In this document: in pieces, positions 1 to 64,000 of the stretch
Position numbering within the stretch: the first letter of the stretch is position 1
Layout of the letters: each line of letters opens with the position of its first letter
Assembly: GCA_024228575.1 (NCBI GenBank)
Contig: JAAETH010000109.1
Coordinates: 1 to 64,000, forward strand
Origin: Actinomycetes bacterium
Lineage (GTDB): Bacteria; Actinomycetota; Acidimicrobiia; Acidimicrobiales; Poriferisodalaceae
DNA length: 64,000 nucleotides
Reading direction: 5' to 3'
Notes under the pieces: generated by a model
What the model was told of the DNA's origin: nothing
What the model saw: the letters and a program-made list of their open reading frames with translations, nothing else
Database searches by the model: none
Made by a program: the position numbers and the translations under genes

Positions 1-957
1 CTACAGGTGGGTGGCAGCCTGGGCGAGGTCGGCCGATGTGAGCGTCGAGACCGCGTCGCGATCGGCTGAGTCGATGCCGTCGTGTGCCAGCCGCAGGGCG
101 TGCCGGTTCATCGCCTGCTCGAACAGATTGCGAATGTAGCGGCCGTTTCCAAAGTCCTCACTGCGAACCACAGACTCGAAGATGACCCGGGCCGTCGGCA
201 GAGCGTGCTCGTCGAGTTGGTAGTCGGTGTCGGCTGCCATCTTGGCCAGAATCGCTACCAGCTGGTCTGCGGTGTAGTCGGGAAACGTGATCTCTCTGGC
301 GAAGCGAGACCTGAGGCCCGGATTCGAAGCCAGGAAGCGCTCCATGAGGCGGGGATATCCAGCTGCGACAACGACGAGGTTGTCGCGATGGTCCTCCATG
401 CGCTTCAGCAGTGTCTCGATCGCCTCGTTGCCGAAGTCGCCTCCCGTCAGCGATTGGGGCGAAAGGGCATAAGCCTCGTCGATGAACAAGAGTCCGCCGA
501 GGGCTCGCTTGACCACCCGCGAGGTCCGCGGTGCGGTCTGCCCGACGAACTTCGCGACCAGCCCGGCGCGGTCGACTTCGACGAGGTGACCGTTGTCGAG
601 GATGCCGATCGCCCCATACATTTCGGCCAATAGGCGGGCGACGGTGGTCTTGCCGGTCCCTGGGTTGCCCTTGAACACGAGGTGCTGGCTGGTGGCCACA
701 CCCGCCAGCCCGTGTTCCCGGCGCTTCGCCTGCACCTGCAATAGAGCCACCTGGGCCCGGATCTCCTCCTTGACCGACTCGAGACCGATCAGCCCATCCA
801 GTTCGGCCTCGATGACGTCGAGTGATCTGGGCGCCACCGTCGGAACCGATTCGCGCGTGGGCAAGCGGTCTTCGAGACTGCGTACGGCAGGCGTCGCCCT
901 AAGCCGTTCGCCCGTCGACTTCAACTGGCGGAGCGCGTTCTCGCGTCGAGAGGACAT
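1..957 (-). CDS. AAA+ ATPase, CbbX/SpoVK/EccA-C type
   Basis: A 318-aa AAA+ ATPase that should couple ATP hydrolysis to remodelling of a protein partner; the partner is not evident here. An N-terminal stretch of about 45 residues without recognised motifs leads into one AAA+ module. Visible motifs are Walker A GNPGTGKTT (about residues 97-105), a pore-loop-like KFVG (about 136-139), Walker B LLFIDEAYA (about 156-164) and an arginine-finger region NPGLRSRF. This arrangement matches the CbbX / SpoVK / EccA C-terminal family. No Rubisco or type VII secretion genes lie nearby, so neither role can be assigned. The stop codon is the first three bases of the window, so the gene is complete. It is divergent from the RNA ligase gene across a 96-bp gap. 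Confidence 0.9.
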   Translation of the reverse strand: MSSRRENALRQLKSTGERLRATPAVRSLEDRLPTRESVPTVAPRSLDVIEAELDGLIGLESVKEEIRAQVALLQVQAKRREHGLAGVATSQHLVFKGNPGTGKTTVARLLAEMYGAIGILDNGHLVEVDRAGLVAKFVGQTAPRTSRVVKRALGGLLFIDEAYALSPQSLTGGDFGNEAIETLLKRMEDHRDNLVVVAAGYPRLMERFLASNPGLRSRFAREITFPDYTADQLVAILAKMAADTDYQLDEHALPTARVIFESVVRSEDFGNGRYIRNLFEQAMNRHALRLAHDGIDSADRDAVSTLTSADLAQAATHL

Positions 958-1053
958 CGATCAAAAACCCTACCGACGACCGGCGACCCCACGACATGCC
1001 TTCGCGCGAATATCGCCCAAGTTCGACAGACACTCACGTCTACGCTCCAGCTG

Positions 1054-2103
1054 ATGTTCGTATCCGATCTCTTCGACAAGGCAGAGCTGGAGGCCCACAT
1101 AGCCGATGGTTACGTGTCCGTTCGGGCCCACGACGAATACCCCTTGTCGGTCCTGAACTACACATCGAGGGCCGCTTTCGACTACCGCTGGAACCATGTG
1201 ACCAAGACGTGCAGGGGCCTGGTGATCGATCACGAGACCGATCGTGTTGTTGCCCGCCCATTCCCGAAGTTTTTCGGTGTGTCCGAGTACGCGGCAGATG
1301 AACTCGACGCAATGGGGTCCTTCGAGATCTTCGACAAGTTGGACGGCAGCCTCGGCGTGCTCGTGCAGGGCTACGGCGGGCCGCTCATCGCCACCCGAGG
1401 TGTCTTCCATGGCCCCCAAGCCGAACACGCCACCGCCCTGTTGAGCGACCGTTATGCCGATGTTCGGTTCCCCGCCGGCGTCACTGCGATGTTCGAGATC
1501 GTCTACCCCCAGAACCGAATCATCGTCGACTACGGCGAGATGGACGACCTGGTGTATCTGGGCGCGGTCGGACTCGACGGGGCCGAGGTCGACGCCGAGA
1601 GGTATTGGCCAGGACCAACCGTCGAGAAGCTGGGGACCGCAGAATCTCTCGAAACGATCCCCGACTCGATCGCCCAACGGGCAGGAGCCGAAGGGCTCGT
1701 TCTCCGCTTCGGCTCTGGAGTTGCGACCACGAGGATCAAGATCAAGCAGGACGACTACGTCAGCCTGCACCGAGCACTCTTCAACACCTCGCCAAAGGCA
1801 CTTCGCCGGGTCTTCCTCGAAGATCCTGGGAGCGCCATCAGATTTGTTGCCGATCTTCCAGAACAGATCCAGCCCGAGTTCCGCACCATGCTTCGGGACC
1901 TCATGGTTTCCACCGATGAAGTGTTGGACGGAGCGAACGAGCTGTTCTCTCAGATGCAGCCCGTCGCTGACGAGCCACGACTACTGGCCGAGGCCATGGG
2001 CACACACGAGCTGAGAACCCTGGTGTTCCACCTCTCGAGGGGGCGAGATATCGCTGCCCTGGCGCGCAAGATCGCATGCGAGCGGGCCAGACGCGGGGCC
2101 TGA
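1054..2103 (+). CDS. T4 Rnl1-family ATP-dependent RNA ligase
   Basis: A 349-aa nucleotidyltransferase expected to seal RNA ends through a lysyl-AMP intermediate. The covalent-adenylation motif FDKLDGSLG places the reactive lysine at about residue 95. CRGLVID (53-59) corresponds to the conserved arginine-glycine motif upstream. TAMFEIVYP (E147) is motif III, EGLVLRF (212-218) motif IV, and RIKIKQDDYVSLH (K228/K230) motif V. The KxKxxxYVSLH signature is characteristic of T4 Rnl1 rather than Rnl2 or DNA ligases. The C-terminal 100 residues have no assigned motif. No kinase/phosphatase end-healing gene or toxin accompanies it. The upstream ribosome site is weak. The function class is well supported; the biological substrate is unknown. 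Confidence 0.88.
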   Translation: MFVSDLFDKAELEAHIADGYVSVRAHDEYPLSVLNYTSRAAFDYRWNHVTKTCRGLVIDHETDRVVARPFPKFFGVSEYAADELDAMGSFEIFDKLDGSLGVLVQGYGGPLIATRGVFHGPQAEHATALLSDRYADVRFPAGVTAMFEIVYPQNRIIVDYGEMDDLVYLGAVGLDGAEVDAERYWPGPTVEKLGTAESLETIPDSIAQRAGAEGLVLRFGSGVATTRIKIKQDDYVSLHRALFNTSPKALRRVFLEDPGSAIRFVADLPEQIQPEFRTMLRDLMVSTDEVLDGANELFSQMQPVADEPRLLAEAMGTHELRTLVFHLSRGRDIAALARKIACERARRGA

Positions 2104-2124
2104 GGAAAGATCGGGCTGGGCGAC

Positions 2125-4128
2125 TCAGGTTTCCGACTCGAACGCGACCAACAGATCGCCCGAGTCGACCCGATCACCCTGCGCGAAACGAACCTCGGCG
2201 ACAACGGCATCCCCGGCCGCGGTGATCTGATGCTCCATCTTCATCGCCTCGACGACCATCAGCAGATCGCCCTCCTCGACAACGTCGCCCTCCTCGACGT
2301 GAACCGCGATCACGGTGCCGGGCAGCGGGCAGATGGGGCCGCTGCCGGCCATCTCGGCCTCGTGGACGACGAACCGCGGCACACGCTCGAACACAACCGT
2401 TCCCGCAGCACTCGAGGCGACGGCCCGGTCACCGTCGAGGACAACATCGATGAGAACTCGCCGACCATCGACCTCGACTGCACATCGAGACTCTGTGACG
2501 TTCAATAGACGGACGGTGGCATTGCGCCTGGTGTCGTCACCCAGTGTGCCGTCGCGTCCTGGTTCGGGCCACTGACCGACCAGAACCTCGAAGCCGCCAT
2601 CGTGGGAGACCAACTCGATTCGTCGATCCCCGTTTCGGTCGGACCACACCTGCCGGCGACCCCGAACCCTGAGGTTGCGCCAGCCGATCGGGGCAAATCC
2701 GGTGATGGCATCGGCTCGCCGGTTTGCCCGTTCGTCCATCAGAGCGACCGCTACCAGCAAGACCACGTGATCGTCCTCGGCCAGGCCGCTGGCATTTGCC
2801 AGCTCGGGGTGTTCGTCGAGGAAGGCCGTCGACGTGCGGGCGGCGAGGAAGTCGTCGTCGTTCAGGATCGCTACAAGTGTGTCGACGTCGGTCGAAACCC
2901 CTGCCACCACTCCCCCGCTGAGTGCTCGTTGCAGGCGGCGGGCCGCTACCTGGCGCGTCGGGCCATGGGCGATGACCTTCGCGATCAATGAGTCGTAGTC
3001 GGGTGAGATGACCGCACCTGCACGAACACCCGTGTCGACACGAACGTCGTCAGGGAAGCCGAAATGGCTGATGGTTCCCGTCGAGGGGATCCATCCGGAG
3101 GTCGGGTCCTCTGCCACAACACGAACCTCGATGGCATGCCCCACGATGGTGATGTCGTCCTGCGCCATCGGAAGAGGTTCTCCGGCAGCCACCAGCAGCT
3201 GAAGTTCGACCAGGTCGAGGCCCGTGACCGCCTCGGTGACCGGGTGTTCGACCTGAAGTCGGGTGTTCACCTCGAGGAAATTGACCCTGCCGTCCTCACC
3301 GACGAGGAACTCGATCGTTCCCGCACCCTCGTAGCCGACCGACGCAGCCAGAGCAACCGCGCCATCGCACAGGGCCGAGCGCACCTCGTCGGTGATGCCG
3401 GCCGAAGGTGACTCCTCGACGACCTTCTGGTTTCGACGTTGGATCGAGCACTCGCGTTCACCGAGATGAAGAACGGTGCCGTGACCGTCGCCGATGATCT
3501 GCACTTCGACGTGGCGTGCCCGCTCGACGTAGGGCTCGACGAACACGGTGCCATCGCCAAATGCGGCCAGCGCCTCGCGCGAACCCGCCTCGACAGCCGA
3601 CGCCAGCTCGCTGGCATCGCGAACGATGCGCATTCCCCGACCCCCACCACCCGCAGCTGCCTTGACAAGGGCGGGCAAAGGAACATCGTCGGGCAGGACA
3701 CCTTCAGCGATCTCGAACAGGGGCGCCGTCGGCACACCTGCCTCCATCGCCCTCTTCTTGGCAGCGACCTTGTCGCCCAACAGACGGATCTGGTCCGGTG
3801 TGGGTCCGACCCATACCAGTCCTGCATCGATGACCTGCTGGGCAAACTCGGCGTTCTCGGCCAGGAACCCATAGCCCGGGTGAATGGCATCTGCCCCGGT
3901 CGCCAACGCCGCGGCGATGATCACATCGCCGCGCAGATACGACTCCGAAGGTGTGGCTCCGCCGAGAGCGATGGCCTCATCGACGACATCGACGTGAAGG
4001 GCATTCACATCGGGTTCGGAGTAGACGGCCACGGTGCCCATACCAAGCCGACGAGCGGTACGGGCGATACGAACGGCGATCTCGCCGCGGTTCGCGATCA
4101 GAAGTTTCGATATCGACGTTGTTGTCAT
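2125..4128 (-). CDS. acyl-CoA carboxylase alpha subunit (biotin carboxylase + BCCP)
   Basis: A 667-aa subunit that carboxylates its own biotin with ATP and bicarbonate, then presents carboxybiotin to the partner carboxyltransferase. The N-terminus LLIANRGEIAVRI is the biotin-carboxylase start. The glycine-rich ATP-grasp loop KAAAGGGGRGMRIV lies near residue 160, and the catalytic region FLEVNTRLQVEHPVTE near residue 290. The last 70 residues form the biotinyl domain with the EAMKMEH attachment motif. The size and single-chain BC-BCCP layout match methylcrotonyl- and propionyl-CoA carboxylase alpha subunits. Its ATG directly abuts the stop of the carboxyltransferase gene (0-bp gap), so the pair is one operon. 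The acyl substrate cannot be fixed from sequence alone. Confidence 0.93.
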   Translation of the reverse strand: MTTTSISKLLIANRGEIAVRIARTARRLGMGTVAVYSEPDVNALHVDVVDEAIALGGATPSESYLRGDVIIAAALATGADAIHPGYGFLAENAEFAQQVIDAGLVWVGPTPDQIRLLGDKVAAKKRAMEAGVPTAPLFEIAEGVLPDDVPLPALVKAAAGGGGRGMRIVRDASELASAVEAGSREALAAFGDGTVFVEPYVERARHVEVQIIGDGHGTVLHLGERECSIQRRNQKVVEESPSAGITDEVRSALCDGAVALAASVGYEGAGTIEFLVGEDGRVNFLEVNTRLQVEHPVTEAVTGLDLVELQLLVAAGEPLPMAQDDITIVGHAIEVRVVAEDPTSGWIPSTGTISHFGFPDDVRVDTGVRAGAVISPDYDSLIAKVIAHGPTRQVAARRLQRALSGGVVAGVSTDVDTLVAILNDDDFLAARTSTAFLDEHPELANASGLAEDDHVVLLVAVALMDERANRRADAITGFAPIGWRNLRVRGRRQVWSDRNGDRRIELVSHDGGFEVLVGQWPEPGRDGTLGDDTRRNATVRLLNVTESRCAVEVDGRRVLIDVVLDGDRAVASSAAGTVVFERVPRFVVHEAEMAGSGPICPLPGTVIAVHVEEGDVVEEGDLLMVVEAMKMEHQITAAGDAVVAEVRFAQGDRVDSGDLLVAFESET

Positions 4129-5724
4129 CTAGTGCCTCCAGACGCCGTATTCGGTGGCGCCCTGCACCACATTGCTGTGTATTGCCGCCAGCGCAAGGCC
4201 CAGAACCGTACGACTGTCTGCCGGGTGGATGATGCCATCGTCCCAGACCCGCCCGGTCGAGAACAGGGCTGTCGATTCCTCCTCGATCTGCCCCTCGAGC
4301 AAGGCGGTCTGTGCGGCGAGGGCATCCTCGTCGATCTCGATGCCCCGGCCGGCCGCCGCGTTGCGCGCCACGATCTCCATCACTCCGGCCAACTGCTTGG
4401 GCCCCATGACAGCCACACGATGATTGGGCCAGGCGAAGATGAATCGTGGGTTGTACGACTTGCCAGCCATGCCATAGTTGCCGGCGCCATATGACGCCCC
4501 GACCATCAGGTTGATGTGGGGCACCGTCGAGTTCGAAACGGCGTTGATCATCTTGGCGCCATTGACGATGATGCCGCCCTGCTCGGCCTTCGACCCGACC
4601 ATGAACCCGGTGATGTTGTGCATGAACACCAGCGGTGTGTTCGTGCGGTTGCACAGCTGGATGAAGTGTGAACCCTTCTTGGCCTCCTCGGAGAACAGGA
4701 TGCCGTTGTTGCCCAGCAGCCCGACCGGGAACCCGTGGATCGAGCCCCACCCACAGACGAGTTTGTCGCCGAACAGCGGCTTGAACTCCTCGAAACGGCT
4801 GCCGTCGAGCACCCGGGCGTAGACCTCGCGGATCTCGAAGGGGATACGAACATCGGCCGACGCACATCCGAGAAGTTCGGCCGGGTCGTAGATCGGTGGA
4901 TCGTCTGGCTCGGAGGGCCCCGGGCCCAGCCGTGCCCAGCGCAGGTGCCTGACGATGTCGCGGGTGATGCCGAGTGCATCCATCTCGTCGACGGCCATGT
5001 AGTCCGACAGCCCGGAGGTGCGAGAGTGCATCTCGGCGCCACCGAGCGTCTCCTCGTCGACGATCTCGTCGATGGCCATCTTCACCAGAGGGGGGCCTCC
5101 CAGGTAGGCCGTACCCCGCTCTTTCACAAACACCGTGTAATCACTCATCCCCGGCACGTAGGCGCCACCGGCGGTGTTGGGTCCGAACGCCACCGTGATG
5201 GTCGGGATGCCCAGCTTCGACAGCTGGGTGATGTTGCGAAACTGTTCGCCACCCCTGATGAAGATGTCGACCTGATGTGGAAGGTCTGCTCCAGCCGACT
5301 CGTTCAACACGATGAGCGGCAGGCGATTTTCGCGGATGATCTCGAACAGCCTGGCCATCTTGTCGACGGACACCGGGTTCATCGAGCCGCCCCGGTAGGT
5401 CATGTCGGTTCCGTAGATGGCGACCTGGGTGCCTTCCACGATCCCAATGCCGGCGACGATGCCAACCCCGATCGGGAACTCGGTTCCCCAACCCGCTAGT
5501 GAGCTGAGCTCGAGGAATGGGGTTCCCGGGTCGACGAGGGTCTCGATGCGTTCGCGAACGAGCATCTTGCCTCTCGCCCTGTGTCGGTCCACGTATCTCT
5601 GCCCACCGATGGAAGGCACCTTGGCCATCTCGGCCTCGACGTCGTCCCACAACACCTGCATGGCGTCGAGGTTCGACCGATATGGCTCGCTGCGAGTATC
5701 GAGCTTGCTTCGCAGAGGTGTCAC
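4129..5724 (-). CDS. acyl-CoA carboxylase carboxyltransferase (beta) subunit
   Basis: A 531-aa carboxyltransferase of the crotonase-fold AccD/MccB/PccB family; it moves CO2 from carboxybiotin to an acyl-CoA. The segments GGAYVPGMSDYTVFVKERG and LGGPPLVKMA, followed by LGGAEMHSRTSG, are typical of methylcrotonyl-CoA-type beta subunits. I chose the GTG at 5724 over an upstream in-frame ATG because GGAGG lies about 7 nt before it and because it overlaps the stop of the upstream thioesterase (GTGA). The extra 19 residues of the longer reading look like read-through of the other gene. With the alpha subunit it would catalyse a branched-chain or propionyl-type carboxylation; leucine catabolism is plausible but not shown. 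Confidence 0.92.
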   Translation of the reverse strand: MTPLRSKLDTRSEPYRSNLDAMQVLWDDVEAEMAKVPSIGGQRYVDRHRARGKMLVRERIETLVDPGTPFLELSSLAGWGTEFPIGVGIVAGIGIVEGTQVAIYGTDMTYRGGSMNPVSVDKMARLFEIIRENRLPLIVLNESAGADLPHQVDIFIRGGEQFRNITQLSKLGIPTITVAFGPNTAGGAYVPGMSDYTVFVKERGTAYLGGPPLVKMAIDEIVDEETLGGAEMHSRTSGLSDYMAVDEMDALGITRDIVRHLRWARLGPGPSEPDDPPIYDPAELLGCASADVRIPFEIREVYARVLDGSRFEEFKPLFGDKLVCGWGSIHGFPVGLLGNNGILFSEEAKKGSHFIQLCNRTNTPLVFMHNITGFMVGSKAEQGGIIVNGAKMINAVSNSTVPHINLMVGASYGAGNYGMAGKSYNPRFIFAWPNHRVAVMGPKQLAGVMEIVARNAAAGRGIEIDEDALAAQTALLEGQIEEESTALFSTGRVWDDGIIHPADSRTVLGLALAAIHSNVVQGATEYGVWRH

Positions 5725-6551
5725 TGTGCCTCCTCCATCGTGTTCCCTGACGCGATGTCCTCCAGACGAACGATCGCCCATCCTACGACGGTGTCTTCGG
5801 CTGAGGAATCGACGATTTCGACCGAGACGGTACTGCTGGTCGCATCACTTCTGATCGTGCGGCACGTCGCGATCGCAGGACCCGCGCCGGTCTGGCCAAG
5901 GAACCGGAAGTGCAGGTCGACCACTCGCCCCGACCCGACATGGTCGACGGCCGCTGCGTCGGCAAGCATCGCGATGGCCCCACCCTGGATCGTGCCAATG
6001 CTGTTCGTCACCTCGTCGTGACGGGTGAGGCGAACAGCACCTTCGCCGGTCTCGAACCGCATCACCTCGCCAAGGGGCCTGTCCATCAGAGGACCCGACC
6101 CGACCGCAACCGGCTTGCCCGAGGTCCCGATCGGCCGCTTCTCGTAGGGAGATGCCTCGCGCCTGATTCGTGTGAACTCGAGGCTGGCGGTGGCGACCTC
6201 ACGCCCAACCTGGGTGACATCGCAGCCGAACACCATCGACCGTCCACCGATTCGCATGTCCCAGGCGACGACCTCTATGGGACCACCACCCTCGGGATCG
6301 AGCGGAGCCACCTCATGGAGCCACATGTCGGACGTGACTTGCCAGGCATTCGTCAGGTGCCGACGAGACGCAGAGCCGGCCGCCATGTCGACCATGGGGG
6401 CGAGCACACCCATTCCCGGAGCCGACCCTGGTGAGAGTGTGAGCAGGGCAGGATCGACCCGAGCCGTTGTCACGACACAACCATCGGAGCGGGAATACAC
6501 CTCGAGGCCAAGCCCGCTCAGCAGGTGACCCGGTGGCGGGTAGGAACTCAT
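5721..6551 (-). CDS. tandem-hotdog acyl-CoA thioesterase, PaaI-like
   Basis: A 276-aa protein with two hotdog-fold halves. The second half carries the PaaI-type signature NSIGTIQGGAIAMLADAAA, and the first half has the parallel segment PGMGVLAPMVDMAAGSA. Such proteins hydrolyse acyl-CoA thioesters; the acyl group is unknown. It is first in the carboxylase operon and its TGA overlaps the GTG of the carboxyltransferase, so the two are translationally coupled. It may clear or channel an intermediate of the carboxylase reaction (inference). An in-frame TTG four codons upstream is an alternative start. Neither start has a strong ribosome site. Confidence 0.8.
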   Translation of the reverse strand: MSSYPPPGHLLSGLGLEVYSRSDGCVVTTARVDPALLTLSPGSAPGMGVLAPMVDMAAGSASRRHLTNAWQVTSDMWLHEVAPLDPEGGGPIEVVAWDMRIGGRSMVFGCDVTQVGREVATASLEFTRIRREASPYEKRPIGTSGKPVAVGSGPLMDRPLGEVMRFETGEGAVRLTRHDEVTNSIGTIQGGAIAMLADAAAVDHVGSGRVVDLHFRFLGQTGAGPAIATCRTIRSDATSSTVSVEIVDSSAEDTVVGWAIVRLEDIASGNTMEEAQ

Positions 6552-6812
6552 CGCCGCCGACAATACGCGAACGGCTCGGTGATCCCCTCACCGAGCAATC
6601 TGCATCCTCGATCCGAGACGGGCCCGGCGCCGGGTTCTGTCGGATAGCCGACGTCTTCCTCCAGCATCATCTCGAAGCGTTCGACGACGGGGCGAGGATG
6701 ACGTTGCACCTCGCCCAGCCTTGCGACCTGCCGGGCACATGATGCGGCTGGCCAGCCGAGGGGGCAAGATGATGATCAGTTACACGTTCGAGGTACCTAC
6801 AGAGGACTGACC

Positions 6813-7157
6813 ATGGCAGAGCTCGAGACCGGTCTCGTCAACACCGAAACCTACGAAGTGACCGACGAGATGTCGCCCCCTCACCTCCCGATGAAGGTGC
6901 TTTCGACACCCGACATGGTCGGCCTGATCGAGGGGACCTGCCTATTCGGGGTGCAGCCCCACCTGCCCGAGGGCCAGACCACCGTGGGCATCCATGTGTG
7001 CGTCAGCCATCAGGCAGCGGTCGGCACCGGCGAGGAGGTCGAAATCGTCGCCACGCTCGCCGAGGTCGACCGCAAGAAGCTGACATTCGACGTCAGGGTG
7101 ACCCACGGCGACACGGTGGTGTCGGAAGGCACCCACCAGCGTTTCATCGTGGGTTGA
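6813..7157 (+). CDS. FlK-like hotdog thioesterase family protein
   Basis: A 114-aa single-domain hotdog protein resembling the fluoroacetyl-CoA thioesterase FlK family. The central segment TPDMVGLIEGTCLFGVQPHL and the following TTVGIHVCVSHQAAVGTG resemble the active-site helix and strand of that group, whose members are small homodimers that hydrolyse short acyl-CoA or acyl-carrier thioesters. The start is supported by AGAGGA a few nucleotides upstream. It is divergent from the thioesterase/carboxylase operon across 261 bp in which I see nothing else, and convergent with the following acyl-CoA dehydrogenase. The substrate is unknown; nothing here indicates fluoroacetate. Confidence 0.75.
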   Translation: MAELETGLVNTETYEVTDEMSPPHLPMKVLSTPDMVGLIEGTCLFGVQPHLPEGQTTVGIHVCVSHQAAVGTGEEVEIVATLAEVDRKKLTFDVRVTHGDTVVSEGTHQRFIVG

Positions 7158-7191
7158 TGCGATCTCGTACCGGCGAGGCTGCAATGCGTGG

Positions 7192-8358
7192 TCAGTACGA
7201 CTTGGGGAGTCCCAGACACTTCTGGGCTACGAAAGCGAGCACCAGGTTGTTGTTGATCGGAGCGACTTGGTACAGCCGGGTTTCGCGGAGTTTGCGTTCG
7301 ATGTCGTACTCGACAGCGAATCCGAAACCTCCGTGGGTGTTCAACGACGCGTTGCCAGCCTCCCACGATGCCTCCGACGCGAGCATCTTGGCCATGTTCG
7401 CCTCGACGCCGCACGACTCGCCCGCATCGAACAGATTGGCCGCCTTCCAGCGCATCAGGTTCGCAGCTTCGAGGTGGGCGTACGCCTTTGCCAGCGGAAA
7501 GGCCACCCCCTGGTTCATGCCGATCGGGCGGCCGAACACCTGCCGCTCGTTGGCATATTGTGATGCCCGATCGAGGAAGAAGCGGCCGTCTCCGATGCAC
7601 TCGGCCGAGATGAGGATCCGCTCGGCGTTCATGCCATCGAGGATGTGACGGAACCCGCTGCCCTCGGTTCCGACCAACGCATCGGCAGCGATGACGACGT
7701 CGTCGAAGAACACCTCGGTGGTGCTGTGATTCATCATCGTCGGAATGGGGTTGATCGTCAGACCGGGGATCAGGTCGCCGTCGTTGTCGCGCATCTCGAC
7801 GAGGAACACCGAAAGGCCGTCCATCCGATTCTCGACCGAGTCGGCCGGTGAGGTGCGGGCCAACAACACCATCAGATCCGAATACTCAGCGCGCGACGTC
7901 CAGATCTTCTGGCCGTCGATCCGCCATGTGTCGCCGTCGCGGACCGCGCGCGTACGAATGGCCGTGGTCTCGGATCCCGCAGCCGGCTCGGTGACACCAA
8001 ACGCCTGCAACCGCAGCGAACCCTCGGCCACCCTGGGCAGGTACTTCTGCTTCTGTTCCTCCGAACCGTGGCGCAACACGGTTCCCATCACGTACATCTG
8101 GGCGTGGCACGCCGAGGGGTTGCCACCGCTGGCCGAGATCTCCTCGAGAATGACCGACGCTCCGGCCAGGCTGAGCCCACCACCCCCGTATTTCTCGGGG
8201 ATGAGCGATCCGAGCCAGCCCTGGGTCGCCAGCTCGGTGACGAACTCCTCGGGATACCTCGCTGGCTCGAGTCCACGCCAGTACTCGTTGCCGTAGCGGT
8301 CGCAGAGTCGACGAACCTCGACCCGGATGTCTTCGAAGTCTTCTGCTGTCTGGGTCAT
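7192..8358 (-). CDS. acyl-CoA dehydrogenase
   Basis: A 388-aa flavoprotein oxidising an acyl-CoA at the alpha-beta bond and passing electrons to ETF. The ACAD signatures GVTEPAAGSETTAIRTRA and DGQKIWTSRAEYSDLMV (flavin/substrate contacts) are present. The usual C-terminal catalytic-Glu motif is replaced by LYQVAPINNN, but a Glu occurs in NAERILIS, the helix-G position used by isovaleryl-CoA and long-chain dehydrogenases. I start at the ATG at 8358 because AAAGGGATC precedes it; the open frame continues upstream without family similarity. The neighbouring carboxylase fits a branched-chain acyl-CoA route (inference). It is divergent from the pilin gene. Confidence 0.9.
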   Translation of the reverse strand: MTQTAEDFEDIRVEVRRLCDRYGNEYWRGLEPARYPEEFVTELATQGWLGSLIPEKYGGGGLSLAGASVILEEISASGGNPSACHAQMYVMGTVLRHGSEEQKQKYLPRVAEGSLRLQAFGVTEPAAGSETTAIRTRAVRDGDTWRIDGQKIWTSRAEYSDLMVLLARTSPADSVENRMDGLSVFLVEMRDNDGDLIPGLTINPIPTMMNHSTTEVFFDDVVIAADALVGTEGSGFRHILDGMNAERILISAECIGDGRFFLDRASQYANERQVFGRPIGMNQGVAFPLAKAYAHLEAANLMRWKAANLFDAGESCGVEANMAKMLASEASWEAGNASLNTHGGFGFAVEYDIERKLRETRLYQVAPINNNLVLAFVAQKCLGLPKSY

Positions 8359-8478
8359 GGGATCGATCCCTTTGTTCTGGCTTCCAGGTGCCATCGAGAC
8401 CTGGTGCTTGCGATCTGTGGGATTGTTGCGCGAATACCCTGCCGCTCCAAACCTCTGAGGTGCATCGCTCACAACCTC

Positions 8479-8495
8479 GAACGGACCCGCCGTTC
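8479..8495. promoter_or_regulatory. perfect 6+6 inverted repeat between divergent genes
   Basis: GAACGG and CCGTTC are separated by 5 bp in the 171-bp gap between the divergent acyl-CoA dehydrogenase and pilin genes. The size and spacing suit a dimeric repressor site, for example TetR-like, or a short hairpin. No regulator gene lies beside it, so the assignment is tentative. Confidence 0.35.
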
Positions 8496-8529
8496 CTAAG
8501 TCGGCGGCCGAAACGTCCGATGGGACGAG

Positions 8530-9015
8530 ATGCGTGTGACCCACAACGACGAACGCGGCTTCTCTCTGGTCGAGTTGATGGTGGTGGTGCTGGTCATCGC
8601 CGTCCTGATCGGCCTGGCCCTACCAACATTCCTGGGTGCCCGTCAGCGCGCCGAGGACAGGAGCTCGCAGGCGAATGTTCGCAACGCAATGACCGCAGCG
8701 ATGGTGCTGTTCGCGGACGATGCAGACTTCTCCGGTACCAACGCCGCAACCCTCGGTGACATCGAACCGGCGATCGACTTCGTCGACGCAAATGTCGTGG
8801 TGACCGCCGACCAGGTCGGCTTCGCCGTCCAGATAGGCGACGAACGCGTGACCATGGTCGCCTTGTCGGGGTCCGGTGACTGCTTCTACATGCAGACCGA
8901 CCGGGGAAACACCGTCAACACCAGCGCAGACCAGTTCGCGGCACGACCGGGATCGGCCGGAGGTGACTGTCGCGCCGACAACGTCGCCGACCTCACCTGG
9001 GGTGCCGAATGGTGA
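8530..9015 (+). CDS. type IV pilin-like protein (prepilin)
   Basis: A 161-aa prepilin. A short basic leader ends in the prepilin peptidase site G10|FSLVE, with the conserved Glu at mature position 5, followed by a hydrophobic stem VVVLVIAVLIGLALPTFLG. The remainder is a small globular, acidic domain. Two cysteines (in GDCFYM and GGDCRAD) could form the C-terminal disulfide loop common in pilins. No pil assembly ATPase, PilC-type platform protein or peptidase is nearby, so it is an orphan pilin that would rely on machinery elsewhere. The role (adhesion, motility or secretion pseudopilus) cannot be determined. Confidence 0.85.
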   Translation: MRVTHNDERGFSLVELMVVVLVIAVLIGLALPTFLGARQRAEDRSSQANVRNAMTAAMVLFADDADFSGTNAATLGDIEPAIDFVDANVVVTADQVGFAVQIGDERVTMVALSGSGDCFYMQTDRGNTVNTSADQFAARPGSAGGDCRADNVADLTWGAEW

Positions 9016-9036
9016 TCTGTCTCCAATAGTGGTCGC
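9016..9036 (+). repeat. degenerate copy of an intergenic palindromic element
   Basis: The stretch immediately after the pilin stop codon (TCTGTCTCCAATAGTGG and following) matches the left arm of the perfect palindrome at 61309-61360 at 20 of 21 positions. Downstream the right arm is scrambled: GGTCGC-CCCA-GCGACC forms its own 6-bp stem (9031-9046), and CCACTA recurs near 9075. It is best read as a decayed member of a dispersed intergenic repeat or terminator family. Confidence 0.65.
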
Positions 9037-9130
9037 CCCAGCGACCGCTGGAGCGACCAGAGTGCTCGTTTCGGCCACTACGGCAACAGCGCGGTAGAAC
9101 AGGTGCAGCCGCGAGTCCCAGGGGAAACAC

Positions 9131-10522
9131 ATGCGCACCGGCCACCAGTACAAGGAATCGTTGAACGACGGACGCCACACCTATTTCGAAGGTGGGCGCA
9201 TCGATGATCTGGCCGGCCACCCGCTCATGGGCCAAACGGTCGAGTTCACGGCGAAGGGGTACGACCTCTTCTACGACCCGAATCCCGAGGCGACCAGCCC
9301 ATTGCTGACGGTGCCGCGATCGCCCGACGATCTGCGCTCACTCATTCCGATGTTGCACGACGCCGGCATGATGGCCCACGTCACATCAACGTCGATCCAG
9401 ACACTCAAGACGGCGGCCGGACGTATGGAGGGGGTCAAACCCGAGTACATCGAACGTATGGAGGCTTACATCGACGAGGCTCAGCGCAACGACGTCCGTG
9501 TCACCCAATGCGTCACCGACGCCAAGGGCAACCGCAGCCTGGCGCCGGGCAGGCAGAACGACCCCGACGCGTACGTTCGGGTCATCGAACGCCAGTCGGA
9601 CGGGGTCGTCATCCGCGGGGCGAAGTTGCACATCACGGGCGCATCCTTCGGTCACGACCTGCTGACCATTCCCACCAAGGCGATGAAACCCGGCGAGGAG
9701 GACTATTCGATCGCCTGCGTGGTACCGGTAAATGCCGAGGGTGTGAAGATCATCAACACCACCTACGCGCCGCGCCACGAGGACACCAGGTCGTTCCCTG
9801 TCTCGTCGAGAAATCACTACCCGGAGGGATTTGTGATCTTCGACGACGTCTTCGTTCCGACCGAGCGCATCTTCCTCGACGGCGAGACGGCCTACGCAGC
9901 GGTGTTCGCCCACTCGCTCGGCCTCTGGGAGCGCCTTGGCGGGCTGTCGGCGTTCGTCGAGGAAGCCGATCAGCTGGTGGGCTTGGCGCAGTTGGTGGCA
10001 GAGGCGAACGGTGCGGCTGGCATCGGGCACATCAAGGAGAAGATCTCCGAGATGATCATCCACGCCACACTCATCCGGTCGACCCTCGAGGCGGCGATCA
10101 CCAACTGCAACACCGGACCCGACGGTGCCGCCTTCCCCAACGAGCTGTACGTCAATGCCGGCAAGTTCCACGCAGCTGCCAACTACAACCACATAGTCAG
10201 ACACCTACATGACATTGCGGGCGGGGCTGTGCTGACCTCGCCTGCCCCTGCCGATTTCGAGAATCCCGACGTCGGTGCACTGGCCGAGAAGTACATGTCG
10301 ACTGGGCCAGAGGTCGACGGCGAGTACAGAGCGATGCTGATGCACACCGTCCGCGACCTGACCGCCGACGCCTACGGCGGATGGAAGTTCGTCACAAATA
10401 TCCAGGCCGGGGGCGGCCTCTACGCCCAACGCATCGTGACCCGCAGGCACTACGACATGGACGCGGCCAAGGCCAAGGCGTTGTCGTTGACCGGCCGCTC
10501 GGCGGCTTCGCTCACGAAGTGA
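9131..10522 (+). CDS. HpaB-family flavoprotein (4-hydroxyphenylacetate 3-hydroxylase / 4-hydroxybutyryl-CoA dehydratase superfamily)
   Basis: A 463-aa protein of the HpaB/AbfD fold. It opens with RTGHQYKESLNDGRHTYFEG, followed by the VTDAKGNRS segment and the flavin-contact region KLHITGASFGHDLLTIPTKA. It ends with a YGGWKFVTNIQAGGGLYAQR tail. In 4-hydroxybutyryl-CoA dehydratase a [4Fe-4S] cluster is held by three Cys and one His. Here only one Cys lies in the first cluster region, and an Arg occupies the position seven residues after the His in the second. It is therefore more likely an FADH2-using monooxygenase or another cluster-free member. No flavin reductase partner is adjacent. AGGGGA precedes the ATG. 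The 3' end overlaps the convergent thioredoxin gene by 11 bp. Confidence 0.8.
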   Translation: MRTGHQYKESLNDGRHTYFEGGRIDDLAGHPLMGQTVEFTAKGYDLFYDPNPEATSPLLTVPRSPDDLRSLIPMLHDAGMMAHVTSTSIQTLKTAAGRMEGVKPEYIERMEAYIDEAQRNDVRVTQCVTDAKGNRSLAPGRQNDPDAYVRVIERQSDGVVIRGAKLHITGASFGHDLLTIPTKAMKPGEEDYSIACVVPVNAEGVKIINTTYAPRHEDTRSFPVSSRNHYPEGFVIFDDVFVPTERIFLDGETAYAAVFAHSLGLWERLGGLSAFVEEADQLVGLAQLVAEANGAAGIGHIKEKISEMIIHATLIRSTLEAAITNCNTGPDGAAFPNELYVNAGKFHAAANYNHIVRHLHDIAGGAVLTSPAPADFENPDVGALAEKYMSTGPEVDGEYRAMLMHTVRDLTADAYGGWKFVTNIQAGGGLYAQRIVTRRHYDMDAAKAKALSLTGRSAASLTK

Positions 10523-10940
10523 GTGCGCCGTCGAGCCAGTTGCGAATGCCGGCGATCGGCATGGCACCCACCTGGCGGGCGACTTCGTTTCCGTCGTCGA
10601 TGAGGATGAGGGTCGGAATACTCTGCGAGCCCATCTTCATGGCCGTCTGACGGGCCAGATCGACGTTGACCTTCACGACGCGGATATCGCCCGCGCGCTC
10701 GGTTGCGAGCTGTTCGAGAGCCGGCGCGACCATTCGACACGGCCCACACCATTCGGCCCAGAGGTCAACCACGATCGGCACCGTCGAGCTGGCCACGAGA
10801 TCGTCGAAGTTCGAGTCGTCGGCGTTGACGAGCCAGGGCAGGTCGGCCTTGCAGCTCGCACAGCGGACCTTGCCACCGGTCACCACCGGGACACGATTCC
10901 TCGCCCCACAACTCCGACACTCGACTACAGGGTTCACCAT
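10512..10940 (-). CDS. thioredoxin with N-terminal zinc finger (thioredoxin-2 type)
   Basis: A 142-aa cytoplasmic disulfide reductase. The N-terminal 30 residues hold two CxxC pairs (C8/C11 and C27/C30), the zinc-binding module of TrxC-type thioredoxins. The thioredoxin fold follows, with the redox site WCGPC (C65/C68) and the cis-proline region SQSIPTLIL. In E. coli TrxC, zinc release senses oxidative stress; the same is inferred here. It is convergent with and overlaps the 3' end of the HpaB-family gene, and no partner reductase is adjacent. Confidence 0.93.
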   Translation of the reverse strand: MVNPVVECRSCGARNRVPVVTGGKVRCASCKADLPWLVNADDSNFDDLVASSTVPIVVDLWAEWCGPCRMVAPALEQLATERAGDIRVVKVNVDLARQTAMKMGSQSIPTLILIDDGNEVARQVGAMPIAGIRNWLDGALTS

Positions 10941-10982
10941 GTCTTCACGATAGCGAAAAGTACGGACTTTATGCGGCTTCGT

Positions 10983-12119
10983 TCAGCGATGGGTCGCTGT
11001 GCCAAACAGCTCTCTGGCAACGATCGCCTTCATGATCTCTGGGGTCCCATCGCCGATCTCGAGGCCGATCGCGTCGCGCATTCGTTGGGCAAAGGGCAGG
11101 TCCTCTCCGTAGCCGGACCAACCGTGCAGCCGCAAGCAGGCATGGATCGCGTCAACCGACCAGGCGGGGCCCATCCACTTGGCCATCGCCGCCTCGGCGG
11201 TGTGGCCACGGCCGAGATCGGCCAACTCGAGAGCGTGATACCCCATCAACCGGGCAGCATTCAGCTTCGAATAGTGCTCGGCGATCTGTTGCGACACGGC
11301 CTGACGAGACGACAGTGGTTGACCGAAGGTAGAACGCTGCTTCGTGTACTCGATCGTCTCGTCCAGAGACTCGAGAGCTGAACCAACCGCGCCCAGACCG
11401 ATGACCGCCCGGTTGAAGTCGAAAGCCGTCATCGCCTGAACAAAACCCGATCCGAGCTCACCCAACACGTGATCGTCGGGAACAAACACGTCGTCGAAGA
11501 CCAGCGAACCCCTGGCCGTGAACTTGCCTCCGAGACTGTCGTACACCTGGCGGGTCACGCCGTGTTGATCGAGGGGAACCCAGAACGCGCTGACACCCCC
11601 GGGCCCAGGGCCACCGGTGCGCACCATGACGATTGCACCGGCGGCGTATCCGGCGAACGTGGTCGAGGCTTTCTCACCCGACAGAACCCAACCCCCACCA
11701 CTTCGCGCGGCCCTGGTCGTGATGGCGGCAGCATCGGACCCAGCATCGGGTTCGGTCAGAGCCAGGGCTGCCACAGCGGACCCTTCGGCGATGCGAGGCA
11801 GCCATTCGGCCTTCACCGAGTCTGAACCCCACCGGCTGAGCGCCGCTCCCACGATCGCGCTCAACTGAACGAGCCCGCTGACGTTGAAGTCGCCTCTCGA
11901 GAGCTCTTCGGAGGCGATGCCGCAGGCGACATATCCGGCCGCCGATCCGCCATATTCCTCCGCTATGAGCAGTCCTGTCGCTCCGAGCGATGCGATTTCT
12001 TCGATCAGTCCTGCATCGACCGGCTCGGTCTCCCACCGCGCGTATTGATCCTTCAGACGTCGCCGCGCAAATGAGCGCAAGGTGTCGGCGAACTGCTGCT
12101 GTTCGTCGTCGAAGATCAT
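10983..12119 (-). CDS. acyl-CoA dehydrogenase, cyclohexanecarboxyl-CoA-dehydrogenase-like subfamily
   Basis: A 378-aa acyl-CoA dehydrogenase starting MIFDDEQQQFADTLRSFA. ALTEPDAGSDAAAITTRA and the C-terminal LRLHGWSGYGEDLPFAQR mark the family. The C-terminal base motif reads EIGDGTPEIM, with Asp where medium-chain enzymes have Glu. The alternative helix-G base position (FDFNRAVIG) is Asn. This pattern recalls the cyclohexanecarboxyl-CoA-type group, in which the base assignment differs. GGGAG lies upstream of the ATG. The substrate is unknown. It is divergent from WS/DGAT across 160 bp. Confidence 0.88.
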   Translation of the reverse strand: MIFDDEQQQFADTLRSFARRRLKDQYARWETEPVDAGLIEEIASLGATGLLIAEEYGGSAAGYVACGIASEELSRGDFNVSGLVQLSAIVGAALSRWGSDSVKAEWLPRIAEGSAVAALALTEPDAGSDAAAITTRAARSGGGWVLSGEKASTTFAGYAAGAIVMVRTGGPGPGGVSAFWVPLDQHGVTRQVYDSLGGKFTARGSLVFDDVFVPDDHVLGELGSGFVQAMTAFDFNRAVIGLGAVGSALESLDETIEYTKQRSTFGQPLSSRQAVSQQIAEHYSKLNAARLMGYHALELADLGRGHTAEAAMAKWMGPAWSVDAIHACLRLHGWSGYGEDLPFAQRMRDAIGLEIGDGTPEIMKAIVARELFGTATHR

Positions 12120-12279
12120 TTGTGGCTCCCGCTGAACTTGGCTGGGTTCCCTACATTAGGAGCCGCTCTGGCGGGGAGGAACAAAACGACGACCGGATCG
12201 AAGGCGGGCTCCGACCGGTGAAGCCGATGGCCGAATCCAAAAAGTGCTCGACTCTGAAGGGCTCGCGTAGGCTTACACC

Positions 12280-13782
12280 ATGAAGCAATTGTCGGGTCTC
12301 GATGCCAGCTTCCTGAACTTGGAAACGCGCACAACTGTTGGTCACGTTGCGGGATTGAGCATCTACGAACGTCCAAACGACGACTTCGAGCCGTACGCGG
12401 CGGTCTACGAGCGGGTCGGGTCGATGATCGGCCACGTTCCGCCCCTGCGGCGTCGGCTGGTCGAGGTTCCCTTCAAGCTCGACCATCCGTGGTGGATCGA
12501 CGACCCCCACTTCGATCTCGACTACCACATCCGCCATCTCGGTCTTGCCCCACCCGGAGCCGCCGACCAGCTGGCAAACCAGGTGGCCCGCATCTCGTCG
12601 CGCCATCTCGACCGCTCTCGACCGTTGTGGGAGTTGTACGTCATCGAGGGCCTGGGCGACGGCCGCTGGGCAACCCTGTGGAAGACCCACCACGCCACCA
12701 TCGACGGCGCATCGGGCGTCATCTTGATGAACATGCTCACCGACACGACGCCAGAAGGTGAGCCGATCGAGAGTCTCGAGTGGACGCCGGACGAAGAGCC
12801 AACCGAGATGGAGATGCTCAGCCACACCATCAAGTCGCTGGCGATGAGCCCACTCAAGGCTGCTCGGCTGCAGGTCAAGCTCGCTCGAATACTCGCGTCC
12901 AAGTCCGGTATTTCTGCGGTGACCGATCAGCTCGCAGACCTCCAGGATCGCCTTCGTTCGGCTTCGGGCGAGAAGGACCACCCCCGTCCCGCCGATCGTG
13001 TATCGCTGCCTCTCACTCCTGCGCCACCGACGCCGTGGAACGAGCCGATCAGCGCTGCCAGACGCTTCGCCATGCGCAGCACGTCGCTCGAGAACCTCAA
13101 ACGCCTCAAGACTGCCGTGGATGGTTCGGTGAACGATGTGGTCATGGCGATCTGCGCCGGAGCACTTCGCTCTTACCTCATCAAACACGACTCCCTCCCA
13201 GAAGGCCCACTTCGTGCGATGGTTCCCGTCTCGATTCGTACCGGCGACGAGGCCGATCCGTGGACCAATCGGGTGTCGTCGATCGTCTGTGATCTCCCGA
13301 CTCATCTGGACGACCCACTCGAGCGCTTCAGTGCCTGCCAGGTGGCGATGGCGAATGCCAAACACCAGCTGGACCTGGTTCCAGCCGACACCCTCATCGA
13401 CATCGCACAGACCGCCTCACCCGTCGTTGCAACAGCTGCGACCAGGCTCGTGTCGAGGCTTGCAGGAAGGGTCAACCTTCCGGTCAACGTCGTGATCTCA
13501 AACGTGCCTGGGCCCCGGGTGCCGCTCTATCTCGAGGGTGCAAGGCTCGACAACTACATCCCGGTCTCGATGGTGACAGATGGTGTCGGCCTGAACATCA
13601 CGGTCCACAGCTATCTCGATCGTCTCGACTTCGGGCTGATCTCGGATCGCGAGCTCATCCCCGATCTGTGGGATCTCGTCGACATGCACGTCGACGAGAT
13701 CGAGGTCCTGTTCGAGGCAACGGGCGCCGAATGGGCCGAACCACCCGGCGAACCGGCGCTGCGAATCGGCCAGGACGGCTAG
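12280..13782 (+). CDS. wax ester synthase / diacylglycerol acyltransferase (WS/DGAT)
   Basis: A 500-aa acyltransferase that makes triacylglycerol or wax esters from acyl-CoA and diacylglycerol or fatty alcohol at the membrane/lipid-droplet interface. It starts with the family hallmark QLSGLDASFL. The catalytic HHxxxDG motif is HHATIDG (137-143). The second domain has the NDVVMAICAGALRSYL helix and the VISNVPGPRVPLYL motif. The length is typical of the Acinetobacter and actinobacterial families. It is consistent with the acyl-CoA-rich surroundings and with lipid storage. It is monocistronic and convergent with azlD. Confidence 0.95.
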   Translation: MKQLSGLDASFLNLETRTTVGHVAGLSIYERPNDDFEPYAAVYERVGSMIGHVPPLRRRLVEVPFKLDHPWWIDDPHFDLDYHIRHLGLAPPGAADQLANQVARISSRHLDRSRPLWELYVIEGLGDGRWATLWKTHHATIDGASGVILMNMLTDTTPEGEPIESLEWTPDEEPTEMEMLSHTIKSLAMSPLKAARLQVKLARILASKSGISAVTDQLADLQDRLRSASGEKDHPRPADRVSLPLTPAPPTPWNEPISAARRFAMRSTSLENLKRLKTAVDGSVNDVVMAICAGALRSYLIKHDSLPEGPLRAMVPVSIRTGDEADPWTNRVSSIVCDLPTHLDDPLERFSACQVAMANAKHQLDLVPADTLIDIAQTASPVVATAATRLVSRLAGRVNLPVNVVISNVPGPRVPLYLEGARLDNYIPVSMVTDGVGLNITVHSYLDRLDFGLISDRELIPDLWDLVDMHVDEIEVLFEATGAEWAEPPGEPALRIGQDG

Positions 13783-13785
13783 TCG

Positions 13786-13799
13786 GCCCCGAGAGGGGC
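13786..13799. terminator. short hairpin between convergent genes
   Basis: GCCCC-GAGA-GGGGC forms a 5-bp GC stem with a tetraloop four bases after the WS/DGAT stop codon, before the convergent azlD end. No U-tract follows, so it is only terminator-like. Confidence 0.4.
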
Positions 13800-13834
13800 A
13801 CCCGCCCACCAGGCCCCCGCTACCGACCACCCAA

Positions 13835-14137
13835 CTAGAAGGCTCTGAGTCCCGCTGCGGTGGCTGCCGCGGCTACGACGACAACCGCAAACGGCGCACG
13901 CCTCCAGACCAGCACGGCCGCCACCGCCATGCCCGCCAGCCTGGCATCGATCTCGAGCGAGCCGGCCCTGGAGAACGTGAGCTGGGCAACAAGTGCGGCC
14001 ACAACAGCGACCGGCACCAGGTCTGCAAACGAACGCGACAGGGGCCTGCGGGCGAGCAACGAACCCGCCACGAACATGCCGAACAGACGCTGACCGGCGA
14101 CTCCCAACATCAAGAACACCGCGGCGGCCCACGTCAC
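13835..14137 (-). CDS. azlD: AzlD-family branched-chain amino acid export subunit
   Basis: A 100-aa very hydrophobic protein with about three to four membrane segments, matching the small AzlD subunit of AzlCD-type exporters for branched-chain amino acids or related compounds. The segment SFADLVPVAVVAALVAQLTF is the usual AzlD core. Translation starts at a GTG whose first bases overlap the AzlC stop (GTGA), as is common for azlC-azlD pairs. It is last in an operon with the DsbA-like and maleylpyruvate isomerase genes. The identification rests on hydropathy, length and the adjacent azlC. Confidence 0.85.
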   Translation of the reverse strand: MTWAAAVFLMLGVAGQRLFGMFVAGSLLARRPLSRSFADLVPVAVVAALVAQLTFSRAGSLEIDARLAGMAVAAVLVWRRAPFAVVVVAAAATAAGLRAF

Positions 14138-14817
14138 GACGGAACCTGTTGGCGCTGCGAGTAGGCAACACCCACAGCCGCCCCTGCAACACTCAGCAGG
14201 ATCGGCAGGCCTGCGGGCAGAGCGGGGAAGAGGATCAATGTGATCGCGGCCGCCGAAAAGGCCGCGGCCAATGCGTCGCGTCGGCGTAGGGCTCCACCGA
14301 TGATGCCCAGGAGTGCCGCGGGGAACACAACATCGAGCCCGAACCTCGACGTGTCACCGAGCACGTTCCCGACCCAGAGCCCGAGGAATACCCCGACGAT
14401 CCATCCACCGATCATCATCGCAGTCGTCCGCCAGAAGACCGAGCGCACACGACCAGGTTTGTCCTCGCGCACGGCCATGGCGACGTTGGGGTCGAATGCG
14501 TTGAGGCCGGCCAGAACCCGTTCGGGGACACCGACATGTAGTCGTGCTCCGAGTGTTGCCGCCAGCAGCCCAAAACGCGAGGCGACGAGCCATCCGCTCA
14601 ACAGGCCGGCGATCATCGCACCGCCCGCATCGGACACCGCCACATATGCCAGAACGCTGGTCGCCGAGTGGACCATGAAGGCGGCGCCCACCGTCAGCCC
14701 TGTGTCGACTCCTCGATCGACCAGGGTGACGCTGACCGTGACACCGACTGTGAAGTACGTGAAAGCGATCGTCAGATACTCGGCGGCACCCGAAGCTGCG
14801 GCCTGCCTCTTCGACAT
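14134..14817 (-). CDS. azlC: AzlC-family branched-chain amino acid exporter subunit
   Basis: A 227-aa membrane protein of the AzlC family, with several hydrophobic helices including GVTVSVTLVDRGVDTGLTVG and LLGIIGGALRRRDALAAAFSA. The AzlC-AzlD complex exports branched-chain amino acids or analogues across the cytoplasmic membrane. It starts 3 bp after the maleylpyruvate-isomerase-family stop and overlaps azlD by 4 bp. Coupling to two thiol-related enzymes suggests that expression is coordinated with detoxification or catabolism rather than amino acid synthesis (inference). Confidence 0.87.
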   Translation of the reverse strand: MSKRQAAASGAAEYLTIAFTYFTVGVTVSVTLVDRGVDTGLTVGAAFMVHSATSVLAYVAVSDAGGAMIAGLLSGWLVASRFGLLAATLGARLHVGVPERVLAGLNAFDPNVAMAVREDKPGRVRSVFWRTTAMMIGGWIVGVFLGLWVGNVLGDTSRFGLDVVFPAALLGIIGGALRRRDALAAAFSAAAITLILFPALPAGLPILLSVAGAAVGVAYSQRQQVPS

Positions 14818-14820
14818 CGT

Positions 14821-15603
14821 CTACATGGTGAAGGCGAGATTGCGAGCGGCCTTCTCGCCCCACACCTCGTCGCCGTCCCAACCGATGCGGCCCTGATCGA
14901 TCACATCTTGTGGGTCGACGCGGCCACACGCAAGAAGGGCGAACGCCGTCGAATCGGCTCGCAGCACGACCGTCGGGTCCTCGAGTGCGTCGACAGGGGT
15001 TGCCCTGCCGGTGACGGCAACGTGCATGACTCGTTCGACGGGTCCCGTCAACTCGATCGTGATGCTGGTTCCGTCTTCCATGCCGATCTTCTTGCCGACG
15101 ATGTAGCCGAGCGATGCCTGGATCTCATCGATCGACATCTCTGCAGCATCGCCGCCCTCGTGGCCGGGCAATCCCAGCGGAACCCGCATGTCTTGTTCGT
15201 GGACCCAGAAGTCGAACACACGGACCGCAAGGAAACGCCCATAACTACCCGGGCCGACTGGAGTGAGCGTGGGCAGGGCGAGTTGCTCGTCTGTGAGCGA
15301 CGAGAGCTGCTCGGTTCTGGTGGCGATCAGCGACCGGTAGGCGGCCAGGTGCTCGGCGTTCGACATGTCGGCGATCTTGGAGAGCCACTCGCCGACCTTG
15401 TCGAATGGCAGGTTCTCGGACCATGCACCGGGTTCGTCGAGCGAGAACATGTACTCGATCCCGCCAAGGTGGGCGACAACCCCACGGATGTCCCAGTCGG
15501 GGCAAAGCGACTGAGTCACCCATTGGTCGTCATCGAGCCCTGACAGCAGGTTGTCGAGCGAGCTCCAGCACTGCTGCAGGTTTGCTGTTGCCTGTCGACT
15601 CAT
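14821..15603 (-). CDS. maleylpyruvate isomerase family, mycothiol-dependent (DinB-like fold)
   Basis: A 260-aa protein of the mycothiol-dependent maleylpyruvate isomerase group. The N-terminal DinB-like four-helix domain shows the metal-site pattern [15 protein letters not shown] (H45) and WVHEQDMR (H135, E136). A C-terminal domain of about 100 residues ends in [18 protein letters not shown]. Family members use mycothiol, the actinobacterial thiol, to isomerise or conjugate electrophiles. AAGGAGA sits 5-6 nt before the ATG, and the ATG overlaps the stop of the DsbA-like gene (ATGA). The exact substrate is not determinable. Confidence 0.85.
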
Positions 15604-16352
15604 CGGGTCTCCTTCTTTGAACGATCTCGATCGGCTGGGCCGACCTTGTGAAATCCGTCGTCGCCGAATCCGACCTCGACACCACGGTTGATGCTCACCC
15701 AGTCGCGGGCTTCGACATATGGACGGAAGGTCTCGACAATTCGGTGTTCGTGTTCCTTGGTCTTGGGTTGCTGGAGTTCGTAGAGGTCGGGGAACTCGGT
15801 CCACGCAACAACCGCATCCCACAACCGCAGGGCGGCGTCTCCCTCCGGTGGGTCGATGAGCACCGGCCCGAAGAGACAATGGTCGCCGAAGAACAACGTG
15901 GGCACGCCATAACCACCTGCAGCAACGACCTTGTCGTGGTCGGCCTTGACCTCGTCGTGAGTGCCCTGATCGGCCAGGGCCTGATCGACGAGGTCTGGGT
16001 CGAGTTCCAGCTCGTCCATCAGGTGTCTGGCGACATCGGGTTCGTGAGGGCGTCGGCCGTCCTCGTGGAGACTCCTGGCGGACAGTTCGTACCATCTGTC
16101 GCACGCGTCCATACTCTGGCGTCGCAGTAGGGCGCCGATGCGCATGAGCGACCAACCGTAGGACCAGTCGCGTTCCCACGGGTGTTTCTTGCCCTCGACG
16201 CGGTTGATCTCCTCGAGGCTGAAGAATCGCCAGTTGATGGTGATTCCGTTCAGCTCGCGAACCCGCCTGATCCACTTCGACGTTTGATATGCGTACGGAC
16301 ACAAGACGTCGAAGTGGAAGTCGACCGTCGACGTGTCGATGGATTCGCTCAT
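15600..16352 (-). CDS. DsbA-like / 2-hydroxychromene-2-carboxylate isomerase-fold protein
   Basis: A 250-aa thioredoxin-fold protein with a helical insertion, as in the DsbA / HCCA-isomerase / kappa-GST clan. The active-site segment is [17 protein letters not shown]: a single Cys in CPYA rather than CxxC, so it is unlikely to be a dithiol oxidase. The cis-proline loop [11 protein letters not shown] is present. No signal peptide is seen, so it is cytoplasmic. Its stop overlaps the start of the mycothiol-dependent isomerase, suggesting joint action on a thiol conjugate (inference). It is first in a four-gene operon ending in azlCD. Confidence 0.8.
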
Positions 16353-16695
16353 GTGGCCCCCTGGGTCGATGCCGGATCACCCTTCACCGTAGGTGAGCGT
16401 TGCGCCAAAGGGCGAGTCGAGTTGTCCACGGTTCCGAGCGGCGCTTCGTCCACTCACGGCACCCGAAGCGATCCCGCCCCGGCCAGTCGGCCCATCGCCC
16501 AGACCACACCCAGAATCGTTGGCGGTGAGGAACTCACGCCCCATCGGCGCTGCGCGGCGTGCGGAAAGGAACCTCAGCCGAGGCGTCGCAAATGGACCCA
16601 GCACAAGAACGTGAGCCAGTATCGGGTGATCACAAATCTCTAGCCACAAACAAGACATCAGGGCCCGACGGGTTCATCTGGAAGGGGAATCACAA
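16353..16695. other. 343-bp intergenic region between divergent genes
   Basis: No open frame with family similarity and no RNA gene is recognisable. A TCACC-GTA-GGTGA dyad (16382-16394) and the purine-rich GGAAGGGG about 8 nt before the SDR start are the only features noted. It presumably holds the promoters of the two divergent operons. Confidence 0.5.
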
Positions 16696-17622
16696 GTGGT
16701 AGCACTCGACGGAAGAGTCATCATCGTCACTGGGGCCGGTCGCGGCGTCGGCCGCGAACACGCCCTCCTGTTCGCACGCGAAGGCGCCAAGGTGGTGGTG
16801 AACGACCTGGGTGGTGAGCAGGACGGAACGGGTGCCAGCACCGGTCCGGCCGACGAGGTGGTCGAGGAGATTCGCTCCAGCGGGGGTGAAGCGGTAGCCA
16901 ATGGTGACTCGGTCGCCGATTGGGAGTCGAGCCAACGAATCGTGAACCAGGCGATCGAGACCTTCGGCGACCTTCACGGTGTGGTCAACAACGCGGGAAT
17001 CCTGCGTGATCGCATGTTGGTCAACATGACCGAGCAGGAGTTCGATCTCGTGATCCAGGTTCATCTGAAGGGTGCCTGGTTGATGATGAAACACGCTGCC
17101 ACCTATTGGCGCGAACGGGCCAAGGCCGGTGAGGAAGTCAACGCGGCAATCGTCAACACCAGTTCGACCTCGGGATTGCACTCAAATCCAGGCCAGATCA
17201 ACTACGCGGCCGCGAAGTCGGGCATCGCCACGATGTCGATCGTCGCTGCCCGCGAGCTCGGCCGCTACGGGGTGAGGGTGAACGCGATCGCACCGTCGGC
17301 GCGGACCAGGATGACACTGGCCACACCGGGGCTCGGCGAACGTATCGGGGAACCGACCGACGGCAGCTTCGACCAGTGGGATGCCGCCAACATCTCGCCT
17401 CTCGTCGGCTGGCTTCTCGCTGCCGACTGCCCTGCGACGGCCCAGGTGTACTGGGTCGGAGGAAACCGCATCAAACGCTACGTCGAGTGGCCCCCAGCCG
17501 ATGTCGTCAGCACCGACGACATGTGGTCGATCGAGTCAGTCGCCGAGGCGATCAAGGACTGGGAGTCTCAGCACGTCGTGACTCGAGGGTCGCGAATCAC
17601 AGGCCTGGTCGAAGACAGATGA
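16696..17622 (+). CDS. short-chain dehydrogenase/reductase (SDR)
   Basis: A 308-aa NAD(P)-dependent oxidoreductase. The cofactor motif TGAGRGVG (residues 12-19), NNAG, and the catalytic Ser plus YAAAK (in GQINYAAAKSG) are all present. An insertion after VVVNDLGGEQDGTGAS resembles the SDR domain of multifunctional 3-hydroxyacyl-CoA dehydrogenases (17-beta-HSD4 type), so an acyl-CoA substrate is plausible. It starts at GTG with GGAAGGGG upstream. Its TGA overlaps the ATG of the first micro-ORF of the 53-bp repeat, starting a chain of coupled frames that leads to the isocitrate-lyase-family gene. Confidence 0.9.
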   Translation: MVALDGRVIIVTGAGRGVGREHALLFAREGAKVVVNDLGGEQDGTGASTGPADEVVEEIRSSGGEAVANGDSVADWESSQRIVNQAIETFGDLHGVVNNAGILRDRMLVNMTEQEFDLVIQVHLKGAWLMMKHAATYWRERAKAGEEVNAAIVNTSSTSGLHSNPGQINYAAAKSGIATMSIVAARELGRYGVRVNAIAPSARTRMTLATPGLGERIGEPTDGSFDQWDAANISPLVGWLLAADCPATAQVYWVGGNRIKRYVEWPPADVVSTDDMWSIESVAEAIKDWESQHVVTRGSRITGLVEDR

Positions 17623-17675
17623 GCCGCACGGAGGAGGCCCGAAGGGCCGACCAGAAGGCGAGAACAAACAGATGA
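17619..17675 (+). CDS. 18-aa micro-ORF, repeat copy 1
   Basis: Encodes MSRTEEARRADQKARTNR. Its ATG overlaps the stop of the upstream SDR (ATGA), and its own TGA overlaps the ATG of copy 2. The peptide aligns without gaps to the first 17 residues of the downstream enzyme (MSRTERAALADRVRRGN), with 10 identities, so it appears to derive from that gene's start. Translation is possible by re-initiation but is unproven. It is highly basic and hydrophilic, and no function is known. Confidence 0.5.
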   Translation: MSRTEEARRADQKARTNR

Positions 17676-17728
17676 GCCGCACGGAGGAGGCCCGAAGGGC
17701 CGACCAGAAGGCGAGAACAAACAGATGA
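17672..17728 (+). CDS. 18-aa micro-ORF, repeat copy 2
   Basis: Identical in sequence to copy 1. It starts in the overlap with copy 1's stop and ends with a TGA overlapping the ATG of the isocitrate-lyase-family gene. Ribosomes leaving the SDR gene would have to re-initiate twice to reach the enzyme through this chain. Whether the peptide is made is unknown. Confidence 0.5.
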   Translation: MSRTEEARRADQKARTNR

Positions 17729-18597
17729 GCCGCACGGAGCGAGCCGCGCTGGCCGATCGGGTGCGAAGGGGCAACCTGACGATCGCGCCAGGTGTGTTCG
17801 ACATGGTTTCGGCACGAATCGCCGACAGGGCCGGTTTCGATGCGCTCTACATGTCTGGTTATGGCATTTCGGCTTCGCACCTCGGCTTGCCCGACGCCGG
17901 AATGGCCACATATTCCGAGATGGTCGGCCGTGCGAGTGCGATCTGCAGCGGCACATCGACCGCCCTCATCGCCGACGCCGACACCGGCTTCGGTGGCCTG
18001 TTGAACGTCGATCGCACCGTCAAGGGGTATGAGGCCGCAGGCGTCTCGGCGATCCAGCTCGAGGATCAGGAGTTTCCAAAGAAGTGTGGTCATGCAGAGG
18101 GACGCACGGTTGTGCCGATGTCCGACATGGTGACCAAGATCGAGGTTGCCCTCGACGCCCGCACCGACGAGAACTTCTTGATCATCGCCCGCACCGACGC
18201 ACGGACAACCCTCGGCATCGACGAAGCCATCACCCGTGGAAACACCTATGCGGCGGCGGGAGCCGACGTCGTGTTCATCGAGTCACCCGAGAATCTCGAC
18301 GAATTCCGACGCATCGCCGAGACGGTCGAGGCACCGCTGATGGCGAATCTGGTCGAGGGCGGGTTCTCACCGATCATCAACCGCGAGCTGCTCGAAGAAC
18401 TGGGGTTTGCGATCGCGATTTCACCGGTGACAGCCCTGCTGTCGACCGCGGCTCTCCTCCAGTCGGTCTATCGACACCTGCACGAACACGGCACCAGCAA
18501 CGGCCTCGCCCACGACATCATGGCGATCGGCGAAATGCACAACCTGATGGGGTTCGACGATGTTTGGGAGTTCGACGAGAAATGGGGCGACCGCTGA
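17725..18597 (+). CDS. isocitrate lyase / PEP mutase family enzyme (methylisocitrate-lyase-like)
   Basis: A 290-aa TIM-barrel enzyme of the isocitrate lyase/PEP mutase superfamily. It shows the signature KKCGH (119-123) with the catalytic Cys121, the metal-binding region IADADTGFGG (82-91) and QLEDQEFPKK. The size matches 2-methylisocitrate lyase and oxaloacetate-decarboxylase-like members rather than full isocitrate lyases. It cleaves or decarboxylates a 2-hydroxy or 2-oxo dicarboxylate; the exact reaction is uncertain. The ATG lies inside the third, partial repeat and overlaps the stop of the second micro-ORF. It is probably cotranscribed with the SDR. Confidence 0.87.
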   Translation: MSRTERAALADRVRRGNLTIAPGVFDMVSARIADRAGFDALYMSGYGISASHLGLPDAGMATYSEMVGRASAICSGTSTALIADADTGFGGLLNVDRTVKGYEAAGVSAIQLEDQEFPKKCGHAEGRTVVPMSDMVTKIEVALDARTDENFLIIARTDARTTLGIDEAITRGNTYAAAGADVVFIESPENLDEFRRIAETVEAPLMANLVEGGFSPIINRELLEELGFAIAISPVTALLSTAALLQSVYRHLHEHGTSNGLAHDIMAIGEMHNLMGFDDVWEFDEKWGDR

Positions 18598-18709
18598 GAT
18601 CTGGCACGGCCATCGCAGCGTCGGTATCAGGTGTGTGCCCGTCACCAACCCGAGATACTGAGGGTGTCGGCGGGGTGAAAGCGAGCTGGCGAACGAGTCC
18701 GCTCGAGCG

Positions 18710-18931
18710 TCAGTGACCGCTGTCCTCGACGTGCACTTCGTCCTCGACATCGTGGCTGTCGCCATGATCATCATGGTGGCTATCGGCCGGTGTGTCGTGG
18801 TCTCCGTGGTCTGAGGCGCCAGCACCTTCCTGCTGGAAACCGATCATCGCCGACGCCGCTACGAACACCGCTGCGACCGCGACCCAGATCACCGCCTTTG
18901 GGTCTCTCTTCGTTTTCTTCTCTCGACGCAT
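18710..18931 (-). CDS. small membrane-anchored protein with His/Asp-rich tail
   Basis: A 73-aa protein of unknown function. A basic start (MRREKKTKRDPK) is followed by one hydrophobic segment (about residues 14-31, VIWVAVAAVFVAASAMIG). The tail of about 35 residues has eight His and many Asp/Glu, for example DSHHDDHGDSHD. The topology predicts an outward-facing, metal-chelating tail. The start is supported by AAGGAGA 5 nt before the ATG. No metal transporter lies next to it. The composition could bind Zn, Ni, Cu or Co; the role is not assigned. Confidence 0.7.
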   Translation of the reverse strand: MRREKKTKRDPKAVIWVAVAAVFVAASAMIGFQQEGAGASDHGDHDTPADSHHDDHGDSHDVEDEVHVEDSGH

Positions 18932-19039
18932 GGGGTTCTCCTTTGAGCAGCCGCTCGGGTCTACCGAACCTGTTTCGGCGTGTCCGGGGGGCAACTGGAG
19001 CAGAATCCTTCTGTGAGCGATATCCCAGGCTGGTGCAGG

Positions 19040-19498
19040 TCAGGCCGACCCTGCGAAACCGTTCTGCCGCCAGGCCTCGTACACGACGATCGACACGGCG
19101 TTGGCGAGGTTCAGGCTGCGGTTCGCCGGCATCATCGGGATCGAGACCTTGGTCGACTCGTCGAACGAGGTGAGCACGTCATCGGCCAGCCCGGTTGTCT
19201 CGTTGCCGAATACCAGTACGTCGTCCGTCGTGTACTCGATATCGGTGTATCGGGTCGAGCCGGATGACGTGAAAGCCATCCATCGACCTCTGAGCAACAA
19301 GCGGGCATTGTCGAGACATGTGTGTACCACCACATTGGTCATGTCGTGATAGTCGAGGCCCGCCCGCCGCAGGCGATACGCGTCCATCTCGAAACCGAGG
19401 GGTTCGACCAGGTGCAGATCGACACCCGTATTTGCACACAATCGGATGATGTTCCCTGTGTTCGGGGCGATGGATGGGGCGACAAGCACGACGTGCAC
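19040..19498 (-). CDS. trmL: tRNA (cytidine/uridine-34-2'-O)-methyltransferase TrmL
   Basis: A 152-aa SPOUT-class methyltransferase that 2'-O-methylates the wobble base of leucine tRNAs using SAM. The N-terminal motif APSIAPNTGNIIRLCANTG, the central VFGNETTGLADDV and the C-terminal PMMPANRSLNLANAVSIVVYE are the three knot-forming SAM-binding motifs of TrmL. The length is typical. It starts at GTG. It is divergent from the MFS exporter and stands alone as a housekeeping gene. Confidence 0.95.
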   Translation of the reverse strand: MHVVLVAPSIAPNTGNIIRLCANTGVDLHLVEPLGFEMDAYRLRRAGLDYHDMTNVVVHTCLDNARLLLRGRWMAFTSSGSTRYTDIEYTTDDVLVFGNETTGLADDVLTSFDESTKVSIPMMPANRSLNLANAVSIVVYEAWRQNGFAGSA

Positions 19499-19541
19499 CG
19501 TCCAAGTATCGCCGCGCGATGCGAGTCTCGGCGCAGGGACG

Positions 19542-20774
19542 ATGAGGCGCGGCGGCTACAGTCGCCCGGTGATCGAAGGCGACTCCCGCATAGGCCGGCG
19601 CGAATTCATTCCCATGATCGCCGCCATCATGGCGCTGACGGCGCTGTCCATCGACCTGATGCTGCCCGCCCTCGACGAGATGCGCGAGGCATTCGGGTTG
19701 GGCGACGCATCGCCGGAGATCACCCAGGTCATCACCGTGTTCTTCTTCGGGTTGGCGGTCGGTCAACTCCTCTGGGGACCTCTGAGCGACCGCTTCGGAC
19801 GCAAACCCGTTCTCGCCGCCAGCCTCTTCGTGTACGTGGTTGCCGCCATCGGGTCGGCGTTGGCGCCATCGTTGTGGCTTGTGCTGGTCGGTCGGTTCGT
19901 GTGGGCGCTTGGCGCCTCTGGATGTCGAACCATCGCCGTCGCCGTGGTTCGCGACGTGCTCGAAGGCGACGCCATGGCCAGGGCGATGTCGGTGATCATG
20001 GCCGTCTTCATGGTCGTTCCGATCTTCGCGCCTTCGCTCGGTTCAGCGATCATTGCATTCCTGCCGTGGCAGGCGACCTTTTGGGCATGCGCCCTGGGAG
20101 GCACCGCCGTTTGGTTGTGGACCACTCGCCTTCCAGAAACCCTCGCCCCTGAACACAGGCGGCCCCTCGAACTGACGACGTTGCTCGACGGGGCCAAGCG
20201 CGTCGCCACGACACCGATGACGGTCTACGCAACACTCGCCTCGTTGTTCCTTCAGGGTGTGATGACGGCGTGGCTGGCGACCAGCGAGCTGATCATCGGC
20301 GAGATCTTCGACCGCAGGAGTCAGTTCCCCTTCTTCTTCGGCGGTATCGCGCTGCTGTTCGCAGCCGGCGCATTGCTCAACGGCTGGGCAGTCACCAGGA
20401 TCGGCATGAGACGTGTGGTGCGACAGATCATCTTCGCCCCGGTGATCGGAGCGGCGGTTCTGGTTGCCATCAGCGCGAGCGCAGACGGCAAGCCGAACAT
20501 CTGGGTGTTCATGCCCGTGTTGGGCCTCGCCATGGGGACGTTCACGTTCCTGATGCCAAACCTGAACACGCTCAGCCTTGAGCCGATGGGCGACATGGCC
20601 GGCCTGGCATCGTCGCTGACCAGCGCCATACGCCTCGCAGGCGGCAGTTTCCTCGGTTGGATCGTGGCATCGACGATCGAGACCTCGGTGACACCGTTCG
20701 CCGTAGCCCTGCTGGTGCTGGCGTTGCTGACAGCCGCCGCTGCCCTTCCGGCGATCGCCCAACCGAGCGACTAA
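19542..20774 (+). CDS. MFS drug-efflux transporter, Bcr/CflA-like
   Basis: A protein of about 410 aa with 12 predicted membrane helices. It opens with FIPMIAAIMALTALSIDLMLPAL and carries the MFS loop motif GPLSDRFGRKPVL between helices 2 and 3. Helix 1 with SIDLMLPA and the GxxR pattern in VGRFVWALGASGCR resemble Bcr/CflA drug:proton antiporters. The start is uncertain: ATG 19542 or GTG 19569, neither with a strong ribosome site. The stop overlaps by 3 bp the stop of the convergent AhpD-like gene. The substrate is unknown. Confidence 0.88.
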   Translation: MRRGGYSRPVIEGDSRIGRREFIPMIAAIMALTALSIDLMLPALDEMREAFGLGDASPEITQVITVFFFGLAVGQLLWGPLSDRFGRKPVLAASLFVYVVAAIGSALAPSLWLVLVGRFVWALGASGCRTIAVAVVRDVLEGDAMARAMSVIMAVFMVVPIFAPSLGSAIIAFLPWQATFWACALGGTAVWLWTTRLPETLAPEHRRPLELTTLLDGAKRVATTPMTVYATLASLFLQGVMTAWLATSELIIGEIFDRRSQFPFFFGGIALLFAAGALLNGWAVTRIGMRRVVRQIIFAPVIGAAVLVAISASADGKPNIWVFMPVLGLAMGTFTFLMPNLNTLSLEPMGDMAGLASSLTSAIRLAGGSFLGWIVASTIETSVTPFAVALLVLALLTAAAALPAIAQPSD

Positions 20775-21340
20775 CGAGCCATCGAGTAGAACTCGTCGTT
20801 GGGTCGCATGGACGACAGGTTGGCCAGCCGGTTCGACATGCCGAAGAAGGCCGTGATGGCGCCGATGTCCCAGATTTCGTCGTCGGTGAAGCCGTTGTTG
20901 CGCATCGCCTGGAGGTCGTCGTCGCTGATCGATCCGGCATCGCCGCAGACGTGTAGCGCAAAATCGAGCATGTGACGTTCCCGCTCTGTCACGTCGGCCT
21001 TGAACGGATTGATCGCCACCTGATCGGCTATGTGTGGATTCTTGGCCCTGATGCGCAGGATGGCTCCGTGGGCGACGACGCAGTAGAGGCATTCATTGAC
21101 CGCGCTGGTGGCGACCACGATCATCTCGCGCTCGGCTTTCGAGAGGCCATCGGACTTGTCCATCAGAGCATCGTGAAGGGCGAAGAAGGCCCGGAATTCG
21201 GCGGGACGATGGGCCAGCGCCAGGAACACGTTCGGGATGAAACCCGACTTCTCCTGAACCTGTTCGATCATGGTCCTGATGTCGTCCGGCATCTCGTCGA
21301 GCGACGGGATCGGGAAACGAGAGATGGATCGTTCGGTCAT
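20771..21340 (-). CDS. AhpD / carboxymuconolactone-decarboxylase-family peroxidase-like protein
   Basis: A 189-aa all-helical protein of the alkylhydroperoxidase AhpD-like (peroxidase-related) family. The redox motif is NECLYCVVAHG, a CxxC with a downstream His, as in AhpD proton-relay sites. FIPNVFLALAHRPAEFRAF upstream is a typical segment of the group. Likely function is reduction of peroxides or peroxynitrite-type oxidants with a thiol partner (family knowledge). ATG 21340 is preferred; a GTG three codons upstream is possible. It stands alone, convergent with the MFS gene. Confidence 0.85.
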   Translation of the reverse strand: MTERSISRFPIPSLDEMPDDIRTMIEQVQEKSGFIPNVFLALAHRPAEFRAFFALHDALMDKSDGLSKAEREMIVVATSAVNECLYCVVAHGAILRIRAKNPHIADQVAINPFKADVTERERHMLDFALHVCGDAGSISDDDLQAMRNNGFTDDEIWDIGAITAFFGMSNRLANLSSMRPNDEFYSMAR

Positions 21341-21388
21341 GGCGCTCACGGTACTTCGCTCTGGGGTCGGACAATGCCACCGGCAGCT

Positions 21389-23314
21389 CTAGTTCACGAC
21401 GTGGGAGTTCGACCGACCCCCGGGCTCTGGGATTGGAAGCAGGAACTCGGATTGCACGAGCCACCGAACCTGTAGGGGTTCGAGAACGGTGAAGTCGTCT
21501 TCGTCGGGCGCCAGCACGTCGTGAAGGCTGTCGGGGCCGGCCCAGTCGGGCACGACCACCTCGACCGGTGTGTCACCCACGTTCAACAGACCAAAGAAGG
21601 TGCCGTACCTGGGATGGTATCGATGCCACGCAAACACGGCTTCGTCACCGACGTCGACCGGATGCGACGAAACCGAGCCGTGCAGGGCGAGGCAACGGCG
21701 GCGAGCATCGACCAGGCCGCTGAGACCAGACCACATCTGGCCTGCAGGAGTCGAGGCATCGTGGCGTTCGGCGACGAGATCCTCGTCGAACGATGGCCTG
21801 TGTGACCAGCGGCTGTCGCCGGCCAGGCTCGGATCGTCCAGGTATCCATGAGCGTCGCCCTGACACACCTCGTCGCCCATGTAGATGATCGGAACTCCGC
21901 CATATCCGAAGGCGAGGCCGTAGAGCGCGAGCATGCGTCGAACCCCCATCTCGATCATCGACGTGTCGCTCTCTTCCAACCCCGCAGCGACACCTGCGAG
22001 AGTCGAAGCCATTCCAGATGTTCGCTCGTCGCGGGCCTCGGGGTTCGAGCTGAAGGGAACTCCCCTGGCGAATGAGCCGTCGAAGTCGCCGCGAAAGTAT
22101 CGGGCCAGGAAGTCGCGATGCCCTTGCCCGGTCACCCCGACCGCAGCGGCATCGGAATCGTCGATCGCCCAGCCGATGTCGTCGTGGCACCGAACATAGG
22201 TGAACCAGGTCGCCGTGTCGGGTGGATCGGGAAGGCGCGAGAGGGCAATACGCGCGAGATCGCTACGCCGGGTCGCCAGCATCGACCAGCCCTGGACCAT
22301 CAGCTGGTTGTGATAGCCGAGTTCGCACTCGCGACGCTCCAGGTGGTGGCGCCCGAGGTAACCGACGAGGTCGTCAGGCCCGACGATGGCCTCGGCCAGA
22401 AGGATTGTCGCCGGCGCGCCGATGCCGACCACGGCGCGTAGAGCCTGCGCAACCAGGTGGGCTTCTGGCAGGTTCTGGCAGTTCGTACCCATTCGTTTCC
22501 ACGTGAAGGCGATGGCATCGAGGCGGAGGATGTCGACGCCGAGGTTCGCCAGATCGAGGGCTACTTCTGCCATCTCGAACATGACGTCGGGGTTCGCCCA
22601 ATTCAGATCCCACTGGAATTCGCGGAACGTCGTCCAGACCCACCGATCCAGACCATCGACCCATGTGAAGTTGCCCGGAGCCATCGTTGGAAACACTTCG
22701 GGCAACGCGAGTTCGTATCGGTCGGCGAGCGTCCGATCCTCGAAGGTGATGAACAGGTCGCGGTGATACTCCGAGCCTTCTCTTGCGGCGTTGGCCCACT
22801 CGTGGTCGTCGCTGGTGTGGTTCATTACGAAATCGGCACAAAGGCTCATGTCGTTGGTGCGCAGGTCGGCGACGAGTTCGTCGAGCGCCTCACGAGATCC
22901 AAGCCTGGGGTCGGGTCGACGGTAGTCACGCAGGGCGAAGCCGCCGTCGCTTTCGCCTTCGCGCGGTGTCAGCAGTGACAGGAGGTGCACGACGTCGACG
23001 CCGAGTTCGCCCAGGTATGGCAATCGCTTTCGAACGCCGTCGAGATCGCCGCCAAATCGATCTGCGTAGGCCATGTAGCCGATACGTGCCGGGTGCTGGT
23101 ACCAGTCGGGCCGAGACAGTCGCCGGTGATCGAGGTCGATCAGGGCATCGCTGCGTTTCTCGGCGCACCTTCGGGCCTTCTCGATGAGGATCTCCACGAT
23201 CTCGCTCGACCGATCGGGATACAGCCCCGCTGTTGCAGCTTCGAGATCGGGGCGCCAGTCGGCGATTCTGGCATCGACCTCGGGGCTCGAGGCTGACAGA
23301 TGTCCTTGCTTCAC
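21389..23314 (-). CDS. amylosucrase-like GH13 glucosyltransferase
   Basis: A 641-aa (alpha/beta)8 enzyme closely resembling amylosucrase, which builds alpha-1,4-glucan from sucrose or hydrolyses it. The catalytic residues are the nucleophile D266 (in [10 protein letters not shown]), the acid/base E308 (in ILLAEAIVG) and the stabilising D378 (in RCHDDIGW). The family-specific segments [18 protein letters not shown] and [16 protein letters not shown] are retained. The length equals the Neisseria enzyme. It starts at GTG overlapping the stop of the upstream oxoprolinase/hydantoinase gene. A sucrose hydrolase or trehalose-synthase-like specificity remains possible. Confidence 0.88.
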
Positions 23315-26300
23315 GGCTGCTCGACGCTCCTGGCTGGGAACCCGAACCCACCCCCACCGGGGGTTTCGATCTCGAAACGATCGTCGACATCGACCTCCGT
23401 TTGGACGGTGGCACCATATTCGGTGACCGTTCCATCGGCTGCAATCTTGCGGTTCCTGCCAACTGCACCCGGTTCGGCGCCTGCGGCACCGTACGGAGCG
23501 ACACTTCGGTGTCCGGACAACACGTTGACCTCCATCGCCTCGAGGAAACGAACGCGCCGAACCACACCGTCGCCCCCGCGATGTGCGCCGGCACCGCCCG
23601 ATCCGCTACGAACGTGGAAGCTCTCGAGCAGCACTGGGTAACGCCATTCGAGAACCTCGGGGTCGGTCAGCCGGCTGTTGGTCATGTGGCTGTGCACCGC
23701 CGAGCAACCGTCGGCGTTGGCGGTTGCACCTGACCCACCGCAGATCGTCTCGTAGTACTGGTGTGTGTCGTTGCCCCAGATGAAGTTGTTCATCGTCCCC
23801 TGAGCAGCACCCATCACTCCGAGGGCTCCGTACAGGGTGTCGACGATCATCTGGCTGGTCTCGACATTGCCGGCGATCACGGCCGCCGGGTAGGTCGGAT
23901 TGATCATCGATTCGTCGGGCAACACGACGGTGATCGGCTTCATGCAGCCGGCGTTCAGCGGGATATCGTCGTCGACCAGCGTCCGAAACACGTACAGGAC
24001 CGCAGCGTGGGCGATGGCCGACGGTGCATTGAAGTTGCCGGGATGTGTGCCGCTCGTGCCTGTGAAGTCGACGATCGCCGATCGCTCGTCGTTGTCGACG
24101 GTGATGCTGACCTTCACCCGATGGCCGTCGTCCATCAGGTAGGTGAACTCGCAGTCCGACAATGCACCGATGACGCGCCGAACCGACTCTTCGGCGTTGT
24201 CCTTCACGTGTCCCATGTAGGCATGGACGACATCTAGCCCGAAGTGGTCGATGACTCGTCGAAGTTCCTCCGTGCCCTTCTCGCAGGCTGCCACCTGTGC
24301 TTCGAGGTCTGCGATGTTCTGGACCGGATTGCGGCACGGGTGCGGACCACCGGTCAGCAGGGCCTCTATCTCGTCGTGCTGGAAGCGGTCGTCGTGCACG
24401 AGCAACACGTTGTCGAGCAACACACCTTCCTCGTCGACGGTGGTCGAGTCGGCTGGTGCAGATCCCGGAACGGTGCCACCGACATCGGCATGATGACCCC
24501 TCGAAGCGACGAAGAAGATCGGCCGCGCCCCTGCCTCGGCACCGTCGTCGAAGACCGGCTTGATGACCGTGATGTCTGGCAGGTGGGTCCCCCCGTTGTA
24601 GGGGGCGTTCATGACGTAGACGTCGCCGGGCGCCATGTTCGGGTTGTTGCGGATGATCGATTTGATCGACTCGCTCATCGAACCCAGGTGGACGGGCATG
24701 TGAGGCGCGTTGGCTATCAGGTCGCCACCGGGGTCGAACACGGCGCAGCTGAAGTCGAGGCGCTCCTTGATGTTCACCGACGCTGCGGTGTTCTCGAGCA
24801 CAACTCCCATCTGCTCGGCGATGTTCATGAAGAGGTTGTTGAAGATCTCGAGCTGCACGGGATCGACCGATGTGCCGACCGCTACCCGATCGGGCAGGGC
24901 GACGACACGGTCGAGTACGAGGTCGCCAAGGTCGTTCACCGTCGCCTGCCAGCCCGGTTCGACGACCGTTGTGGCGGTGGCTTCCAAGATCACGGCCGGC
25001 CCTGTGACCTGGGTGCCAGCCGTCATCGAGGTGCGCTCGACAAACGGGGTGTCGGTGCGCTGTCCATCGAATACGACCGGGCGAGTGTGCTGCACCAGTT
25101 CGGTGTCGCCGGCAGCGGAGGCCGAAACCATGTCGACCCGATCGTGGTGACCCACACCTTCGACATGCATCGACTCGACGATCATCGCCTTGTCAGGGCT
25201 GATGAATCCGAACCGGGCCCGGTGGACTTGTTCAAATCCCTCGGCGATGTCGCCGGCCATGCCGGCCGAGACCTGGATCGAAGTGTCCGATCCGTGGTAC
25301 CGAACGGCCACCCGGCGGTGAAGGGTCGTGTGTTCACTGGGAACACCCTGTGCGCCGATCGCACCGGCGCAGTTGCTTTCGAGTTCGTGCCAGCGAGGCT
25401 CGAGCGAAGCGACCAGGTCGTCCGTCAGCTCGTCCTCGACCGCATGATCCTCGACCCGACGAACATCGGCGAGCCCGATGCCGAGAGCCGACAACACCCC
25501 GGCGTAGGGGTGGATGTGGACCCGGGTGATGCCCAGTCGGTCGGCGACCAGGCAGGCATGCTGGCCCCCTGCGCCTCCGAAACAGACGAGGGTGTAGCTG
25601 GTGACGTCGTGGCCCCGCTGGACCGAGATCTTCTTGATGGCATTCGCCATCGACTCGACGGCGATCGCGAGGAAACCCGCTGCGACCTGTTCCGGAGTCT
25701 GGTCGGTACCCGTCGCTTCGGCGATCTCGGTCGCAAGGTCGTTGAACCGCTCGGCGACCGCTTCGGAGTCGAGTTCGTCCTCGCCCTCCGGCCCGAACAC
25801 GGGTGGGAAGAACTCTGCTCGTAGCCGCCCGAGCAGGACGTTGCAGTCGGTGACCGCCAGCGGCCCACCATTTCGATACGACACAGGGCCGGGATCGGCT
25901 CCGGCGCTGTCGGGGCCCACCCGCATACGAGCGCCGTCGAAGTGCAGGATCGAACCGCCGCCGGCAGCGACCGTGTGGATGTCGATCATCGGCGCCCTGA
26001 CCCGCACGCCCGCAACCTCGGTTTCATAGGTGCGTTCGAGTTCGCCGCTGTGGTGGGATACATCGGTCGACGTGCCGCCCATGTCGAACCCGATGAGCTC
26101 GTGGAACCCGGCCGCCTCGGCGGTACGCACCATGCCCACCACTCCCCCTGCTGGGCCCGACAGGAGGGCATCCTTGCCCTGGAAACTGTGGGCGTCGGTC
26201 AGGCCACCGTTCGACTGCATGAACATCAGCCGGGGGCGTTCCGTGGCTTCGACGCCGTCGTCGGTCGATCGGAGTTGGGCGTCGACCTGGTTCACGTAGC

Positions 26301-26958
26301 GCCGCAACACCGGCGACAGATAGGCATCGACGACGGTTGTGTCACCTCGCGACACGAGCTTCATGAGGGGCGACACCTCGTGGCTGACCGAGACCTGGCC
26401 GAATCCGATCCTGCGTGCGATGGCACCTATTGCCGCCTCGTGCTCGACGTGGCGGTAGCCGTGCAGCAGGCATATGGCGACAGAGTCGAAACCGTCGGCC
26501 CGCGCCGTTTGGAGATCGGTGGTGACCCTGGCCTCGTCGAGCTCGACCAGGACCTCGCCGTCGGCCGTAACCCGCTCGTCGGCCTCGATGACCCTGGTGT
26601 ACAGCATCTCGGGCAGGACGATGTCGAGGGCGAAGATGTCGGGCCTGGCCTGGTAGCCGATGCGCAACGCATCCGCGAATCCGCGGGTGGTCACCAGCAC
26701 CGTCGGCTCGCCCTGGCGTTCGAGCAGGGCATTCGTGGCGACGGTGGTGCCCATCTTCACCGAATCGATGATGTCGGTGGGCAGCGGTTCACCCTGGGCG
26801 ACTTCGAGAAGGTCTCGGATGCCCTGGATCGCTGCATCCGGGTAGCGACGAGGGTTCTCCGACAACAACTTGTGGGTGACGGTCGAACCGTTCGGTCGGC
26901 GCCCGACCACGTCGGTGAACGTACCCCCTCGGTCTATCCAGAACTGCCAACCAGCCAT
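23311..26958 (-). CDS. fused hydantoinase A/B, 5-oxoprolinase-type ATPase
   Basis: A 1,215-aa fusion of HyuA- and HyuB-type domains, the layout of 5-oxoprolinase, which opens cyclic amides (5-oxoproline, hydantoins) with ATP. The start [15 protein letters not shown] and the phosphate-binding [11 protein letters not shown] belong to the HyuA half. The HyuB half includes [21 protein letters not shown] and ends in the glycine-rich tail [11 protein letters not shown] 26958 is chosen because family members begin only a few residues before the DRGGTFTD motif; longer readings add unrelated sequence. Its stop overlaps the amylosucrase start. The substrate may be 5-oxoproline or a related lactam. Confidence 0.88.
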
Positions 26959-27121
26959 CGGTACATCATGTCGCACCAGAACCACTTTCCCGACCACCAA
27001 CCTGTCTCCATCGTCGGTCGCCCCAGCAGCCACGATCACGCCCAGATCGGGGTTGAGTGGGCTGGGTTCCTTGGCGCGGATTGGGCGGATGAGTCCCGGG
27101 TCTGGTTTCATCGTGCCCGCA

Positions 27122-27784
27122 ATGGAAATCGACATGTTCAAGACCGACTCGATCCTGCCTCCGCCGCCCCCGGGCGCTCGGCCGATACTCCACGACCGCG
27201 AGTATCGGATCAGGGCCTATCACATCGCCTCCGACCGCCTCCTGATCCAGGGTGCTATTCGCGACCAGAAACCACCAGGGTTATACCTGCGCGGCGATCC
27301 CGACCCGATGACCATCCACCATATGCAGCTGTCGATCGAGGTCGGGTTCCCGTCCCTCGAGATCGTCGGAGTCAACACCGACTTCGAGACCCATCCACAC
27401 GGCGACTGTCCCGGCATCACGACGCACTACCAGAACCTCATCGGGCTATCGATAGCGCGAGGCTTCACCCACAAGGTCCGCGAGCTGTTCGGCGGGCCGA
27501 GGGGATGCACACACGTCACCGCCCTGCTCCAGGCCATGGCCCCCGTGGCCATGCAGTGTTTCTGGTCGATGCGCCAGGCCGAAGCCCATCTGAACGACGA
27601 ACCCGACCCGATGCTCGAGAGCCGCGACGACAACGACTCGTGGAAACGCATCATGAACACCTGCCACGTATGGGACGAGAACGGTCCCCACGTCGCCCAC
27701 AAGATCGCCGGAGAACCAGAGCCTCCACCGCTTTGGATCCAAGAGCGCGCCAAGGACCTAGGAATCATCGAGGAGATCCAGTGA
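27122..27784 (+). CDS. DUF2889-family protein
   Basis: A 220-aa protein resembling the uncharacterised DUF2889 family. Recognisable stretches are [21 protein letters not shown] near the start, [10 protein letters not shown], and [22 protein letters not shown], which carries the Cys-Thr-His common to the group. No membrane segment or signal peptide is seen. Its stop overlaps the GTG of the bifunctional beta-oxidation gene (GTGA), indicating a linked role in acyl-CoA metabolism, perhaps hydrolytic (inference). An ATG 12 nt downstream is an alternative start. Confidence 0.75.
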
Positions 27785-29862
27785 CCGCCATCAACGAAGT
27801 AACCGACCTGACCCTCGACGGCGATGTAGCCGTCATCACCCTCGACTCGCCCCCGGTGAACGCCCTCAGCGCGGTCGTGCGCGACGGGCTCTACGACGCG
27901 TTCGAGCAGGCGATCGTCAGCGACGCAGCGTCGATCGTGCTGATCTGCGCTGGGCGGACCTTTATCGCCGGCGCCGACATCAGCGAGTTCGGGGGCAAGA
28001 GGGCCGGCAAGGAACTGCCAGAGGTTCAGGCGATGATCGAGGGCTCGACGAAGCCTGTCGTCGCCGCCATCCACGGCACCGCACTCGGCGGCGGCCTCGA
28101 AGTCGCTTTGTGTGCTCACTACCGCATCGCCGTGCCCAGCGCGAAGTGCGGCCTGCCCGAGGTCAACCTCGGCCTGCTCCCCGGTGCCGGTGGGACCCAG
28201 AGACTGCCCCGCATCGTCGGGGCCCAGAAGGCCCTCGAGTTCATGACCCAGGGCACCCACGTACCGGCCGCTGCGTGCCTCGAGATGGGCCTGGTCGATG
28301 AACTCGCCGGCGAGGGCAACCTCCTCGACGACGCCAAGGCCTTCGCCAGGCGCATCGTCGCCGAGGGTCGGCCGTTGGCCAAGATCCGCGACCTGACAGA
28401 CAACGTCGATGCAGACCGATCCAACCCCGGCCTCTTCGACGACTTCCGCAAGGCCAACGCACGCAAGTTCCGTGGCTACGCGGCTCCCGAGAGCATCATC
28501 CAGTGCGTCGAAGGGGCTGTGAACCTGCCCTTCGACGAGGGGCTGGCCAACGAACGTCGGCTGTTCACCGAACTGGTCAGCGGTCAACAGTCGGCTGCCA
28601 TGCGCTACGTCTTCTTCGCCGAGCGTCAGGTCTGGAAGATTCCGGACGTCCCCAAGGACACACCCGTCGTGCCCGTCAACAGCGTGGGCATCATCGGCGC
28701 GGGCACCATGGGTGGCGGCATCGCCATGAATTTCCTGAACGCAGGCATTCCGGTGACCATCGTCGAGATGAAACAGGAGGCTCTCGACCGTGGCCTCGGG
28801 GTCGTGCGAACCAACTACGAACGCAGCGCCAAACGCGGTCGCTTCTCGATGGAAGAAGCCGAGCGCCGCATGGCCATGCTGACGCCGTCGCTCGACATGA
28901 ACGACCTGGCCGAGGTCGACATGGTCATCGAGGCCGTATTCGAGAACATGGACATCAAGAAGGACGTGTTCGGCAAACTCGACGGCATCTGCAAGCCAGG
29001 CGCGGTCCTCGCGACCAACACCAGCTACCTGAACATCGACGAGATCGCGTCGGCGACGTCAAGGCCCGAGTCGGTCATCGGCATGCACTTCTTCTCGCCG
29101 GCCAACGTCATGAAACTGCTCGAGGTGGTGCGAGCCGAGAAGACGTCCATCGAGGTCATCAACACCGCGATGCAGATCGGCAAGCGCATCGGAAAGATTG
29201 CCGTACTGGCGCGGGTGTGCGACGGCTTCATCGGCAACCGTATGTTGGCCCAGCGCCGAGACTCGGCGAACGCCATGCTCGACGAGGGAGCCATGCCCTG
29301 GGATGTCGACAAGGCGCTGTTCGACTTCGGCTTCGCGATGGGGCCGTTCCAGATGAGCGACCTCGCCGGACTCGACATCGGTTGGAGCAAGGAAACCTCT
29401 CAACCCGACATTCGCCTGCGCGACGCTCTGTGCGAACTCGACCGACGGGGCCAAAAGACCGGGGCCGGCTACTACGACTACGACGAGAACAGGGTTGGCA
29501 GCCCGTCCGACGTCGTGGCAGGACTGGTGGCAGAGTTCGCTGCAAAGGGCGGTGCCGAGGCCCACGAGTTCACATCCGACGAGATCGTCGAACGCTTGGT
29601 GCTGCCGATGATCAACGAGGGCGCGAAGATCCTCGACGAAGGCATCGCCATCCGCCCATCGGACATCGACATCACCTGGATCAACGGCTACAACTGGCCG
29701 AAGTACCGGGGTGGTCCCATGTGGTACGCAGACCGTTACGGGATCCCCGAGCTGGTGGCACAACTCGAGGTGCTACAAGCCAGACACGGCGACAGGTGGG
29801 AGCCGGCCGCGATGCTGAAGCGCATGGTCGACGAGGGAAAGACGTTCGCCGACTTCAACTGA
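27781..29862 (+). CDS. bifunctional enoyl-CoA hydratase / 3-hydroxyacyl-CoA dehydrogenase
   Basis: A 693-aa beta-oxidation enzyme. Residues 1-190 form a crotonase domain with AGADISEFG (oxyanion hole), [12 protein letters not shown] and [17 protein letters not shown] supplying both catalytic Glu. From about residue 300, [20 protein letters not shown] starts the NAD-binding 3-hydroxyacyl-CoA dehydrogenase domain, with the catalytic His in [11 protein letters not shown], followed by duplicated C-terminal helical domains. The order and length match FadB/FadJ-type proteins. It starts at GTG overlapping the DUF2889 stop. No thiolase lies nearby, so the third step must be encoded elsewhere. Confidence 0.94.
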
Positions 29863-29946
29863 TGTCATCAACCGTGTGGCCATAGACGTTTCACCGCTGG
29901 CGAGATGTGTCCGAGTCCGGGGAATCCGCATACTCGAGCTCAACTC

Positions 29947-29980
29947 GGGGGCTGCACAACACACCGGGTAGCCGGCCCCC
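29947..29980 (+). terminator. terminator-like hairpin downstream of the beta-oxidation gene
   Basis: GGGGGC and GCCCCC form a 6-bp stem around a 22-nt loop, 85 nt after the stop codon. No U-tract is present. The surrounding 29863-30155 stretch has no supported gene. Assignment is weak. Confidence 0.3.
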
Positions 29981-30155
29981 GTGTCGACGGGTGTGACTTG
30001 TGCCCCTACCTCATCTCGACGACGCCCTGGACGATGGACAACAGAGGGGGTTGCGCAGAGGTCTCGCACCCTCTCGATCATGGAACACTCCCCGTGACCA
30101 ACAAACGTACGGGCGTCGCAGCCAACACTGCGCGACACGCCAGGAGGTAGACGAG

Positions 30156-30542
30156 ATGTCGGACAACGACGCGATCCAGCCGGTGTCCAACGAACAGTGG
30201 CTCGAGCGGCTCACCGCCGAGCGCGAACGTCTCGTAGGTCTCAGAGCGAGCATCATCGACGAACACGAACCCCACGACGACCGCGAACACAACGGCACCA
30301 TCACAACGATCGACTCGCACCACGCCGACCGTGGCGCAGCAACCTATGAACTCGAACTCGAAACATCGATGCTGCATCGATTCGACGACGAGATCAAGCG
30401 GGTCGACGAAGCCGTGGCGAAGCTCGAGGCCGGCACCTTCGGGCTTTGCGAACGCTGTGGGGAGCCCATCCGCGACGAGCGCATGGACTTCGAGCCAGCG
30501 GCCCGCTACTGCATCACTCACCAGGCCGAGATGACCGGCTGA
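30156..30542 (+). CDS. DksA/TraR-family zinc-finger protein
   Basis: A 128-aa protein with an N-terminal coiled-coil-like helical hairpin (about residues 12-95) and a C-terminal zinc finger. The finger is C98-ER-C101-GEPI...C119-IT-H122, so the usual fourth Cys is a His, which can still ligate zinc. DksA-type proteins enter the RNA polymerase secondary channel and modulate transcription, often with ppGpp. Actinobacterial homologues are diverse, so the target is uncertain. AGGAGGT lies 8 nt before the ATG. It is upstream of, but probably separate from, the feo operon. Confidence 0.85.
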   Translation: MSDNDAIQPVSNEQWLERLTAERERLVGLRASIIDEHEPHDDREHNGTITTIDSHHADRGAATYELELETSMLHRFDDEIKRVDEAVAKLEAGTFGLCERCGEPIRDERMDFEPAARYCITHQAEMTG

Positions 30543-30571
30543 TCGAATCGGTCACAACACTGCGGGAAGCT

Positions 30572-30589
30572 TGTTAAGCTAGCTTGACA
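30572..30589. promoter_or_regulatory. near-perfect 18-bp palindrome upstream of feoA
   Basis: TGTTAAGCT|AGCTTGACA is an inverted repeat matching at 8 of 9 positions, 81 bp before feoA. The AT-rich dyad resembles DtxR/IdeR-type boxes in size and general layout but does not match the IdeR consensus closely. Position and symmetry suggest an iron-responsive repressor site. Confidence 0.5.
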
Positions 30590-30669
30590 CTGCAGCACAC
30601 TCCCGGGACGAACCCGCTGAGCAAGATGCAGTCTCACTAGTCCAGGCACCAACCCCGAGGTTCCCCCCG

Positions 30670-30921
30670 ATGTGTCCGACGCGGTTGTCGCAGCTACCGA
30701 CAGGCTCTCATGCCGTCGTGCTCGGCGTCGATCAGGGACCCTCGGGCGAAGGCCGTCGCCTCCAGGAAATCGGCTTTGTGCCCGGCACACCTGTCATCGT
30801 GGAGCGCAAGGCTCCCCTCGGAGATCCCATCGTGTTCGAAGTCAGGTCCACTCGCCTCGCTCTTCGGCGCCGTGCCGCCGACCTGATCGAGGTCGAGCTG
30901 ACGGGCGAACCGACCGGCTGA
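30670..30921 (+). CDS. feoA: ferrous iron transport protein FeoA
   Basis: An 83-aa SH3-like cytosolic protein that supports FeoB-mediated Fe(II) uptake. The core pattern G-E-GRRLQEIGFVPGTPVIVERKAPLGDPIVFEV is the FeoA domain, followed by a strand LALRRRAADLIEV. Its stop overlaps the feoB start by one base (TGATG). It is first in a feoA-feoB-nfu operon and sits behind a palindrome likely to be an iron-dependent operator. Confidence 0.93.
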   Translation: MCPTRLSQLPTGSHAVVLGVDQGPSGEGRRLQEIGFVPGTPVIVERKAPLGDPIVFEVRSTRLALRRRAADLIEVELTGEPTG

Positions 30922-32801
30922 TGGCCCCCCCGAACGTCACAGAAGCAGCAGCTTTCCAGATCGCAATTGTCGGCAGCCCCAACGCGGGAAAGACCAGCGT
31001 GTTCAACAGCCTGACCGGTGTCAGGTCGAGAACGGCAAACTACCCGGGCGTGACGGTGAGTCGCCGCGAAGCAACCGTCGAGATCGGCGGACGGATGGTC
31101 GAGCTCGTCGATCTTCCCGGAACCTACGGCCTCGAGCCGATCAGCCCAGACGAGGCCGTGGTCTCCGACGCCCTCCACGGACGTCTGGAAGGTTTCCGTC
31201 CACCCGACGCCCTGGTGATGATCGCCGATGCAACCTCTCTCGACCGATCACTCTTCCTGCTGGCCGAGTTTCTCGAGCTGGGGTTACCGACCTGCCTCGT
31301 GTTGACCATGGTCGACGAGGTCGCTGTTCGCCACGGTTCTGTCGACCTCACCCGACTGTCGGACGCCCTGGGCATACCCGTCGTCGGAGTCATCGGCCAC
31401 CGTGGTGTGGGAATGGCAACGGTGAAAGGTCTTCTCGTAGACCCTCACGACTGGATCCGCCCGATCGTCGCTCCCCCCGACACACTCGCCGAGCGCACTG
31501 CCTGGATCGATTCGATCATCGCCTCGGTCGTGGCGCCTCTCGACGCGGACGAACGCACCCGCCGGATCGACTCAGTTCTGCTCCACCCCGTCTGGGGGCC
31601 CGCTGCGTTCATCGCTGTCATGTTGGCGTTCTTCCAATCGATCTTCACGCTCGCAACACCCGCCGTCGACTGGCTCGAGACCGTCATCGGCGACTTCAGC
31701 GATTGGGTCAGGGACAACGTCGGCGGCACCTTTGGCGATCTGCTGGCCGACGGCGTCATCGCAGGTGTTGGTGGTGTTCTTGTCTTCGTTCCCCAGATCG
31801 CCCTGCTGTTCCTGATAATCGGATTGCTCGAACGTGTCGGCTACCTGGCCAGGGCTGCGCTGATGGCCGACCGCGTGATGGGACGGTTCGGGCTCGAGGG
31901 ACGCAGCTTCATCGCCATGTTGTCGTCGTTTGCGTGCGCCGTGCCAGGCATCATGTCGGCAAGAACCATCCCCAACGAGCGCGACCGCATCGTGACGATG
32001 ATGGCAGCTCCTCTCATGACCTGTTCGGCACGTCTGCCTGTGTTCACCCTGCTGATCGCGGCCTTCGTACCGAATGAGAGTGCTATTGGGCCGCTGCGGA
32101 GCCAAGGGCTTGCACTGTTCGGGTTGTATCTGTTGGGGGCACTATCTGGCCTGGTGTATTCGGCGGTACTCAGCAAGACGATGCTCGGCGGGCCCACCGC
32201 TCCCTTCATGATGGAGCTTCCCGCCTATCGTCGGCCGACTGCAACAGCGGTCCTTCTACACGTCTGGGACGGGGTCTGGTCGTTCGCCCGCAAGGCCGGA
32301 ACGGTCATTCTCGGCACGACCATCATCTTGTGGGTTCTGCTGTCGCTGCCGAACACGACCCCACCCGACACTCTGAGCGAAGCCGAACAAGCCAGCTATG
32401 AGATGGAGCACAGCATCGCTGGACGTGCAGGCAAGGCACTCGAGCCCGTGTTGGCGCCGCTCGGCTTCGAGTGGCGGACGAATGTGGCACTCATCGGCTC
32501 GCTCGCGGCGCGCGAGGTATTCGTCTCGACCCTGGCCATCACGACCGCCTCCGAGGACGAGGATGCCTTGGCCGACCGCATCGCCACGCTCGAGAACTCC
32601 GACGGATCGAGAGCATTCGACGGCCCCACCGTTGTCGCGTTGCTCATCTTCTTCGTCTATGCGCTGCAGTGTTTCTCCACGGTCGCGGTGCTGCACCGAG
32701 AGACGAACTCGTGGCGTTGGCCCGCAATAGCGATGAGCTCGATGCTGGGCATCGCGTATGTGGCGGCGCTCATCGGTCGCTCCATCGCGGAGCTTTTGTG
32801 A
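30921..32801 (+). CDS. feoB: ferrous iron transporter FeoB
   Basis: A 626-aa GTP-gated Fe(II) uptake protein. The N-terminal G domain has G1 GSPNAGKTS (18-26), the switch region YPGVTV, and G3 DLPGTYG (64-70). G4 reads TMVD (129-132) instead of the usual NxxD, which is unusual for guanine recognition. The membrane part has the Gate motifs, including a Cys in SSFACAVPGIMSART and a second in MTCSARLPVFTLLIAAF. It is shorter than the E. coli protein because it lacks an extended C-terminus. It overlaps feoA and nfu by one base on each side. Confidence 0.94.
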   Translation: MAPPNVTEAAAFQIAIVGSPNAGKTSVFNSLTGVRSRTANYPGVTVSRREATVEIGGRMVELVDLPGTYGLEPISPDEAVVSDALHGRLEGFRPPDALVMIADATSLDRSLFLLAEFLELGLPTCLVLTMVDEVAVRHGSVDLTRLSDALGIPVVGVIGHRGVGMATVKGLLVDPHDWIRPIVAPPDTLAERTAWIDSIIASVVAPLDADERTRRIDSVLLHPVWGPAAFIAVMLAFFQSIFTLATPAVDWLETVIGDFSDWVRDNVGGTFGDLLADGVIAGVGGVLVFVPQIALLFLIIGLLERVGYLARAALMADRVMGRFGLEGRSFIAMLSSFACAVPGIMSARTIPNERDRIVTMMAAPLMTCSARLPVFTLLIAAFVPNESAIGPLRSQGLALFGLYLLGALSGLVYSAVLSKTMLGGPTAPFMMELPAYRRPTATAVLLHVWDGVWSFARKAGTVILGTTIILWVLLSLPNTTPPDTLSEAEQASYEMEHSIAGRAGKALEPVLAPLGFEWRTNVALIGSLAAREVFVSTLAITTASEDEDALADRIATLENSDGSRAFDGPTVVALLIFFVYALQCFSTVAVLHRETNSWRWPAIAMSSMLGIAYVAALIGRSIAELL

Positions 32802-33436
32802 TGAGCGCGCCCAAGCGGCCGCGCCAGATCCACGTCGAACGCACCGCCGACCCGGCGGTGTTGCGCTGGGTACCTCATCACGACGCCCTCGACTCGGCAC
32901 CGCCAGGGCGACGAACCCTGCCCGATGGAGTTCCCCTGCATTCACTCGCCGCCGACGGATCGATCGCAGAGGTGGCTGTTCGGAACGGAAACGTACTCGT
33001 GCGCACCGAACATCCGGACACCTGGCACCAGACGGTGGGCCACGTGCAGACCGCCCTCCTGCTCGAGCTCGACGATCTCGACGATGACCCGCAGCACTGG
33101 CTGGTGACAGCGGTCGATGACACCGCTCCCCCACCGACCATCGACGAGGTCCAGCGCGTGGTCGATCGCTCTGCGGGTACCGTGTTCGCTTCGCACGGTG
33201 GCGCCATGACCGTGATAGCGGTCGACGAGTCGTCCGTCGTGCTCCACGGCGAGGGTGCTTGTTCGGGATGTTCACACAGCGACGAAACCGTGCTGGGCAC
33301 GATCGGGCCGGCCATACGCGCCGACTACCCGGACCTGGTCGAGATCATGATCGAACGCCAAGACCCTGAACTCGAGAGATCGATCCGAGAGGTGAAGCTC
33401 TCGCCCGTGCGATTCCTTCGCCAGAAGGGCCGCTAG
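32801..33436 (+). CDS. Nfu-type Fe-S scaffold protein
   Basis: A 211-aa protein. The N-terminus (IHVERTADPAVLRWVP, from about residue 10) resembles the Nfu N-terminal domain. The C-terminal NifU-like domain carries the cluster-binding motif GACSGCSHSD with C154 and C157. Nfu proteins carry [4Fe-4S] clusters to target enzymes. The ATG overlaps the feoB stop by one base, placing a cluster carrier as the third gene of a ferrous-iron uptake operon. The region between the domains (about 60-110) lacks recognised motifs. Confidence 0.85.
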   Translation: MSAPKRPRQIHVERTADPAVLRWVPHHDALDSAPPGRRTLPDGVPLHSLAADGSIAEVAVRNGNVLVRTEHPDTWHQTVGHVQTALLLELDDLDDDPQHWLVTAVDDTAPPPTIDEVQRVVDRSAGTVFASHGGAMTVIAVDESSVVLHGEGACSGCSHSDETVLGTIGPAIRADYPDLVEIMIERQDPELERSIREVKLSPVRFLRQKGR

Positions 33437-33440
33437 CCAG

Positions 33441-33469
33441 CGCGACCGAAGGGCTCGGCGTCGGTCGCG
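33441..33469. terminator. hairpin between convergent nfu and ppdK
   Basis: CGCGACCG and CGGTCGCG form a perfect 8-bp stem around a 13-nt loop in the 55-bp gap between the convergent genes. It could terminate transcription from both sides. No U-tract is seen. Confidence 0.6.
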
Positions 33470-33491
33470 GCAGGCTCGGGTCGCGATCTTG

Positions 33492-36212
33492 TCACTGCTC
33501 CCAGCTCTCCTCGATAGCGGCGTGCGCCGCGGCGAGCCGGGCCACGGGTACGCGATACGCAGAACAGCTGACGTAGTCGAGGCCGAGCCGCTGGCAGAGT
33601 CGGATCGACGCCGGGTCGCCGCCGTGTTCTCCACAGATGCCGACGACCAGATCGGGTCTGGTTTCGCGACCCTCGGTTATCGCCAGACCCATGAGACGAC
33701 CGACGCCTGCTTCATCGATGGACCTGAAGGGGTTCTCGTCGATGATGTGTTCATCGAGGTACCCGAGCAGGAAACTCGCTTCGGCATCGTCGCGACTGAC
33801 ACCGAGCGTCATCTGGGTCAGGTCGTTTGTTCCGAACGAGAAGAACTCGGCGTGTTCGGCCACCTGGCCAGCCGTGAGGGCAGCCCGAGGAACCTCGATC
33901 ATCGTTCCGATGGGGATCTTGATCGACGTCTTTCGTTCGTCGAACACAGCGTTCATCTCGGCCTCGATGAGCTTCCGGGCCGCGGCCATCTCGTTGGCGT
34001 TGCCCACGAGTGGCACCATGATCTCGGCATCGACCTCGTGGCCGTCGGCCTGGACATCGAGGGCGGCCTCGGTGATCGCCCTGGCCTGCATACGAATCAG
34101 GGCGCTGATCCTGAGTCCCAGCCTCACGCCGCGCAACCCCAGCATCGGGTTCTCTTCACGCAGTTCCTCGACGCGGGCCTGCATTGTCTTGACCTCGGCC
34201 AGCTCTTCGACGAGCGAGTCGACGCTCTCGAGGTCGCTTGCGTTCACCAGCCTGATACGGAGGTCGGCGGCCCTGGTGATGAGCTCGTCATGGTTCGGCA
34301 GGAACTCATGAAGTGGCGGATCGAGCAAGCGGATGATGACCGGATGGCCTTCCATCGCCCTGAAGAGCCCGTCGAAGTCGCCACGCTGCAGCGGCAACAA
34401 CAGGTCGATCGCCTCGCGCTGTTCGACCTGGGTCTCGGCTGTGATCATGTTCCGCATGATCAGCAATCGGTCGGAGGCAAAGAACATGTGCTCCGTGCGA
34501 CAGAGGCCGATTCCAGCGGCGCCGTAGCGTCGAGCACGCTCTGCCTCAACCGGATCGTCGGCGTTGGCTCTCACACCCAGTGTCCGGAACCCGTCGGCCC
34601 ACCCGAGCAGGGTCGACAACCATTCGTTGTCGAGATCGGGATCGATGGTCGGGATCTGATCCTGGTACACCCTGCCGGTGGTGCCATCGACAGACACCCA
34701 GTCGCCTTCGTGAATCTCGGTGTGGCCGACGGTCATCATTCGGGCCTGGAGGTCGATCTCGATGTCGGTCGCACCAACGACGGCGGGTTTGCCGAACTGG
34801 CGAGCGACCAGAGCCGCGTGACTCGTTCGGCCACCGCTCGACGTCAGGATGCCGACTGCGGCGAGCATGCCGTGGACGTCGTCTGGTTTGGTCTCGGGAC
34901 GCACGAGCAGGACGTCGCGGCCTTCGCCAACCCAGCGCTCGGCCAGGTCGGGGTCGAACGCCACCATGCCGACCGCCGCACCGGGCGACACGTTGAGCCC
35001 GGTCGTCAGCACCCCGGCGGCCTCGATGGCGACCGGGTCAAACTGTGGATGGAGGAAGAAGTCGATCTGGTCGGGGGTGACCCTGACGACGGCCTCTTCT
35101 CGACTGATGAGACCCTCGTTGGCCAGATCGACAGCGATCTTGACCGCCGCCTGAGCCGTGCGTTTGCCGGCTCTTGTCTGAAGGATCCAGAGTTTCCCTG
35201 CCTCGACCGTGAACTCCATGTCCTGCATGTCGCGGTGATGAGTCTCGAGTCGTTTGGCGATAGCCGCAAACTCGGCCGCCACCTCTGGCATGTCGTCACC
35301 GAGGTTTGTGATGTTCTTCGTCGGCCGAATGCCGGCTACGACATCCTCACCCTGGGCGTTGATCAGGTAATCACCTTCGAGGTGGTTTTCACCGGTCGTT
35401 GCGTCGCGGCTCATCGCCACACCGGTCGCGCAGTCGTTGCCCATGTTTCCGAACACCATCGTCACGACGTTGACGGCGGTACCGAGGTCGTGGTCGATAC
35501 CCGACGCGGTGCGATAGTCGAAGGCACGTTTGCCTCGCCAGCTCTCGAAAACGGCTTCAACCGCCATCCGGAGCTGCTCGTAGGGGTCGTTTGGAAAATC
35601 GACGTCCGAATGGAGGCCAACAACGGTCTTGAACGAGTTGATGATGACCCTGAGGTCGGCCGAGGACAGATCGGCGTCGCTGTCGACCTCGGCGCGTTCG
35701 CGTTGTGTCTTCAACACGTGTTCGAACGTTTCGTCGGCGACCCCGAGCACCACTCCCCCGAACATCTGGATGAGGCGGCGATACGAATCGAGAACAAAAC
35801 GCTCGTTTCCCGTCGCCTCGGCCATGCCCGCAACGACCTCGTCGTTCAGCCCTATGTCGAGAACGGTGTCCATCATTCCTGGCATCGAGAACTTGGCTCC
35901 CGAGCGACAGGCTACGAGCAGGGGGTTTTTGGGGTCACCGAAACTCTTCCCAGTCTGTTCCTCGAGCCAGGCCATCGACTCGAGGACCTGATCCCACAAA
36001 CCGTCGGGCATGACACCGTCGGCGTCCTGGTATGCGTTGCACGCCTCGGTCGTGACGACGAAGCCGGGCGGCACCGGGATGCCCTGCCTGGTCATGTCGC
36101 CGAGGTTGGCACCCTTGCCACCCAGAAGGCCGCGAACACCCTCCCAGTCGCCACCCACATACTCCTGCGCTTCATCAACCTGGTCGAATCGGTACAACCA
36201 ACGCCGCGTCAT
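33492..36212 (-). CDS. ppdK: pyruvate, phosphate dikinase
   Basis: A 906-aa enzyme interconverting pyruvate + ATP + Pi and PEP + AMP + PPi. The N-terminal nucleotide-binding domain has LLGGKGANLGDM and VACRSGAKFSMPGMMDTVL. The phosphohistidine domain has SSGGRTSHAALVAR with the catalytic H465. The C-terminal TIM barrel has GLCRTEHMFF and the catalytic Cys in GICGEHGGDP. The length fits the family. I start at ATG 36212, where GGAGAG precedes it, rather than the longer frame. With the isocitrate-lyase-family enzyme and beta-oxidation genes it would support gluconeogenic growth on lipids or organic acids (inference). Confidence 0.96.
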   Translation of the reverse strand: MTRRWLYRFDQVDEAQEYVGGDWEGVRGLLGGKGANLGDMTRQGIPVPPGFVVTTEACNAYQDADGVMPDGLWDQVLESMAWLEEQTGKSFGDPKNPLLVACRSGAKFSMPGMMDTVLDIGLNDEVVAGMAEATGNERFVLDSYRRLIQMFGGVVLGVADETFEHVLKTQRERAEVDSDADLSSADLRVIINSFKTVVGLHSDVDFPNDPYEQLRMAVEAVFESWRGKRAFDYRTASGIDHDLGTAVNVVTMVFGNMGNDCATGVAMSRDATTGENHLEGDYLINAQGEDVVAGIRPTKNITNLGDDMPEVAAEFAAIAKRLETHHRDMQDMEFTVEAGKLWILQTRAGKRTAQAAVKIAVDLANEGLISREEAVVRVTPDQIDFFLHPQFDPVAIEAAGVLTTGLNVSPGAAVGMVAFDPDLAERWVGEGRDVLLVRPETKPDDVHGMLAAVGILTSSGGRTSHAALVARQFGKPAVVGATDIEIDLQARMMTVGHTEIHEGDWVSVDGTTGRVYQDQIPTIDPDLDNEWLSTLLGWADGFRTLGVRANADDPVEAERARRYGAAGIGLCRTEHMFFASDRLLIMRNMITAETQVEQREAIDLLLPLQRGDFDGLFRAMEGHPVIIRLLDPPLHEFLPNHDELITRAADLRIRLVNASDLESVDSLVEELAEVKTMQARVEELREENPMLGLRGVRLGLRISALIRMQARAITEAALDVQADGHEVDAEIMVPLVGNANEMAAARKLIEAEMNAVFDERKTSIKIPIGTMIEVPRAALTAGQVAEHAEFFSFGTNDLTQMTLGVSRDDAEASFLLGYLDEHIIDENPFRSIDEAGVGRLMGLAITEGRETRPDLVVGICGEHGGDPASIRLCQRLGLDYVSCSAYRVPVARLAAAHAAIEESWEQ

Positions 36213-36337
36213 TTCTCTCCGATCTCGGACTGGCTCCAATCATCAGGAGAACGCTGTCGGGATGGAAGGGTCGGAGGACCCGGCTTCACGGGCTCGCCAC
36301 GCCCCGCGAGCTGGTGCACCGCTCGTGAGCGCGGCTC

Positions 36338-37156
36338 CTAGGGGTGGACCAAACCCGCCGTGATCACGGCGATCGCTGTGACCAGCGTGACAGCGACACC
36401 AAAAGCGAGCTGCTGCATGCCCAGGACCTTCGCCGGTCGCGGATCGCGCCTCGCCGACACCAGGTTCGCTGCACTCGCGGCGGCGACCGCGACCACTGCG
36501 GCTATCGGGACCGCATCAAAACCCCACCCGACGACGACCGCTACCACCGCAGCAATCTGTGCCAGATCGCTGTGCCACACGCGGTGGGGGCGACCATATG
36601 TACGAAAGATCTGGAGCCTCACATACGGAATCGCTGCACTCGAACGCGCCGCCAGAACACACCACAGGCCGATGGAGCCGCCAACCTGACCCCCGTCAGC
36701 GAGAGCGATCGCCGTGGCGACAGACCCCATGCCGATGCTGCCGGCCAACTCGGGGATCAGCCGCCGGCTGCGGCTGCGCATGTCGAACCAGAGCTCCACA
36801 CCGATCAACGGAGCGGCCACCAACAACGGAAGCCAGAACCTGCCTTCTGATCCGGCGACGATGATCGCTGCGAGACCAGCGATGACTGCCAGCTCGAGGG
36901 CGGCAACCCTGGCCGCCAGGGTGGATCTGTCGAGCCAACGATCGCGGAAGCGATCGACCAATACGACCTTCAACGGTGTACGAGCCATGAACCCGATCAT
37001 CGCCGCCAGTCCCAGGGCGAGCCCCGGCAGCGACCAGGCGACCAACAACCCGAGAAGAACCGGTTCGGCGGTCAGGCTCCAGCCGCCGTGTTCGGTCGGC
37101 ATGGCGACCGAACGCAGCGGCGACCGCTGCGCGGGTGCCTCGCCCAGATCGGTCAC
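36338..37156 (-). CDS. YwiC-like integral membrane protein
   Basis: A 272-aa membrane protein of the YwiC-like family, whose function is unknown. The conserved N-terminal motif MPTEHGGWSLTAEPVLLGL precedes about seven to eight hydrophobic helices. Between helices lie the polar motifs ARTPLKVVLVDRFRDR and RLQIFRTYGRPHRVWHSD. The sequence is rich in Ala/Val/Gly. It starts at GTG overlapping the stop of the universal stress protein gene (GTGA), so the two are coupled. UbiA-type prenyltransferases are a distant structural alternative, but their Asp-rich motifs are not evident. Confidence 0.8.
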   Translation of the reverse strand: MTDLGEAPAQRSPLRSVAMPTEHGGWSLTAEPVLLGLLVAWSLPGLALGLAAMIGFMARTPLKVVLVDRFRDRWLDRSTLAARVAALELAVIAGLAAIIVAGSEGRFWLPLLVAAPLIGVELWFDMRSRSRRLIPELAGSIGMGSVATAIALADGGQVGGSIGLWCVLAARSSAAIPYVRLQIFRTYGRPHRVWHSDLAQIAAVVAVVVGWGFDAVPIAAVVAVAAASAANLVSARRDPRPAKVLGMQQLAFGVAVTLVTAIAVITAGLVHP

Positions 37157-37989
37157 GACACCACCATCACAGAACAGGGAACCTCTTCGACCAGCTTCTC
37201 AGCCGAGTTGCCCATGACCAGACGCCTCCAGCCGGTGCGCCCGGCCGAACCGACGACGAGCATGGATGCGTGGACGTGGCGCACGACCTGAGCAACACTC
37301 GGAACCATTCGCCCCTTCGGCAGGTGGGTCTGGCCGGGCTCGAAACCGACTCGCGGGTCGGTGAGCATCTTCTCCAACTCGACCCGTCTGATCTCGCGCT
37401 CGATCGCGAGCTTCGCCTCGATCTCTTCGTCGCCGACCTGGACATAACCCGAATCGCGCATGCCCGGTTCACCGTAGAGCTGCCAGGCGTGAACAACATC
37501 GAGTTCGCAGTCGAGCCGATCGGCGACAAGCCGCGACGCTGCGAGGACCTCGATGTTCAGCTCGCGCCGCCGACTCGTGGGGTTCACCGCGGCCAATACA
37601 CGTTCGTTGCGGTACGGATTCGACCTCAACACGAGCAATGGAATCCTGCATTCACGAACCAGTCGAGCGGTGGCTTTTTGTGCACCGGAGTCGTCCTCTG
37701 GTGTGATGACCACCAGGTCGTGTCCGCACTCCTCAATTCGTCCGGCTATGGCATCGGTCCGGTTTCCCGATTCGACCGACATCTCGACCTCGACGTCCTT
37801 CGTGGCTGGGTGGAGTCTGGCCAGATCGACGAGCGAACGCCGCGCCACATGACGCTGGCCCGGTGGAACCACGTCGAGGAGGTGGATCTTGGGGTGTCGC
37901 CCACCCGCCAGATGAATGATGCGCCGCATCGCGGTTTCGTTGCCACGCTCGCCGAAGGGGCAGTAGAGGATGTTCTCGAAGTGCTGCAT
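37153..37989 (-). CDS. tandem universal stress protein (UspA x2)
   Basis: A 278-aa protein with two Usp domains. The first starts ILYCPFGERGNETAMRRIIH. The second ends with the ATP-binding pattern VVGSAGRTGWRRLVMGNSAE, a G-2x-G-9x-G(S/N) motif, so at least the second half probably binds ATP. Tandem Usp proteins are stress or energy-state responders. It is the first gene of a coupled pair with the YwiC-like membrane protein and lies 14 bp downstream of an acyl-CoA dehydrogenase, so all three may be cotranscribed. Confidence 0.88.
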   Translation of the reverse strand: MQHFENILYCPFGERGNETAMRRIIHLAGGRHPKIHLLDVVPPGQRHVARRSLVDLARLHPATKDVEVEMSVESGNRTDAIAGRIEECGHDLVVITPEDDSGAQKATARLVRECRIPLLVLRSNPYRNERVLAAVNPTSRRRELNIEVLAASRLVADRLDCELDVVHAWQLYGEPGMRDSGYVQVGDEEIEAKLAIEREIRRVELEKMLTDPRVGFEPGQTHLPKGRMVPSVAQVVRHVHASMLVVGSAGRTGWRRLVMGNSAEKLVEEVPCSVMVVS

Positions 37990-38003
37990 GGGCGATCAGG
38001 GCT

Positions 38004-39143
38004 CTACGCCGTGAAGCCGTCCATGCGGGCGAGGACCTGGAGCATCACCTCGTCAGCGCCACCGCCGATCGAGATGATCCGGTTGTCGCGCAGGAACCGC
38101 GCCGTCCACGTCTCCTCGACGTAGCCGATACCGCCGTGGTACTGAAGACAGACGTCGGCGATCTGGCGCAACAGCCTGCCCGCCTTCAGTTTGGCGATGG
38201 TCGCCTGCCTGGTCGTGTCCTCGCCTGCGTCGTGGCGCCCGGCGATCGACCGGCAGTATTCGCGTAGGAGATCGAGATCCGCAGACAGTTCGGCCAGGCT
38301 GAATTGGATGTATTGCTTGGCCAGTAGTGGTTCGCCGAAGACCTTTCGTTCACGCAGGTATTCAGCTGTGCGTTCGAGCGCCCTCTCACCAGCCCCGACC
38401 GCCGTATATGCGGCCCACAACCGCTCGACGACAAACTGGGCCATCTGCTGCTGGAAGCCCTTGCCGATCTCGCCGATCGTGTTCCCGACCGGAACCCGAC
38501 AATCGTCGAAGCTCAGCAGAGCGGTGTCCGAGGCCCGCATGCCGAGCTTGTCGAGTTTCTTCGACACGCTGAATCCTGGACTCGATGTCGGCACGATGAT
38601 CTGACTCATGCCCTGGTATCCACCCTCGTCCGAAGTGCGCACCAACAGGCACAACCAGTCGGCCTGTACCGAGTTGGTGATCCACATCTTCGACCCGTTG
38701 ATGACCCACTCGTCGCCATCACGCACCGCCTTCGTGCGGATTCCGGCCACATCCGAACCGTGGTCGGGTTCGCTGACGGCAATCGAGGCCACCATCTCGC
38801 CCCGCAGAGCGGGCGCGAGATACCGCTCCTTTTGTTCGGCCGTTCCGAACTGCGCCAGAGAAGGGGTCGCCATGTCGACCTGGACACCGAGTGCCATGGG
38901 CAGCGAGCCATGATCGCAGCGGCCGAATTCCTCGGCGAGGATGACCGTGAACATGTGGTCGGCACCCTGACCACCGAACTCGGTCTCGTACTCGAGTCCG
39001 AGCATTCCGAGCCTGGCCATGTCGCTGAAGATCTCGTGGAGGGGCATCATCTCGGCCTCCTCCCACTGGGGGATGCGAGGGTTGATCTCGCGCTCGACAT
39101 AGTCGCGGACCATCGCCCTGAACGCTTCGTGTTCCTCTGACAT
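38004..39143 (-). CDS. acyl-CoA dehydrogenase, long-chain (LCAD) type
   Basis: A 379-aa acyl-CoA dehydrogenase. AVSEPDHGSDVAGIRTKA and NGSKMWITNSVQADWLCLLV mark the flavin/substrate-binding core, and LQYHGGIGYVEE the C-terminal domain. The usual C-terminal Glu is absent (ISIGGGADEVM). A Glu occurs in FVVERLWAAY (E240), the base position of long-chain and isovaleryl-CoA dehydrogenases. I chose the second of two nearby ATGs because AGGAG lies 6 nt before it but directly abuts the first. It is divergent from a lipoprotein gene. Electron transfer would be to ETF. Confidence 0.92.
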   Translation of the reverse strand: MSEEHEAFRAMVRDYVEREINPRIPQWEEAEMMPLHEIFSDMARLGMLGLEYETEFGGQGADHMFTVILAEEFGRCDHGSLPMALGVQVDMATPSLAQFGTAEQKERYLAPALRGEMVASIAVSEPDHGSDVAGIRTKAVRDGDEWVINGSKMWITNSVQADWLCLLVRTSDEGGYQGMSQIIVPTSSPGFSVSKKLDKLGMRASDTALLSFDDCRVPVGNTIGEIGKGFQQQMAQFVVERLWAAYTAVGAGERALERTAEYLRERKVFGEPLLAKQYIQFSLAELSADLDLLREYCRSIAGRHDAGEDTTRQATIAKLKAGRLLRQIADVCLQYHGGIGYVEETWTARFLRDNRIISIGGGADEVMLQVLARMDGFTA

Positions 39144-39401
39144 CGTCATCTCCTGTCTCCCCTCATGGCTTGCCACACCTGCTGGAGACGCTGTCACGTC
39201 GATGTGGCGCACTCCGAGGTGTGAGATTGCATCGGCGAACGTGTACTGCACAACTGGGCTGATGCACAATAGATCACGTGCCGTCGGGTTGAAACAGTCT
39301 CCCGCTCGGACCGGCCCTCGACCGGCCGCTCCGACGATCGGTTGGCTCGACGGTTTCAGATGTCGGCTATCCGGCACAGATGTGAGGAAGGACCTGAGGC
39401 G

Positions 39402-40640
39402 ATGAGCAGTCCATCATCGGCGGGCGGTGCTGCAGCGATATCGATCGTCTTGATCCTCGCCGCGTGCGGCGCAGGTGACAACACCTCGGCAATCGACGAA
39501 TCGAGTGCCGGCGAGCCGTCCACGATGTCGACAGCGCAGAGCGCCACCCCGTCGACCACTACGCCCCCGGCCAGTTCACGGCCAGAAACCACGACGACAA
39601 CAACAACAGGGACGACACCAACACAACCCCCGTCTGGCGCCATCGCCCTCGATCTGGGCGAGCTGCCCACCCTCGTCGCCGACGTCGTCGACGCCGTCGC
39701 GGGAGACGAGGATGTCTATGTGGTCGCGTCGGAGTTCTTCGGTTTCGGCTTCCCGATAGAGCCGCCGAATGGCTCCACACTTCATCGTGCCTCGGCCACC
39801 ATGAGCAACGTCGACGAACTCGATCGTTGGAGCCTCGCCTACTCGGTGGTGACGGCCGATGGAGCGATCGAAGACATCGATATCGACATCGACGGCTATG
39901 GACCCGGGTCGATCGCCGTGACCGACCGCTACGACCCGATCATGACCGAGCTCGACTTCAGCCGCAACGGTGCCACGGCATCGGACCCGGGAGACAAGGG
40001 CGGGCCAAACTCGGTGAACCACGTGTACATCCCCGCCGAGGAGGATCAGATCGTCAATGGGGTCAGTGGCCGCCTGCCCAACATCAAGATCTGGGCAGCC
40101 GAGGACATCGTCGGTGGTTCGTACAGCGACAACATCGAGATACTGGCCGGCTACAGGTACACCTACGACTTCGAGACAGCAGCGGGCGCCGCCTCGCCGG
40201 TACCTCTCATAGAGGCATTGCTCGGCGAAGTCCCAGTGCCCGGTGTGGCCACCCTCGACGAGGCGCGTCTCGACATGGCACACCGCAGCGACGACTCGTT
40301 CGACCACGAGCTGGGCACCACCTACGTAAGCATCAGGATCAGCTGGGCGTTGCCGAACGGCACGTTCGACGATGCCGTGTCGTTCTTGGCCGACCCTGGT
40401 GTGTTCGATACCTCATCCGTGCTCATTGCGGCCGGGCAGAATTTCTTCGACGAAGGCTCCTACGAGCCGGCCGTTCTCGAAGAGCGATACCGGGGACGGC
40501 AAGACCTGGCGGTGCTCCTACTCGAACGCTACGAGGGCATGCTCACCATCTGGCCGGCAGACGACTCGAGCGACGAGAAGCTCGAGTTGTCGATGGAACT
40601 GAACCCCAACGCCGCGGTGCTCGAGCCCCCGACCAGCTAG
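39402..40640 (+). CDS. secreted lipoprotein of unknown function
   Basis: A 412-aa exported lipoprotein. The signal peptide AAISIVLILAAC ends in the lipobox LAAC|G (about residue 22). A Ser/Thr/Pro-rich linker to about residue 75 includes a run of seven Thr and probably spans the cell envelope. The rest is an acidic globular domain with two parallel halves: a DxVYVVASEFFGFGFP-like segment first, and SxxISWALPNGTFDDAVSF later. I do not recognise a family. GGAAGGACCTGAGG precedes the ATG. It is convergent with the F420-type oxidoreductase across a strong hairpin. Confidence 0.75.
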   Translation: MSSPSSAGGAAAISIVLILAACGAGDNTSAIDESSAGEPSTMSTAQSATPSTTTPPASSRPETTTTTTTGTTPTQPPSGAIALDLGELPTLVADVVDAVAGDEDVYVVASEFFGFGFPIEPPNGSTLHRASATMSNVDELDRWSLAYSVVTADGAIEDIDIDIDGYGPGSIAVTDRYDPIMTELDFSRNGATASDPGDKGGPNSVNHVYIPAEEDQIVNGVSGRLPNIKIWAAEDIVGGSYSDNIEILAGYRYTYDFETAAGAASPVPLIEALLGEVPVPGVATLDEARLDMAHRSDDSFDHELGTTYVSIRISWALPNGTFDDAVSFLADPGVFDTSSVLIAAGQNFFDEGSYEPAVLEERYRGRQDLAVLLLERYEGMLTIWPADDSSDEKLELSMELNPNAAVLEPPTS

Positions 40641-40675
40641 CGGGGCGCGGAGGCACATCGAAGCTCCGAACCCCG
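40641..40675. terminator. nested hairpin between convergent genes
   Basis: Directly after the lipoprotein stop codon, CGGGG (40641-40645) pairs with CCCCG (40671-40675), and an inner GGAG pairs with CTCC. It lies 19 bp before the end of the convergent LLM-family gene and could terminate both transcripts. Confidence 0.6.
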
Positions 40676-40694
40676 AGATACCGCTGGTGTGGGT

Positions 40695-41744
40695 CTACTC
40701 AGACCACGCCTTGATCTTCTCGATAACCGTCAACGTGTCCTCCGGCCCGTCTGCGACGTCGATGTTCAGGTAGGTCACGCCTACCTCCTTGTACACCTCG
40801 ATGCGTTCACGAACGCGCCCTTCGTCGCCCGTGAGGCTGGCCTTGTCGATGTATTCATCGGGCACGGCAGCCATCGCCTCGCCCTTTTGACCCCCGAGGA
40901 ACTTGTCCTGGATCTCGATCGCCTCATCGACGAACCCGTACCGCTTGAACAGATCGTTGTAGTAGTTCTTGCCACGGGCACCCATGCCGCCGACGTAGAA
41001 GCCGGTGAGGTTGCGCACTGCACCGCGCGCTGCATCGACATGGGGTCCGTCGCCCAGGGCCACGGTGCCGCCGGCGATGATCTCGAGATCTCCCAGCGAC
41101 TCGTCGCGCTTGGCGCGACCGGCGTCGAGAGAATCGCCCCACACATCCTTGAACTTGTCGGGCATGAAGTGGATCGGCTGCCACATGTTGGCGATCTCGG
41201 CTGCCATCTGAACGTTCTTGGGGCCGATTGCCGCGATGGTGATGGGGATGTCGTGGTCGGGCGGCGGGCACATGAGGCGCAGGGGTTTGCCCAGTCCTGT
41301 TCCCTCACCTTCGGGCAGGGGAAGGCTGAAGACCCGGCCATCGTGTGTGACCTTGCCACCCGTCCAGACCTTGCGGCAGATCTCGATGACATCGCGGGTC
41401 ATGGCGAGCGGCTTGCGGAACGGAACACCGTGCCAGCCCTCTATCACCTGGGCGCCAGACGAGCCGAGCCCCAGAACGAACCTTCCGCCCGAGAGTGCAT
41501 CGATGGTCATCGCCGTCTGGGCGATGAGGGCAGGCGTACGACTGTAGATGGGCAAGATGCCGGTCATGAGTTGCATACGTTCGGTCTTGCCGGCCAGGTA
41601 GGCGAGGGTCGAAACGAGGTCGTAGCCGTAGATCTCGCCACCCCAGACGAGGTCGACACCGGCACTCTCGAGGTCTTGGGCCCGCTTCGCCAGGCCGGCG
41701 GGATCGAGGCTGTTTCCGGCGCCGAGCGCCATCGAGATCTTCAT
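40695..41744 (-). CDS. LLM-class F420-dependent oxidoreductase
   Basis: A 349-aa TIM-barrel protein of the bacterial luciferase-like family. ALSGGRFVLGLGSSGAQVIEGWHG (about residues 84-107) and PLPEGEGTGLGKPLRL resemble the F420-binding branch found in mycobacteria and other actinobacteria. The C-terminal segment with VTYLNIDVADGPEDTLTVI closes the barrel. Members reduce or oxidise diverse substrates with F420 or FMN; the substrate is unknown. GGAGGAG precedes the ATG by about 6 nt. It stands alone, divergent from the macro-domain gene. Confidence 0.87.
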   Translation of the reverse strand: MKISMALGAGNSLDPAGLAKRAQDLESAGVDLVWGGEIYGYDLVSTLAYLAGKTERMQLMTGILPIYSRTPALIAQTAMTIDALSGGRFVLGLGSSGAQVIEGWHGVPFRKPLAMTRDVIEICRKVWTGGKVTHDGRVFSLPLPEGEGTGLGKPLRLMCPPPDHDIPITIAAIGPKNVQMAAEIANMWQPIHFMPDKFKDVWGDSLDAGRAKRDESLGDLEIIAGGTVALGDGPHVDAARGAVRNLTGFYVGGMGARGKNYYNDLFKRYGFVDEAIEIQDKFLGGQKGEAMAAVPDEYIDKASLTGDEGRVRERIEVYKEVGVTYLNIDVADGPEDTLTVIEKIKAWSE

Positions 41745-41860
41745 GCGGACTCCTCCGTGGTGGTGACGCTCGATGGTAGGTGCAAGCACATGCCGCACAC
41801 CAAGTTGCACGATGAGGTCCCGTGCCGCGAGCGGGATTACATCCGTGAGAGGATCGGTCC

Positions 41861-42367
41861 ATGACGATGCCCTCTCCCGAGTTGACGATTCATCGGGGCG
41901 ACATCACCCGGCTCGACGTCGACGCCATCGTGAACGCTGCCAATTCGTCGCTGCTCGGAGGCGGCGGCGTCGACGGGGCGATCCACGGCGCGGCGGGCCC
42001 AGAACTGGTGGCCCACTGCCGCGTCCTCGGGGGCTGCCCCACCGGCGAGGCGAGGACCACACCCGGGTTCGATCTCACCGCACGGTGGGTCATCCACACC
42101 GTCGGCCCTGTTTGGCGAGGTGGCACCGACGGTGAACCCGAACTGCTGGCCTCGTGTTATCGCAGCTCGCTGGCCGAGGCGCACTCGGTCGGCGCAAGAA
42201 CCATTGCGTTTCCGGCCATTTCGACCGGCGTGTACGGCTATCCGTTGGACGCAGCCGCCGAGATAGCCCTCGACACGATCCGGTCGACACCAACCGATGT
42301 CGAAGAGGTCACGTTCGTGTGTTTCAACGAAGAAGCAGCCGACATCTACGAGGCATTGCTGGCATAG
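41861..42367 (+). CDS. macro-domain protein (ADP-ribose / O-acetyl-ADP-ribose hydrolase)
   Basis: A 168-aa single macro domain. [23 protein letters not shown] is the ADP-ribose-binding loop with the catalytic-type Asn and Asp seen in YmdB/MacroD proteins. [15 protein letters not shown] is the second phosphate-binding loop. Such enzymes hydrolyse O-acetyl-ADP-ribose or remove mono-ADP-ribose from proteins. GAGAGGA lies upstream of the ATG. No ADP-ribosyltransferase or sirtuin is adjacent. It converges on the MttB-family gene with a 4-bp gap. Confidence 0.93.
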
Positions 42368-42371
42368 GGGT

Positions 42372-43913
42372 CTAGCCCGACAGATCGACGATCATCGGCC
42401 AGCGCTCTCGAACCGAGGCATCGACCTCTGGCGAGATATGGCCCGGATGATGTGAGGCGAGGATGGACTGGACCCTGGCATGGGCCGCCGAGGCCATGTC
42501 GAGAGCGCCTGCGTCGGTCCACTCGGTGGGCGTCCGACGGTCGCCTATGTCGGGGTAGATGTACTCGGTGTTCATCATCTCGAGGGTCTGGGAATGCCCG
42601 AGGAAGTGACCCGGACCGGCGACGACCTCGGAGAAGACGGGGCGCGACAGGGTGTCGGGGTTGATCTCGATGCCCCTGATGGTGCGCTTGATCGAGCCCA
42701 TCATGTCGTTGTCGATGACGAGCGCCTCTGGCGACACGGCCAGCAGACTTGCCAACATCCCCGCCGATTCGTAGATGCAGTTTGCGCCGGCCTGGGCCGC
42801 CAGGGTGATGTTGATGCCTTTCTCGTAGCCGGCCTGGTTGTCGGGCACCTTCGAATCGGACATGCCGGCGGCGACACCCGACGGCAGACCCAGCCAGTTC
42901 ACGACCTGGGCGGCGGCCGCGTTCAGAACACCTTCCTCCCCACCACCGCCGCTCATCGCGCCGGTGCGCAGATCGGACACGAACGGCCAGAGGCCCATGA
43001 TGCACGGATGGCCCGGCTTCATCAGATTGACGACGGTCAGCGCGGCAAGGCACTCGGCCAGCGCCTGCGCCAACGACCCGGCCAGGGCGGCAGGAGACGT
43101 CGCACCGGCCTGCCCGGCCGAGAGCAGGTCGATGGGCATACCGGTTTCGACCTGGGCCACCATGCACTCGGCCGACTCCTCGGCAAATCGAAGGGGCGGC
43201 ACCACAAATGTGTTGTTGGCGACCATGAATGGGCGTTTTGCGAACCTGCCCTCCCCTCCCAGCATGTGGTCGTACATGTCGACGATCTCGTACACATGCT
43301 GGCGGTTGAAGAACGATGAACCGATCGGTTTGGTGGTACCCGCGGCACACACGTATGCGGTGTTGAGATCGACGTCGTAGAAGTCCTCGATATCTCGTGT
43401 GACACACGTGCGAACGAAGAAGTGGATGTTGTCGAGGGTGTCGACGAGGCGGGCCATGTCGTACAGGTCGCGCGACGTGCTCGGCCGAAACTGCCTGGTC
43501 TCGTGGTCGAGCACCAGGACGGCGGCTCCCCCCGTGCCCAGATGGACACGATCTCCGCCGATCTCGAGCGACCGGTCGTCGTCCCAGCCGTGCCAAACGA
43601 ATTCCTTGGCAGCGGTGGCAATCGCACCTTCGACGACCCCCCGCGGGAAGTACAGGCGGTCTCCGTCGGCCCACCCCCCAGCAGCGGTGACCACATCGAC
43701 GAACTCGCGAATGGGGCTACCCATACCAACCGTCTCGAGCAGGTCGATCGCCGTGTTGTACACATCCTGGCATTGACCCTCTGTCAGGGGGCGGTAGTGG
43801 CCACCCGACATGCCCGGTCTGACCGGGCGCAGCTCGGTTGGGATGTGCGCGGCCTTCTGGGCAATACGCCCGAGACGGCCTCCACCGCGCCGTTGGGAAC
43901 GAGACTCGACCAT
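42372..43913 (-). CDS. MttB-superfamily methyltransferase without pyrrolysine (copy 1)
   Basis: A 513-aa TIM-barrel protein of the trimethylamine methyltransferase (MttB) superfamily. The frame has no internal TAG, so it belongs to the non-pyrrolysine branch, whose characterised members demethylate glycine betaine, proline betaine, carnitine or gamma-butyrobetaine onto a corrinoid protein. Family segments include GMSDSKVPDNQAGYEKG, GANCIYESAGMLASLLAVS and DNDMMGSIKRTIRGIEI. A basic N-terminal stretch of about 35 residues precedes the domain. GGGGGT lies upstream of ATG 43913. It is 64 bp downstream of a dimethylglycine-dehydrogenase-like gene, probably in the same transcript. Confidence 0.88.
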   Translation of the reverse strand: MVESRSQRRGGGRLGRIAQKAAHIPTELRPVRPGMSGGHYRPLTEGQCQDVYNTAIDLLETVGMGSPIREFVDVVTAAGGWADGDRLYFPRGVVEGAIATAAKEFVWHGWDDDRSLEIGGDRVHLGTGGAAVLVLDHETRQFRPSTSRDLYDMARLVDTLDNIHFFVRTCVTRDIEDFYDVDLNTAYVCAAGTTKPIGSSFFNRQHVYEIVDMYDHMLGGEGRFAKRPFMVANNTFVVPPLRFAEESAECMVAQVETGMPIDLLSAGQAGATSPAALAGSLAQALAECLAALTVVNLMKPGHPCIMGLWPFVSDLRTGAMSGGGGEEGVLNAAAAQVVNWLGLPSGVAAGMSDSKVPDNQAGYEKGINITLAAQAGANCIYESAGMLASLLAVSPEALVIDNDMMGSIKRTIRGIEINPDTLSRPVFSEVVAGPGHFLGHSQTLEMMNTEYIYPDIGDRRTPTEWTDAGALDMASAAHARVQSILASHHPGHISPEVDASVRERWPMIVDLSG

Positions 43914-43977
43914 CAAACGACCCCCTGTTCGAGAGATTGGACTGATTGGATTCGGTGGCGACAGCGGTCCGAAGCCC

Positions 43978-46416
43978 TCAGGCTCTGGGCGCCTCGTTGG
44001 TCGGGTCGTAGGCAGCGTCGGCCAGAATGCACATCGGACGGCGTTCACCCATGAGCTGCACTTCGAGTTCGGTACCGGCCTCGGAAACGTCGGGATCGAC
44101 GTAGGCGAACGCCAGGCTCTTGCCCACCGAGTGCCCGTAGGTTCCACCGGTGGTGAGACCCACCTGACGGTCGCCAACATATATGGGTTCGTTGCCCCGG
44201 CAGTCGTTGTCGGTGGCACCTACCTCGGCGTAGACCAGGGTCATCTCGAGCGGCTCGGCCTGATCACGGCGCGCCATCGTCGCAGCCTTGCCGATGAACT
44301 CGGTGTCGTAGCTGACAAATCGATCGAGGCCTGCCTCGATCGGTGTGATCTCGGTCGTCATTTCCGAACCGTGGGCCTTGTATGCCTTCTCGATTCGCAT
44401 GGTGTTCATGGCGTAGGCACCGAAGTGCACAAGACCGAGCGGTTCGCCGGCCGCGACCACGGCGTCGTACAACTCTTCCATACGTTCGATCGGGTGGTGC
44501 AGCTCCCAGCCGAGTTCGCCCACATAGCTGACCCGCAGAGCGATGCAGGGAACACCGGCGACGTCGATTTCTTGGCCCGTCAGCCAGCGGAACGCAGGAG
44601 CGGACAGGTCGACATCGGTCAGCTGAGACAGCAGGTCGCGACTGCGGGGACCGGAGATGCCGAGGATCGCCAGGTCGTCGGTGACGTCGGTGACCGTGAC
44701 ATCTTCGCCGTCGAGCACGTGGAACTGCAGCCAGTCGCGGTCGTGGAACTGGGCGGTGATGCCACTGTTCACATAGAACCTGTCGTCGGCCAGACGTGTC
44801 ATCGTGATCTCGCCCTCGATGCCACCGAGCTCGGTGAGCATGTGGGCCAGCCTCATCCCGCCCGGCTTGGTGGGCACCTTGTTGGCGGTCATGCGCTCGA
44901 GGAAGGCCGCAGCATCCGTACCGGACACTTCGAACTTGCTGAAGGCGGTCAGATCGGCCACACCGACCGCTCCGCGCACACCCCTACACTCGGCGGCCAC
45001 GAAGTCGAAGGCGTTGGAGCGGCGGAAGCTGTGGTTCTCGGTGCTGCCGTCGGTGGCGAAGTACTGGGGGCGTTCCCAGCCGAAGATCTCCTGGAACCGG
45101 GCGCCGCGATCGGCCAGTTTGTCGTAGATGGGGCTGGTCTTTTGGGGGCGGCCGGCGAAGCGGGTCTCGCCAGGTTTTCGCACCTGGTACATCTCGTGGA
45201 ACTCGTCGATGGCCTTCTCGATGGCGTAGCGGCCCTTTGGCCCGCAGTGGTCGCCGAAGCGACGTGGATCCATCTCGGCGACGTTGATCTCGGTCTGGCC
45301 GTGGACCATCCACTGGGCCAGGTATTTGCCGGCTCCGGGTCCCTGGGTGATTCCGATCGAGGCACCTGCGGCCATCCAGTAGTTGCGCAGGCCGGGTGCC
45401 GGGCCCATCAGATAGCCACCATCGGGCGTGTGGGTGATGGGACCGTTGACGACCTGCTTGATGCCCGCCTCCGACCAGCAGGGGATACGTTCCATCGACA
45501 GCTCGAGCCATGGAGCGAGCACGTCGAGGTCGGGCGGGTTGAGGTAGAAGTGGAGATCCCACGGAATGCCACCGGGCTCGTGCTCTTTTGCGTAGACCTT
45601 TGCCCCCTCCTTCTCGTAGGGGCCGATGAGGATGCCGTCGATCTCGCGGCGGTAGTAGCAGCTGGCCCGAGGGTCGCGAATGACGGGCAGATCGAAGTCG
45701 AGCGCCTTGACCTCGTCGAGGGGTTCGGTGATCAGGTACTGGTGGTCGACAGAGACGATCGGCACCTCGAGACCCGCCATCGCTCCGACCCTCGGCGCAT
45801 AACAACCCGCTGCGTTCACCACGTGATCGGCGATGATGGTGCCCTTGTCGGTGACGACCTCCCAGCGCCCATCGGGCAGCTGGTTGGTGTCGGTGACCAG
45901 GGTGTGGCGGGCGATCTCGGCACCCAGCTGGCGGGCACCTCGCGCCATGGCGTTTGTACACCCTGTGGGATCGGTCCAGCCATCGTCGGGAGTCCAGAAC
46001 CCCAGCTTGACGTCGTCGACCCTCAGAAGGGGGTGCTTCTCGAGAATCTCGTCCTGCCCGATCAGGTGGCTCTCGACACCGAGCAGATCGAGCATGCCGT
46101 TGACGTGGTGGAACCAATCGACCTCGTCGTCTGTGAGTGCCAGACGGATTGCACCACAGCCGTGCCAGCCCGGGTTGAGGCCGGTTTCCTCCTCGATCTG
46201 TTTGTAGAGGTCGATGGCCTCCTTGTGGACCTTGGCCATGTTCAGGCTGCCGATGAAGTTCGGGATGAGACCGGCCGCGTGCCACGTCGAACCCGATGTG
46301 AGCTCGCCCTTCTCGACCAGAACCGTCTCGGTCCAGCCCTCCTTGGCCAGGTAGTACAGGGCGCCGACGCCCTGAGCTCCGCCACCGATGACAACAACCT
46401 GTGCGGACTCCCGCAT
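43978..46416 (-). CDS. FAD/GcvT fusion dehydrogenase, dimethylglycine/sarcosine dehydrogenase-like (copy 1)
   Basis: An 812-aa fusion. The N-terminal half is a D-amino-acid-oxidase-type FAD domain, with VVVIGGGAQGVGALYYL at the start and TWHAAGL carrying the His (H46) to which FAD is covalently attached in dimethylglycine and sarcosine dehydrogenases. The C-terminal half is a GcvT-like tetrahydrofolate domain, with GISGPRSRDLLSQLTDVDLS and YVGELGWELHHP. It would oxidatively demethylate an N-methyl amino acid and hand the one-carbon unit to THF. AGAGGGG precedes ATG 46416. It is divergent from an IclR gene with an inverted repeat between them, and cotranscribed with the MttB gene. Confidence 0.9.
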   Translation of the reverse strand: MRESAQVVVIGGGAQGVGALYYLAKEGWTETVLVEKGELTSGSTWHAAGLIPNFIGSLNMAKVHKEAIDLYKQIEEETGLNPGWHGCGAIRLALTDDEVDWFHHVNGMLDLLGVESHLIGQDEILEKHPLLRVDDVKLGFWTPDDGWTDPTGCTNAMARGARQLGAEIARHTLVTDTNQLPDGRWEVVTDKGTIIADHVVNAAGCYAPRVGAMAGLEVPIVSVDHQYLITEPLDEVKALDFDLPVIRDPRASCYYRREIDGILIGPYEKEGAKVYAKEHEPGGIPWDLHFYLNPPDLDVLAPWLELSMERIPCWSEAGIKQVVNGPITHTPDGGYLMGPAPGLRNYWMAAGASIGITQGPGAGKYLAQWMVHGQTEINVAEMDPRRFGDHCGPKGRYAIEKAIDEFHEMYQVRKPGETRFAGRPQKTSPIYDKLADRGARFQEIFGWERPQYFATDGSTENHSFRRSNAFDFVAAECRGVRGAVGVADLTAFSKFEVSGTDAAAFLERMTANKVPTKPGGMRLAHMLTELGGIEGEITMTRLADDRFYVNSGITAQFHDRDWLQFHVLDGEDVTVTDVTDDLAILGISGPRSRDLLSQLTDVDLSAPAFRWLTGQEIDVAGVPCIALRVSYVGELGWELHHPIERMEELYDAVVAAGEPLGLVHFGAYAMNTMRIEKAYKAHGSEMTTEITPIEAGLDRFVSYDTEFIGKAATMARRDQAEPLEMTLVYAEVGATDNDCRGNEPIYVGDRQVGLTTGGTYGHSVGKSLAFAYVDPDVSEAGTELEVQLMGERRPMCILADAAYDPTNEAPRA

Positions 46417-46484
46417 TGTGTACCCCTCTTGCATGCCAGACGGACCCCAGCTGGCTTTGCTCCAGTGCCGCGTTCCGCCGGTCG

Positions 46485-46503
46485 CGTTCCACTGATTGGA
46501 ACG
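46485..46503. promoter_or_regulatory. perfect inverted repeat, probable IclR operator
   Basis: CGTTCCA-CTGAT-TGGAACG is a 7+7 perfect dyad with a 5-bp spacer, midway between the divergent dehydrogenase and iclR genes. A further CGTTCC half-site lies at 46471-46476. IclR proteins bind such short palindromes, often GTTCC/GGAAC-like, in this arrangement. Confidence 0.7.
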
Positions 46504-46533
46504 TTCTGCTGACCGGCGTCTAGGATAGTCCAA

Positions 46534-47301
46534 ATGCAAGCCGTCGACAGGACCTTCGCCGTTCTGCGCGCACTCGCGGCCAAACCCGAGACATCGTCGC
46601 TCGCGGAGGTCGCCCAGCTGACCGGGCTGCCGAAGAACACCACTTCGCGATTCCTCGCTGCCCTCGAACGGCTGGGCATGGTCGAGCGGGTGGGCGACCG
46701 GTATGCCATCGGCGCCGGATTGGCCACCCTCACCCATGCAGCCACGCCGGTCTCATCGCTGCGAGAACTCTGCCGGCCGTACCTCAGCGAGCTTTCGTGG
46801 CAGCTCGGCGAGAACGCATCGTTGGCGGTCGCGGACGGCAACGAGGTGCTCTACGTCGACACGGTCGCCGATACCGGTGTCATCCAGATGCAGGACTGGA
46901 CCGGCTATCACGTCCCCCTGCATGCGACCGCAGCCGGCTTGGCGCTGATGTCGGCGTGGCGCCGAGACGATGTCGTCACGCTCTGCGATGCCGGCCTCTC
47001 ACGGCTGACGCCGGCCACGGTCGTCGATGCCGACGCGCTGATCGAGAAGCTCGAGGACATCACCCGAACCGGCATCGCATGGACACATGCCGAGTTCAAC
47101 TCCGAGGTGAACGCCGTCGCCGCATTGGTATGCGACACAAGCGGTGGCCCCGTCGGTGCAATTACCGTCTTCGGTCCCACGTTTCGTTTTCCGGGTGACC
47201 GACCCCGTTCTGGAATCGACGACCTGATCCTGTCGGCAGCCGCTCACATCGGGGCCCGCCTCGAGATACCCGGCGATCTTCCCAAGACCGAGCACTCGTG
47301 A
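46534..47301 (+). CDS. IclR-family transcriptional regulator
   Basis: A 255-aa regulator. The N-terminal winged helix (about residues 1-65) contains SLAEVAQLTGLPKNTTSRFLAAL. The C-terminal effector domain includes HVPLHATAAGLALMSAW, GIAWTHAEFNSEVNAVAALV and GAITVFGPTFRF, which line the ligand pocket of IclR proteins. It is transcribed away from the dehydrogenase/MttB operon, with a perfect inverted repeat between them. It most likely controls that operon and itself in response to the methylated amine or a catabolite (inference). Confidence 0.93.
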   Translation: MQAVDRTFAVLRALAAKPETSSLAEVAQLTGLPKNTTSRFLAALERLGMVERVGDRYAIGAGLATLTHAATPVSSLRELCRPYLSELSWQLGENASLAVADGNEVLYVDTVADTGVIQMQDWTGYHVPLHATAAGLALMSAWRRDDVVTLCDAGLSRLTPATVVDADALIEKLEDITRTGIAWTHAEFNSEVNAVAALVCDTSGGPVGAITVFGPTFRFPGDRPRSGIDDLILSAAAHIGARLEIPGDLPKTEHS

Positions 47302-47322
47302 GTACCTGAGATGGAGAGAACA

Positions 47323-48327
47323 ATGCGCAAGTGGTTCTGGAGGCTGACGGCAACGGGTTTCGCGCTCGTGTTGGCAGTCAGCGCAGGCTGTGGAGCCAAC
47401 GACGGCCAGGTGCTCGACGACTTCTTCGCAGACGCAGAGGCCGGCGGGTGGTTCACCACGTCGGGGAGTGCGTTCGTTCGACTCGACCCCAACCTCGACT
47501 ACCACTATCTGCCGAGAGATCCCGAGGCCGGGACCGAGCTGGAAAACCACGGCGAAGGCATCTTCTTGGGCCGGGTGACCGTCGCCCGCGATGGGCGCAC
47601 CATCGCAGCGACCACCAGCACTCTGGCGACGGCGAGCCAGGATCCCATCCTGGTCGTGTTCGGGCCGGATCTGACGCCCTTCGACGAGTTCGCCGACTTC
47701 GTCAACCACGACACCCACACCGCCTACCGGTGGTCGCCCGACGGCACAAAACTCTCGACGGCGCGGGGCAACTCGATCTTCGTGATCGACGTGGTCACCG
47801 GACGCGTCGACACCCTCGACGTCGGGCACGCTCCGACGGTCCGCGACGGTCTGGCCACAGGTACACCGAGCTGGTCGGGCGACGGTTCACGTCTCGTATT
47901 CCAGACCGTCGACGATCAGGTGGCGATCGTCGCCGTAGCCAGTGGTGCCGTCGAGGTGATCGCCGAAGGTTTCCTGCCATCGTGGTCGCCCGACGGCGCA
48001 ACCATCACATATCGCACCGACCGCAGCACCGGCGAAGTCATCGCCTACGACGTCGACAGCGGAGACACGCGCAAGCTGTTCTCGATAGAGAACTCTTTCC
48101 AGCACACACTCGCCTGGACACCGGACAGCCGCAACCTGCTCTTCCCACGAGGTGTGGTCAACTCGATATACGGCGATCTGCTGGTCTATTCGTTCGACCA
48201 CGACACGGTGGTCAACACCGGATCCAAGATCGCAACCATGAGGAACACGGTTGTCGTCACCCTCGATCCACTGTTCGAGCAGCAGCTGAGGCCCGTCGCC
48301 GCAGATGAGAATCCGAACCGTCGTTGA
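47323..48327 (+). CDS. lipoprotein with TolB-like beta-propeller repeats
   Basis: A 334-aa exported lipoprotein. A signal peptide (RLTATGFALVLAVSAGC) ends in the lipobox SAGC. The mature part contains WD40/PD40-like blades marked by YRWSPDGTKLS, PSWSGDGSRLVF, PSWSPDGATITY and LAWTPDSRNLLFP, as in TolB-type propellers. It may be a substrate-sensing or scaffold protein at the membrane. GGAGAG lies 5 nt before ATG 47323; an upstream ATG at 47311 is less likely. It follows iclR at 21 bp and could be cotranscribed with it. No function can be assigned. Confidence 0.8.
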   Translation: MRKWFWRLTATGFALVLAVSAGCGANDGQVLDDFFADAEAGGWFTTSGSAFVRLDPNLDYHYLPRDPEAGTELENHGEGIFLGRVTVARDGRTIAATTSTLATASQDPILVVFGPDLTPFDEFADFVNHDTHTAYRWSPDGTKLSTARGNSIFVIDVVTGRVDTLDVGHAPTVRDGLATGTPSWSGDGSRLVFQTVDDQVAIVAVASGAVEVIAEGFLPSWSPDGATITYRTDRSTGEVIAYDVDSGDTRKLFSIENSFQHTLAWTPDSRNLLFPRGVVNSIYGDLLVYSFDHDTVVNTGSKIATMRNTVVVTLDPLFEQQLRPVAADENPNRR

Positions 48328-48372
48328 ACCCGGCCTCCGCGATGCCGTCGCGCCGCCCCTCGAGCGGGTTGA

Positions 48373-50832
48373 TCACATACGAACGCGTTCGTTCATCGGA
48401 TCGTAGAAGCTGCGGATCGAGGTCGACGCGGGAATCATCTGGCCGGCGACGTCGATGTGCCACTCGCCCTCATCGAGCCACGTCTTGGTGACGCCCTTCT
48501 CGTTCTCCGACACCGGGCACGAGATGTAGCCCATTCCGAGCGCTCGACCCTCGGTGTAGCTCCACATCCCCGAGGTCGTGCGACCCACGAGAACACCGTT
48601 CCGGTAGATCGGGTCGTCGTGGTAGAGCAGCAGCTCGGGATCTTCGAGGCGGAACTGGATGAGCCGTTTTGTGCGGGGTTCATTTCGCTGGGCCTCGAGA
48701 ACGGCACGGCCGTTGAAGTCGACGGGCTTGTCCCACGCGACAGCAAACCCGAGCCCGGCCTCGAGCGGTGTGTCCTCGTCGGAGATGTCGTGGCCCCAGT
48801 GGCGATAACCCGACTCGAGGCGCAGGGTGTTGAGGGCGTGATATCCACAGTGACGCAACCCGTGTGCCTCGCCGGCCACGACTATGGCGTCGTACACCTC
48901 GAGGCCGTGTTCGGTCGGGATGTAGACCTCCCAGCCGAGTTCGCCCACGTAGGTCATGCGAAGCGCCAACACCTCACGTCCGGCGACGGTGACGTGCTGC
49001 GCTGTTCCGAACGGGAAACCCTCGTTCGACAGGTCTGCGTCGCTCAGATCGTTCAGCAGCGACCGCGAACGGGGTCCCATGATCCCGAGCATCACATAGT
49101 CGTCGGTGACGTCGGTGACGGTCAGGTCGCGCCCTCGAGCCGCCCGCTGCAGCAGCGTCCAGTCACGGTTGGCGGCCGCGGGTGCAGTCACGACGAAGAA
49201 GCGGTCGTGGCCCATGCGGGTGACGGTCAGGTCGCTCTCGATACCACCCCGGTCGTTGAGCCACTGGGTGTAGACGGCCTTGCCGATGGGTGCATCGATA
49301 TCGTTGCCACCGATGGTGTTCAGCACGTCGAGGGCGTCTGGACCCTCGACCATCCAGTTGGCAAACGAGGTCTGGTCGAATAGGCCCACCGCGGTGCGGG
49401 CCGCGTTGCACTCGTCACCCGAGACGTCGTGCCAGTTCTGCTTGCCATAGCTGTACTCGTAGCGTCGCTCCATGTCGCCGGTGGCGAACCAGTTGGGTCG
49501 CTCCCAGCCGGCCACCTCACCCCAGACGGCACCCATCGCGTCGATGCGGTCGTGCAGGGGGCTCTTGTGTGTTCCCCTTGCGCTCTCGTATTGACGGAAC
49601 GGCCAGTGCATCGCATAGAGCAGGCCGAGGCTCTCCGAGACGCGCTCCTTCAGGTACATCTCATCGGCCTGGAACGGGAAGGCTCGCCGGATGTCGACAC
49701 TGTTGAGGTCCATCGGCGGCAGGCCGTCGACGATCCAATCGGCGAGGGCCCATCCGACACCACCGGCCGACTGGATACCCACCGAGTTGAATCCGGCAGC
49801 GACGAACACGCCATCGACCTCCGGCGCCTCGCCGAGGTAGTAGACCCCGTCGGGCGTGAACGCCTCCGGCCCGTTGAAGAACAGCTGGAGACCACACTCG
49901 CCGAGCGCAGGCATTCGATGAACAGCCTTCTCGAAGATGGGTCCGACGTGCTCCCAGTCCTCCGGCAAGGTCCCGAACGAGAAATCCCTCGGGATCTCGT
50001 CCGTGCGCCATACCTTGCCCCGCGGCTCGAAGAAGCCGGCCATGATCTTGCCGGTCTCTTCTTTGAAGTAGGTGTAGCCACCCGGGTCGCGCAGGGTCGG
50101 CATGCCGCGATAGGCGCCCTCGAGCGGTTCGGTGACGATGTAGAAGTGCTCGCACGCCTGGAGTGGAACGTTCACACCGATCTTGGCGGCGAGGTGGCGA
50201 GTCCACATGCCGGTGGCCAGAACCACTGTCTCTGCCTCGATGTAGCCCTGCTCGGTATGGACGCCCGTGACACGGTGGTTCTCGACGGTCAGATCGGTGA
50301 CCGATACGCCCTCGATCACCCTCGCTCCCCCGATCTTTGCACCCTTGGCGAGCGCCATGGTGGTGTCCACCGGCGAGGTGATCGCATCGTCGGGAATCCA
50401 GAGTGCACCGATCACATCGTCGGCGTTCAACAGAGGCACCTTCTCCTGGGCCTCCTCGATCGAGATCTCCTGGATCTCGACGTCCATGGTCGATGCCATC
50501 GACTTGCCGCGGAGCAGCTCCTGCCAGCGTTCCTCGTTCGTCGCGACCGAGACCGAACCGGGGGCACGAAATCCGGTCGCCTGACCGGTCTCGGCTTCGA
50601 GCTCCTGGAAGAGCTCGATGGAGTACGTGGCCAGTTTGGTGAGGCTGTGGCTGGACTTGAGCTGCGACGCCAGACCTGCGGCATGCCAGGTAGTGCCGCA
50701 CGTGAGGGTGCCCTGCTCGAGCACCACAACATCGGTGACTCCACGTTTGACCAGGTGATAGGCCACCGCACAGCCGACGATGCCGCCGCCGACAACTACT
50801 ACCTGGGCCCGCTCTGGAACGGTTGACGCCAT
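48373..50832 (-). CDS. FAD/GcvT fusion dehydrogenase, dimethylglycine/sarcosine dehydrogenase-like (copy 2)
   Basis: An 819-aa paralogue of the fused FAD/GcvT enzyme. VVVVGGGIVGCAVAYHL is the dinucleotide fold, and TTWHAAGL has the His (H50) used for covalent FAD. The GcvT half shows GIMGPRSRSLLNDLSDADLS and YVGELGWEVYIP. Compared with copy 1 the middle part has diverged clearly, so it probably acts on a different N-methyl substrate, for example sarcosine versus dimethylglycine (inference). A GAGGG motif precedes ATG 50832. It is monocistronic and divergent from a GGDEF-EAL gene across 217 bp in which I see no clear structure. Confidence 0.9.
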   Translation of the reverse strand: MASTVPERAQVVVVGGGIVGCAVAYHLVKRGVTDVVVLEQGTLTCGTTWHAAGLASQLKSSHSLTKLATYSIELFQELEAETGQATGFRAPGSVSVATNEERWQELLRGKSMASTMDVEIQEISIEEAQEKVPLLNADDVIGALWIPDDAITSPVDTTMALAKGAKIGGARVIEGVSVTDLTVENHRVTGVHTEQGYIEAETVVLATGMWTRHLAAKIGVNVPLQACEHFYIVTEPLEGAYRGMPTLRDPGGYTYFKEETGKIMAGFFEPRGKVWRTDEIPRDFSFGTLPEDWEHVGPIFEKAVHRMPALGECGLQLFFNGPEAFTPDGVYYLGEAPEVDGVFVAAGFNSVGIQSAGGVGWALADWIVDGLPPMDLNSVDIRRAFPFQADEMYLKERVSESLGLLYAMHWPFRQYESARGTHKSPLHDRIDAMGAVWGEVAGWERPNWFATGDMERRYEYSYGKQNWHDVSGDECNAARTAVGLFDQTSFANWMVEGPDALDVLNTIGGNDIDAPIGKAVYTQWLNDRGGIESDLTVTRMGHDRFFVVTAPAAANRDWTLLQRAARGRDLTVTDVTDDYVMLGIMGPRSRSLLNDLSDADLSNEGFPFGTAQHVTVAGREVLALRMTYVGELGWEVYIPTEHGLEVYDAIVVAGEAHGLRHCGYHALNTLRLESGYRHWGHDISDEDTPLEAGLGFAVAWDKPVDFNGRAVLEAQRNEPRTKRLIQFRLEDPELLLYHDDPIYRNGVLVGRTTSGMWSYTEGRALGMGYISCPVSENEKGVTKTWLDEGEWHIDVAGQMIPASTSIRSFYDPMNERVRM

Positions 50833-51049
50833 GGGCAACCCTCAACTCTCGAGGTAGGAAACTGGCTGCGCACTATACGCGCCTTCTCGGCGGTGGGCCG
50901 TCGCGGTGCACCGGGGAGAGGTTTTCGAGGTCCCCTTTCTTGTGTACACGAAGGTGTGTCGACGAGAAGCCGGCTCACCTCGGCCCACACGAACCACTCA
51001 TGATCGACGCCAAGAAGCCGATTGATAGGCACTCGCGGGAGTTCGGTGA

Positions 51050-53425
51050 ATGACATCCTCACACGGCGACAGCCGTCCACATCTCAAGGTCGCGGCCCTC
51101 GGGGCAACCCTGCTACTGCTCATGGTGGTAGTTGTTGGCCTCGGCGTTCTATCCCTCACATCGATCCAGCGCGACTACGAAACCTTCGCCGAAGAGGACT
51201 TTCCCGCCTTCAACCACCTGATTCATGTGGATCGTGATCTCTTCCGTGCAAGGGCTGCCCTCGAGGAGGCCCTGCTCACCGCCGACCTCGAGCACAGCGA
51301 CGCAGCACTGGTCGAGTACGAGCTGCAGCTCGACCGCACCGAGGCGAGGTGGATCGAGTATCTCGAGGTCGCCAAGAACTCGCCTGGCGAGGTCGAACTG
51401 CAGAACGACTACGAACAGCACCGAGCCAGCTGGATCGCCGCAAACCTGACGCTGAAGGAGTTGTCGCTTTCGAACGCTCCTGTAGAGCAGGCGATCGTTT
51501 CAGATCTGGTGATGGAGTCGTCGCTCCATTTCGATGCGGCACGCACAGCGGTTCACGACCTCGAAGAGGAGTTCTATGAACCCCTGGTCGAGAACGGCAC
51601 CGACGCATCACGCTTCGACGCGAGGCTTCTCCTGTTGGTCCTGCTCGGCATCGGCGCCACGGTCGGACTCGGCATCTCGATCGCCAGCGTCAGGTCGACG
51701 AAACGCCAGTACCTGGAACTTCGTCAGCGCGAACTGAACAAGCGCTTCCGGTCCCTCGTCGAAAGCGCACAAGACGTCATCACCGTGGTCTCTGGGGGTG
51801 ATGACCTTTCCGTGATGAGCACGGATCTCGGGCCGCTGGCCGTCTCGCCAGATGCCCCTCCGGTCACGTCGGTGGCCGACATTCTCGACCCGGCAACGTA
51901 TGAGATATGGGAGGCGGCCGACCGAATTGTCAGGTTGAGCAACCGCACCGAGAAGATCGAGTTCGAATCGAAGTGGACCGGAGGGCCTGCGGTCTATGTC
52001 GAGGCTCAGGGCTCCACGATGGCCGATGACCCAACCGAACGTGTTTGGGTGTGGCGAGACATCACAGAGCGAAAGGAATTGGAACTCCAGCTATCTCACC
52101 AGGCCTTCCACGACTCGCTCACGGGCGTTGCCAACAGGTCGCTGCTGCACGATCGAATCGACCACGCACTCTCGATGTCCAATCGATCCGGCCGGCCCGT
52201 GACCCTGCTATTTGCGGACCTCGACGACTTCAAGACCGTCAACGATTCCCTCGGGCACCACGCCGGAGACGAGCTCTTGAAGATCATCACAGAACGCATT
52301 ACAAGCTCCGTGCGATCGAGCGACACCGTCGCTCGACTCGGCGGCGACGAATTCGCCGTTCTTCTGGAGGACACCGACGCCGAGACCGCCGCCGAGCTCT
52401 GCGAACGAGTTCTGAAATCGATCGCAAGGATCGTTGAGCTGGGCGAACGTTTCGTCAGTCCGTCGGCCAGCATCGGCATCGCGACCGCTCTTCCAGGCAC
52501 CACGACCGAGGAGCTCATCCGCAACGCCGATCTGGCAATGTACGCGGCCAAGAACGCCGGCCGAGGCCAGTCGAAGGCATACCAGGAGCGGATGCACGAG
52601 GTCACCTCCGAAGCCCTGGTACTACAGGCCGACCTGCGGAACGCGATAACGAACGACGAACTAGCGCTGCACTTCCAGCCGACCGTCAGCCTCTCGAACG
52701 GCGATATCGAAGGGTTCGAGGCCCTCCTACGGTGGGCCCACCCCGAGCGCGGGACAATCCCTCCGGATCGGTTCATCCCCATCGCCGAAGCAACAGGATT
52801 GATCATTCCGATCGGGCGTTGGGTTCTCCAGGAAGCGTGCACGGCCGCAGTCCAGCTGCGCCACGAGAAGGGTGCATCACTGACGATGTCGGTCAACATC
52901 TCGCCTCAACAATTGCGCGACCCAAATATCGTGCGCACCGTCGAGACCGCCCTGGCCCGAACCGGTCTGCCGGCGCCAAGCCTCGTCCTCGAGATAACCG
53001 AGGGCTCACTGCTCGACGACGATTCGTCGATCGAGCGATTGAACGACCTGAAGAACCTCGGCCTACAGATCGCCATCGACGACTTCGGGACCGGCTATGC
53101 ATCGGTCAGCTACCTTCAGAATCTCCCGATCGACATCGTCAAGATCGATCGTTCGTTCATCAGCGGCGACGCCCTCACCGAAGGTGAACGCAAGGCCTTC
53201 CTGAACGCCATCATCGGTCTCGCAAAGAGTCTCAACCTCCGCTCCGTGGCAGAGGGTGTCGAAGACGAGGATCAGCGCGACGAACTCACGGAACTGGGCT
53301 GCGACACGGGCCAGGGTTTCCTGTGGTCGCCGGCCACACCACTATCGCAGACCCAGTTCGTCATCGAGCAGATCTCGGGCGAGCACGCGACCACAGTCAA
53401 TACGTCCTCAGGCGCTCCCGACTAG
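51050..53425 (+). CDS. membrane GGDEF-EAL bifunctional c-di-GMP protein
   Basis: A 791-aa sensor. TM1 (about 13-36) and TM2 (about 191-214) bracket an extracytoplasmic, mostly helical domain resembling a four-helix-bundle ligand sensor. A degenerate PAS-like segment (230-340) follows. The cyclase domain has an intact GGDEF (431-435) with the inhibitory I-site RSSD (422-425). The phosphodiesterase domain has an intact EAL (557-559) plus NISPQQL and IAIDDFGTGYASVSYL with the metal-site residues. Both activities could therefore be present. It is isolated within the amine-catabolic cluster. Signal and output are unknown. Confidence 0.93.
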   Translation: MTSSHGDSRPHLKVAALGATLLLLMVVVVGLGVLSLTSIQRDYETFAEEDFPAFNHLIHVDRDLFRARAALEEALLTADLEHSDAALVEYELQLDRTEARWIEYLEVAKNSPGEVELQNDYEQHRASWIAANLTLKELSLSNAPVEQAIVSDLVMESSLHFDAARTAVHDLEEEFYEPLVENGTDASRFDARLLLLVLLGIGATVGLGISIASVRSTKRQYLELRQRELNKRFRSLVESAQDVITVVSGGDDLSVMSTDLGPLAVSPDAPPVTSVADILDPATYEIWEAADRIVRLSNRTEKIEFESKWTGGPAVYVEAQGSTMADDPTERVWVWRDITERKELELQLSHQAFHDSLTGVANRSLLHDRIDHALSMSNRSGRPVTLLFADLDDFKTVNDSLGHHAGDELLKIITERITSSVRSSDTVARLGGDEFAVLLEDTDAETAAELCERVLKSIARIVELGERFVSPSASIGIATALPGTTTEELIRNADLAMYAAKNAGRGQSKAYQERMHEVTSEALVLQADLRNAITNDELALHFQPTVSLSNGDIEGFEALLRWAHPERGTIPPDRFIPIAEATGLIIPIGRWVLQEACTAAVQLRHEKGASLTMSVNISPQQLRDPNIVRTVETALARTGLPAPSLVLEITEGSLLDDDSSIERLNDLKNLGLQIAIDDFGTGYASVSYLQNLPIDIVKIDRSFISGDALTEGERKAFLNAIIGLAKSLNLRSVAEGVEDEDQRDELTELGCDTGQGFLWSPATPLSQTQFVIEQISGEHATTVNTSSGAPD

Positions 53426-53505
53426 CCGGCGGCCCGAGACGATCCGCCCAGCCCGCCACGAGGGTGAAGCGTGCGAGGCGTTCGCCCGAAGGGCATCTAC
53501 GACAG

Positions 53506-54822
53506 CTACTCCTCCCTGCCAGCGATGATGCGCCTGGCTCTGGCGTTGATGCGCACACCGAGATCCTGGAACGGCAACTTCGCGTTCGGGCGTCCCTTCG
53601 CCAACATCTGCGACAAAAGATCAGAATCGCCTCCGAGGATCATCTCGGCGAGCAGCTTGCCGCCGATGGTTCCCCTGGCGATGCCGACCCCGTTGTGAAC
53701 AACCGTGCCGTGCACACCCGGCCTCATCTTGCCGAATACGGGCTCGCCGTTGCGGCTGAGGCTCAGGGCGCCACCCCAAGTGTGCTCGAACGGCACGTCG
53801 GCCAGACCTGGCCATCGGCGCTCGAACGCCTTTCTATGGGTCCTCGACGCCCAGTTCTTGTGTGTCACGAAATCGCTGCGTCGAGAGAAGCTGAAGATGT
53901 TGCGCACGACGATGCGGTTGTTGGGTGTTGTCACGCGCCGCACCGAAGTCCCCGCCGGGTGTGCGGCGATGACCCCGTAGCTGGCGGCGCCACCGACACT
54001 GTCGGACTCGGCCTCTGTCAGTTCACGGGTGATCGAGCCCCAGGTGATCAGCGGAATCAGGTGCCGATGCAGGAACCCGAACCCCTCGACCCAGCCATTG
54101 TTGGCGAGCACGAGGCTGGGCGTACGCACAGTGCCCCGGGTGGTTCGAATCGTGTGGGGTGGGCCGAAATCGACATCGGTGACCATCGAGTCCTCGAAGA
54201 CCGAGACATTCGCAGGCATGGTGTCGGCAAGTCCCCTGACCATCGCAGCGGGCTGCACGAGGTAGCTGTGCGGGGCGTGGATGGCCTTGGAGTAGTAGGT
54301 GGTGCCGAACGTGTCGGCGCACTCTCCGGTACCCAATCGTGTGTAGTCCTCATCGATGGCGTCGAGGCTCGCAGCGAAGCTGTCGAGCATCCGTTCGCCC
54401 CGTTTGGTGGCCGCGGCGTGAAACTTGCCCTCTTGCACCCACTGGCAATCGATCCGGTTGGCCTCGATCGTCTCGCCGAGCCAGTCGAGGCCGGCCCTGT
54501 TCAGTTCGATGGCAGCCTTTGCCGCCCGAACCGCATCGGCGAACCCCTTGGCCCGAAGGTTGTGGGCGTGGTCGATGGCGAAGCCCGAGGAGCGCCCGGC
54601 GGCATTGTTTCCGATGCGGTCGCCCTCGATCAACACGATCGAGGCGGATCGATCGAGTTCGGCCAGACGCCTGGCCACCGCCAGACCCGAATAACCACCG
54701 CCGATGACGACGTGATCAGCGCCAATTTCGCCGGTCAGGACACTTGGTGGGGCAAGCGGCGGGAGCAGCTCGAGCCAGCCGTTCGAACGGTCGTAGTTCG
54801 GGGTGCGGTCTATGTGTGTCAC
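53506..54822 (-). CDS. FAD-dependent amine/amino acid oxidoreductase (DAO fold, PuuB-like)
   Basis: A 438-aa flavoprotein of the D-amino-acid-oxidase fold. ADHVVIGGGYSGLAVARRL (about residues 35-53) is the FAD fold, preceded by a 34-residue arm as in gamma-glutamylputrescine oxidase. GRSSGFAIDH is the second FAD contact, and NGVGIARGTIGGKLLAEM closes the site. It would oxidise a secondary or primary amine to imine/aldehyde. It starts at GTG, 13 bp after the aldehyde dehydrogenase stop, and is third in a DapA/ALDH/oxidase operon. D-hydroxyproline dehydrogenase is an alternative identity. Confidence 0.82.
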   Translation of the reverse strand: MTHIDRTPNYDRSNGWLELLPPLAPPSVLTGEIGADHVVIGGGYSGLAVARRLAELDRSASIVLIEGDRIGNNAAGRSSGFAIDHAHNLRAKGFADAVRAAKAAIELNRAGLDWLGETIEANRIDCQWVQEGKFHAAATKRGERMLDSFAASLDAIDEDYTRLGTGECADTFGTTYYSKAIHAPHSYLVQPAAMVRGLADTMPANVSVFEDSMVTDVDFGPPHTIRTTRGTVRTPSLVLANNGWVEGFGFLHRHLIPLITWGSITRELTEAESDSVGGAASYGVIAAHPAGTSVRRVTTPNNRIVVRNIFSFSRRSDFVTHKNWASRTHRKAFERRWPGLADVPFEHTWGGALSLSRNGEPVFGKMRPGVHGTVVHNGVGIARGTIGGKLLAEMILGGDSDLLSQMLAKGRPNAKLPFQDLGVRINARARRIIAGREE

Positions 54823-54835
54823 GGCTCGGAATCCG

Positions 54836-56323
54836 TCACTTCAGATCGATCCAGATGGTCTTCAGCTCCGTGTACTGCTCGTGGGCGTGGAGGCTCTTGT
54901 CTCGCCCCGCGAAACCGGAGAGACCAAGACCGCCAAACGGGGTGGTGACGTCGCCCTCGCCGTAGGTGTTGACGGTGACGGTGCCGGCGTCGATGGCCCT
55001 GGCAGCCAGGTGGGCGGTCCGGAGGTCGGACGTGAACACCGAAGCGGCGAGCCCGTACTGGGTGTCGTTCGCCAGGGTGATGGCTTCCTCTGGTTGGGCG
55101 AACTCGATGACAGAAAGAACCGGCCCGAAGATCTCCTCGGTCGCCAGGGTCGTGCCCGGCTCGACATCATCGAAGATCGTCGGCTCGACGAAGAACCCTC
55201 CCGAGTCGACGCGCACCCTATTGCCGCCGAGAATGCAGTTGGCGCCCTCGGACCTGCCTGTCGCAATGTTGGCGACGACCTTGTCGAGGTGTGCTTGCTC
55301 GATCATCGCCCCGATGCGGGTGGCGGGGTCGAGGGGATCGCCAACCACCCATTCTCGGCTCTTTTCGACGATGAGGTCGAGCAGATCGGCCTTCAGAGAC
55401 TTGTGAACGATGAGGCGGCTGTTCGACGAGCAGTTCTGCCCGCCGTTCCAGTAGATCGAATTGACGGCGTGTTCGGCGATCGAGTCGAGATCGTCAGCGT
55501 CGTGCATGACGACGAACGGGTTCTTGCCCCCACACTCGAGCAGCACCCGCTTGAGGTTCGAGTCTGCCGAGTAGCGAAGGAACCGACGACCGGTCCCGGT
55601 CGAGCCGGTGAAGGCTACGGCGTCGACGCCGGGATGACGTCCCAACGGCTCGCCGACCTCTGGCCCGAATCCCGGCACCACGTTGATGACACCGTCGGGA
55701 ATGCCGGCCTCTATCGCCAGCTCGGCGAGGCGGATGGTCGTGATCGAGGTCTGCTCGGCCGGCTTGAGCACACAGGTGTTGCCTGTGGCGAGAATTGGGC
55801 CGAGCTTCCACGCTGCCATCAGCAGGGGGAAGTTCCACGGCAATACGCAGGCGACGACGCCGATCGGTTCGCGAACGACCATCGACACGATGCCCGGCCC
55901 GGTCGGTGTGATCTGGTCGTTCAGCTTGTCGGCCGCCTCTGCATGCCAGCGCAGAACCTCTATGGACTCTGGCAGGTCGATCTCGGACGTGTCGGCTATC
56001 GGCTTGCCGCCTTCGAGGGTCTCGATCGTCGCCAGCTCGCTTGCGTGGGACTCGACGAGGGTCGCAAAGCGCAGGATCGCGCGCTTGCGATCGCCTGGGC
56101 TCATCCGCCCCCACGGCCCATCCAGAGCCGCCCTCGCGGAGGCGACGGCACGGTCGACGTCGGCCTCGTCGCAGCGCGCGATCTGGGCGAGCTCGTCGCC
56201 CGTCGCGGGGTTGATCGTGGCGAACGTGGCTCCACTTGTCGAACCGACGGAGCGACCCCCGATGATCGCCTCGGTGGGCATGTGCACCGATGCGGCGAGC
56301 GCTCCGGCGTTGGTGGTGGTCAT
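54836..56323 (-). CDS. aldehyde dehydrogenase (PuuC/AldH-like)
   Basis: A 495-aa NAD(P)-dependent aldehyde dehydrogenase. LPWNFPLLMAAWKLGPIL is the cofactor region, E263 (in LLECGGKNP) the general base and C298 (in GGQNCSSNSRL) the nucleophile. The tail GLGLSGFAGRDKSLHAHEQY resembles gamma-aminobutyraldehyde-type enzymes. GGGAGGA precedes the ATG, which overlaps the stop of the DapA-family gene (ATGA). The aldehyde probably comes from the neighbouring amine oxidase or DapA-family step; 2-oxoglutarate semialdehyde is one candidate (inference). Confidence 0.92.
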   Translation of the reverse strand: MTTTNAGALAASVHMPTEAIIGGRSVGSTSGATFATINPATGDELAQIARCDEADVDRAVASARAALDGPWGRMSPGDRKRAILRFATLVESHASELATIETLEGGKPIADTSEIDLPESIEVLRWHAEAADKLNDQITPTGPGIVSMVVREPIGVVACVLPWNFPLLMAAWKLGPILATGNTCVLKPAEQTSITTIRLAELAIEAGIPDGVINVVPGFGPEVGEPLGRHPGVDAVAFTGSTGTGRRFLRYSADSNLKRVLLECGGKNPFVVMHDADDLDSIAEHAVNSIYWNGGQNCSSNSRLIVHKSLKADLLDLIVEKSREWVVGDPLDPATRIGAMIEQAHLDKVVANIATGRSEGANCILGGNRVRVDSGGFFVEPTIFDDVEPGTTLATEEIFGPVLSVIEFAQPEEAITLANDTQYGLAASVFTSDLRTAHLAARAIDAGTVTVNTYGEGDVTTPFGGLGLSGFAGRDKSLHAHEQYTELKTIWIDLK

Positions 56324-57342
56324 GACGTCCTCCCTGTGGCGTCGGGCTTCCCAGCTGCTTCTGTTCGGCGGACCAACCAATCTTGCTCATCCGCCCACTC
56401 GCGCCATTTGAGCCGCGACCGTTGCACACCGTTGACAGGCAACATGGAGAGGCCGGCCTCGATCGCCAGCCTCGCCGCGCCGGTCACAGGCATCTGAGGG
56501 CGCCTCACCGGGCCCATCTGACGCCCGACCATCTCGGTCGCAGCCTTGACCCCGGGCAGGAAGCCGACGTCGAGCTCGTTCTCCCACATGAACGCGTTGA
56601 TGGGCCACATCAGCTTCCACAACTCGAGCGCCTCGGCGAGGCGGCCGGCATCGAGGTGCTCGACGAGCTCTACACACTCGTGGGGCATGATGTTGGCACA
56701 ACCCCAGATCATGCCGACGGCCCCGGCCATCAGCGCATAGGGAGCGAGCGGGTCGACCCCACACAGAACCCGTGCGTTTGTGCCCTCGCAGATCGCGGCC
56801 AGCTTCTGGATGCGGCTCAGGTCGCCCTGGCTGTCCTTCATGTATTTGATGTTGTCGATGGCGACGAGCTGGCGGAACATGGCCGGGGTGATCTCGACAC
56901 CGCTGGCAGCCGGGGTGTTGTACAGCGCTATGTCTGCCGCCACCGCCTGGGCAACCCGCTCGTAGTGGTAGAGAACACCGCGCTCGAAGGGGCTCTCGAG
57001 CCATGGCGGAAGCACCATCAATGCGTCGGCACCGTGGTCGACGGCAAACTTCGACGACTCGATGGTGTCGGTCAGGCTCATCTCGGAGGTCTGGACCATG
57101 ACGGGGACACGCCCGTCGATGTGAGGCAGGGCGATCTCGACGACCCGCTTCTTCTCGTCTGGTCGCAGGTAGGCGTACTCGCCTGTGCCAGACAGGACGA
57201 GCAAACCATGTACACCTGCGTCGATCAGCCAGTCGAGATGATCGAGAAAGGCAGCCTCGTCGATCGCCTCGCCCGCATCGGTCATCGGCATCGCTGCCGC
57301 GACAATCACTCCCCGGAACTCTTTCGACACCTCGACGCTCAT
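56320..57342 (-). CDS. dihydrodipicolinate synthase (DapA) family lyase
   Basis: A 340-aa class-I-aldolase-type TIM barrel. SGTGEYAYL (51-59) is the carboxylate-binding loop, Y141 (in YNTPAASG) the proton relay and K169 (in KYMKDSQGD) the Schiff-base lysine. The C-terminal 50 residues are longer than in E. coli DapA. It lies in a catabolic operon and is divergent from LysR, so a biosynthetic DapA role is unlikely. Family members in catabolism include keto-deoxy-sugar-acid dehydratases and the deaminase of hydroxyproline breakdown. Its ATG is the first gene of the operon. Confidence 0.87.
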   Translation of the reverse strand: MSVEVSKEFRGVIVAAAMPMTDAGEAIDEAAFLDHLDWLIDAGVHGLLVLSGTGEYAYLRPDEKKRVVEIALPHIDGRVPVMVQTSEMSLTDTIESSKFAVDHGADALMVLPPWLESPFERGVLYHYERVAQAVAADIALYNTPAASGVEITPAMFRQLVAIDNIKYMKDSQGDLSRIQKLAAICEGTNARVLCGVDPLAPYALMAGAVGMIWGCANIMPHECVELVEHLDAGRLAEALELWKLMWPINAFMWENELDVGFLPGVKAATEMVGRQMGPVRRPQMPVTGAARLAIEAGLSMLPVNGVQRSRLKWREWADEQDWLVRRTEAAGKPDATGRTS

Positions 57343-57352
57343 AGAAGTGATT

Positions 57353-57380
57353 GTCAAGCAAATAGCAGCATGCCGTCAAG
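57353..57380. promoter_or_regulatory. direct repeats in the LysR divergon
   Basis: GTCAAG occurs at 57353-57358 and 57375-57380, a 22-bp period (two helical turns), in the short gap between the divergent DapA-family and lysR genes; GTCATA follows at 57385. The sequence is AT-richer than its surroundings. Candidate site for the LysR-type regulator. Confidence 0.4.
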
Positions 57381-57399
57381 TTCTGTCATACTCAGCCTC

Positions 57400-58257
57400 G
57401 TGAAGCTGGACATCGAATCGCTGCGGGCGCTGCAAGCGGTGGCCGAGACGGGCACCTTCACCGCTGCTGCCGCACGACTCGGGATGACCCAGAGTGCGGT
57501 CAGCTGGAAGATCAAGCGCCTCGAGGAAAGGGTCGGCCTCGATCTCGTCAAACGAGGTCAGGAGATCGAACCAACACCCGACGGCTCTGACCTGCTCTCC
57601 TACGCGGACAAGCTGATCACCATCCACGACGAGGCCGTCGAACGGCTCGGTCGTTCCGACCTGGAGGGTGTTGTCAGGTTGGGCTCGAACGAGGATCTTC
57701 GGGGCGGCGACCTCGCCGACGTTCTCGCCCGATTCGGACGTATGTATCCCCAGATCCGCCTCGACGTCAGGGTCCAGCTCAGTGGAACCGTGTGCGAGTG
57801 GCTCGACGATGGAACCGTCGATCTGGCCGTGGTGCAGATCCCCTCGACCGACGTCAGACCCGACGACATCGTGCTGTGGAGCGATCGGCTGCGGTGGGTC
57901 AAGGGCGTCGGCCACTCGTTCGATCCTGGCGAGATCGTGCCCGTCGTGTCGTTCGGTCCCGGCCTCGCCTACCTCGACCACGCGACCGAGGCGCTGGCCC
58001 GGGCGGGCATTCGATCGCGGACCATCCTCGAATGCCCGATGCTTTCGGGAGTGCAGGCCGCAGTCGAGGCCGGATTGGGCGTCGCTGCCGTGCACTCGGG
58101 AAACATCACCGAAGCGATGACCGAATGGGAACACGGCTCGGCATTCGAACTGCCAGAACTGTGCGAGGTGATCCGCAGCTCACATCACGGCGACCCAGGC
58201 ATCCTCGATGCGCTGAAGAACATGTTGTCGAACGCACTCGTCGGCGAAAGGAGCTGA
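57400..58257 (+). CDS. LysR-family transcriptional regulator
   Basis: A 285-aa regulator. The N-terminal winged helix is typical: LDIESLRALQAVAETGTFTA and AAARLGMTQSAVSWKIKRLEERVG. The effector-binding half (from about residue 90) is somewhat short and diverged. I place the start at GTG 57400 because the family normally begins two to four residues before this LRAL segment; ATG 57370 in frame is an alternative, and neither has a ribosome site. It lies between two divergent operons and is followed 2 bp later by MttB copy 2, so it probably regulates both. Confidence 0.92.
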   Translation: MKLDIESLRALQAVAETGTFTAAAARLGMTQSAVSWKIKRLEERVGLDLVKRGQEIEPTPDGSDLLSYADKLITIHDEAVERLGRSDLEGVVRLGSNEDLRGGDLADVLARFGRMYPQIRLDVRVQLSGTVCEWLDDGTVDLAVVQIPSTDVRPDDIVLWSDRLRWVKGVGHSFDPGEIVPVVSFGPGLAYLDHATEALARAGIRSRTILECPMLSGVQAAVEAGLGVAAVHSGNITEAMTEWEHGSAFELPELCEVIRSSHHGDPGILDALKNMLSNALVGERS

Positions 58258-58258
58258 C

Positions 58259-59779
58259 GTGGCCGGGCGCAGGCGAGGTCGTGGCGCACGGATGGCCGCA
58301 CGCAAGCGCCGCAACGTCGACTGGCTTCCCGAGCTCGACCGCGGGATCCCCTACCTCGACATCGTGGCCCCCGAACAGCTGATGCGAATCCACGATGCAT
58401 CGATGAACTTGCTCGAGGAGGTCGGCATCGAGTTCCGCGACGACGAGGCCACGGCGACGTGGAAGGCCGCCGGCGCCGAGGTCGACGGCTACCGCGTACG
58501 CATCGACCGAGACCACCTCATGGCACTCATCTCGACCGCTCCGAGCGAGTACACGATGCTCGCACGCAACCCCGACCACTCGGTCACCCTCGGCGGCACC
58601 AAGACGGTCTTCACACCGGCCTATGGCGCCCCGTTCGTGCTCGATCTCGAGAATCGACGGAGGGCGGCAACCCTCGACGACTTCGTCAACTTTGCCAAAA
58701 TCGCCTACATGGAGCCGGCGATGCACATGACGGGTGGCGTGCTCTGTGAACCGATGGACGTCCCTGTCCCCCACCGCCATCTCGAGATGACCAGCGCTCT
58801 TCTTCGCTACAGCGACAAACCCCTGATGGGATCTGTCATGTCGCGTTCGCAGGCCGAACAATCGCTGTACATGATGGGCATCGTGTTCGGACACGACACC
58901 GTCGCCGACACGACCGTCTCGACGTCGTTGGCCAACTGCAATTCACCCCTGGTCTGGGACCAGACCATGCTCGACGCGGTGAAGGTCTACGCCTCTTCGA
59001 ACCAGGCGATGTTGTTCAGCCCCTTCGTGCTGGGAGGGGCCAGCACACCGGCCTCGACCGTCGGCGCGGTCGCTCAACTGAGCGCAGAAGCCCTGGCCGG
59101 TATTGCATTCATGCAACTCGTCAGACCCGGTTCACCTTCGGTCTACGGCCAGTGGCTGGCGACCGTGGCCATGAACACGGGTGCTCCCCTGGCCGGCACG
59201 CCCGAGATCGACCACATCAACATGTTGACCGGCCAGCTCGCCCGGTTCTACGGACTTCCTTGGCGGTGTAGTGGAGGTTGTTCGTCTTCGAAGCTGGTCG
59301 ACGCCCAGGCCGGATACGAAGCGGCCCGCAACATGTACGGGGTCCTGATGGCAGGTGCGAATTTCGTGTTGTCGACGACGGGTTACCTCGAAAGCGCCAT
59401 GTGCCAGTCGTACGCCAAGGCGATGCTCGACGGCGAGCAGATGCAGATGATGTACCGCCTCGGCCGCGGAGTCGACATGGACGAGCTCGACCCAGCGATG
59501 GAAGCCGTACGAGAGATCGAGCCCGGCGACCACTTCCTCGGCACCGATCACACCATGGCGAACTTCGCCACAGCGTTCTTCATGCCCGAGTTGATGGATG
59601 GCGACGCATACGAGACCTGGAAGGTCGGTGGCGAGCTCGACGCAAACGCTCGCGGAATCGCCATGGCGAAGCGGGTTCTCGACGAGTACCAGGAGCCCTC
59701 GCTCGACGACGCTGTGTTGGCCGAGCTCGACGACTACAAGGAACGTATGAAGCGCGAAATCCCCGAGACGTTGTCATGA
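58259..59779 (+). CDS. MttB-superfamily methyltransferase without pyrrolysine (copy 2)
   Basis: A 506-aa member of the trimethylamine-methyltransferase superfamily. It begins with a basic arm (RRRGRGARMAARKRR) and then the conserved IHDASMNLLEEVGIEF. Later segments are TPAYGAPFVLDLENR, CSSSKLVDAQAGYEAARN and GDHFLGTDHTMANF. The frame has no internal TAG. It is clearly diverged from copy 1, suggesting a different quaternary-amine substrate. AAAGGAG lies 6-7 nt before the GTG. It follows lysR and overlaps the SDR start (ATGA). No corrinoid-binding protein accompanies it. Confidence 0.87.
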   Translation: MAGRRRGRGARMAARKRRNVDWLPELDRGIPYLDIVAPEQLMRIHDASMNLLEEVGIEFRDDEATATWKAAGAEVDGYRVRIDRDHLMALISTAPSEYTMLARNPDHSVTLGGTKTVFTPAYGAPFVLDLENRRRAATLDDFVNFAKIAYMEPAMHMTGGVLCEPMDVPVPHRHLEMTSALLRYSDKPLMGSVMSRSQAEQSLYMMGIVFGHDTVADTTVSTSLANCNSPLVWDQTMLDAVKVYASSNQAMLFSPFVLGGASTPASTVGAVAQLSAEALAGIAFMQLVRPGSPSVYGQWLATVAMNTGAPLAGTPEIDHINMLTGQLARFYGLPWRCSGGCSSSKLVDAQAGYEAARNMYGVLMAGANFVLSTTGYLESAMCQSYAKAMLDGEQMQMMYRLGRGVDMDELDPAMEAVREIEPGDHFLGTDHTMANFATAFFMPELMDGDAYETWKVGGELDANARGIAMAKRVLDEYQEPSLDDAVLAELDDYKERMKREIPETLS

Positions 59780-60543
59780 GCACACTTTCCGGAAAGGTCG
59801 CCGTGGTGACCGGAGCCTCCTCTGGCATCGGCGCAGCCACAGCGAGCGCGTTCGGCGCCGCAGGAGCCACCGTGGTCGCGTCGGGCCGAAATGTCGATGC
59901 ACTCAACTCCACGGTCGATGCGGTTCGATCGGCCGGTGGCACTGCAGAGGTGTTCGCCGGCGACGTCACCGACTCGGAGTTCTGCGATTCGCTCATCTCC
60001 TGGACCGTCGAGCGGTTCGGTCGCGTCGACGTCGTGGCCAATGTGGCAGGAGCAATCGTGCGCGGCGACGCCACCGAGACCTCCGACGACGAATGGCACC
60101 TCATGATGCGAACCAACGTTGACTCGGTCTTCTTCATGTCGCGTGCCGCTGTGCGTGCCATGCACACGTCGGGTGGCGGTGCAATCCTCAACCTCGGGTC
60201 GACGGTCGGGCTTGTCGGCTCCCCCGAGCTACCCGCCTACTGCGCCAGCAAGGGCGCGGTCGTGTTGCTGACCAAGGCGATGGCCCTCGACCATGCATCC
60301 GAGGGAATCCGCATCAACGCCGTGTGTCCCGGCGCTGTCGATACGCCGATGCTCATCAGCGAACACTCGAAGTCGGGCAAGAGCCGCGACGAGGTGTTCG
60401 CTGCGAACGTGGCCTCGATCCCCCAGGGCCGCATCCCGTCACCCGACGAGGTGGCTCATGCCATGGTGTTCCTGGCCGGCGACGCTGCCGGCCACATCAC
60501 CGGTGTGGCCCTGCCGGTCGATGGCGGATACGTGGCCCAATGA
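59776..60543 (+). CDS. short-chain dehydrogenase/reductase
   Basis: A 255-aa classical SDR with TGASSGIG (residues 13-20), the NVAG segment (instead of NNAG), and the catalytic Ser with YCASK. It ends with the usual C-terminal GVALPVDGGYVAQ. It oxidises or reduces an alcohol/ketone with NAD(P). Its ATG overlaps the MttB copy-2 stop. In this operon it may act on the hydroxy acid or ketone skeleton left after demethylation, for example a carnitine- or hydroxyproline-like carbon chain (inference). Confidence 0.9.
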   Translation: MSTLSGKVAVVTGASSGIGAATASAFGAAGATVVASGRNVDALNSTVDAVRSAGGTAEVFAGDVTDSEFCDSLISWTVERFGRVDVVANVAGAIVRGDATETSDDEWHLMMRTNVDSVFFMSRAAVRAMHTSGGGAILNLGSTVGLVGSPELPAYCASKGAVVLLTKAMALDHASEGIRINAVCPGAVDTPMLISEHSKSGKSRDEVFAANVASIPQGRIPSPDEVAHAMVFLAGDAAGHITGVALPVDGGYVAQ

Positions 60544-60553
60544 AGGAGGCAAG

Positions 60554-61303
60554 ATGGCTGACCTGACCGGTCGTGTTGCCCTCGTGACCGGGGGTGCTCG
60601 CAGTATCGGCGCCGCGATCGCCTACGGATTGGCGGCGAGGGGTGCCGCGGTGGTTGTGGGCGACTTGGTCGACTCCGAGAACCATCCGTCGATACGTCTC
60701 GACGTCGCCGACGAGGAATCGGTACGCCTGGCCATCGCCTCGGTCATCGGCGAACACGGGCGGCTCGACATCGTCGTCAACAACGCCGGAATCATGTTCG
60801 AGACACCGATCGACGAACAGGATCTGGCCGGCTGGAACCGGATGCTCGCGATCAACCTGACCGGGCCGATGCTGGTGAGCCGGGAGGCCGCACCACACCT
60901 GGCCGCCCACGGTGTCGGTTCGATCATCAACATCGGATCGCTCGAGGGCGACGCGTGCAACCCGAGCCACGCCGCCTACGCCGCAACCAAGGCCGGGGTT
61001 CACGGCCTCACCAGAGCGACCGCGATCGACCTCGGCCCGAGCGGTGTGCGCTGCAACGCCATAGCCCCCGGCTGGATCGACACGCCGCTGAACGCCAACT
61101 ACGTCGACAACCATCCGGACCGCGACACCATCATCGACCAGCTGGCTCTGCTGCACCCGGTCGGCCGGGTCGGCGCACCAGACGATGTCGCCGACGTCGC
61201 CTGCTGGCTCGCCGGTGACGAGTCTCGCTTCGTAACGGGCCAGATCATCACCGTCGACGGCGGCCGCACCGTCCGCCCATCCCTCCCCCCTTCTCTCGCC
61301 TGA
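60554..61303 (+). CDS. short-chain dehydrogenase/reductase
   Basis: A 249-aa SDR with TGGARSIG (13-20), NNAG, a catalytic Ser in NIGSLEGDA and YAATK. The C-terminus SRFVTGQIITVDGGRTV is canonical. AAGGAGG lies 5 nt before the ATG and 10 bp separate it from the previous SDR, so it closes the LysR-MttB-SDR-SDR operon. A perfect palindromic hairpin begins 5 bp after the stop. The substrate is unknown; it is not a recent duplicate of the preceding SDR. Confidence 0.9.
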   Translation: MADLTGRVALVTGGARSIGAAIAYGLAARGAAVVVGDLVDSENHPSIRLDVADEESVRLAIASVIGEHGRLDIVVNNAGIMFETPIDEQDLAGWNRMLAINLTGPMLVSREAAPHLAAHGVGSIINIGSLEGDACNPSHAAYAATKAGVHGLTRATAIDLGPSGVRCNAIAPGWIDTPLNANYVDNHPDRDTIIDQLALLHPVGRVGAPDDVADVACWLAGDESRFVTGQIITVDGGRTVRPSLPPSLA

Positions 61304-61308
61304 TCATC

Positions 61309-61360
61309 CGTTCTGTCTCCAATAGTGGCCGCTGGAGCGGCCACTATTGGAGACAGAACG
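61309..61360. repeat. perfect 25-bp inverted repeat (intergenic palindromic element / terminator)
   Basis: Arms 61309-61333 and 61336-61360 are perfectly complementary, with only GG between them. The arm reads CGTTCTGTCTCC AATAGTGG, then CCGCT. It starts 5 bp after the SDR stop and ends 52 bp before the MFS start. A very stable hairpin would form, and it can act in both directions. The left arm recurs just after the pilin stop near 9016. Confidence 0.85.
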
Positions 61361-61412
61361 AGAGGTCGGGAGGTCCGCGCCGGAGCGATCGTCAGATGGC
61401 ACCATCGCGGAC

Positions 61413-62705
61413 GTGACAGCCACGGCCGATCAGGCCCGATCGTTCGGCGGGCTCAGTTCCCTCCTGTCTGGGGTGGGCCTCCTCGGGCTCGGCAATGGTC
61501 TGTTGAACACCCTCATCGGTGTCCGCGCCTCGATCGAGGGATTCGACACCCTCGTGACCGGGCTGATCGTCGCCGGCTACTACGTCGGTTTCATCGGCGG
61601 TTCCCAATTCGCCGTCAAGGCCGTCGGAAGGGTCGGTCACATCCGGATCTTCGCCGCGCTCGCGTCAACCGCGTCGACCGCCACACTCGTCTATGGGCTT
61701 GTCGTCTCCCCGGTCGCGTGGCTGGTCGTGCGCCTCATCAGCGGCTTCTGTATGGCCGGGTTGTATGTGGCCATCGAGAGCTGGCTGAACTCGCGTGCCG
61801 ACAACACAAATCGGGGACGTGTTCTGTCGGGCTACCTCGCCATCACCATGCTGGCGGTTGCTGCGAGCCAGCTGTTGTTGACCGTTGCGCCCATCGAAGG
61901 TCTCGAGTTGTTCGTGCTGTCCTCGATCCTCGTGTCGATGTCGCTCGTTCCCGTGGTCCTCACCGGAGCGAAGGCACCACCGATCATCGCCCCTGAACCC
62001 CTGTCTCTGGTCGAGCTGTGGCAAACCATCCCGACAGGCATTGTCGTCATCTTCATCACCGGGGTGTCTGTGGGCGCACTTCGCGGCATCGGCGCCGTCT
62101 ATGCGGCCGAGATCGACATGAGCCCTGCGGCGATAGGAGCCTTCGTCGCATCCATATCCCTTGGCGCAAGCCTGCTCCAGACACCGGTCGGGCGACTCTC
62201 GGACACGATTCCCCGCCGTGTTGTGATGTTGACCGCCGTCACCGGCGCAGCGGCACTCTCGGCGGTGGGGGCGCTGGTCGATCTGGAAACGACGGCCCTG
62301 ATCATCTTGATGTTCGGCATCGGCGGTCTTGCAGTTCCCATGTACTCGCTCGGTATCGCCTACACAAACGACTGGCTCACCGACGACCAGCGCGTGCCCG
62401 CAGCCGCCCTGCTGATCCTCGTCAACGGAGCCGGGTCGATCGTCGGACCGGTGTTGGCCGGAGCGGTCATGAGCTTCGCGTCGGCAAACGGGTTCTTTGC
62501 CACCCTCGTAGCCACACACACATTGACTGCGACCTACCTCGTGTATCGGATCATGCGCAGGCGCGCACACCGTGTGAGCGAACAGACTCGATTCCTGGCC
62601 ATGTCGAGCCGCGGCGTCGCCCTTGCCGTTCTCCGCCAGCTGACCCCGCGCAAGGCCGACGGCCAGGACCACAACGGCGACGAAACGCCCCGGCCCTCCC
62701 GGTAG
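61413..62705 (+). CDS. MFS transporter, YcaD-like
   Basis: A 430-aa major-facilitator carrier with about 12 hydrophobic helices. Loop motifs such as GGSQFAVKAVGRVGHIRIF and TPVGRLSDTIPRRVV are typical, and LYVAIESWLNSRADNTNRGR resembles YcaD-like carriers. The GTG start at 61413 is chosen; upstream the frame runs into the palindrome. Position at the end of the amine-catabolic cluster suggests uptake or release of a pathway compound, but the hairpin upstream makes cotranscription with the SDR operon doubtful. Confidence 0.85.
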   Translation: MTATADQARSFGGLSSLLSGVGLLGLGNGLLNTLIGVRASIEGFDTLVTGLIVAGYYVGFIGGSQFAVKAVGRVGHIRIFAALASTASTATLVYGLVVSPVAWLVVRLISGFCMAGLYVAIESWLNSRADNTNRGRVLSGYLAITMLAVAASQLLLTVAPIEGLELFVLSSILVSMSLVPVVLTGAKAPPIIAPEPLSLVELWQTIPTGIVVIFITGVSVGALRGIGAVYAAEIDMSPAAIGAFVASISLGASLLQTPVGRLSDTIPRRVVMLTAVTGAAALSAVGALVDLETTALIILMFGIGGLAVPMYSLGIAYTNDWLTDDQRVPAAALLILVNGAGSIVGPVLAGAVMSFASANGFFATLVATHTLTATYLVYRIMRRRAHRVSEQTRFLAMSSRGVALAVLRQLTPRKADGQDHNGDETPRPSR

Positions 62706-63399
62706 CACTGCACCAGCCGGCCAGCCAGCCAACGTCTTCGACGTGGACTGCCAATCGTCGCGGCGACGACGACGGCTGGGTCTGACCGATATCCGACGCC
62801 ACCGCGGACGTGTGGATGACACGTTGAGTAGTGACGAGAGGGTGATCGGATGCGCTCAGCGGTCGGATCCCACTCTGTCCCACCTGGCCCCATCGAGATC
62901 GCCTGCTCCGTGTCATGCCGGCTCGCCGCGTGTCGGGCCGGTTCGACGTACGTCGAACCCTACAGAGGGGCTGGGACATCAAACCGGCAGAACGGCCGGC
63001 CACCAACCGTGGCAGTCGCAACACGATTAGCGCAATCCACGCCTCCGCGGACGCGCCGACGCCTGAAGCAAGAATTCCGACAGGCTGACTCGGTGTGGAC
63101 GTCGGGCTGAGGGAGCACCCGCTGTGCCACTCGGTTCTGGGCGAAGGCAACACCGGCATAGACCGGATCGAGGCCGAGGCACTCGCAGAGGCCCTTCGGT
63201 CGGCGACGGGCCCCACCTCGCGCCCCCGGTTCCCCTGCCGTGAAGGGGCTTTCGGACGAAAGCCTACCCAGGGGGTGGGACCGCCACCCGAGCCAGCGAG
63301 ACAGCACTACACGTGCTCGAATAGTCGCAAGGAGTGGTAGCGGCGCGTCCGCGGGAGGAGCCTTTCCACCGCTCGCACGGTGACGGCTAGCTTGGCCGC
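62706..63399. other. 694-bp region without a supported gene
   Basis: Several short frames exist on both strands, but none resembles a known family and none has a convincing ribosome site. No tRNA, rRNA or known riboswitch pattern was recognised by eye. The only clear structure is the 20-bp palindrome at 62940-62959. The length is exceptional for this gene-dense window, so a non-coding RNA or a decayed gene is possible. Confidence 0.5.
62940..62959. promoter_or_regulatory. perfect 20-bp palindrome
   Basis: GGTTCGACGT|ACGTCGAACC is self-complementary over its whole length, with no spacer, inside the long non-coding stretch. It could be a dimeric repressor site. It is not followed by a U-tract. 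Confidence 0.5.
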
Positions 63400-64000
63400 G
63401 TGAGCAGCGCAGCGAAGGACCACAACCCGAAGCCGGCGTCAGAGGCGACCACCAGCCTCAACAAGAGCGAGAAACCCAAGCTGGCCTTCCGAACCGACGA
63501 CACCGAACTGGCGACCCGTGGTTTCATCGCCAGCCACCCAACAGGGGTCATCGAAGGGCCATTCGGACCGGCTCGGGACTTCAGCCAATACACCTTCCTC
63601 GACGAGTCCCAGGACTCACCCGCCACCGTCAATCCGAGCCTCTGGCGTCAGGCTCGGCTCAACAACGTCCACGGTCTCTTCGAGGTCGACGACGACCTGT
63701 GGCAGGTCAGGGGCTTCGACATCTCGGTCATCAGCTTCATCGCCGGTGACACCGGCTGGATCATCATCGACCCGCTCACCACCGAGGAGACCGCCGCGGC
63801 CGCTCTCGATCTGGCCAACGAACACTTGGGAGAGCGCCCCGTCAAGGCGGTCATCTACACCCACAGCCACATCGATCACTACGGCGGTGTGCTGGGCGTG
63901 ACGACCCGCGAGGCCGTCGCCAATGGTGAGGTCGACATCATCGCCCCCGAGGGGTTCCTTCACGAGATCGTCTCGGAGAACCTGATCGGCGGTGGCCCGA
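63400..64000 (+). CDS. alkyl sulfatase, metallo-beta-lactamase fold (5' part)
   Basis: The first 200 codons of a zinc-dependent alkyl sulfatase of the SdsA/BDS1 type; the gene runs off the window edge. TGWIIIDPLTTEETAAAAL leads to the zinc-binding THSHIDHYGG, the HxHxDH metal motif, and then IIAPEGFLHEIVSEN. This is the expected order for enzymes cleaving sulfate from alkyl sulfates such as SDS. The start is taken as GTG 63400. No ribosome site is obvious, so a leaderless or later start is possible. The absence of a classical signal peptide suggests a cytoplasmic form. Confidence 0.85.
   Translation, partial: MSSAAKDHNPKPASEATTSLNKSEKPKLAFRTDDTELATRGFIASHPTGVIEGPFGPARDFSQYTFLDESQDSPATVNPSLWRQARLNNVHGLFEVDDDLWQVRGFDISVISFIAGDTGWIIIDPLTTEETAAAALDLANEHLGERPVKAVIYTHSHIDHYGGVLGVTTREAVANGEVDIIAPEGFLHEIVSENLIGGGP

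Follow-up and report, generated by a model that had tools for sequence, protein, structure and literature searches.

What is a gene for an Nfu-type Fe–S protein doing as the third gene of a ferrous-iron uptake operon? The question is raised by a feoA-feoB-nfu cluster in the window, which here means the whole 64-kb stretch of actinobacterial DNA that was analyzed. A preliminary description, made from the sequence alone, had noted this arrangement and suggested that the Nfu could either take on a sensing role or use the imported Fe(II) directly. The analysis presented here finds that in many actinobacteria, nfu is attached directly to the genes of the ferrous-iron importer. This position suggests a dedicated partner or sensor in the place that another small protein occupies in gut bacteria. 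Among the matches listed, the titles and opening abstracts of open-access papers do not describe a feoA-feoB-nfu arrangement. The linked third proteins may well go under the name “NifU family protein” in database entries.

Layout of the operon

By Pfam, the window holds a Feo system comprising FeoA and a FeoB with a G domain, Gate and FeoB_C regions (Table 1). The feoA/feoB and feoB/nfu junctions both read TGATG, so that the stop codon and the following start codon have one base in common, exactly as first described. For nfu, an alternative in-frame start, GTG, lies immediately 5′ of the ATG. The interval originally reported enclosed feoB and nfu correctly; it started at feoB and left feoA just outside. 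On its upstream side, feoA is preceded, on the same strand, by a gene for a DksA/TraR-type zinc-finger protein, and downstream of nfu there is a convergent pyruvate, phosphate dikinase gene (window 33492–36239).

The genome contains a second pyruvate, phosphate dikinase-like match (G000 C289:9886–11412), which is 46% identical to the window copy over residues 380–908. The two copies reflect either a strain mixture or paralogy. These copies, together with a genome larger than those of its relatives, raised the doubt that the contig had been misbinned. This was rejected, short of proof, as the window resembles two other contigs of the genome in composition, and the feo DNA does not stand out.

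Table 1. Features of the feo operon and the DNA upstream of it, in window coordinates
Feature	Position	Strand	Description
18-bp palindrome TGTTAAGCTAGCTTGACA	30572–30589	+	upstream of feoA; putative operator of a metal-responsive regulator
feoA	30670–30921	+	83 aa; Pfam FeoA 77.5 bits
feoB	30921–32801	+	626 aa; Pfam FeoB_N, Gate, FeoB_C; TIGR00437 420 bits (cut-off 316)
nfu-like gene, third of the operon	32801–33436	+	211 aa; Pfam NifU (PF01106) 39.4 bits (cut-off 27)
N-terminal Nfu_N-fold domain	32801–33112	+	residues 1–104; H11 and W23 invariant; assigned by predicted fold and profile bridge
C-terminal NifU domain	33149–33346	+	residues 117–182; Pfam; fold match 2z51, Z 10.5
CSGC motif (C154, C157; within GACSGCSHSD)	33260–33271	+	expected Fe–S ligands, by sequence

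The third protein is a divergent two-domain Nfu

The preliminary description called the third gene an Nfu on the strength of its NifU domain and CxxC motif, and this part stands; it overlooked the N-terminal domain, and the protein is not the ordinary Nfu of the genome, as explained below. The full-length predicted model has a mean pLDDT of 86.4, and in it the NifU domain superimposes on 2z51 over 77 aligned residues with an rmsd of 2.2. When modelled alone, the N-terminal domain reached a pLDDT of 88.6. Its fold matched the N-terminal domains of human and yeast Nfu1 (2ltm, Z 9.0, rmsd 2.9, 95 aligned; 2ltl, Z 8.8, rmsd 2.8, 99 aligned) and S. aureus SAV1430 (2ffm, Z 7.7); unrelated folds scored at most 5.8, and the Nfu_N-like entry 2k1h reached only Z 4.4. 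Foldseek also placed 2ltm and 2ltl as the top two matches, with modest E-values of 4e-3 and 6e-2.

The Pfam Nfu_N model (PF08712) did not match the window protein at E up to 10 or any of 41 aligned third proteins at E up to 1, and a search of solved structures with a profile of the N-domain returned only weak matches to unrelated proteins. A bridge at the level of sequence was provided by a protein (L186) that has both Pfam Nfu_N (49.5 bits) and NifU, and which is matched over both domains by the profile of the feo-linked proteins. Its N-terminal part scores 20.8 bits against the N-domain profile alone, where the best of 500 shuffles scores 7.2. The identity of the N-domain is drawn from the fold search and this bridge, and the feo-linked protein is thereby predicted to have the layout of NFU1, that is, an Nfu_N-fold domain followed by a NifU domain, with the N-domain being divergent. 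Membership of the NfuA family is not indicated: PF01521 has no match in the window protein, and the NCBIfam NfuA model gives 28 bits against a cut-off of 269. The bridging gene itself (L186:1114–1779, in an SZAS-2 MAG) lies directly after an ORF that, judged by eye, resembles an Mrp/ApbC-type ATPase.

The GACSGCSHSD site is present as first reported, with its two cysteines at positions 154 and 157 of the protein. An alignment of 41 rows was drawn from 46 third genes (described in the next section), omitting three truncated at contig ends (L106, L133 and L118), one that encodes the N-domain only (L095) and one that is broken (L136). PF01106 matched all 41 proteins, the window protein included, at E up to 1. 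Residues H11, W23, H132, G133, G134, G152, C154, C157 and T163 are invariant in the 41 rows, although for the cysteines this is partly by selection, as cut, broken and one-domain genes had been omitted. Within 23 N-domains, including that of L095, H11, R22 and W23 are invariant. The GxCxxC motif occurs in 42 of the 46 third genes, counting the window; the four without it are two of the contig-cut genes (L106, L133), L095 and the broken frame of L136. A [4Fe-4S] cluster is the expected ligand of the NifU domain.

In L095 (5845–6195, a Microthrixaceae MAG), the third gene encodes the N-domain alone, 116 aa in length and with no CxxC; the same genome has two PF01106 genes over the cut-off away from feo. 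The retention of an N-domain free of cysteines implies that the cluster site was dispensable at least once.

Could the third protein receive the Fe(II) that FeoB releases and hand it on to cluster assembly? Genetic linkage is consistent with such an iron acceptor, and the invariant His of the N-domain and the HGG ahead of CxxC could hold a metal. However, the context of the CxxC is ordinary for an Nfu and is the same in the other NifU domains compared, where HGG is found too. In addition, Nfu proteins are known as carriers of ready-made clusters. An acceptor role is improbable, and the original suggestion that the Nfu uses imported Fe(II) directly found no support in this analysis.

Other Nfu genes and FeoC in the source genome

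PF01106 has three matches in the source genome, and the feo-linked protein is the lowest scoring of these. Another, encoded on contig C466, resembles NfuA in its layout, with an A-type match below the cut-off followed by NifU; the remaining one, on contig C231, is a stand-alone Nfu of 98 residues. Alongside these two canonical Nfu genes, which are unlinked to feo as expected for paralogues of this kind, the feo-linked protein is a divergent third paralogue. The possibility that it is simply the ordinary Nfu of the genome was rejected on account of this paralogy.

The absence of FeoC, as originally stated, is borne out for the whole source genome: PF09012 finds nothing over its cut-off of 21 bits, the best score being 14.9, and it has no match in the third protein at E up to 10. 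A disguised FeoC or a FeoB-associated Cys-rich protein was likewise considered and rejected, as neither Pfam model matches the window protein or the 41 aligned proteins. FeoB itself was found in 2 of 39 genomes of the family, the second of which belongs to a different FeoB clade, and in 19 of 292 genomes of the class at E 1e-20, the source genome counted. The 38 other genomes of the family include 29 with matches to the C-terminal domain only and nine with none.

The gene follows one clade of FeoB

The best 80 of 140 loci from a search by FeoB similarity comprised 47 actinobacterial loci (L092–L136, L138 and L171) and 33 alphaproteobacterial loci, nearly all of the latter from Caulobacteraceae. 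When the frames 3′ of feoB were searched iteratively with a profile, 45 of these 47 actinobacterial loci and the window proved to have the third gene. In one more (L093), the contig stops 110 bases past feoB, yet the same third gene starts there. Consequently, an nfu-like gene or its start lies directly 3′ of feoB in 46 of the 47 actinobacterial loci among the best 80 of 140. The sole exception is L111, from a MAG named Mycobacterium, in which a FeoB of the linked clade is followed by a 293-residue frame with no Pfam match. Mechanically assigned starts of the third gene fall −39 to +11 nt from the feoB stop in 44 of 46 cases, window included.

By comparison, the third gene was found in none of the 33 alphaproteobacterial loci among the best 80 of 140, where a prepilin peptidase gene is present in the three that were checked. 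It was also found in none of 16 loci with other FeoB types from the same class or family, namely 15 of the 18 other FeoB-bearing genomes of the class and one genome of the family. A survey of the phylum added three more linked genomes (L231–L233). The recurrence of the feoA-feoB-nfu order in 46 of 47 loci (best 80 of 140) is more than chance. As the loci were fetched via FeoB, these counts establish that this FeoB clade has nfu; the converse, a feo system beside each such nfu, does not follow from them.

In a quick, midpoint-rooted tree that drew long-branch warnings, the nfu-linked FeoBs fall together on a single branch (51 rows, SH-aLRT 100). This clade spans many families and takes in both L111, with no third gene, and L095, with the N-domain only. 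Three of its loci (L096, L101 and L132) are labelled “none” in the tree owing to long mechanical ORFs, and the profile search finds the third gene in each.

These observations bear on the idea that the order was merely fixed by descent of a single operon, with nfu having no role related to feo. The linked cases seen belong to one FeoB clade, and the linkage may then reflect one founding event. Against this, the clade covers many families, and the order survives among third genes that overlap feoB in 28 of 46 cases and whose proteins, where aligned, share only 19–48% identity with the window protein. Furthermore, both copies in Dactylosporangium vinaceum, discussed below, retain the order, and simple hitchhiking is quite unlikely.

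The view from the Nfu side

The linkage was also approached from nfu, using a search with the 41-row profile in 396 genomes of the phylum, including the source; a two-domain match was defined by E <1e-30, and at most eight candidates were scored per genome. A profile was needed here: the window Nfu protein alone retrieved only itself from the 396 genomes at E 1e-8, and as a query against genome contigs it retrieved no relative, in a setting where the FeoB query worked. With at most eight candidates scored per genome, a two-domain Nfu was found in 5 of 396 phylum genomes. In four of the five, FeoB_C is located 540–660 nt upstream on the same strand. The fifth (G355, locus L230) has no FeoB_C match; its nfu gene is split over two frames and the 8 kb of sequence read there contain no feoB. 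The split gene is probably the remnant of a lost operon. Orthologues unlinked to feo had been named as evidence that would count against the original proposal; what emerged, within the candidates scored, was four genes beside FeoB and a fifth that is broken. FeoB_C occurs in 154 of the 396 genomes, compared with 5 for the two-domain Nfu, and thus most FeoB-bearing genomes sampled in the phylum do without this partner.

Nine genomes, reached via their loci and leaving out that of L097, were searched for PF01106. In four of these nine (G697, G698 with two operons, G699 and G700), every match is feo-linked. They are the isolates Dactylosporangium vinaceum and Salinispora vitiensis together with two MAGs, which are possibly incomplete. 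D. vinaceum has two feoAB-nfu operons in one genome (L103 and L113), with no other PF01106 match found.

The linked FeoBs have an altered nucleotide motif

Linked FeoBs also differ in the G domain. The G4 motif is T/SxxD in all 51 of them (T in 49, S in 2), compared with NxxD in all 33 alphaproteobacterial FeoBs and in E. coli. At the G5 site, whose columns are less surely aligned than those of G4, H, G, N or R is present in 49 of 51 linked FeoBs, where the alphaproteobacterial and E. coli controls have Thr. The 16 other FeoBs from the class or family have N and D at G4 in ten cases, with gaps in five and one misaligned; a cruder pattern search finds T-x-x-D in three of the 16. Since Arg occupies G5 in ten of these 16, it is the change at G4 alone that seems peculiar to the linked clade. 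According to PMC11406355, both G4 and G5 make contact with the nucleobase, and strict GTPases have Thr at this position of G5. With T/SxxD and a G5 other than Thr, the linked FeoBs are predicted not to be strict GTPases, and their nucleotide preference may be relaxed.

DNA upstream of feoA

Upstream of feoA lies a palindrome, TGTTAAGCTAGCTTGACA, in which 8 of 9 pairs are self-complementary. A counterpart in L092, TGTTAAGGTACCTTGACA, is also upstream of feoA, and relative to TGTTAAGCTAGCTTGACA its center is altered on both arms together. The pattern derived from these two sequences has a single site in the 64-kb window, with 0.05 expected. Palindromes of like quality occur upstream of several other loci, and the argument for an operator accordingly rests on the sequence common to the window and L092. 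We infer that the shared palindrome may be the operator of a related regulator.

An iron-box-like site (at least 14 of 19 positions) is present upstream of feoA in 34 of 49 clade loci; none occurs in 980 shuffles, in 26 alphaproteobacterial loci or in 6 others. In this comparison, the consensus was that of a DtxR/IdeR iron box and the shuffles were mononucleotide; the denominators are the loci in which feoA, and hence the upstream DNA, was located (49 of 51, 26 of 33 and 6 of 16, respectively). The excerpted text of PMC12161575 gives no iron-box sequence. The window site is weak, matching the IdeR-type consensus at 11 of 19 positions, and L111 has a site of 15 of 19 in spite of having no nfu. 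The box therefore tracks the FeoB clade and not nfu.

These sites also bear on the main rival explanation, which is a serious one. Here, nfu would be in the feo operon merely for expression when iron is scarce; its product would deliver or repair clusters in client enzymes and would make no contact with FeoB. The iron-box-like sites suggest expression in starvation, and the NifU domain and its CxxC are intact. E. coli requires NfuA under iron starvation and oxidative stress, and E. coli K-12 has nfuA on the same strand as feoC, ~2.7 kb further downstream. Three genes separate feoC from nfuA there (L091, 4164–10200). Several findings are not expected under this explanation. Two canonical Nfu genes are present in the source genome in any case, and so strict an adherence to one FeoB clade would be surprising in a housekeeping carrier. 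Nor would one expect a broken copy where FeoB is missing or persistence as a cysteine-free N-domain, each of which is known from one case (G355 and L095, respectively). Taken together, we consider co-expression in starvation somewhat less likely than the reading preferred below.

Discussion

The domains, the gene order, the conserved ligands and the tie to a single FeoB clade were observed. The reading that we prefer, at a confidence close to even, is that of a metal-regulated feoA-feoB-nfu operon whose third gene encodes an Fe–S protein dedicated to Feo, perhaps a FeoC-like sensor or regulator of FeoB. A role dedicated to Feo is favored over that of a general carrier because of the confinement to one FeoB clade, the tight or overlapping junctions, the lack of any other Nfu found in some genomes and the broken copy in a genome without FeoB. 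As to function, the idea of a feo-specific role that was put forward at the outset gains support from these observations; the function itself is inferred.

Evidence also exists on the other side. The source genome has two further Nfu genes, the third gene of L095 has no cysteines, and an iron box is present in L111 without nfu while that of the window is weak. In addition, a 2022 evolutionary survey, which used profiles for FeoA, FeoB and FeoC and so sought only FeoC as a third component, classed 95% of 5,365 Feo systems as FeoA and FeoB alone (PMC8749426, in the portion covered here). The third genes named in that portion are FeoC and a Cys-rich membrane protein, and its main text mentions neither Nfu nor NifU.

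A more specific version of the preferred reading is appreciably more tentative. It holds that the dedicated two-domain Nfu is the actinobacterial counterpart of FeoC, to which it is unrelated, and that its cluster senses iron and oxygen and gates FeoB, here an NTPase without the usual guanine motif. In the preferred reading itself, the operon would be under metal regulation. NifU domains would pair, with one [4Fe-4S] cluster held between the two CxxC motifs, and the Nfu_N-fold domain, which is retained alone in L095, would be the likelier docking part, on either FeoB or FeoA. Loading of the cluster would serve as a readout of iron and oxygen status and would tune the opening of FeoB, its NTP hydrolysis or its stability. 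In this way, the job proposed for the cluster-bearing FeoC of enterobacteria could be done by an unrelated protein.

If the dedicated reading is true, an Fe–S protein was recruited independently into the gene slot of FeoC and became tied to a FeoB clade with a nucleotide motif of its own. It would then be possible to test the idea of an Fe–S-controlled Feo transporter in harmless soil and marine actinobacteria, a lineage with a genetic tie between an Fe–S protein and iron import.

Comparison with known systems

The FeoB-associated Cys-rich protein of Firmicutes and Bacteroidetes resembles the protein described here in its position as third gene and in its cysteines (PMC8749426, as far as covered here), but its domain, PF12669, has no match among the third proteins of this study. 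NfuA, represented by E. coli nfuA and the C466 gene of the source genome, shares the NifU domain with HGG and GxCxxC; it differs in having another N-terminal domain (A-type) and in a gene that is not adjacent to feoB. NFU1-type Nfu proteins have the same domain order, folds and CxxC. Here, in contrast, the N-domain is too divergent for the Pfam model, H11 and W23 are invariant, and the gene is linked to feo.

A parallel in layout is feoABC of Gammaproteobacteria, in which feoA and feoB are also followed by a third gene for a cytosolic protein. In the sections of PMC8749426 and PMC11406355 consulted, the role of FeoC and the control of FeoB are called unclear or enigmatic; some FeoCs are described there as carrying an oxygen-sensitive [4Fe-4S] cluster and as interacting with NFeoB (the latter in PMC11406355). 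The systems differ in both partners: the third protein here is of NifU and predicted Nfu_N fold, with no match to FeoC, and the FeoB that precedes it has TxxD at G4, where that of E. coli has NxxD.
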